Of a stretch of DNA of 35,381 nt, positions 1 to 35,381 are shown piece after piece. The stretch comes from an uncultured Nitratiruptor sp. GTDB lineage: Bacteria; Campylobacterota; Campylobacteria; Campylobacterales; Nitratiruptoraceae. Every line of letters begins with the position of its first letter. Position 1 is the stretch's first letter. The notes beneath the pieces were generated by a model. That model did not search any database and was not told the origin of the DNA. It saw nothing but the letters and a program-made list of their open reading frames with translations. A program made the position numbers and the translations under genes. The DNA is taken from NCBI GenBank assembly GCA_913056105.1, contig CAJXMB010000004.1, forward strand, positions 1-35,381, written 5' to 3'.

Positions 1-95
1 AGATCTTCTAATTCTAAAATTTGCTCTTTAATATTTTTTTCAATCTTCTTTTTTCTCTCTAATAACAAATTTTTAAAATAATCTAACTCTAACAT
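1..95 (-). CDS. N-terminus of a possible DksA/TraR-family protein (partial, runs off the left edge)
   Basis: Reverse complement from ATG at 95 reads MLELDYFKNLLLERKKKIEKNIKEQILELEDL..., open to the window edge; resembles the N-terminal coiled coil of DksA-like proteins. Only 31 residues are visible. Confidence 0.45.
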   Translation of the reverse strand, partial: MLELDYFKNLLLERKKKIEKNIKEQILELED

Positions 96-149
96 AACTA
101 TCCTTACCAAAAGTTTTGTGAATTTTATCATATTTTTCTTTTATTTTGA

Positions 150-155
150 TATAAT
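150..155 (+). promoter_or_regulatory. Putative -10 box TATAAT upstream of the yqeY-like gene
   Basis: TTTTGATATAATTTGATT in the dksA-like/yqeY divergent region, T-rich upstream as in Campylobacterota sigma70 promoters. Confidence 0.45.
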
Positions 156-182
156 TTGATTAATTTAATAAGAGGAGAGAAG

Positions 183-629
183 ATGAGTGAACTTAAAAAA
201 AGATTGCAAGAAGATCTAAAAAATGCAATGAAAGAGAAAGATATATTTAAAAGAGATACAATAAGATTTTTGATGAGTGCCATAAAACAGGTTGAAGTAG
301 ATAGTAAAAAAGAGTTAAGTGATGAGGATATTATAAAAATTATTCAAAAAAGTGTTAAACAAAGAGAGGATGCTGCTAAACAGTACAGAGATGCAAATAG
401 AGAAGATCTTTATGAAAAAGAGACCAAGGAGGCTCAATTACTAAAAACATATCTTCCAAAACAGTTAAGTGATGAAGAGCTTGAGAGTGAACTTAAAAAA
501 ATAATTGAAGAGATAGGCGCTAACTCTTTAAAAGATATTGGCAAAGTTATGGGAGTTGCAATGCAAAAACTCTCATATGTTGCAGATGGCAAAAGGATAA
601 ACCAAATAGTTAAAAAGATATTATCTTAA
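183..629 (+). CDS. yqeY: GatB/YqeY domain-containing protein
   Basis: ORF-track protein; likely start is ATG at 183 ([20 protein letters not shown]) after an AGGAGAG ribosome-binding site rather than TTG 156. YqeY-like motifs [15 protein letters not shown] and IGKVMGVAM. Confidence 0.85.
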
Positions 630-1430
630 ACCTTTTATCTTTTTAACTTCTTTGGCAATATCTTTTTGCCTCATAAAGTGCTCTCCAATTAAAAATGCAT
701 CTACTCCAATTTTATTAAGTTCTCTAACTTGCTCATGCGAATTTATACCACTTTCTGCAACAATTATCTTTCCTTTTGGAATCAATGGAATCAATCTTTC
801 ACTCAAACTCATATCCATCTCAAAACTCTCTAAATTTCTATGATTGATGCCTATTATATTTGCTCCAGCAAATATTGCTTTAACTAAATCTTTTTTATCA
901 TGAATCTCAACTAAAGCCTCCATTCCTAAATGCCAAGTATATTCTAACAGCTCTTTTAGCTCCTTTCGAGAAAGAGCCTTAGCTATCAATAAAACAAAAT
1001 CTGCTCCATAAACCAAAGCTTCAACAAGTTGATATTTATCAATAATAAAATCTTTTCTTAAAAGTGGCATAGGAACATATCTTCTAACTTGAGTGATATA
1101 CTCAATATCTCCTTTGAAATAGTGTGGTTCAGTCAATATTGAAAGTGCATCTGCCCCACCCTCTTGATACTCTTTTGCAATAGATATTGGATCAAAATCT
1201 TCTCTTATTATCCCTTTACTTGGACTTGCTTTTTTAATCTCAGCAATTACTCTATAAGGATTATCTTTAGTTGATCTTAAAGCACTATCTACTGGCCTTG
1301 GGACAAATGGATTGTAAGCTAAACTTCTCCCAAGCCATTCCAATGGAAACTCTTTTTTTTTCTTCTTTAAATCCTCTTTTGTCTTTTTAATAATCTCATC
1401 TAAAATCAATTTTTTCCTCTCTTTAAACAC
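621..1430 (-). CDS. trpC: Indole-3-glycerol phosphate synthase
   Basis: [48 protein letters not shown]: characteristic TrpC motifs. Confidence 0.95.
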
Positions 1431-2677
1431 TCTTTTATTTTTTCATAATGAAATTTTACCTCTTTGTCATTTAAACCAAGTTTTTTTACAACCCTTTTTA
1501 TTATTTTATAAGCTTCTTTACATTTTTGCTTTTTATAATATCCCCATGCTAAAGAGTCGAGATAGTATGGAGAGTTTGGCTCTTGTTTTAGAGCATCTTT
1601 TATAAGTTTGATTCCTCTGTCAATATCTAAATCATAATCAATATAAAGATATCCAAGATAGTTTAAATATATAGCATTTTTATCTTTTTTAAGAACCTTT
1701 TCTAATTTGTTTGAAACATCTTTTAAAAGTTTTTTATCCTTAACTTTTGAGCTTTCAAATTCAAACATAGCGCTTTTTGCTAAAAAATCAAGTTTTTTAC
1801 TTTTTTGATACAAAGATAGAGCTAACTTTGAAGCCTTTTTATACTCTTTTGTTAATTCATATAACTCAAGCAAAAGCTCATCATTTAATCTATTTTTTTC
1901 TAAAAAGCTTATAGCATCTTCATACTTTTTTTGATAGATATATATTTGAACAATTTTAATTCCAAAAACATCATCTTGATATCGTTTATAAAGTCTTTGA
2001 TAGACATTTAAAAGACTGTTTATATCATTGATTGCTGCATAAAAACTTGCAAGTTTTAAACATACAACTTTTGAGCATCCAAATATTCTACTATGAGTTT
2101 CAAGATATGAGATTGCTTCACTCTTTTTGTTTAGATATAAAAACATTATAGTTGCCATTTTATCAACTATTTCATCACTCTTTTTTATAGCATAAGCACT
2201 TTGATAATATTTTAAAGCCAAATCATACTTTTTTTCGCTCATGTAAATTGATGCTAAAAATTCATAATCTTGTGGTGATTTTGATAGTTTTATAGCTTTT
2301 AGCATATACTTTTTAGCATTTTTTAAATCTTTTTGTAAAAGATATAGATAAGATGTAATTCTAAGAAGCTCTAAACTATTTGGATACTCTTTTAAAAGAG
2401 CTAATGCCTCATTTTGTGCTTTTTTGAAATCTTTTAAAACAATCAAATTTTTTATCTCTTCAATCTTATATTCTACCCTTTTTGTTTTATCATAGAGAGT
2501 ATGAAATAGATTTGTACTATCTTGATAATCTCCTATTTGCCTAAGATAGAGTGCACTCATAATATATCTATCTTCACCTTCAAAAAGTTTTGGACAACAA
2601 CTTCTGCTTTGAGGTTGCTTTATACTGCATCCAGCAAAAAGTAAAATTAAAATTAATATAGTTTTATTCCAGGACAT
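1406..2677 (-). CDS. TPR-repeat lipoprotein
   Basis: Signal peptide with lipobox ([11 protein letters not shown]) followed by repeated TPR-like helices. Confidence 0.8.
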
Positions 2678-3039
2678 TCTTTACATACCTCATTAATATA
2701 TTTTTTATCTTTGTATCTATCCCAAAAAGGAAATGTTCTACACTGGGTTGGCCTTACAGGATATATTTGACATCTACAATTTTTTTCATCAAAAAATAGA
2801 CATTGATATTCACCATTAATAACTATCTCTTTAATGCTAAAGCGATATTTTACCTTTTTTAGATAGTTTTTTATAAACTCATCTTTTAAGATTCCTAAAA
2901 AATTTGCAATATTTTCAATCTCCTCTTTATTTACCCATATATATCCACTCTCGCCTCTACAACAGTCGCCTTTGCAACTTTCACAAGCTTTTGGATCAAA
3001 AGCAAAACTAAATCCATCTTTTTTAATTAAATTTTGCAT
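2653..3039 (-). CDS. YkgJ-family cysteine-cluster (zinc/iron-chelating) protein
   Basis: CESCKGDCCRG...CLFFDEKNCRCQIYPVRPTQCRTFPFW cysteine pattern. Confidence 0.85.
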   Translation of the reverse strand: MQNLIKKDGFSFAFDPKACESCKGDCCRGESGYIWVNKEEIENIANFLGILKDEFIKNYLKKVKYRFSIKEIVINGEYQCLFFDEKNCRCQIYPVRPTQCRTFPFWDRYKDKKYINEVCKECPGIKLY

Positions 3040-3749
3040 TTTATACTATGAACTCCTGCTATTTGAAATGCCTTTTGTGCCTCTTTTGAGTATTTACCAT
3101 CTTCAAAAACAATTAAAGGGGCAAATATTTTACATAGAGATTTTGAGCTTTTTTTTGTGTAAATCAAAACTAAACTTGCCTCTTTATCTTTTTTTGGATG
3201 GATAAACTGCATAGCCTCTAATATAAATTTATATCTATCCAAAAGAGATAGAACTCTTTGAATCTGTTTTGCATCATAGCAAAATATAAATGCACCCTTT
3301 GGTTTTAAAATAGTGTTTGCCTTTTTTAATAGCTCTTCAAATGGTAGATGCAAAGAGTATCTACTTATATGAATCTCTTTTTTAGAACTTTTTAAAACAT
3401 TTTCATGATAAAAAGGTGGATTTGAGATTAAAAAATCAAACTTTTTTTCAAAATCTATATCTAAAAAATCACCAATTTTTAAATCAATATTGATTTTGTT
3501 TACTTTAGCATTTAGCTTTGTAAAAAATGCCATTCTTTTTTGTTTTTCAACAGAGGTTAAAGATATTTTAAAATCTTTGGCCACTAAAAGACCTAAAATC
3601 CCTGAACCTGAGCCTATATCTAAAACATTGCCTCTAATATTAAATCTTTTTATAAAACTATATAAAAAAATAGTATCACTATTATAACAATACCCATCTT
3701 CAGGTTGATAGATAATCAAACTACCCTCTTTTTGATATAATTGTATCAA
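3027..3749 (-). CDS. SAM-dependent methyltransferase, TrmN6 (tRNA1Val adenine-N6)-like
   Basis: VLDIGSGSGILGLLVA SAM-binding motif and SNPPFY N6-adenine methyltransferase motif. Start uncertain (TTG 3749 or TTG 3719). Confidence 0.8.
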   Translation of the reverse strand: MIQLYQKEGSLIIYQPEDGYCYNSDTIFLYSFIKRFNIRGNVLDIGSGSGILGLLVAKDFKISLTSVEKQKRMAFFTKLNAKVNKINIDLKIGDFLDIDFEKKFDFLISNPPFYHENVLKSSKKEIHISRYSLHLPFEELLKKANTILKPKGAFIFCYDAKQIQRVLSLLDRYKFILEAMQFIHPKKDKEASLVLIYTKKSSKSLCKIFAPLIVFEDGKYSKEAQKAFQIAGVHSIKCKI

Positions 3750-3750
3750 A
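3731..3750. promoter_or_regulatory. Near-palindrome containing the kdsB -10 (TATAAT 3736-3741) in the trmN6-like/kdsB divergent junction
   Basis: TTTGATATAATTGTATCAAA: 9 of 10 base pairs symmetric. Confidence 0.5.
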
Positions 3751-3764
3751 AATAGAGGTAAAAA

Positions 3765-4475
3765 ATGGTAATTATTCCAGCAAGAGTCGATTCATATAGG
3801 TTTCCAAAAAAGATATTAGCAAAAATTGATAATACTCCTATGGTAATAAAAACAGCTCAAGCGGTTAAAAATATTGATGAGGTAGTAATCGCAACAGACT
3901 CATATGAAGTTATAGATATTGCAAAAAGATACAATTTTAAAGCAATTTTAACAGATAAAAATCACAAAAGTGGAACTGATAGAATCAATGAGGCAGCTTC
4001 TATACTTGGATTAGACAGTGATGAAATTATCATAAATGTTCAAGCAGATGAGCCTTTTATAGAAGAGGATGTTGTAAAAAAGGTATATGAGCTTACAAAT
4101 AAAAACAAAGATTCTAAAGATATTTTAATAAATAGCGCATATAAAATTATAGATAAAAAAGAGGCAATAAACCCAAATATTGTAAAAGTTGTGCTTGATA
4201 GCTGTAATATGGCTCTTTACTTTTCAAGAAGTCTTATACCATATCCAAGAGAAGAGATAGAAAATTTCAAAGGGCATTTAGGAATATATGGTTTTACTAA
4301 AAAGAGTTTAGAAAAGTTTTGCTCCTTAAAATCGGCTCCATTAGAGGATATTGAAAAATTAGAGCAACTAAGAGCCCTCTATCATGGATATAAAATTGCA
4401 ATGGTGGAAGTTGAGAGCAAAAGTATAGGAATAGATACAGTTGAAGATTTAGAAAGAGTTTTAAGAATTAATTAG
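3765..4475 (+). CDS. kdsB: 3-deoxy-manno-octulosonate cytidylyltransferase
   Basis: MVIIPARVDSYRFPKKILAKIDNTPMV, IINVQADEPFI, GIYGFTKKSLEKF: KdsB motifs. Confidence 0.93.
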   Translation: MVIIPARVDSYRFPKKILAKIDNTPMVIKTAQAVKNIDEVVIATDSYEVIDIAKRYNFKAILTDKNHKSGTDRINEAASILGLDSDEIIINVQADEPFIEEDVVKKVYELTNKNKDSKDILINSAYKIIDKKEAINPNIVKVVLDSCNMALYFSRSLIPYPREEIENFKGHLGIYGFTKKSLEKFCSLKSAPLEDIEKLEQLRALYHGYKIAMVEVESKSIGIDTVEDLERVLRIN

Positions 4476-5279
4476 ACTCTCTTTTTGATTTGTAATAGAT
4501 TGCAAAAAGTCAGAAATATTTATAAGTGAGAAAGTAACTAAAAATATCATAAGTCCCGGAAAAAAACTTACCCACCAAGCAATATCTATAACCTCTTTTC
4601 CCTCGCTTAAAATTGAGCCCCAACTCATCTGCGGTGGCAAAATTCCAAGTCCTAAAAAACTAAGTCCAGATTCACTCAAAATTGCTCCCCCTACCCCAAA
4701 GGTAAAACTTACAAAAAATATTGGAGCAATAAGTGGTGTAAAATATTTTAATATTATTTTATATGAAGGAGTTTTTGCGATTTGAAGAATTTTTATAAAA
4801 GGCTTCTTTGTTATAGAAAAACTCTCGCTTCTTATCATCCTTGCGGTTGTCATCCAGCCCGTAATTGATATAACTAAAATCAAAACCAAACTTGAAGCTT
4901 GAATATAACTAACCAAAGCCAAAAGCAAAAAGAAAGTTGGAAATGTTAAAAATAGATCAACAACTATTACAAAAGTTTTATCTACTTTTCCTCTAAAATA
5001 ACCCGCACTAACTCCTGCAATCAAACCTATAAAAGAGGCAATCAACGCACTTCCAACTCCAATGGTTAAAGATACCTTTCCCCCCTCTATAACTCTTGCT
5101 AAAAGATCTCTTCCTAACCTATCTGTTCCAAATGGATGAGAGAGTGATGGTGGAAGCAAAATCAAATCTTGATTTAGCTCATATGGTGATTTGGTATAAA
5201 AAATATCTCCAAAAAAAGATAGTAAAAATATAAAAATCAATATCCCAACACTAAAATATGGAAAATTAGCCCTTTTCAA
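4461..5279 (-). CDS. ABC transporter permease, DppC/OppC family
   Basis: HPFGTDRLGRDLLARVIEGGKVSLTIG and LSESGLSFLGLGILPPQMSWGSIL are typical of oligopeptide/nickel-type permeases; multiple TM segments. Confidence 0.85.
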   Translation of the reverse strand: MKRANFPYFSVGILIFIFLLSFFGDIFYTKSPYELNQDLILLPPSLSHPFGTDRLGRDLLARVIEGGKVSLTIGVGSALIASFIGLIAGVSAGYFRGKVDKTFVIVVDLFLTFPTFFLLLALVSYIQASSLVLILVISITGWMTTARMIRSESFSITKKPFIKILQIAKTPSYKIILKYFTPLIAPIFFVSFTFGVGGAILSESGLSFLGLGILPPQMSWGSILSEGKEVIDIAWWVSFFPGLMIFLVTFSLINISDFLQSITNQKESLINS

Positions 5280-5280
5280 C

Positions 5281-5865
5281 TTATCCCTTATAGTAGCTTA
5301 AAGAGCTTTTTCCAAATTTTTTACTCTTTAAAAGAGTAAAATTACCAATTCTCTTTGGTGTTTCAAGTTTTGTCATATGCTCAACTATTATCATCTCTGC
5401 AGTCTCTTGTGGAATCTTTTGAATAGTTTCAAAAACTCTTTTATAAATCTCCTCTTTTCCCTCTCTAATAGAAAATGGTGGGTCAAAATAGAAATAGGCT
5501 TTTTCTTTCTCTCTTTTTAAAATATCTATAATATCAAAAATCCTCTCAAATGCATCACCAAAAAGCAAAGTTGCACTCTCTTTATCAATATTATCTATAT
5601 TTTTTTTAAGTGTACTGAAAGAGCCTCTGTCTAACTCAATAAAATATGCTTCTTTAGCTCCTCTACTAAGAGCCTCTAATCCAACGCTTCCACTTCCTCC
5701 AAAAACCTCTATAAAATTTTTATCAATAATATCATATTGCAAAGTATTAAATAGAGACTCTCTTAATATACTTTTTGAACTTCTTGTAACCTCTTTTGAT
5801 GGAAGAAGAATCTTTTTCCCTTTATATTTACCGCCAATGACTCTTGTAAAAAGCTCTTTTTTCAA
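5281..5865 (-). CDS. rsmD: 16S rRNA (guanine(966)-N(2))-methyltransferase RsmD
   Basis: [51 protein letters not shown] motifs. Confidence 0.9.
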
Positions 5866-5945
5866 CTTTTTTTCCTATTTTTTATGTTAATTTTATCATA
5901 AACTTTTTTTGGATATCATTATACAAAATTACAAAAAGGATACAA

Positions 5946-7175
5946 ATGGCCAAAAAAGAGGTAAAAAAGGTTGTTTTAGCCTATAGCGGAGGGCTTGATA
6001 CATCAATCATTTTAAAGTGGTTACAAGATACCTATAACTGTGAAGTAGTAACTTTTACAGCCGATATTGGTCAAGGCGAAGAGGTTGAGCCAGCAAGAGA
6101 GAAAGCGCTTAAACTTGGAATAAAACCAGAAAATATTTTTATTGAAGATTTGAGAGAAGATTTTGTTAGAGATTATGTTTTTCCAATGTTTAGAGCAAAT
6201 ACAATCTATGAAGGAGAGTATCTTCTTGGAACCTCAATTGCAAGACCGCTTATTGCAAAAAGACAGATTGAGATTGCAAAAGAGGTAGGAGCAGATGCGG
6301 TAGCTCACGGGGCAACAGGAAAAGGAAATGACCAAGTAAGATTTGAGATTGGATATCTATCTTTAAATCCAGATATCAAGATAATTGCACCATGGAGAGA
6401 GTGGGATTTAAATTCAAGAGAGAAACTTTTAAATTTTGCAAAAGAGCACAATATCCCTATTCAAAAACATGGTAAAAAGAGTCCATACTCAATGGATGCA
6501 AATCTTTTGCACATCTCTTATGAAGGTGGAATTTTAGAAGACCCAAACAATGAACCAGAGGAAGATATGTGGAGATGGACAAACTCTCCTGAAAGTGCTC
6601 CTAATGAGCCAGAATATATAGAAATTGAGTATGAAAAAGGAGACCCAGTTGCTATAAATGGCGAAAAACTAACTCCAGCTAAGCTATTAACAAAACTAAA
6701 TGAGTATGGAAATAAACATGGAATTGGAAGAGTTGATATTGTAGAAAATAGATTTGTAGGTATGAAAAGTAGAGGATGTTATGAGACTCCTGGTGGTACA
6801 ATAATGCTAAAGGCTCATAGAGCAATTGAATCAATCACTCTTGATAGAGAAGAGGCTCATCTAAAAGATAAACTTATGCCAAAATATGCTGAACTTATCT
6901 ATAATGGCTTTTGGTTTTCACCAGAGAGAAAGATGCTTCAAGCAGCTATAGACAAAACTCAAGAAAATGTAAATGGAACAGTTAGATTAAAACTATACAA
7001 AGGAAATGTAATAGTTGTTGGAAGAAAATCGCCAAACTCTCTTTTTGCAAAAGAGTTTAGCACTTTTGAAGAAGATAGAGTCTATAATCAAAAAGATGCA
7101 GAAGGTTTTATCAAGCTAAATGCACTTAGATTTATCATCGAAGGCTATGTAAGAAAAAATAAAAATAAAGGATAG
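5946..7175 (+). CDS. argG: Argininosuccinate synthase
   Basis: [54 protein letters not shown]. Confidence 0.98.
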
Positions 7176-7177
7176 AC

Positions 7178-7624
7178 ATGAAAGTTTTATTGATAAAAGA
7201 TGTAAAAGGTTTAGGAAAAGCTGGAGAGATTAAAGAGGTAAAAGATGGATATGGAAGAAACTTTCTGATTGCAAAAGGTTTTGCAAAACTTGCTACAAAC
7301 GATGTTATAAGAGAGTATCAAGCAGAACAAAAAAGAAAAGAGAAACAAAAAGAAGATGAGATAAAAAGATTAAAAGAGTTAAAAAAGAAGATTGAAAATA
7401 TAAAACTTACTATTAAGCATAAAGTTGGAGCAAATGGAGCCCTATTTGGAGCTATTACCAACAAAGAGATAAGTGAGCATCTAAAAAAAGATTTTGAAAT
7501 TGAAGTAGATAAAAAACATATAGAGGTTCATCCCCCTATTAAACAGACTGGAGAGTTTGAAGTTGAAGTAAAGCTTGGACATGGAATTGATGCAAAACTT
7601 GATTTGATAGTAGAAGGTGAATAA
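7178..7624 (+). CDS. rplI: 50S ribosomal protein L9
   Basis: [34 protein letters not shown]. Confidence 0.97.
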
Positions 7625-8160
7625 TGTTTGAAGCGACTACAATTTTGGCCTATAGAGATGATAAAATGGCTGTTATTGGCGGAGATGGTCAAGTAACATT
7701 TGGCAATACTGTATTAAAAAGTAATGCAACTAAGATTAGAACTCTTTATAATAATAAAATTTTATCGGGTTTTGCAGGAAGTACGGCAGATGCTTTTAAT
7801 CTATTTGATATGTTTGAGGGAATTTTAGAAAATCAAAAAGGGGATTTGCTAAAGAGTGTAATAGATTTTTCAAAAGAGTGGAGAAAAGATAAATATCTTA
7901 GAAGATTAGAAGCTATGATGATAGTATTAAATAGAAAAAATATATTTATACTAAGTGGAAATGGAGATGTGGTTGAGCCTGAAGATGGCAAAATCGCTGC
8001 TATTGGAAGTGGTGGAAACTATGCACTATCTGCTGCAAGAGCTCTAAGTAGATTTTCAAATCTTGACCCAAAAGAGTTAGTTGAAGAGAGTTTGAAAATT
8101 GCAGGAGATTTATGTATATATACAAATAAAAATATAAAAATACTTACTTTGGAGGATTGA
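7624..8160 (+). CDS. hslV: ATP-dependent protease peptidase subunit HslV
   Basis: [32 protein letters not shown] and [16 protein letters not shown] motifs; directly upstream of hslU. Confidence 0.96.
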
Positions 8161-9491
8161 TGGATTTAACACCAAAAGAGATTGTTAAATATCTTGATGA
8201 ATATATTATAGGCCAAAAAGAGGCTAAGAAGACTATTGCTATTGCCCTTAGAAATAGATATAGAAGAATGCAACTTCCAAAAGAGTTACAAGATGAGATA
8301 ATGCCAAAAAATATTTTAATGATTGGCTCGACTGGGGTTGGAAAGACTGAAATTGCAAGAAGGCTTGCAAAATCTTTTGATCTTCCATTTATCAAAGTAG
8401 AAGCAAGCAAATATACTGAAGTTGGATTTGTGGGAAGAGATGTTGAATCTATGGTTAGAGATTTGGTCGCAGCCTCAATCAATTTGGTAAAGGAGAAGCA
8501 TAAAGAAAAAAATCAAGATTTAATAGAAGATTATGTTAATAAAAAGATTCTTGAAAAACTTTTGCCACCTCTTCCAAAAATGGCAAATGAAAGTAAAAAA
8601 GAGGAGTATCAAAAGAGTTATGAAAAGATGAAAAAGAGGCTTTTAGATGGAGAGCTGGATAATTTAAAAATAGAGATTGAACTTCCAAAAAGTGGACTCA
8701 ATATAGAAGATAGCTCTTTGCCGCCTGAAATCGCAAGAGCACAAGAGTCTATTGCAAAAATTTTCACAATCGGTTTAAAAAAAGAGAGTATCAAAAAAGA
8801 GGTTAGTGTAAAAGAGGCAAGAGAGATTTTAAAAACAGAAGCTAGCGAAAAACTACTTGATATGGAGCAGATTAAGATAGAAGCTTTACAAAAAGCTCAA
8901 AATGAAGGAATAATCTTTATTGATGAGATAGATAAAATTGCAGTCTCATCAAAAGCTCAAGGAAGACAAGACCCAAGCAAAGAGGGAGTTCAAAGAGACC
9001 TATTGCCCATAGTTGAAGGAAGTAGTGTGAATACAAAATGGGGAACAGTTAAGACTGACCATATTCTATTTATTGCAGCTGGTGCTTTTCATGTAAGTAA
9101 GCCCAGTGACCTCATTCCTGAACTTCAAGGAAGATTTCCACTAAGAGTTGAATTAGACTCTTTAGATAAAGAGGCTCTTTATAAGATTTTAACTCTAACA
9201 AAAAATTCATTGATAAAACAGTATCAAGCTCTTTTAAAAGTTGAAGGGGTTGAACTTGTTTTTGAAGATGAAGCTCTAAAAGCTATTGCAAATCTATCAT
9301 ATGAAGCAAATCAAAAAATGGAAGATATTGGAGCAAGAAGACTTCATACAATAGTTGAAAATCTGCTTGAAGATATAAGTTTTGAGGCTGATGAACATAG
9401 AGGTGAGAAAATAATCATAGATAAAGAGTATGTGCACAAAAAACTTGATAATATTATTAAAGATGAAGATGTTGCAAGATATATTTTGTAA
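8160..9491 (+). CDS. hslU: ATP-dependent protease ATPase subunit HslU
   Basis: LTPKEIVKYLDEYIIGQKEAKK, MIGSTGVGKTEIARRLA, FIDEIDKIA. ATG at 8160 overlaps the hslV stop codon (TGATG). Confidence 0.97.
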   Translation: MDLTPKEIVKYLDEYIIGQKEAKKTIAIALRNRYRRMQLPKELQDEIMPKNILMIGSTGVGKTEIARRLAKSFDLPFIKVEASKYTEVGFVGRDVESMVRDLVAASINLVKEKHKEKNQDLIEDYVNKKILEKLLPPLPKMANESKKEEYQKSYEKMKKRLLDGELDNLKIEIELPKSGLNIEDSSLPPEIARAQESIAKIFTIGLKKESIKKEVSVKEAREILKTEASEKLLDMEQIKIEALQKAQNEGIIFIDEIDKIAVSSKAQGRQDPSKEGVQRDLLPIVEGSSVNTKWGTVKTDHILFIAAGAFHVSKPSDLIPELQGRFPLRVELDSLDKEALYKILTLTKNSLIKQYQALLKVEGVELVFEDEALKAIANLSYEANQKMEDIGARRLHTIVENLLEDISFEADEHRGEKIIIDKEYVHKKLDNIIKDEDVARYIL

Positions 9492-9500
9492 AGAGAGTCT

Positions 9501-10376
9501 ATGAAGTCAGGATTTGTTGCTCTTATTGGAAGACCAAATGCTGGAAAAAGCTCTCTTTTAAATTGGTTGCTTGATTATAAAATCGCTTTAGTCTCTCATA
9601 AAGCACAAGCTACGAGAAAGAGATTAAATGCTATTGTTATGCATAAAGAGAGTCAGATAATCTTTATTGATACTCCTGGAATCCATGAAAAAGAGAGACT
9701 ATTGAATAAGTTTATGCTTGAAGAGGCATTAAAAGCTATAGGAGACTCTGATTTAATTCTTTTTTTGTCTCCTGTAAATGACTCTTTAGAGTATTATGAA
9801 AAATTCTTAGAATTAAATAGAAAAAATATACCTCATATTGTAGTTTTAACAAAGATTGATAGAGTTAATAATGCAAAGCTTCTAAAAAAGATAGATGAGT
9901 TTAAAAAGTATCAAGATAGATTTTTAGAGTTAGTTCCTATCTCTATTACAAAAAATATAGGAAAAGAGGAGCTATTAGATACTATAATTAAATACCTGCC
10001 TGAACATCCATACTACTACGACCCTGAACTTTTAACAACCGAGAATATTAAAGATATCTATAAAGAGTTAATAAGAGAGGCTATTTTTGAAAATTTAAGT
10101 GATGAGATTCCATATGAAAGCGATGTATTAATAGAAAAAATCGAAGAAAATCCAAATTTAGATAGAGTCTATGCAACAATAGTAGTAGAAAAGCCTTCTC
10201 AAAAAGGAATAATTATAGGAAAAAATGGAGCTACTATTAAAAGAGTTGGTTTTAATGCTAGAAAAAAACTTGAAGAGTTCAGCCACAAAAAGATATATTT
10301 AGAACTTTTTGTTGCTGTTAAAAGAGGTTGGAGTAAAAATAAAAAATCTCTGCAAGATTTAGGATACATTTTTTAA
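9501..10376 (+). CDS. era: GTPase Era
   Basis: GRPNAGKSSLLNWLL, FIDTPGIHE, and C-terminal KH domain with IIIGKNGATIKRVG. Confidence 0.96.
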   Translation: MKSGFVALIGRPNAGKSSLLNWLLDYKIALVSHKAQATRKRLNAIVMHKESQIIFIDTPGIHEKERLLNKFMLEEALKAIGDSDLILFLSPVNDSLEYYEKFLELNRKNIPHIVVLTKIDRVNNAKLLKKIDEFKKYQDRFLELVPISITKNIGKEELLDTIIKYLPEHPYYYDPELLTTENIKDIYKELIREAIFENLSDEIPYESDVLIEKIEENPNLDRVYATIVVEKPSQKGIIIGKNGATIKRVGFNARKKLEEFSHKKIYLELFVAVKRGWSKNKKSLQDLGYIF

Positions 10377-10427
10377 AAATAGCTTATAAATTTATTGAGA
10401 ACACAAGAGATTTTAAAGTTATTTGCG

Positions 10428-10458
10428 ATATAATTGTTAGAGGTGCCCTTAAATATAT
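10428..10458 (+). promoter_or_regulatory. Putative promoter -10 (TATAAT 10429-10434) plus leader motif TGTTAGAGGTGCCCTTAAAT shared with the murJ upstream region
   Basis: Direct sequence comparison with 34177-34206; lies in the only intergenic gap before the pilus/secretion operon. Confidence 0.6.
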
Positions 10459-10485
10459 AAAAAACTTTTTTATTAAAGTAAGAAT

Positions 10486-12004
10486 ATGAAAAAAAAAAGA
10501 ATTTAACACTGTTGTATCCATAAATCCATATTCTAAAACATATTATGAAAATAAAAATGGTAAATTAAAAAAGATTCAAACTCCTAAATTTTCAAGAAAA
10601 AGTTTTTTTATCTCTTTTTTAGCAACAAACAGATATATAACATCTCAACTCGAGATAAACAGAAATATTCCTGAAGAAGATTTAAAAGATGCAATTGAGA
10701 CAAAAGCGTATGAAGAATTGGGGTTAGATCCAACAAAAGAGTATAAAATAGAGATTTTAGAAATCCCTACTCCTCAAACAGATAAAAATAGAAAATTTCA
10801 TATATTTGTTGCTGATCCAGATGATATAAAAAAAGATTTCAATGAAGTTATCCAAAAAATACCCTATATAGACATTATCGCTCCTCTACCTCTCCTTTTT
10901 AAATATATTTATAAAAAAGAGATTTTAGAAGATAGTGGAGTTGATTGCTTTATATATTTTCAAAAAAATGATGCTTTTTTAACTATTTATCAAGAAGGAA
11001 GATATATATATTCAAAATCTCTTAACTACTCTTTAAAAGAGATGAGCGAGAGATTTAACGAAATAAGAGGAGAGAGAGTAGATGAAGATGAATTTATAAG
11101 ATTGCTATCTAAAGAGGGATTAAAGACTACAAATTTTGATATACAAGAGAGTTTAATGAAACTCTTTAATGAAATTTTTCTTAATATCAATGATATTTTG
11201 ATATATGCAAAAAGAACAAATGAGTTAGATAAGATTGATAGATTGTTTATAGGTAGTGAGTATGGTTATGTTTTAGGAGTTGAAGAGTATGCTCAAACAT
11301 ATCTTGGGATAAAATCTTTAGAGCTCTCATTTGATTATGGTTTTTCATATAATGAGCCTTTCATTGATGAGATACATAAACTTATGCAACTCTCAGCTCT
11401 AATGATTTTACAAGAAAACGAAGAGATACCAAGTCTAACAATTTTTAAAAGACCTCCCCCAATATGGCAAAGACCAAGCGGCCAACTTATAGGTGTAACA
11501 GCTGCTAGTATTTTACTATCTTTTTCATACCCTTTATATAATATAGCCTATAACTATAAATTAAAATATGATACTGCTTCTTTAAATAAACAGTATAACA
11601 AAATCCATAAAGAAAGAACCGATTTAGAAAATAGAATAAACTCTTTAAACAGAGAAAAAGAGGAGATCGCTTCTAAAATTAAAAAACAAAACAGTGTTTA
11701 TAAACAAAAAATGAGCATTTTAAATAGTATATATAATAAAAAAGTAAATTATCCTATGAAAGGCAAAATCATTGCTGAACTCTCTCAAGATTTACTAAAT
11801 TTTGGCATAAAAATAAAAAATTTAGACTCAAAAGAGAACAATATAATAATAGATGTTATATCAAATAGTGATAAAAAAATAACAAATTTTATAAAATTTA
11901 TTTCACATAAAAAGATTAATAAATATCATATTGAAACAGATAGGATTGAAAAAGAGAATAATGAAAACAGATACAGAAGTACTTTAAAGGTAGTTATAAA
12001 ATGA
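10486..12004 (+). CDS. GspL/MshI-like (PilM-PilN fusion type) assembly protein, frameshifted at A10 after the start codon
   Basis: ATG 10486 + A10 + GAATTTAAC reads MKKKRI*. With one A fewer it reads MKKKEFNTVVSINPYSKTYYENKNGKLKKIQTPKFSRKSFFISFLATNRYITSQLEINRNIPEEDLKDAIETKAYEE and joins in frame to the listed ORF 10718-12004 (TTG start), with no stop between 10499 and 10718. The protein has an N-terminal actin-like-type region, a TM segment (LIGVTAASILLSFSYPLYNIAY), then coiled coil plus periplasmic domain. Confidence 0.75.
10489..10498 (+). repeat. Poly(A)10 homopolymer directly after the start codon of the operon's first gene
   Basis: gaatATG AAAAAAAAAA GAATTT counted from the sequence; the longest single-base run I noticed in the window. 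Confidence 0.9.
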
Positions 12005-12642
12005 ATCAAGGTAGTATCTTAGAAAAATTAGACTCTTTTCTTTTAACAAAAAAACCAAACGAGAGAGTGATTATATATTTATCTATATTTTTAATATTTT
12101 TTGCCCTATTTTTTCAATACCTTTTTCCTATCACAAAAAAAATGGTTCAAAAAAGTAAAACTAAAAAACAAGAGATTGAAAACAAAATTAAAGAGGATAA
12201 AGATTATATTGCCTCTATTACAATTGATGGCGATAAAGAGTTTTTAATAAAAAAACTAAACAAAGAGATAAAACAATTAAAAACTAAATTTGTAGATATC
12301 AGGGACAAAAATGACTATATAGATTTTCAAATTAAAAATATTAACAATTTAATCTATAATGAAAAAAATTGGGCAAAATTTTTAGACTCACTTGCTAAAA
12401 AAGCTATAAATAATGGTGTTGATATAGATTTTATAAGTAATGAATTTGTAAAAAACAGTCAAAATTTTGGGCATGTTTTGGAAATTGAGATAGGATGTAA
12501 CGGTGGATTTAAAAATATAATAGGATTTATAAACTCTATTGAAGAGAGTGATTTAGTTGTTGATATATATGATATAAATATGAAAAGCAATTTTAATATC
12601 CAAACAGATTTAAGGGTATCGGTATGGGGAATAAATTACTAA
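12001..12642 (+). CDS. PilO/MshJ/GspM-like inner-membrane assembly protein
   Basis: Single N-terminal TM (VIIYLSIFLIFFALFFQYLF) followed by coiled coil and C-terminal domain; ATGA overlap with the upstream gene; position in operon. Confidence 0.65.
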   Translation: MNQGSILEKLDSFLLTKKPNERVIIYLSIFLIFFALFFQYLFPITKKMVQKSKTKKQEIENKIKEDKDYIASITIDGDKEFLIKKLNKEIKQLKTKFVDIRDKNDYIDFQIKNINNLIYNEKNWAKFLDSLAKKAINNGVDIDFISNEFVKNSQNFGHVLEIEIGCNGGFKNIIGFINSIEESDLVVDIYDINMKSNFNIQTDLRVSVWGINY

Positions 12643-13037
12643 TTTTTTTACTATTTTTTTTAATAAATTTTAGTTATGCAAATGATAGTTTCAAAAATAT
12701 TGATAACTTAATAGAAAAAATTAAAATAAAAAGAGTTGGTTTAAATAGTTATGAGATAAAAAAATTAAAAGATCCATTTTTTTATAGCAATAAAAGAATT
12801 ACTTTAAGAGCAAAAAGAAAACTATTCAATAAAACTATTAAACCATATTACAGATTAAGTGCAATTTTTAACGACAAAGCAAAAATAAATGGAAGATGGT
12901 ATAAAATTGGAAGCAGAGTTGGAAAATATAAAATTTTTGATATATGTAGTAACTGTGTTAAACTAAAAAGAGATAAAAAAGTTTTAACACTTTTCCTTGC
13001 TAAAAAAAGCAAAAGAGTTAAGATAACTATAGAGTAA
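12624..13037 (+). CDS. PilP/GspC-HR-like periplasmic pilot/assembly protein
   Basis: Signal peptide (LLIFLLFFLINFSYA) and C-terminal module YRLSAIFNDKAKINGRWYKIGSRVGKYKIFDICSNCVKLKRDKKVLTLFL resembling PilP/HR beta domains; directly upstream of a secretin. Confidence 0.6.
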   Translation: MGNKLLIFLLFFLINFSYANDSFKNIDNLIEKIKIKRVGLNSYEIKKLKDPFFYSNKRITLRAKRKLFNKTIKPYYRLSAIFNDKAKINGRWYKIGSRVGKYKIFDICSNCVKLKRDKKVLTLFLAKKSKRVKITIE

Positions 13038-13051
13038 TTTGGAGGCATAAA

Positions 13052-14488
13052 GTGAATAAAATTTTAAAAAAGATTATTTTGATTTTATTATTTTTTGGCA
13101 ATTCATTACTAATGGCTGATTGTCAAATGCAACTTTTCAATATCTCAAGTGCTCCTGGCACAAGGATTTTGGAGTTTGTTAATCAAATAGCAAATGAGTG
13201 CTCTTTAACAGTTATAGTAAAAGATAGATATGCAAAAAATATTTTAAGAAATAGATTAAACAAAATAGATCTAAAAAATGCTACATTAGATGATGTTTTA
13301 AATATTGTATTAAAAGAGAACAGTCTGAATTATGAATTAAAAGACAGTATTTTAAAAATTTCATATCTAATAACTAAAACTTTTCATATAGATTATATCA
13401 CAACAAAAAGAAAAGGTGAATCAACGACTGATGCATCTGTTGATATTGGAGGCCAATCAAGCGGAGGAGGAGGTTCAGGAAATGATGTCAATAAAATAGA
13501 ATCTAAAGATGAGTTTGATTTTTGGAAAAACACAAAAGAGGAGATATATAGTATCATAAATAGACCTGAAGATTCATATAAAGCACCTGAGCCAATAATA
13601 AATCAAGAAGCTGGACTTATCACAGTTACAGGGACTTTGCCGCAAATTAAAAGAGTTGAAAACTATTTAAAAAATGTGCAAGAAAGACTCCATAAAGAAG
13701 TAATGATTGATGTATCTATAATTGCTGTGACACTAAACAGAGATTTTACAAAAGGTATCGATTGGAGCAGGTTTGCTGCTAATTTTAATGGTACTTTAGA
13801 TTTTAATTATAATGGATCTGGAAGCCAAATTTTAAACCAAACATCATCCAGTGCCTCAACAACAGTCTTTTCATCTCAATTTAATATAAATGGATTACTA
13901 AATTTTTTAAAAACAAATGGAGATGTAAAGATTCTATCAAATCCTAAAATCTTGACTCTAAACAATCAACCAGCTTTAATAACAGTTGGTAAAACAATCA
14001 ATTATAATGTCCCAACAGAGGTTACAATAACTGAAAGTGGAAATTTAGGCACTCAAAGTTATACTCCATCATCTATATTTGTTGGAATTTTACTAAATAT
14101 TACCCCTGAAATTACTGATGATGGATATATTATCTTAAGAATAAACCCTTCTGTTTCAGAGTTAAATGACCCTACACAATTAGAGATTAGCCAAAATCAA
14201 AAGTTTAGAGAGATCGCACCTGATACAAAAGTAAAAAAGATCTCTTCAGTCTTAAAAGTAAAAGATGGCTCAACTATAATAATGGGTGGACTTATTACAA
14301 ATACAAAAAATCTAAGTGTAAATGGTGTTCCTATATTAAAAGATTTGCCTATTATTGGCTATGCATTTAAGAGTCAAAAGCAACAATTTAATAATGTAGA
14401 ATTAGTTTTTGTAATAAAACCAAAAATTATTAAACCAAGTAAAAAAACTATAACATTAAAAGATTTGGGATATAAAAGCATAAAATAA
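13052..14488 (+). CDS. Secretin (MshL/PulD/CtsD-like outer-membrane channel)
   Basis: Signal peptide, LITVTGTLPQIKRVENYLKNVQERLHKEVMIDVSIIAVTLN, NPKILTLNNQPALITVG, STIIMGGLI, PILKDLPIIGYAFKSQ: secretin signatures; Gly-rich linker GGQSSGGGGSG. Confidence 0.92.
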   Translation: MNKILKKIILILLFFGNSLLMADCQMQLFNISSAPGTRILEFVNQIANECSLTVIVKDRYAKNILRNRLNKIDLKNATLDDVLNIVLKENSLNYELKDSILKISYLITKTFHIDYITTKRKGESTTDASVDIGGQSSGGGGSGNDVNKIESKDEFDFWKNTKEEIYSIINRPEDSYKAPEPIINQEAGLITVTGTLPQIKRVENYLKNVQERLHKEVMIDVSIIAVTLNRDFTKGIDWSRFAANFNGTLDFNYNGSGSQILNQTSSSASTTVFSSQFNINGLLNFLKTNGDVKILSNPKILTLNNQPALITVGKTINYNVPTEVTITESGNLGTQSYTPSSIFVGILLNITPEITDDGYIILRINPSVSELNDPTQLEISQNQKFREIAPDTKVKKISSVLKVKDGSTIIMGGLITNTKNLSVNGVPILKDLPIIGYAFKSQKQQFNNVELVFVIKPKIIKPSKKTITLKDLGYKSIK

Positions 14489-14490
14489 GC

Positions 14491-15297
14491 ATGAAAAAAA
14501 GTATATACAAAGAAGCTAAAGAGTGTTTTACTGAAACTGAAGATGCTAAATATTTTATAAGGCTTGATCAATCTGCACTATTTTTAGAAATATTAAAAGA
14601 GACAATTAAAAAGCCTCTTAAAATGATTTTACTGTATGGGGAGCCTGGTGTTGGAAAAACTATGCTTTTAAATAAACTCTATAGTGATATATCTAAAAAA
14701 GAGGAAAATATTTTTCTAATTTCAAGCCCAATTTTAGATGAAGAAAAATTTACTACAACTCTTTATAGAAAACTCTTTTTTGAAGAAGAAGATATCAATT
14801 TTGATAAATTTATTGATCTTATAAATCAAAAACTAAGATTTAATTCAACTACTGTTTTATTGGATGAAGCTCAACTTTATAGTGGCTCTCAAATGGAAAA
14901 AATTAGAATAATCTCTGATACAAGAAAGATAAAATTTGTTATTGCACTTCACAAAACCGACCAAGAAGATGTTATCGCAAAAGAGCACTTTAAAACAAGA
15001 ATTTGGGAAACAATAGAGCTTAAACCTCCAACATTAAATGAGCTTGGCATCTATATCAAAAAAAAGCTTTTGATGAAAAATCTATTTGATATAGCAAATC
15101 AAGTTGATAAAAATTGTATTAAATTTATATATAGATATACAAAAGGAAATTTTAGAGAGACAAATAAATTTATGTATAATCTATTTGAAATTTATGAATA
15201 TTATGAAGAGAGTGCGCCAAATAAAATAGATTATAGAAAAATTTCAAAAAAATTTTTAGAGATGTGTGCTATTAAATTAGGATATATTAATGTATGA
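14491..15297 (+). CDS. ExeA/MshM-type AAA ATPase (CtsP-like)
   Basis: MILLYGEPGVGKTMLLNKLY Walker A and TVLLDEAQLY Walker B; ExeA-like size; directly after the secretin. Confidence 0.8.
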   Translation: MKKSIYKEAKECFTETEDAKYFIRLDQSALFLEILKETIKKPLKMILLYGEPGVGKTMLLNKLYSDISKKEENIFLISSPILDEEKFTTTLYRKLFFEEEDINFDKFIDLINQKLRFNSTTVLLDEAQLYSGSQMEKIRIISDTRKIKFVIALHKTDQEDVIAKEHFKTRIWETIELKPPTLNELGIYIKKKLLMKNLFDIANQVDKNCIKFIYRYTKGNFRETNKFMYNLFEIYEYYEESAPNKIDYRKISKKFLEMCAIKLGYINV

Positions 15298-16102
15298 GAT
15301 AGAAGAGTTAGAAAAGAAGTGGAAAAAATATAGATTTAACAAATATTTCAAAATTGCTTTAACCTCTATTTTAACTATAATCTTTTTCATTGGAATATAT
15401 ACTTTTTTAGATCAATCAAAAAAAGATTTAGAAAAAAAATCTAATAAATTAAAGATTTCAAAAAAGCAAGATATTAAAACAGAAATAGATAATCAAATAG
15501 CAACTTCCAAAAAGAGAAAACTTGATACAAGCATAAGCAAAAAAAAGATAGCAAGCAACAAAAACAAGAAAATAGTTATTGATATAAATAGAAGTATCAA
15601 TGCAAAAGATAAAAATGAAGTGAGAACATCCTTTTTAGCTCCAGATTTAAGTTTTGAAAATAGATTAAATATTATTAAAAAAGAGAAAAAATTTGTAAAA
15701 GCAAAAAAAGAGATTAAAATCAACAAACCTCCTAAAAAGTTAGAGACAAAATTAAATCCTATTAAAAAAGAGAAAAAAATAGTTATAAAAACAACTGATT
15801 CTAAAAATTTTATAGATAGTTTAATAGCAAAATTTGAAAAAGAGAAAAGCCCTAAAATTGCTATTTTTTTATCAAAACATTTTTATAAAGAAAAAAATTA
15901 TAAAGAGTCTTTAAAGTGGGCTATAAGAGCTAATGAACTTGATAGTAACAGTGAAGATAGTTGGGTTTTATTTGCTAAATCTTCTATAAAACTTGGCAAA
16001 AAAGAGGATGCAATAAAAGCACTCAAAGCTTATCTATCTACTCATAACTCTTTTAAAGTAGAAGAGTTATTAAATAGCATCAAAACAGGAGAGTTTAAAT
16101 GA
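15290..16102 (+). CDS. MshN-like TPR protein with N-terminal TM and Lys-rich linker
   Basis: TM ALTSILTIIFFIGIYTFL, Lys-rich low-complexity linker, C-terminal TPR (YKEKNYKESLKWAIRANELDSNSEDSWVLFAKSSIKLGKKEDAIKALKAYL). Confidence 0.65.
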   Translation: MYEIEELEKKWKKYRFNKYFKIALTSILTIIFFIGIYTFLDQSKKDLEKKSNKLKISKKQDIKTEIDNQIATSKKRKLDTSISKKKIASNKNKKIVIDINRSINAKDKNEVRTSFLAPDLSFENRLNIIKKEKKFVKAKKEIKINKPPKKLETKLNPIKKEKKIVIKTTDSKNFIDSLIAKFEKEKSPKIAIFLSKHFYKEKNYKESLKWAIRANELDSNSEDSWVLFAKSSIKLGKKEDAIKALKAYLSTHNSFKVEELLNSIKTGEFK

Positions 16103-16647
16103 GATACTTTATAGTTATTTTTATTTTATTAACAAATTTTTATGCAAATGAGATATCGGTTAATCAATTAATCAAATATTACCAAGCAGGAGATTATAAA
16201 AAGGTATGCCTATATGGTATAAAAATTTTTCACAAATTAAAAAGAGATGAAAATTTGGTCTCTATGTATGGAATATCTTGTTTAAAATCAGATTATATAG
16301 ATAGGCTTGCTATTCCAGCTGTCGTTTTAAAAAAGAGTAAAAGTGGCAGAAAAAATGCAATATATTTTTTAACAATTATGCTTCAAAAAAAGATTCTATT
16401 AAGCTCTTTATTTGATAATTTTCAAATATCAAATGTAAAATTTCCTAATACCGACTATATACTTTCTAAAATTTTTAGATTATATCAAGAAAAGAGATAC
16501 AAAAAAAATAAAAATGAACTAATTTTTAAAGACCTAACAAACAAAGATAAAACATATAAATTGATTTTAATAAAAGATAAAGAACCTAAAATAGAGCTAT
16601 TGGAGTTAATAAACAATAAAATAGTAGATAAACATCTATACTGGTGA
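16099..16647 (+). CDS. Uncharacterised exported protein of the pilus/secretion operon
   Basis: Signal peptide MRYFIVIFILLTNFYANE; TPR-like N-terminal helices; no family recognised; start overlaps the upstream stop. Confidence 0.6.
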   Translation: MRYFIVIFILLTNFYANEISVNQLIKYYQAGDYKKVCLYGIKIFHKLKRDENLVSMYGISCLKSDYIDRLAIPAVVLKKSKSGRKNAIYFLTIMLQKKILLSSLFDNFQISNVKFPNTDYILSKIFRLYQEKRYKKNKNELIFKDLTNKDKTYKLILIKDKEPKIELLELINNKIVDKHLYW

Positions 16648-16654
16648 GGATAAA

Positions 16655-18370
16655 ATGGAAAAGATTTTACCTCTACTTTTTAAAAAATCTAAAATACCTT
16701 CTGAGATTGTCAACAGGATTTTAAAAAATTATACTCCCAAAAATGAAAAAGAGATAATCAATAGCTTAATTAAACAAAAATTTTTTGCTAAAGAGATTAG
16801 AGTTGGAGATATTAGTATTGAAGAGATTAATGAAGTTTTACCAGATGATTTACAAGAGAAGATTTTAAAAAATTTAGCATCTATTTTAAATATAGAGTAT
16901 ATAGATTTAGACTCAATTGATATTGATTTTAAATTAGCCTCAAAAGTTCCTTTAAATCAATTAAAAAAGATTGAAGCCATTCCAATAAAAGAAGAAGATA
17001 TCCATATTGTTGTTGCATTTAAAGATCCAACTGATATTTATGCAAAAGAGTTTGTCCAAAGATTTTTTCCAAAAAAATTAATCAGACCAGCAATCTCTCC
17101 TAAAAAACAGATTGATAATTTTTTAAATAGACTTGAAGTAAATGAGAGTGTTAAAGATTTAATTAGTGAAATTAGAAAAGAGATTGTAACTGGAGCAATA
17201 AAAGAAGATGGTGACTCAAGTGCTATTTTGAAACTCATCTATATAATATTACAAACAGCAATTTTATCAAAAGGGAGCGATATACATATTGAACCAACGG
17301 AAAAAAACTGTATTGTTAGAACAAGAATTGATGGAATACTGACAGAAAGTTTTATCTTTGATAAAGATATCTACCCTCCTCTATCTTCAAGATTAAAACT
17401 TTTAGCTAATCTTGATATTGCTGAAAAGAGAAAGCCTCAAGATGGAAGATTTTCTGCTACAGTTGGTAAAAAAGAGTATGATTTTAGAATATCAACTCTT
17501 CCGATCTTTAATGGCGAGTCGATTGTAATGAGAATTTTAGATAAAACAAAAGCTATGATTAAACTTGAAGATGCTGGTATGAGTGAATATAACTATAAAA
17601 TATTTACTAAATCACTAAAAACTCCATATGGAATCATTCTTGTAACAGGTCCTACTGGAAGTGGTAAATCTACCACTCTATATGGTGCTTTGAATATGTT
17701 AAGAAGTGTAGAAAAAAAGATTATTACAGTTGAAGACCCTATCGAATACCAGATGAACCTTGTTCAACAATCCCAAGTTCAACCAAAAATAGGCTATACA
17801 TTTGCTTCTGCACTGAGGTCAATTCTAAGACAAGACCCTGATATTATAATGGTTGGAGAAATTAGAGATCAAGAGACACTTAGAATTGCTATTCAAGCAG
17901 CATCAACTGGACACCTTGTTTTATCAACTCTACATACGAATGATGCAATAAGTTCAATCACAAGAATGGCTGATATGGGAATTGAGCCATATCTAATAAG
18001 CGGCTCTCTCATTGCCATAGAGGCTCAAAGATTGGTTAGAAAGATATGTCCATATTGCAAAGAAAAAACAATTCTTTCTCCTAATATTATAGAAGATATA
18101 AAAGAGTATCTACCTAAAGATTATCAGTTTTACAAAGGAAAAGGTTGTAAACATTGTAATATGACTGGATACTTGGGAAGAGAGATGGTATCTGAAGTTT
18201 TATATGTAGATGAAGAGCTATCAAGTATGATTGCAAGGGGAGATAGCAAAGAGAAAATTTATGAGTATGCTAAAGAGCATGGGTTTGTTACAATGTTTCA
18301 AGATGGTATAAATAAAGCATTAAGGGGTGAAACAACAATTGAAGAGGTAATGAGGGTTACAAGAGTATGA
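16655..18370 (+). CDS. GspE/PilB/MshE-like assembly ATPase (CtsE-like)
   Basis: GSDIHIEPTEKNCIVRTRIDG, LVTGPTGSGKSTTLYGAL, ITVEDPIEYQ, RQDPDIIMVGEIRDQET, STGHLVLSTLHTNDA, plus CPYC...CKHC zinc module. Confidence 0.95.
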   Translation: MEKILPLLFKKSKIPSEIVNRILKNYTPKNEKEIINSLIKQKFFAKEIRVGDISIEEINEVLPDDLQEKILKNLASILNIEYIDLDSIDIDFKLASKVPLNQLKKIEAIPIKEEDIHIVVAFKDPTDIYAKEFVQRFFPKKLIRPAISPKKQIDNFLNRLEVNESVKDLISEIRKEIVTGAIKEDGDSSAILKLIYIILQTAILSKGSDIHIEPTEKNCIVRTRIDGILTESFIFDKDIYPPLSSRLKLLANLDIAEKRKPQDGRFSATVGKKEYDFRISTLPIFNGESIVMRILDKTKAMIKLEDAGMSEYNYKIFTKSLKTPYGIILVTGPTGSGKSTTLYGALNMLRSVEKKIITVEDPIEYQMNLVQQSQVQPKIGYTFASALRSILRQDPDIIMVGEIRDQETLRIAIQAASTGHLVLSTLHTNDAISSITRMADMGIEPYLISGSLIAIEAQRLVRKICPYCKEKTILSPNIIEDIKEYLPKDYQFYKGKGCKHCNMTGYLGREMVSEVLYVDEELSSMIARGDSKEKIYEYAKEHGFVTMFQDGINKALRGETTIEEVMRVTRV

Positions 18371-19611
18371 ACTACTATATAGCAACAGTTCTCTCAAGAG
18401 GAAAAAAAGAGAGTTTTTTATTAAAAGCTGAAAACAAAAAAGAGGCGCTAAATCTTGCAAAAATAAAACATAGTGGAATAATTTTAAAGGTTGAAGAGAC
18501 TAATCCACCTTTAGAAGATAGAATTGAAGAGTTTAAGCAAAAATTTTTAAAATTTATGAAAGAGAAAAAGGTAAAGCAAGACCAACTAATTGCCTCTATT
18601 AGACAACTTGCTGTTATGACAAATGCTGGAATTCCTCTAAATGAGGCTATAAAAGAGATTGCAAACTCTACAGTTGATAAAAATCTATCACAAATTCTTT
18701 CAAAAATGGGAGAAGATATAGATTCTGGACTTAGTCTATCTCAAGCAGCCGAAAATTTTAAATACCAATTAGGTCTGCTTACTATAACAATGTTAAAACT
18801 TGGAGAGCAAACTGGTAATATGCCTGAAGCTCTTTTTAGCTTGGCAAATATTTTAGAGGAAATTAGAGACAATATTGCAAAATTTAAAAAAGCTATTAGA
18901 TATCCACTTATAACACTCTCTGCTATGGCTATAGCTTTTGTAGTTCTTATTATGTATGTTGTTCCAAAGTTTAAGTCAATTTTTGAAAGATTCCACGCCC
19001 AGCTTCCACTTCCAACAAGAATTCTGCTTTGGTTAGAACACGCTTTTTCAACATATGGATTGCAGATTTTAATAGGTTTTATTATAACCATATCAGTAAT
19101 TTTGTACCTTTATAGAAACAATGAAAAATTTAAATACTACACAGATAAATATCTATTAAAAATCTATTTAATAAAAGATATCATATTTTATGCAACACTT
19201 AGTAGATTCTTTTTAGTTTTTAGTGAACTTGTTGCAGCAGGAATTCCAGTAGCAGATGCATTGGATCGCTCTGTCTCTATGATAGATAATAGTTATATTA
19301 AAGAGAGACTCAATTTAGTTAAAACATATGTTGGAAGAGGAACCACTCTAACGGAAGCCTTTGAAGAGACAAAACTTTTTGAAAATATGATTATACAGAT
19401 GATAAAAGCGGGTGAAACAAGTGGACAGCTTGAGGATATGATGGAAAATGTAACAGATTACTATAGAATGAAATTTAACTATATTTTAGATAATCTATCA
19501 TCATTTATTGAGCCAATTCTTTTAACTGTAATTGCGGTTTTAGTAATTCTTTTAGCTCTTGGTATATTTTTACCTATGTGGGATATGGCAAAAGCAGTCA
19601 AAGGGCATTGA
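18367..19611 (+). CDS. GspF/PilC/MshG-like inner-membrane platform protein (CtsF-like)
   Basis: Two repeated GspF domains (ASIRQLAVMTNAGIPLNEAI; RFFLVFSELVAAGIPVADAL), MIKAGETSGQLEDMM, C-terminal TM; ATGA overlap with the GspE-like gene. Confidence 0.93.
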   Translation: MNYYIATVLSRGKKESFLLKAENKKEALNLAKIKHSGIILKVEETNPPLEDRIEEFKQKFLKFMKEKKVKQDQLIASIRQLAVMTNAGIPLNEAIKEIANSTVDKNLSQILSKMGEDIDSGLSLSQAAENFKYQLGLLTITMLKLGEQTGNMPEALFSLANILEEIRDNIAKFKKAIRYPLITLSAMAIAFVVLIMYVVPKFKSIFERFHAQLPLPTRILLWLEHAFSTYGLQILIGFIITISVILYLYRNNEKFKYYTDKYLLKIYLIKDIIFYATLSRFFLVFSELVAAGIPVADALDRSVSMIDNSYIKERLNLVKTYVGRGTTLTEAFEETKLFENMIIQMIKAGETSGQLEDMMENVTDYYRMKFNYILDNLSSFIEPILLTVIAVLVILLALGIFLPMWDMAKAVKGH

Positions 19612-21619
19612 TAAGACCAGCTTCAATTAAAAAGCAGGATGGTTTAAAATCTATTTTTTTGTTTCTATCATATTTTGCAAAAGATAGAAAAAGTCTATTT
19701 TTTGCTCTTGTTACTGCAACATAAAAGAGTCTTCTCTCCTCTTCTAAACTTCCCCCTTTTGAGATAAGCTTTCTATTTGGAAATCTACCATCAGCTAAAT
19801 CTATAATATAAACTTCATCAAACTCCAATCCTTTGCTTGCATGAACTGTTAAAAGATTTACACCTCTTCCTTGGCTTATCTCATTTTGACCTAAAACTAA
19901 TGCATTATAAAATCTATTTAAATCCTTATAACTTTTTGATATCTCTTTTAAAAGAAAAACCTTTTTATCTATCCTCTCAATGGCATTTGATTTTAAATTC
20001 TCATCAATTGAGCCATCTTTTAGGATTGCTCTTTTATCTGATAAAGTATTTTTAATATAGCTAAAAAGATTCGAGTTTATAATTTTTTCAATAATTGATG
20101 TTGGATTTGATACCCTTTTTAAATCTTTAAATAGATTATAAAACTCATATAAAAACCAAGCTCCATCTTTTGATAGTTTTGGGTGTTTTAAAAGTGAGCT
20201 TCTTTTAAAATCTTCACTAAAATTTAAATCATTAAATCTACTTTTGCTTCCAATTTGAAAAAAATCATCAAACAGAGCCAATTGATAATTTTTAGCTCTC
20301 TTTTTAAAAGGATTATCTATATCGTTTGGATTTAAAATCCCCTTTTTAAAATTCCCATCCCCTAAAACTACTGCTCCATCATATAGCTCTTTTGCTATTG
20401 AGGGACCAATCCCTTTTGCATACTCAAAAATATGTATAAAGCTCATAACATCTTTTGGATTGATAATAAGCGCAATAATATCTAATATAGCTTTTACCTC
20501 TTTTGTATCAAATAGACTAATTCCACCTCTTCTTTTACACCCTACTCCTATCTCTCTTAAGCTTGCCTCAATACCATCTGCGCTTGAGTTGTTTCTAAAA
20601 ATAACAGCTATATTTTCATAAGGTGTATCAGAAGCTTTTATCCTTCTTGCAATATCTTTATATTGCTCCATAACCTCATTGTAAATAAAAAGTTTTGGTT
20701 TTTCAAACTCATCTTCTCTTACGACTTCTAACTTTTTTGGGTATATTCTTTCATTATTTATAATTACTCTGTTTGCCAAAGAGAGGATATGTTTTGTTGA
20801 CCTATAGTTTTTTGTTAGATTAAAAATCTTTGCATCTTTGTATCTATCTTTAAAGCTTGCTATTATATCAATATTTGCACCATTAAAAGCATAGATACTT
20901 TGGTCATAATCTCCCACACAAAACAAAGATTTTGATTTTAAACTATCAAGCATAGATGATTGAAGATTATTTGTATCTTGATATTCATCTACTAATATCT
21001 CAACAAACTCCCCAACTTCATTTGCACTCTCTTTTGCTTTGATTAAGAGGTCATTAAAACTTACAAATCCATACTCATCTTTTGTCCTCTCATATTCATC
21101 TACTATATCATTATAGATATCGATAAACAGCTCTTGTTCTTCTTTTTCTTTAGCTATCCACTCCCCAAAGCTTATATTTAAAACCCTGTTTTGATAAAGT
21201 GAGTACAAATCATATAGATATGAAGCACTAAATGGCTTTTCTTCAAAAATATAAAAATTTCTCTTTTCATATATGCTTTTAAATAGAGTTTTCAACTCCC
21301 TTGGCTGTTTTAAAACAATATTTTGATTTAATTTTTTTAACCATCTATAGCTTACTGCATGAAAAGTACCTGCCTCTATTTTTGAAACCTTCTCTTTATC
21401 ATAATATCTTGCTACTCTACTTATCATCTCTGCCGCAGCCTTATTTGTAAAAGTTAAAAGCAAAATTTTATCTGCATCAACTCTTTCATCTAAAAGATAA
21501 CCGATTCGTCCAACTATGGTTGAAGTCTTTCCTGTTCCAGCACTTGCAATTATTAGGTTGTGTCCAAGTGGAGCAGTTGCAGCTTTGAATTGCTCTTTAT
21601 TTAATCTTGATAGAGGCAT
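19598..21619 (-). CDS. UvrD/Rep-family ATP-dependent DNA helicase
   Basis: LNKEQFKAATAPLGHNLIIASAGTGKTSTIVGRI, LLLTFTNKAAAEM, VDEYQDTN, GDYDQSIYAFNGA, LTKNYRST, VNLLTVHASKGLEFDEVYI, EERRLFYVAVTRAK. Confidence 0.94.
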   Translation of the reverse strand: MPLSRLNKEQFKAATAPLGHNLIIASAGTGKTSTIVGRIGYLLDERVDADKILLLTFTNKAAAEMISRVARYYDKEKVSKIEAGTFHAVSYRWLKKLNQNIVLKQPRELKTLFKSIYEKRNFYIFEEKPFSASYLYDLYSLYQNRVLNISFGEWIAKEKEEQELFIDIYNDIVDEYERTKDEYGFVSFNDLLIKAKESANEVGEFVEILVDEYQDTNNLQSSMLDSLKSKSLFCVGDYDQSIYAFNGANIDIIASFKDRYKDAKIFNLTKNYRSTKHILSLANRVIINNERIYPKKLEVVREDEFEKPKLFIYNEVMEQYKDIARRIKASDTPYENIAVIFRNNSSADGIEASLREIGVGCKRRGGISLFDTKEVKAILDIIALIINPKDVMSFIHIFEYAKGIGPSIAKELYDGAVVLGDGNFKKGILNPNDIDNPFKKRAKNYQLALFDDFFQIGSKSRFNDLNFSEDFKRSSLLKHPKLSKDGAWFLYEFYNLFKDLKRVSNPTSIIEKIINSNLFSYIKNTLSDKRAILKDGSIDENLKSNAIERIDKKVFLLKEISKSYKDLNRFYNALVLGQNEISQGRGVNLLTVHASKGLEFDEVYIIDLADGRFPNRKLISKGGSLEEERRLFYVAVTRAKNRLFLSFAKYDRNKKIDFKPSCFLIEAGLINAL

Positions 21620-21664
21620 AAAATTCCTTTAAATTTTTTGAGATGTTATTTTATCTACTTTTGA

Positions 21665-21670
21665 TATAAT
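21665..21670 (+). promoter_or_regulatory. Putative -10 box TATAAT upstream of valS
   Basis: CTTTTGATATAATTTCGC in the helicase/valS divergent gap. Confidence 0.45.
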
Positions 21671-21701
21671 TTCGCTAAAAAATAGTAAAGGTTTTTTATA
21701 G

Positions 21702-24335
21702 ATGGGCAGTAATAGATATAATCCAAAAGAGATTGAAAAAAAGTTTTATGAGATTTGGGAAAAAAGAGGTCTATTTGAGATAGATAGCAATAAAGATATT
21801 CAAGAAAAAGATAAAACCTTTTGCATTATGATGCCTCCTCCAAATGTAACTGGACGATTGCATATTGGACACGCTTTAACATTTACCCTTCAAGATATTA
21901 TTGTTAGATACAAAAGAATGGATGGATACAAAACTCTTTGGCAACCTGGAACAGATCATGCTGGAATTGCTACACAAAATGTAGTTGAAAGAGAGCTTTT
22001 AAAAGAGGGGACTACCAAAGAAGAGATAGGAAGAGAAAAATTTTTAGAAAAAGTTTGGAAATGGAAAGAGGAGTATGGCAAAACAATAGTTGAGCAGTTA
22101 AAAACTTTAGGTGTTAGTCCAGCGTGGAGCAGAGAAAGATTTACTATGGATGAAGGACTAAAAAATAGCGTTAGAGAGGCTTTTGTTAAGCTCTATAATG
22201 AGGGTTTGATTGTTAAAGGAAACTATATGGTAAATTGGTGCACTCATGATGGTGCACTAAGTGATATTGAGGTTGAGTATAAAGAAGAGAATGGAAAACT
22301 ATATTTTATGAGATATCCTTTAGTAGATGATAGCGGCTATATTGTAGTTGCTACAACAAGACCTGAGACATATTTTGGTGACAGTGCTGTAATGGTAAAT
22401 CCAGATGATGATAGATATAAAAACTTAATAGGTAAAAAAGTAAGACTTCCGTTGATTGATAGAGAGATTCCAATCATTGCTGATAGTTATGTAGATATGG
22501 AATTTGGAACAGGAGCTGTTAAGGTAACTCCTGCGCATGACCCAAACGACTATGAAGTTGGGAAAAGACATAATTTAGAGTTTATAAAAGTCTTTGATGA
22601 AAAGGGAATTTTAAATGAAAATGCTGGAGAGTTTAAAGGGTTAGAGAGATTAGAGGCAAGAGATAAGATAGTAGAAAAACTTAAAGAAGAGGGTTTTATT
22701 GAAAAAATCGAAGATTACAAACATCAAGTTGGACACTGCTATAGATGCTCAAATGTTGTAGAGCCATACATCTCAAAGCAGTGGTTTGTAAAGGCTGATA
22801 TTGCAAAAGAGGCTATAAAAAAGGTAAATGAGGGTGAAGTTAAATTTTTTCCAAGTCACTGGATAAATAGTTTTAATGCTTGGATGAGAGAACTTAGAGA
22901 TTGGTGCATATCAAGGCAACTTTGGTGGGGACACAGAATTCCAGTTTGGTATTGCAAAGATTGTGGATATGAATGGGCAAGTAAAAAGGAAAAAGAGAGC
23001 AAATGTCCAAAATGCTCCTCAACAAATATATATCAAGACCCTGATGTTTTAGATACTTGGTTTAGCTCTTCTTTGTGGCCATTTTCAACGCTTGGTTGGG
23101 GAAATGGTGATTGGGGAAAAAATGAAAAGTGGTTTGAAAATGATTTAAAAGAGTTTTATCCAAACTCTCTTTTGATTACTGGATTTGATATTTTGTTTTT
23201 TTGGGTAGCAAGAATGATGATGATGGGAGAGCATTTTATGCATGAGCTCCCATTTAAAGATATATATCTTCATGCATTGGTTAGAGATGAGCATGGACAA
23301 AAGATGAGTAAATCAAGAGGAAATGTAATAGACCCCCTTGAGATGATTGAAACATATTCAACTGATGCTCTAAGATTTACTCTTGCAATCTTAGCCGTTC
23401 AAGGAAGAGATATAAAACTAAGCAAAGATAGCTTAGAGCTTTCAAGAAACTTTACAAATAAACTCTATAATGCAGCAAGATTTTTGCAACTAAATCAAAA
23501 AAGTTTTAAAGATTTAGATGAGATTGAGATAAAAACTGATCTTGGAAAATATATCTTAAGTAGGTTTAATAGAGCCATAAAAGAGACAAGAGAGAATTTA
23601 GATAGTTACAGATTCAATGATGCAGCAACAACACTATATAGATTTTTATGGGGAGAGTTTTGCGATTGGGGAATTGAGCTTAGCAAAGCAAACAAAGATG
23701 CAATTAGTGAGCTTGGAGCAATCTATAAAGAGTCTATGAAGCTTTTACACCCATTTATGCCTTTTATTAGTGAATATCTATACCAACTATTAAGCAATCA
23801 AGATTTAGAAAATAGCAAATCAATTATGATAAGTAGATATCCAAAAGTAACCTTTTTTGATGAAGAGATAGAAAAAAGATTCTCGCTTATAATTGAGGCA
23901 ATTGTATCAATTAGGAGAGCAAAAACTTTGGTTGATTTGGCAAATAAAAAGATTCAAAAAGTTTATATTAAATTTGAAAGCAATATCGATAAGAGTGATA
24001 TAGTTCCTTATATTCAAAAATTGGCAAAGGTTGAAAAGGTAGAGTTTACATCTAAAAAGATTGAAAATGCAATAGTTGATGTTAGTGATAATTTAGAGGT
24101 ATTTGTGCCAACTAAAACTATTGATTTAACACCTATTTTAAATAGGCTAAAGAAACAAAAAGCAAAAATCCAAAAAGATTTAGAAAAGGTAGAAAAAATC
24201 CTATCAAACAAAAATTTTATCAAGAATGCTCCAAAAAATGTAATAGAGCAAAATCAAAAACAAAAAGAGGAGCTAAGTGAAAAGCTATCAAAAGTTATAA
24301 AAGAGTTATCAAGTTTGGAGAGTATAGATGGATGA
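21702..24335 (+). CDS. valS: Valyl-tRNA synthetase
   Basis: MMPPPNVTGRLHIGHALT (HIGH), GTDHAGIATQ, QKMSKSRGNVIDPL (KMSKS), C-terminal coiled-coil arm. Confidence 0.98.
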   Translation: MGSNRYNPKEIEKKFYEIWEKRGLFEIDSNKDIQEKDKTFCIMMPPPNVTGRLHIGHALTFTLQDIIVRYKRMDGYKTLWQPGTDHAGIATQNVVERELLKEGTTKEEIGREKFLEKVWKWKEEYGKTIVEQLKTLGVSPAWSRERFTMDEGLKNSVREAFVKLYNEGLIVKGNYMVNWCTHDGALSDIEVEYKEENGKLYFMRYPLVDDSGYIVVATTRPETYFGDSAVMVNPDDDRYKNLIGKKVRLPLIDREIPIIADSYVDMEFGTGAVKVTPAHDPNDYEVGKRHNLEFIKVFDEKGILNENAGEFKGLERLEARDKIVEKLKEEGFIEKIEDYKHQVGHCYRCSNVVEPYISKQWFVKADIAKEAIKKVNEGEVKFFPSHWINSFNAWMRELRDWCISRQLWWGHRIPVWYCKDCGYEWASKKEKESKCPKCSSTNIYQDPDVLDTWFSSSLWPFSTLGWGNGDWGKNEKWFENDLKEFYPNSLLITGFDILFFWVARMMMMGEHFMHELPFKDIYLHALVRDEHGQKMSKSRGNVIDPLEMIETYSTDALRFTLAILAVQGRDIKLSKDSLELSRNFTNKLYNAARFLQLNQKSFKDLDEIEIKTDLGKYILSRFNRAIKETRENLDSYRFNDAATTLYRFLWGEFCDWGIELSKANKDAISELGAIYKESMKLLHPFMPFISEYLYQLLSNQDLENSKSIMISRYPKVTFFDEEIEKRFSLIIEAIVSIRRAKTLVDLANKKIQKVYIKFESNIDKSDIVPYIQKLAKVEKVEFTSKKIENAIVDVSDNLEVFVPTKTIDLTPILNRLKKQKAKIQKDLEKVEKILSNKNFIKNAPKNVIEQNQKQKEELSEKLSKVIKELSSLESIDG

Positions 24336-25014
24336 AAAAATTTTAGAGATGCTCCAACTTCAAAATAGATTAAATTCTGATACAAATGGAGTAAATTGGA
24401 GAGATGGTTTTACAAAAAACGGGAAAAAAATCAATTGGAAAAGATGTATATATATGGAAACAGCTGAATTGATTGACTCTTTTCCTTGGAAGCATTGGAA
24501 AGATATAGACTCCAATATTGATATAGATAATATTAAAATCGAAGTTGTTGATATTTGGCACTTTTTGATGAGCTATCTTTTAGAGTTCCACGACCCTATA
24601 AAATTAACCAATATAATATCAAACTTCATCGATTCAAAAAGCGATATTAAGATTCCACAAAAGTGGCAAAAAGAGGATAATGAAAAGATAGATATTTTTT
24701 TGGATATATTTGAAGAGATGATGGCTCTATCTTTAATAAAGAGTGATGATGAGGTATATCAAGAGAGTCTGTTGGAGCAATTTTTTAAAATTTGCGATAG
24801 TGTGAATTTAAGTTTTAATGAACTTTATAAACTATATATTGGAAAAAATGTATTAAATAAATTTAGACAAGACTTTGGTTATAAAGAGGGAGCTTATAAA
24901 AAGATATGGGATGGCAAAGAGGATAATGTCTGGATGCAAGAGATTTTAGAAAAAGAAAAAGATATAGATTTTGATAGTTTATATAATAGATTAAAAGAGG
25001 TTTATCCAGATTAA
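24328..25014 (+). CDS. dut: Dimeric (all-alpha) dUTPase
   Basis: MLQLQNRLNSDTNGVNWRDG, CIYMETAELIDSFPWKHWK, IEVVDIWHFLMS: dimeric dUTPase/MazG-like motifs; overlaps the valS 3' end. Confidence 0.85.
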   Translation: MDEKILEMLQLQNRLNSDTNGVNWRDGFTKNGKKINWKRCIYMETAELIDSFPWKHWKDIDSNIDIDNIKIEVVDIWHFLMSYLLEFHDPIKLTNIISNFIDSKSDIKIPQKWQKEDNEKIDIFLDIFEEMMALSLIKSDDEVYQESLLEQFFKICDSVNLSFNELYKLYIGKNVLNKFRQDFGYKEGAYKKIWDGKEDNVWMQEILEKEKDIDFDSLYNRLKEVYPD

Positions 25015-25403
25015 TCTTTATAAGGGCTCTCTTTTTTATTTTCTAACAACTTTTTACTTTTTGATTTTAAAACCGAGCTTCCTTCAAAAAGACCACCTTT
25101 ATCTATTATTAAATTTTCAACAACTATCTCGCCTCTTAAAACTCCATCTTGTAAAATCTCTATCTCTTCACACTCTGCTTGTCCTATAAATTCTCCATTT
25201 ACAATTAACCGTTTTGCTTTTAGCTCTCCTTTTACAATTCCACCTTTGCCTATACTTACTATATTTGATGAAAATATTTTTCCTTCCCACTCCCCTTCTA
25301 CATGTAGTTTAGCACTTAAACTACTCTCCCCTTTTATCTTTGTTCCACTGCTAATAATTGTTGTAGATTTATCTGCTGAAGTTGAGTGTTTAAAAATTCC
25401 CAT
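25011..25403 (-). CDS. Bactofilin (polymer-forming cytoskeletal protein, CcmA-like)
   Basis: TIISSGTKIKGESSLSAKLHVEGEWEGKIFSSNIVSIGKGGIVKGELKAKRLIVNGEFIGQAECEEIEIL: beta-helical bactofilin repeat pattern. Confidence 0.9.
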   Translation of the reverse strand: MGIFKHSTSADKSTTIISSGTKIKGESSLSAKLHVEGEWEGKIFSSNIVSIGKGGIVKGELKAKRLIVNGEFIGQAECEEIEILQDGVLRGEIVVENLIIDKGGLFEGSSVLKSKSKKLLENKKESPYKD

Positions 25404-25404
25404 C

Positions 25405-26304
25405 TTATTCCTTTAATTTTTCTATATATTTTTTTTGCCACTTAACAGCTTCTATCAAGGATAGCCAATCCACTCTTTTCTCTTTTTTAAAGATTTTATC
25501 ATAATTTTTTAGATTCCAATTTAAAAAATATTTTGGATTTAGTGCAATATTTAGATATCTAATCTCATAATGAAGATGTGGACCATTACTAAGTCCACTA
25601 TTTCCAGTAAGTGCAACTAAATCCCCTTTTTTAACAAACTCTCCTCTTTTAACTAAAATCTTGCTTAAATGTCCATAAAGGGTTTTAAATCCAAAATTGT
25701 GATCAATTATAAGTAGATTTCCATAACCACTACTTTTATGATAATTAGCAAATTCAACTACTCCATCTGCTGGTGCATAAACTTTAGAGCCAAATTTAGC
25801 TCTTAAATCAATACCTCTATGAAACTCTTTTTTATGAAGCATTGGATTTATTCTCCATCCAAAAGGAGATGTAACTACCATAGTTCCAACTGGAGAGCCA
25901 TTAGGAATAGCTCTTAAAATCAATTTTTTATCAATAAGATCAAGTTTAGCTAACTCCAATCTTTTAAAACTATCCACATCCTTTGGCGGAGTAAAATTTA
26001 TAATATCTTCAATATCAGCAATTTTGTCATTTATCTGGTTTAAAATTTTCTCTTTGTACTCTATTTTGTTTTTTAAATCTTTATTACTCTTTTCTAAAAA
26101 GAATTTAGTCTCTTTTAGCTTCTTAATAGTTTTAGACTGATTTTCAACTTCACTTTTTAAATATTTTATTGTTACTACAGAAATTGCTAAAAATATAAAA
26201 ATCATTAAAATAAAAGTAATAAGAAATCTTTTGATAAGTTGTGAAATTGTGTACTGCTTTGAACCCTTAAGTGTTGTTATGGTAATTAATAGTTTATTTC
26301 TCAT
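25405..26304 (-). CDS. M23-family peptidoglycan endopeptidase (Csd1-like)
   Basis: N-terminal TM and coiled coil; LytM domain HRGIDLRAKFGSKVYAPADGVV...GPHLHYEIRY. Confidence 0.9.
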   Translation of the reverse strand: MRNKLLITITTLKGSKQYTISQLIKRFLITFILMIFIFLAISVVTIKYLKSEVENQSKTIKKLKETKFFLEKSNKDLKNKIEYKEKILNQINDKIADIEDIINFTPPKDVDSFKRLELAKLDLIDKKLILRAIPNGSPVGTMVVTSPFGWRINPMLHKKEFHRGIDLRAKFGSKVYAPADGVVEFANYHKSSGYGNLLIIDHNFGFKTLYGHLSKILVKRGEFVKKGDLVALTGNSGLSNGPHLHYEIRYLNIALNPKYFLNWNLKNYDKIFKKEKRVDWLSLIEAVKWQKKYIEKLKE

Positions 26305-27064
26305 CTATTAAAAGCTCTTTTGCAAAAACATATATAGCTGCATTATATAGACTAAGAAGATACAATAAAAGTAGTGCCACAGGCAAAAGTATAAATGTTG
26401 AAGAAAGAAGTATTGAAAATATATATACAAAAGTTACAATAATTGACCAAATAAAGATCAAAATAAAATACTCTTTATTAAAGGTCTTTTTCCAAAATTT
26501 TGGATTTAAAAGCAAAAAACTATTTTTAAATGCCTCGTTGAAATTTTCACTAAATATTATTTTTCCAAAAACTGCAGGAAAAACATATAACAAAAAACCA
26601 ATAATTAGTAATATTATTATAGAAGGTATAGAGTATTGAGTTGCCATTTCAAACATTAATTGATTAGAATTCATATTGCTAAAATATTGCATATTTATTG
26701 CTCCAAAAGGAATTGATATGATAAAAAATATAAAAAATAGCAACAAAGCAATAAAAAATAGACCCAAAAATCCCCCTGAAGCAATAGAGAGATATTTTGT
26801 TAAAAAGTCTGCTATTTTTGTCTCAGAAGCTTTAGTAGCTATCTCATCAATAGTTTCAATTTCATTTACACTTTTTCCAAAATATATCTGAATTGATAGA
26901 CTCAATATTGAGTAAAAAATTGCAAATATTATCCCTAAAATTGGAATAGCGCTAAAAATAAGCAAAACTACTAAAATAGCTAATGCTCCAAATGAGAGTG
27001 CATAATTTCCCTTAAAGAAATTAATACTAAGTTTCATTGCTGTTATATTACTTTTTTCAATCAT
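26294..27064 (-). CDS. Uncharacterised multi-TM membrane protein
   Basis: 256 aa with about six hydrophobic segments; stop overlaps the start of the M23 peptidase gene. Confidence 0.6.
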   Translation of the reverse strand: MIEKSNITAMKLSINFFKGNYALSFGALAILVVLLIFSAIPILGIIFAIFYSILSLSIQIYFGKSVNEIETIDEIATKASETKIADFLTKYLSIASGGFLGLFFIALLLFFIFFIISIPFGAINMQYFSNMNSNQLMFEMATQYSIPSIIILLIIGFLLYVFPAVFGKIIFSENFNEAFKNSFLLLNPKFWKKTFNKEYFILIFIWSIIVTFVYIFSILLSSTFILLPVALLLLYLLSLYNAAIYVFAKELLIDEK

Positions 27065-27073
27065 TTTCTTCTC

Positions 27074-27568
27074 CTAATTAAAATAGTCTTTTGAAAAATT
27101 TTTTAATGTTTTATAAATCTTTTCAAAATCTGTGCTATAAACTCTTGTATTGGCAATAGAGGTTATAAAGTTTGTATCTCTTTGCCATCTTGGAACTAAA
27201 TGCATATGAATATGCTCAGCTATTCCAGCTCCTGCAGCTACTCCAAGATTCATACCTATATTTACACCCTCTGCATTAAACTTCTCTTTTAAAAGAGCAA
27301 CTCCTCTTTTGGCTAAAAAACTCATTCTAAGCCAAGTTTCATCTTTTAGACTTTCAAGATTATCTAAATGCATATGCGGGATAATCATGAAATGACCTGG
27401 AGTATATGGGTATTTGTTCATAACTATAAAACAACTTTCATCTCTAAAGAGCACATGGTTTTTCTCATCCATTGATGGATTTTTGCTTATATTGCAAAAA
27501 ACACAACCTTTTTCTTTTTTATCATTTATATATTCACTCCTCCATGGAGCATATAAGATATTTAACAC
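27074..27568 (-). CDS. HIT-family protein
   Basis: CVFCNI N-terminal motif and AEHIHMHLVPRW histidine triad; GTG start. Confidence 0.92.
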   Translation of the reverse strand: MLNILYAPWRSEYINDKKEKGCVFCNISKNPSMDEKNHVLFRDESCFIVMNKYPYTPGHFMIIPHMHLDNLESLKDETWLRMSFLAKRGVALLKEKFNAEGVNIGMNLGVAAGAGIAEHIHMHLVPRWQRDTNFITSIANTRVYSTDFEKIYKTLKNFSKDYFN

Positions 27569-27577
27569 TTTTTATCC

Positions 27578-29425
27578 TTAAAGTTTAATTATACCAGGAA
27601 AAATTAATAAAACTATTAAAGCCAAAATTTGCAAAATAATAAATGGAATTACTCCTTTATAGATATCTTTTGTGCTTACCAAATTTCCAGCTGCTCCTTT
27701 TAGATAAAAGAGAGCAAATCCAAAAGGAGGAGTTAAAAAGCTACTTTGTAGATTCATAGCTATTAAAATAGCAAACCATATTGGGTCAATTCCAAATGTA
27801 TGAATAATTGGAACAAAAAGCGGTATAACAATAAACGATATTTCTACAAAATCAACAAAAAATCCAAGTATAAAAATTGAAACCATTGCTATAAAGATAA
27901 ATAGCCACTTACTTCCTATATCTTGACTAAAAAAGTTATGAACTAACTCTCCACCTCCTAACTCATTAAATACCAAACTAAAAGTTGTAGCACCTATTAA
28001 AATCGCAAAAATCATAGAGGTTAGCTTAACTGTCTCAATAGTTGAATATTTAATCATCTCAAAATTTAGGCTTTTGTTAAAAAGAGTTAAAACTAAAGCA
28101 CCAACAACACCCATTGCAGCTGATTCAGTAGGAGTTGCAATCCCAGCAAATATTGAGCCAAGCACTGCTACAATAAGCAAAAATGGAGGAATTATAGAAA
28201 AAAGAATATCTTTTTTTGTTACCTTTTTTTCAAGCTTCACAGGAGGAGCTGCATCTTTTTTAATATATGAATATATGAAAATATATGCTATATAAAAAGC
28301 CACAAGTAAAAGTCCAGGAACCACAGCAGCTCTAAATAGATCTCCCACACTAACACTCATAACATCGCCCAAAATAATTAAAACTATTGATGGAGGTATG
28401 ATTTGCCCAAGTGTTCCACTTGCAACTATAGTTCCAGAAGATAGCTTTTTATCATATCCATATTTTAACATTATAGGAAGGCTTATAATACTCATCATAA
28501 CAACACTTGCTCCAACAATCCCAGTAGCTGCGGCTAAAATTGCTCCAACTACTACTATGCTTACTGCTAACCCTCCTCTAACTTCTCCAAAAGCAGCACC
28601 AAGATTTTCTAAAAGATTTTTAGCTAAATTACTCTTTTCTAAAATAAGTCCCATCAAGATAAATAGTGGAACTGCCATTAAAGTAAAATTTTGCATAATT
28701 CCATAGATTCTCATTGGAAGCATCTTAAATATATCTAAACTCAAATCATAATCACTAAAAGCAAATAAAATCCCAATAAATCCAAAAACAAAAGCTACCC
28801 TAAACCCACTCATAAGCAAAACTAAAGCCAATAAAAACATCAAAATTGATGGCTCTAAAATAAAATTTAAATCTAAACTAAATAGATACAGAATAGCTCC
28901 AAAAACAATCAAAGAAAAAAGAATAAATTTAAAATTTTTTATTTTCATATATGACTTTATAATCTCAGAAATTGCTTGCAAAAAGAGCAAAATCGCACTT
29001 ATCACAATAGCGGATTTAATCAAATATCTACAACAAAGACCTCCAGGATCACTTGAGGATTCATGTTGTATGTAACTTTGAAGAGCAAAATCATATCCAA
29101 AATAGATAATAAGAAGTGAAAAAGGGATAATTAAAAATAGATTATCTAAAATATTTATATACTCTTTTGTTTTTGAAGAGAATTTTTCAAAAAATATATC
29201 AACTCTTACATGTTTATCATGTTTTAAGGCATATCCAATTCCAAGTAAAAAAGTTAGATCAAAAAAGTGCCACTCAAGCTCTTGAAGAGCGATTGAACCT
29301 TCGTGAAATAGGTATCGCATAAAAGCATCATAAAAGACTAAAAATGCTAAAGCTAAAACTATAAAAGATGCAATAGAGGCAACAAAACTATTTAATCTAT
29401 CTATATAGTAAGAAAGTTTATTCAC
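27578..29425 (-). CDS. TRAP transporter fused permease (DctQ-DctM)
   Basis: N-terminal DctQ-like region (ALQELEWHFFDLTFLLGIGYALKHDKHVRVDIFFE) fused to DctM-like region (LMAVPLFILMGLILEKS, ATGIVGASVVMMSIISLPIMLKYGYDKKLSSGTIVASGTLGQIIPPSIVLIILGDV). GTG 29425 with AAGGA is a better start than TTG 29455. Confidence 0.9.
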   Translation of the reverse strand: MNKLSYYIDRLNSFVASIASFIVLALAFLVFYDAFMRYLFHEGSIALQELEWHFFDLTFLLGIGYALKHDKHVRVDIFFEKFSSKTKEYINILDNLFLIIPFSLLIIYFGYDFALQSYIQHESSSDPGGLCCRYLIKSAIVISAILLFLQAISEIIKSYMKIKNFKFILFSLIVFGAILYLFSLDLNFILEPSILMFLLALVLLMSGFRVAFVFGFIGILFAFSDYDLSLDIFKMLPMRIYGIMQNFTLMAVPLFILMGLILEKSNLAKNLLENLGAAFGEVRGGLAVSIVVVGAILAAATGIVGASVVMMSIISLPIMLKYGYDKKLSSGTIVASGTLGQIIPPSIVLIILGDVMSVSVGDLFRAAVVPGLLLVAFYIAYIFIYSYIKKDAAPPVKLEKKVTKKDILFSIIPPFLLIVAVLGSIFAGIATPTESAAMGVVGALVLTLFNKSLNFEMIKYSTIETVKLTSMIFAILIGATTFSLVFNELGGGELVHNFFSQDIGSKWLFIFIAMVSIFILGFFVDFVEISFIVIPLFVPIIHTFGIDPIWFAILIAMNLQSSFLTPPFGFALFYLKGAAGNLVSTKDIYKGVIPFIILQILALIVLLIFPGIIKL

Positions 29426-29429
29426 TATT

Positions 29430-29528
29430 TCATCCTTTTTTAAAAAAGTATTCAAAAATTTTTTGTAAAGCTACTATCACAAATACCAAAATTACAATTG
29501 CTAAAAATTCAAGAAAAAAGTTTTTCAA
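29430..29528 (-). CDS. Putative 32-aa single-TM small protein (not in supplied ORF track)
   Basis: TTG 29528 preceded by AAGGA at about 6 nt; translates MKNFFLEFLAIVILVFVIVALQKIFEYFFKKG*. Lies between the murF stop and the TRAP start. Confidence 0.5.
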   Translation of the reverse strand: MKNFFLEFLAIVILVFVIVALQKIFEYFFKKG

Positions 29529-29537
29529 ATCCAATCC

Positions 29538-30968
29538 TTACATATATGATGGAGCATCATTACTAAATAGTATCAAATCTTTACTTTTTGTATAATTAGC
29601 CAAAACATCTTGAAGATTTGATTTATCTTTTAAAATAATCTTTTTTGCTCTTTTTATATTTTTATCTAAAACATCTCTATTTATTTTTCCTGTAATTATT
29701 ACCAAATCAAAAACTTCATCAATCTTTTTAGCAAGTTTTTCATTTGCCTCTTTGGTTGATTCAACAATCCCTGGAGTTACCACAACCTTTCTTCCTTTAT
29801 AACTTTTTACAAGTTCATATGAGCTAATCATTCCCTCTAAATTCCCATTATAACTATCATCTATAATTATTTTACCATTTGCCTCTATCTTTTGGAGTCT
29901 ATGCTCTATTGGTTTTAAAGAGAGCAGAGCTTTTTGAATCTCATCTATGCTCATTCCTAACTCATAAGCTACCATTATAGCAGCAGTTAAATTGATAGCA
30001 TTAAAAGCTCCTAAAATTGGTGCTTTAAAATGGTAATTTTTACCATTAAGCTCTAAATCAAAGCTAATCCCATCTAAAGAAGCCTCAACATTTTTTATAT
30101 TTTCTCCAAATTTTACAAACTCTTCTTTTTTATTTACTGGTATTTCATAATATAAAAAGGCTTTTTTTAGCTTTTTTGAAGATAAAATCTCAAGTTTTGT
30201 AGCAATAATATTTTCTATAGTCTTAAAATATTCAATATGTTGAGGTCCAATTTTTCCAACTATAACATACTCTGGATTTAAAAATGAGCTAATTTCATAT
30301 ATATCACCTCTCTCTCTTGCTCCTGCTTCGGCAATATAGATTTGAGTATCAAGAGGCAGATCCTCATTTATATCTTTTAAGATTCCCCCCAAAGTATTTA
30401 CACTTCTTGGCGTTGCATAGACTCTAAATCTATTTTTTAAAATCTGGTATAAAAAGTTTTTAATGCTTGTTTTACCATAGCTTGCAGTTACTCCAATAAT
30501 AGTTGGATTAATTTTTTCAAGCCTTTTTTTGGCTTGGTTTTTATATATTGTAAACAAAAACTTTTCAACAAGATTTGAGATTATCAAAGCTATAGCAATG
30601 GGAATAATGGTTGGAAAAACTTTGCAATTAAATTTTGCTAAACATAGCAGATCTAAAAAGAGTGTAGTAAAAAAGAGCAAAAGAAAAAATCTCTTTACTC
30701 TTCCAGTTAAAACCAACTTTTTATCCAACTTTTTTTGCCAAAGAAAAAGAGTTAAAATATAAAAGATTAAAAATATAAAGATATATTCTTTAATAGCAAA
30801 ATATATAAACAGAGGAAGTAGAAAAAAAACAATATGTAAAAGAGGTTGATGGTGGTGTAAAATAACTCTATTAATCTTATAGTTATACCATTGAAGATTT
30901 AAAATAAGATAATATCCAATGGATAAAACAAAAATTAGATGCTCTAAAAGATATAATAAATCCATCAT
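29538..30968 (-). CDS. murF: MurF-like Mur ligase with hydrophobic membrane N-terminal domain
   Basis: TIIGVTASYGKTSIKNFLYQIL ATP-binding loop, IAEAGARERGDIYEIS, KIIIDDSYNGNLEGM; preceded by about 140 aa rich in TM segments. Confidence 0.88.
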   Translation of the reverse strand: MMDLLYLLEHLIFVLSIGYYLILNLQWYNYKINRVILHHHQPLLHIVFFLLPLFIYFAIKEYIFIFLIFYILTLFLWQKKLDKKLVLTGRVKRFFLLLFFTTLFLDLLCLAKFNCKVFPTIIPIAIALIISNLVEKFLFTIYKNQAKKRLEKINPTIIGVTASYGKTSIKNFLYQILKNRFRVYATPRSVNTLGGILKDINEDLPLDTQIYIAEAGARERGDIYEISSFLNPEYVIVGKIGPQHIEYFKTIENIIATKLEILSSKKLKKAFLYYEIPVNKKEEFVKFGENIKNVEASLDGISFDLELNGKNYHFKAPILGAFNAINLTAAIMVAYELGMSIDEIQKALLSLKPIEHRLQKIEANGKIIIDDSYNGNLEGMISSYELVKSYKGRKVVVTPGIVESTKEANEKLAKKIDEVFDLVIITGKINRDVLDKNIKRAKKIILKDKSNLQDVLANYTKSKDLILFSNDAPSYM

Positions 30969-31234
30969 CTAACTATCTCAAATCCATCGGTATAGATCTC
31001 ATCTAACTCTTCAACCTCTATATCTTTTACATCTGATAGTGGTGGTCCTTTTTTAAGAGCTTTTAAAAAATTATCAAATTGAATCTCTTTTAAAGTTACA
31101 ACCACTTCAACTCTTCCATCTTCTAAATTTCTAACATATCCATTAATCTTTAGTTTATCTGCAATCTCTTTTGTATATTTTCTAAACCAAACCCCTTGAA
31201 CTCTTCCACTAACTAAAAATTTATATGTTTTCAT
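30965..31234 (-). CDS. acyP: Acylphosphatase
   Basis: KFLVSGRVQGVWFRKYTKEIADKLKINGYVRNLEDGRVEV; likely start ATG at 31234. Confidence 0.92.
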   Translation of the reverse strand: MKTYKFLVSGRVQGVWFRKYTKEIADKLKINGYVRNLEDGRVEVVVTLKEIQFDNFLKALKKGPPLSDVKDIEVEELDEIYTDGFEIVR

Positions 31235-31946
31235 ACTCTTCCTCAATCTTTTGTGAGATACTTTTAGCATTTTTTAAAAAAAAGTAGTGATCTCCATCAA
31301 ATTCAAAAAATCTACTTTTTTTAATCAAAGAGGCAATTTTTTTACCACTATCAAGAGAAGTTGCTCTATCATCTCTTCCCCAAAAAATAAGCGCATCTTT
31401 TTTATAATTTGCAAAGATAGAGCTAAAATCCTCATCTACAACATTCTTAAATGTCTCATACATATTTTCATCCATTTTTTTAACATCTCTTGATACAAAA
31501 AACTCTCTTAATCTCCTACTTCCAAAAGGTTTTAAAAGTTTATATAAAAATATCTTTGCCTTAACCCTAAATGGCTTTTTTTCTATAATTCCTGCGCTAC
31601 TTAAAAGCACAAGTAGTTTTGGCTCTAAAAGTGTTGCAACCTTACCTCCAAAAGAGTGCCCAACAATAATATCTTTTTTAAAATTTAGTTTTTCTAAAAA
31701 AAGCTCTACTATGTTTGCATAATCTTTTGTTGTTAAAATTTGAGTATTTAAAGATTTTCCAAAGCCAGGCATATCCAAATATATATGTCTAAAATCTTTT
31801 AGATACTCTTTAAAAGCAGCTTTCATAACATCTTTGCTGCTTCCCCACCCATGCAAAAATATAATATTTTTCTCATTTTTGATATTTAAAATCTCATAAT
31901 TTATCTCAAACTTTTTATCTTTATAAAAAATCTCTTTTTGTGCCAA
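31221..31946 (-). CDS. Alpha/beta-fold hydrolase
   Basis: IIFLHGWGSSKDVM, YLDMPGFGKS, IIVGHSFGGKVATLL nucleophile elbow, FWGRDDRATS, GDHYFF. Confidence 0.9.
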   Translation of the reverse strand: MAQKEIFYKDKKFEINYEILNIKNEKNIIFLHGWGSSKDVMKAAFKEYLKDFRHIYLDMPGFGKSLNTQILTTKDYANIVELFLEKLNFKKDIIVGHSFGGKVATLLEPKLLVLLSSAGIIEKKPFRVKAKIFLYKLLKPFGSRRLREFFVSRDVKKMDENMYETFKNVVDEDFSSIFANYKKDALIFWGRDDRATSLDSGKKIASLIKKSRFFEFDGDHYFFLKNAKSISQKIEEEYENI

Positions 31947-31955
31947 ATATATCCC

Positions 31956-32564
31956 TTATAAAATTTTTGGTAGATGCCAATCTTTAAAATAGGCAATCAA
32001 TCTTAAAGTTAGAGCTATTGAAAATATAATAAAAATTGTACAAAAATTTAATTCATAAAATCTATCTATTATAAATATCAAAGCACCAACAAATAAAGAA
32101 ATAGTTGCATATACTTGCTCTTTTAAAACTGTTGGTAATCTATTTAGTAAAATATCTCTTAAAATCCCTCCTCCAACAGCAGTTATCATAGCTAAAAAAA
32201 TCACACCAAAAAAGTTTAAACCGCTATTTACTCCTATGATTGAGCCAGTTGTTGAAAATGAAACCAATCCTATTGAATCACTTATTATAAATATTTTTCT
32301 CTTTTGAAAGTCCAAATTTCTATGCAACTTTAAAAAAATTGCAAATAAGATTACAGACAGCACTAAAATAGTTGGGAAAAAGTTCATAAAAGAGTAAGGC
32401 AGATGCCCAACTATCACATCTCTTATGATCCCTCCTCCAAGTGCGGTTAAAAAAGATGCTATAAAAATGCCTAGAATATCAAGTTTTTCTTCCACTCCTA
32501 CCCAAAATCCACTAAGAGCAAAAGCAATAATTCCAATAGATTCTGTGATATCAAGTAGACTCAT
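31956..32564 (-). CDS. TRIC (UPF0126/YadS-like) cation channel family membrane protein
   Basis: Two repeats LTALGGGIIRDVIVGHLPYSF and ITAVGGGILRDILLNRLPTVL in a multi-TM protein. Confidence 0.88.
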   Translation of the reverse strand: MSLLDITESIGIIAFALSGFWVGVEEKLDILGIFIASFLTALGGGIIRDVIVGHLPYSFMNFFPTILVLSVILFAIFLKLHRNLDFQKRKIFIISDSIGLVSFSTTGSIIGVNSGLNFFGVIFLAMITAVGGGILRDILLNRLPTVLKEQVYATISLFVGALIFIIDRFYELNFCTIFIIFSIALTLRLIAYFKDWHLPKIL

Positions 32565-33599
32565 TTATCTATTTTTCATACCTTGAATAGAGTTTATATA
32601 TCTATAATCAATTTTTATAGATTTTTCTTTTGGAATATTTCTTGATAATTTTTCTAAAACAGTTTCAAAATCGCTAAAAAGATAGTTTGCTAAACTTCCA
32701 GGAACTGGATTTATCTCATTTAAATAGATGTTGTTCTCTTTAACAAAAAAATCGCATCTAATAAGTGAGCCTAAAAACAAAGGTTCATAAATCTTTTTAA
32801 AAATCTCTTTTAATCTATCTTCTAAACTTTTTTCAATATTTGCACCTTGAATTTCACTATTTCTTGAAAAATCTAAATATTTCTTCTCAAAATCTAAAAA
32901 ATCACTCTTTTTTGGCTCTTCTATTATAGAAAATATAAAATCATTAGCTTTACATCCTGCTAAATTATACTCTTTAATGCCCTCTATAAATGGCTCAACT
33001 ATTACTTCATCATCAAACTCAAAAGCTGTATCCAAAGCATAACTTAACTCATCTTTATCTCTAACAACACTAACACCAATAGAGCTTCCTAGTCTAAGAG
33101 GCTTTATAATCACAGGAAAATCAAATTTTATAGGCTCTACACTCTCTTTGCTTATAACTTGATACTCAAGAACATCAACTTCAATCTCTTTTGCAAACAT
33201 TTTGGTAAAATGTTTATTAAAACTTATTACACTTGCTTCAATTCTTGGTCCTATATAATCTATACCATAAAAATCCAAAAGAGCTGGTAGTTTCCCATCC
33301 TCTCCATCTCTTCCATGAACCAAATTTATAGCCACATCAAAATCGACTCTTTTTCTGCCTAAAATAGTTTTTTGATAAAAACCCTCTTTTGTCAAATATA
33401 TTTTTGGACTCTTTTTATACTCATATGAACTAAAAAAGCTTGATTTCATATCTTTTTTATCTATTAGATAAAACTCTCTATTTTCATCTATAAATATAAA
33501 TATACTATCTTGTAGCTTCTTTTTTAAAACAATAGCACTTACAATACTTATCTCATGCTCATAACTACTACCACCAAAAATTAAACCATACTTCATCAA
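32565..33599 (-). CDS. ddl: D-alanine--D-alanine ligase
   Basis: MKYGLIFGGSSYEHEISIVSA, NLVHGRDGEDGKLPALLDFYGIDYIGP, VIIKPLRLGSSIGVSVV, INEINPVPGSL. Confidence 0.93.
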   Translation of the reverse strand: MMKYGLIFGGSSYEHEISIVSAIVLKKKLQDSIFIFIDENREFYLIDKKDMKSSFFSSYEYKKSPKIYLTKEGFYQKTILGRKRVDFDVAINLVHGRDGEDGKLPALLDFYGIDYIGPRIEASVISFNKHFTKMFAKEIEVDVLEYQVISKESVEPIKFDFPVIIKPLRLGSSIGVSVVRDKDELSYALDTAFEFDDEVIVEPFIEGIKEYNLAGCKANDFIFSIIEEPKKSDFLDFEKKYLDFSRNSEIQGANIEKSLEDRLKEIFKKIYEPLFLGSLIRCDFFVKENNIYLNEINPVPGSLANYLFSDFETVLEKLSRNIPKEKSIKIDYRYINSIQGMKNR

Positions 33600-33605
33600 A
33601 CTCCT

Positions 33606-34163
33606 TTAAATCTTTTGCAATTTTTTAAGTGCCTCTTTGACTAAAGATGTAGTATCATCTGATTGACACTCAGCTAAAACCTTTTGAACTAAATCTTTTT
33701 TAAATCCCAATGATTCAAGTGCCAATGCTGCCTCATTAAAAGCTGAGCTTTGTGGCAAACCACCCTCATCTAAACTAAACTCTCCAAGTTCAACCAATAT
33801 CCTTGAAGCACTTTTAGCTCCAATTCCTGGAACCTTTTTTAACATAGGTATATTTTTCTCTTTTACAACTTTAACAAACTCTTTTGGTTTAAATGTAGAG
33901 CATATTGCCATTGCAACTTTTGGACCCACTCCATTTATCTTAATAAGTCTTTCAAACATATTTTTTTCATTAATATCTAAAAATCCATATAGAGTCTCAC
34001 TATCTTCTCTAATAATATGAGAAATATGCAACTTAATCTCTTTTCTTTCTATTGCATTGCTACAATTTACTGAGATAAAAACTTCATAAATCAGACCATT
34101 TACATTTAGATGCAAAAATGTTGGCTCTTTTTTTTCAACTTTTCCAATCAATCCAACTATCAA
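33606..34163 (-). CDS. ruvA: Holliday junction branch migration protein RuvA
   Basis: [65 protein letters not shown] (HhH motifs). Confidence 0.95.
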
Positions 34164-34175
34164 AATTTTCTCCGT

Positions 34176-34206
34176 ATATAATTGTTAGATGTGCCCTAAA
34201 TTTATA
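34176..34206 (+). promoter_or_regulatory. Putative promoter -10 (TATAAT 34177-34182) plus leader motif TGTTAGATGTGCCCTAAATT shared with the pilus/secretion operon
   Basis: Direct comparison with 10428-10458; same spacing from TATAAT to GTGCCC (8 nt). Confidence 0.6.
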
Positions 34207-34209
34207 TAG

Positions 34210-34251
34210 AAATATACCAAAAAAGAGCTTAAGTTATTTTTTGGTATATTT
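34210..34251 (+). promoter_or_regulatory. Perfect 15-bp inverted repeat (hairpin) just upstream of the murJ start codon
   Basis: AAATATACCAAAAAA (34210-34224) / TTTTTTGGTATATTT (34237-34251) with 12-nt loop GAGCTTAAGTTA; murJ ATG at 34258. Confidence 0.75.
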
Positions 34252-34257
34252 TTATCT

Positions 34258-35381
34258 ATGTTTAAAAAAATATTTACTAATAGTTTTGGAATACTCTTTT
34301 CAAGAGTTCTTGGATTTTTAAGAGACCTTCTAACTGCTTCAATCCTTGGAGCAAATATATATTCAGATATATTTTTTGTTGCTTTTAAATTTCCAAATCT
34401 TTTTAGAAGAGTTTTTGCAGAGGGTGCTTTTACGCAAGCCTTTTTACCAGCCTTTAGCCATGCAAAATATAAAAGTAGTTTTGCAGCTGCAATTTTTATT
34501 AGATTTTTTTTAATAATTCTTATTTTTTCTATAATTGTTACCCTTTTTTCTCCAATTTTTACTAAATTAATCGCTTTAGGATTTGATAAAAAGCTCATCT
34601 CTTTAGCCTCACCCTATGTTGCAATCAACTTTTACTATCTTGATTTTATATTTATTGTTACATTTTTAGCTGCTCTTTTACAATACAAAGAGCACTTTGC
34701 AACAACTGCATTTTCAACAGCACTTTTGAATCTCTCTTTGATAACATCTTTGATTCTTTTTCAACATAGCCAAAAAAGCACAATTGTCTTAGCTTTAAGT
34801 ATAGCGGTATTAATAGGTGGATTTTTGCAACTTTTAACTCACCTATATATGGCTAAAAAATTAAATATTTTAAAAAGATTAATTATAGCTATAAAAGCAA
34901 ATAGAAAAAAAGAGGATTTAAGCACTTTTTATAAAAATTTCTTTCCTGCAATAATAGGTAACTCCACCGCTCAAATTTCTGCCTTTATAGATACCTGGCT
35001 TGCATCATTTTTAGCAAGTGGCTCTATTAGTTATCTATACTACTCAAATAGAGTCTTTCAACTACCTTTAGCACTTTTTGCTATAGCAACCTCGGTAGCA
35101 CTTTTTCCAACTATCTCAAAAAAGATAAGAAACAAAGATTATAAAGAAGCAAGGAAGCTTTTTGAAAAGAGCTTTTGGTTTTTACTATATCTTTTAACTC
35201 TTTCAATGGTTGGAGGAATTATTTTAAACAAAGAGATTGTTTGGCTTCTTTTTGAAAGAGGCTCATTTACCCATCAAGATACGCTAAATACTGCTTTAGT
35301 TTTAGCTATGTATATGATTGGACTACTTCCATATGGACTAAATAAGCTCTTCTCTCTTTGGATATATGCAAATCAAAATCA
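34258..35381 (+). CDS. murJ: Lipid II flippase MurJ/MviN (partial, runs off the right edge; not in supplied ORF track)
   Basis: Translates MFKKIFTNSFGILFSRVLGFLRDLLTASILGANIYSDIFFVAFKFPNLFRRVFAEGAFTQAFLPAFS...; open to the window end. Confidence 0.93.
   Translation, partial: MFKKIFTNSFGILFSRVLGFLRDLLTASILGANIYSDIFFVAFKFPNLFRRVFAEGAFTQAFLPAFSHAKYKSSFAAAIFIRFFLIILIFSIIVTLFSPIFTKLIALGFDKKLISLASPYVAINFYYLDFIFIVTFLAALLQYKEHFATTAFSTALLNLSLITSLILFQHSQKSTIVLALSIAVLIGGFLQLLTHLYMAKKLNILKRLIIAIKANRKKEDLSTFYKNFFPAIIGNSTAQISAFIDTWLASFLASGSISYLYYSNRVFQLPLALFAIATSVALFPTISKKIRNKDYKEARKLFEKSFWFLLYLLTLSMVGGIILNKEIVWLLFERGSFTHQDTLNTALVLAMYMIGLLPYGLNKLFSLWIYANQN

Follow-up and report, generated by a model that had tools for sequence, protein, structure and literature searches.

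The first gene of a conserved nine-gene operon for a pilus/DNA-uptake machine is put out of frame in this genome by a run of ten A residues directly after its start codon. We consider it somewhat probable (about 0.55) that the run reflects a real and recent A9-to-A10 replication slip, i.e., an incidental and probably reversible OFF allele in an operon under relaxed constraint. The window, that is, the whole stretch of 35,381 nt that was analyzed, is contig C4 of a 1.27-Mb, 121-contig draft genome of 85% completeness. The genome is related to MAGs of the Campylobacterales, of which several carry the label Nitratiruptor or Hydrogenimonas; from these relatives we infer a vent origin. The features of the locus are as follows.

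10377 to 10485, plus strand: intergenic spacer from era to the broken gene, without the promoter-like block and TTAGGAATATAYATG start region of the sister genomes
10401 to 10450, plus strand: end of a MITE-like repeat (terminal inverted repeat ...TATAATTGTTAGAGGTGCCCT), sharing about 80% identity with a full copy across 50 bp
10486 to 10506, plus strand: start codon and truncated six-codon frame (MKKKRI, stop), read directly
10489 to 10498, plus strand: A10 tract, where the two closest sister species have A9 (from direct reading and sister comparison)
10490 to 12004, plus strand: predicted PilM/GspL-type (MshI-position) open frame with ASKHA-fold domain, membrane helix and periplasmic ferredoxin-like domain
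10718 to 12004, plus strand: ORF from TTG 10718, which is residue 77 of the open frame
12001 to 12642, plus strand: PilO-like protein (MshJ position), its ATG overlapping the stop of the first gene (ATGA)
12624 to 13037, plus strand: small operon protein (MshK/CtsR position) with no family match
13052 to 14488, plus strand: secretin, MshL equivalog model
14491 to 15297, plus strand: AAA P-loop ATPase (MshM/CtsP position)
15290 to 16102, plus strand: TPR-like protein (MshN position)
16099 to 16647, plus strand: small operon protein of unknown family
16655 to 18370, plus strand: assembly ATPase of the GspE/PilB/MshE type
18367 to 19611, plus strand: inner-membrane platform of the GspF/PilC/MshG type

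The operon lies between era and uvrD and is of a conserved MshI-to-MshG/Cts-like kind. The original prediction had placed the broken gene at the head of an operon of adjoining genes, and synteny of all nine genes in five related genomes bears this out; the eight genes after the first are all full-length and syntenic. Direct reading shows an ATG at 10486-10488, the A10 tract at 10489-10498 and then GAATTTAACACTG. As sequenced, the frame runs ATG AAA AAA AAA AGA ATT TAA, with its stop at 10504-10506, and an A11 version would end after 12 codons; both readings had been given in the original prediction and proved correct. The frame downstream of the tract is open from 10490 for 504 codons and a stop (12002-12004). 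It is preceded by TGA (10487), and its earliest ATG, GTG or TTG is the TTG at 10718, as previously stated. No second lesion was found in the 505 codons of this frame, and the sisters carry A9 in frame; the lesion is thus of one base in an otherwise intact gene, as had been proposed, and an ancient pseudogene was rejected on the same ground. The tract itself is MKKK spelled in AAA codons, and the oddity lies in the broken frame.

The open frame gave no sequence match in Pfam, NCBIfam or PDB. Its AlphaFold model (mean pLDDT 84.9) has PilM as top Foldseek match (PDB 5eou, E 6e-14; 2ych, E 1.5e-10), with further matches to FtsA and GspL/EpsL (1yf5, 4pht). In the predicted layout, an actin-like (ASKHA) cytoplasmic domain is followed by a long helix that includes a membrane span, and a ferredoxin-like domain forms the end of the chain; neighboring genes encode a PilO/N-like protein, a secretin, an E-type ATPase and an F-type platform. 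Judging from the model and this setting, the product is a putative PilM/GspL-type assembly protein with the layout of GspL (or of a PilM-PilN fusion). Its predicted fold is common to PilM/PilN and GspL/EpsL, but its sequence identity to solved relatives is about 10%. The genome also holds a paralogous GspL-like gene (contig C79) and, on contig C71, another F-type platform gene.

If translation began at TTG 10718 or at some non-canonical codon, the upstream frame would be irrelevant. The TTG is the start of the ORF in a mechanical sense, and ATG 10486 has a weak Shine-Dalgarno sequence that lies close to it (AAG-AAT-ATG). However, the 76 residues before TTG 10718 hold the invariant I11, Y14, N59-P61, D64-L65 and Y74-E75 and contribute five strands and one helix to the first subdomain of the PilM-like fold, and all other complete orthologues begin at the MKKK position or nearby. 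Since a TTG start would lose a conserved subdomain and its invariant residues, it is not credible as a rescue start; we rejected TTG 10718 as the true start on conservation and structure, and this reading is scarcely to be believed. The gene is best annotated as 5′-frameshifted, not as a TTG-started ORF.

In the two closest relatives, G004 and G002, whose first gene products are 67% and 65% identical to the one studied here, the homologous codons read ATG, A9 and G, in frame. The other three of the five (G003, G001, and G005) have G-interrupted (AAA/AAG) starts, also in frame. Of the 97 other distinct orthologues, one is truncated by the end of its contig; the remaining 96, whose 5′ ends are complete, all start in frame. 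A run of nine bases at the start is found in four orthologues, namely the two sister-species genes and two Sulfurovum records, and the rest have fewer than nine. The Sulfurovum orthologues (L126, L138) have TTG followed by A9, in frame, as an independent long tract at the homologous place. Three orthologues (L148, reverse, ~15794; L144, reverse, ~17344; L144, ~342) lack ATG, GTG, or TTG near the expected start and possibly use ATT or CTG. No viral relatives were found. The likely state in the closest relatives is A9, and one A would therefore have been gained in this genome, most likely recently; the comparison of A9 in two sister species with A10 here is one between species only.

The extra A might instead be a sequencing or assembly error in a genome that is truly A9 and has an intact gene, an alternative that the original prediction had itself named. 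The A10 belongs to the longest homopolymer class in the genome, of which there are exactly two members in the 1.27-Mb assembly, against 31 tracts of A9. By inspection, 25 of these 33 tracts of at least nine lie in frame within an ORF, six lie outside coding sequence or precede a start, and two break a gene start; both broken starts sit on the longest tracts. The second of them is the start of a thioredoxin-like secreted protein (L040:966-1370, contig C8), in which a T9 tract after the ATG (~985) puts the signal peptide out of frame; the gene is intact in G004. The other A10 of the genome (L033:1502-1511, contig C79) is in frame, in a likely membrane helix of the gene that directly follows the paralogous GspL-like gene, and a shared pattern was rejected since that tract leaves its frame unbroken. 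Further in favor of error, the draft is incomplete, in 121 contigs, and comes with no coverage data. Against it, 382 kb of the genome were surveyed for frameshifts relative to G004, and 215 non-overlapping orthologue alignments (203 kb) held no credible internal frameshift, with 388 A/T tracts of at least seven inside one-frame alignments. The single candidate of the survey was rejected as an antisense shadow ORF, and an assembly riddled with homopolymer errors can be dismissed. Moreover, many contigs appear to end in a ~270-bp repeat, a hint at short-read data, in which homopolymer indels are few, and the acceleration of the operon and its altered 5′ region, described below, do not depend on the base count of the tract. 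The survey thus weakens the error explanation without removing it. As the tract belongs to the longest class and A10 is one consensus base count, we keep error as a second choice, unlikely but ahead of the other rivals.

Mismatch repair bears on whether a real slip could revert. In none of the 26 family and order genomes surveyed did MutL (TIGR00585) score above cut-off; this genome, one of the 26, gave no match, and the MutS1 profile found only a weak, MutS2-like match here. Homopolymers should slip readily in such a lineage, and the absence of MutL means that the slip may be reversible. The original prediction went further and proposed a phase-variable contingency locus, in which a maintained tract would let a fraction of cells switch the machine. 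The tract does lie directly behind the start codon of the first gene in the operon and breaks its frame, its hypermutability would follow from the missing MutL throughout the family, A9 is retained in two sister species, and A/T-tract switching has a precedent in the same phylum (PMC7677240). A contingency locus would however be expected in both ON and OFF states among relatives, and the OFF state is confined to this genome (0 of the 96 complete orthologues). In addition, three of the five nearest relatives have no long uninterrupted tract at these codons, and A9 is what MKKK in AAA codons gives in an AT-rich genome, so that the tract is no longer than needed. Other signs of maintained long repeats were not found among the 33 A/T tracts of 9-10 in 1.27 Mb, and contingency loci of Campylobacter are mostly built on G/C tracts (PMC8355987). 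We saw no sign of an evolved contingency locus or dedicated switch, and although such a switch is possible it is unsupported; we regard it as improbable, and the same holds for population-level ON/OFF switching of a whole pilus/DNA-uptake machine by homopolymer slippage in a free-living vent Campylobacterota without mismatch repair. Should reads turn out to hold mixtures of tract lengths, homopolymer phase variation would extend to the pilus/DNA-uptake machinery of environmental Campylobacterota.

Alternatively, the A10 gene may work as it is, with slippage of RNA polymerase or the ribosome restoring the frame in a fraction of the product. Runs of A9-A11 are slippery, and there are several examples of such rescue: the poly(A) tract that interrupts a secretion-system gene of Citrobacter rodentium, tssM1 (A11), is rescued in ~20% of the product (PMC4256274), poly(A) runs of endosymbionts yield 12-50% corrected transcripts (PMC5009743), and type III secretion genes of Shigella exemplify poly(A) recoding. 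Here, however, the frame needs -1 or +2 bases, whereas slippage during transcription of A/T runs overwhelmingly yields +1 insertions (PMC5574713). In contrast to tssM1, the favored +1 slip would give A11 and leave the frame broken, with a stop after 12 codons, and no relative uses such an arrangement (97 other distinct orthologues). As only -1 or +2 restores the frame, rescue is probably weak, and the suggestion of the original prediction that RNA-polymerase slippage could save the gene found no support, at least for efficient rescue; a functional A10 gene seems very unlikely to us.

The preferred reading, a recent slip in an operon under relaxed constraint, draws on two points that were absent from the original prediction, the first being faster evolution across the whole operon. 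We used a relative-rate test on sites invariant in the five relatives, treating sites as independent and taking the flanking genes as sole control. This genome (G000) differs at 219 of 1635 such sites in the operon vs. 115 of 2451 in the flanking genes. Unique changes in operon and flanking genes numbered 58 and 75 on the G003 branch and 73 and 214 on the G001 branch, neither of which showed the operon bias of the G000 branch (Fisher p = 1.7e-5 and 4.6e-24, respectively). Maximum-likelihood branches, on weakly supported topologies, gave G000/G003 ratios of ~3.0 for the rest of the operon and ~1.3 for its neighbors. The flanking gene at 1406-2677 is also fast-evolving. At 37 of 38 sites the sister residue was shared by at least one outgroup, and the outgroup majority favored G000 at five. 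Since outgroups mostly have the sister residue, the acceleration belongs to this branch and does not stem from a foreign copy; a foreign or paralogous copy behind the long branch was rejected on these residues and on the syntenic position of the locus. The acceleration shows signs of relaxed constraint in this lineage, but it could reflect adaptive change instead.

The second point concerns the region upstream of the gene. The era-to-gene spacing is 109 bp, vs. ~160-190 bp in the sisters, which share an upstream block (TTAAGTAATATTGAGTTAAAAT in G004 and G002, similar in the others) and, in G004, G002, and G003, have TTAGGAATRTAYATG at the gene start. Both the promoter-like block and the Shine-Dalgarno sequence of the sisters are absent from the 109-bp region, which holds the MITE end. 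No Rfam RNA element was found upstream of the broken gene. The MITE end contains TATAAT and could thereby act as a promoter source. The full element (~270 bp; copy at L157:6226-6496) has terminal inverted repeats AGGGCACCTCTAAYAATTATATA and no coding sequence that we noticed, and its terminal motif TTAGAGGTGCCC occurs 105 times in the assembly with at most one mismatch, vs. once for the reversed pattern. In the window, the repeat occurs at 10401-10450 and 34174-34211. Many of its end motifs lie 40-60 bp from the end of a contig. Single ends that contain TATAAT are often located a short way upstream of genes, and the sister G004 has a few solo motifs as well.

Together, the faster evolution of the operon and its altered upstream region point to decay rather than to a dedicated switch. 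The gene has one lesion in an operon that evolves faster throughout, yet the operon's other genes are intact and decay is not far advanced. Most likely, the lineage is beginning to neglect its pilus/DNA-uptake machine. Under this hypothesis, replication slippage would have added one A where the PilM/GspL-type gene encodes its initial MKKK. On the same view, constraint on the operon was already relaxed in this lineage, and its original upstream region is altered around the MITE end. If the sampled cells do carry the allele, ribosomes would stop after six codons, so that hardly any PilM/GspL-like protein, or none, is made, and expression of the downstream genes, coupled through ATGA, may fall as well through lost coupling or polarity. 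With no MutL-dependent mismatch repair, the tract could probably slip back. By analogy, the event would be ordinary in kind, as one-base homopolymer slips are already known in the A/T tracts of flgS, flgR, flhB, fliP, and fliR of C. jejuni (PMC7677240). Those slips likewise concern the same phylum, a one-base change early in a gene for a large envelope machine and a reversible OFF state, so that an incidental reversible slip needs no special mechanism. They differ in having been seen in populations and with reversion in flagellar genes, whereas the present case is one consensus at codons 2-4 in a pilus/DNA-uptake operon. One-base OFF alleles in AT-rich lineages lacking MutL are thus best read by comparing sisters, the direction of the slip and the constraint on the operon.

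We take the gene types of the operon and their order to recall the Cts DNA-uptake operon of C. jejuni, a likeness judged on these features. In the Cts operon, the secretin, P-loop ATPase, E and F genes occur within the order R-D-P-X-E-F; the genome studied here also encodes ComEC and DprA. Natural loss-of-function mutations in the C. jejuni cts operon are known from ST-50 (PMC10893306) and are comparable in that natural isolates carry a frameshift or nonsense change in a single gene of a T2SS/T4P-like operon for uptake. They fall in ctsD, ctsE, ctsR, or ctsF, however, and the gene broken here is the PilM/GspL-type first gene of an operon whose Cts identity is by gene types and order. Among the other products of the operon, the TPR-like protein (15290-16102) is the least conserved, with ~42% identity to the sisters, vs. 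60-76% for most of the rest.
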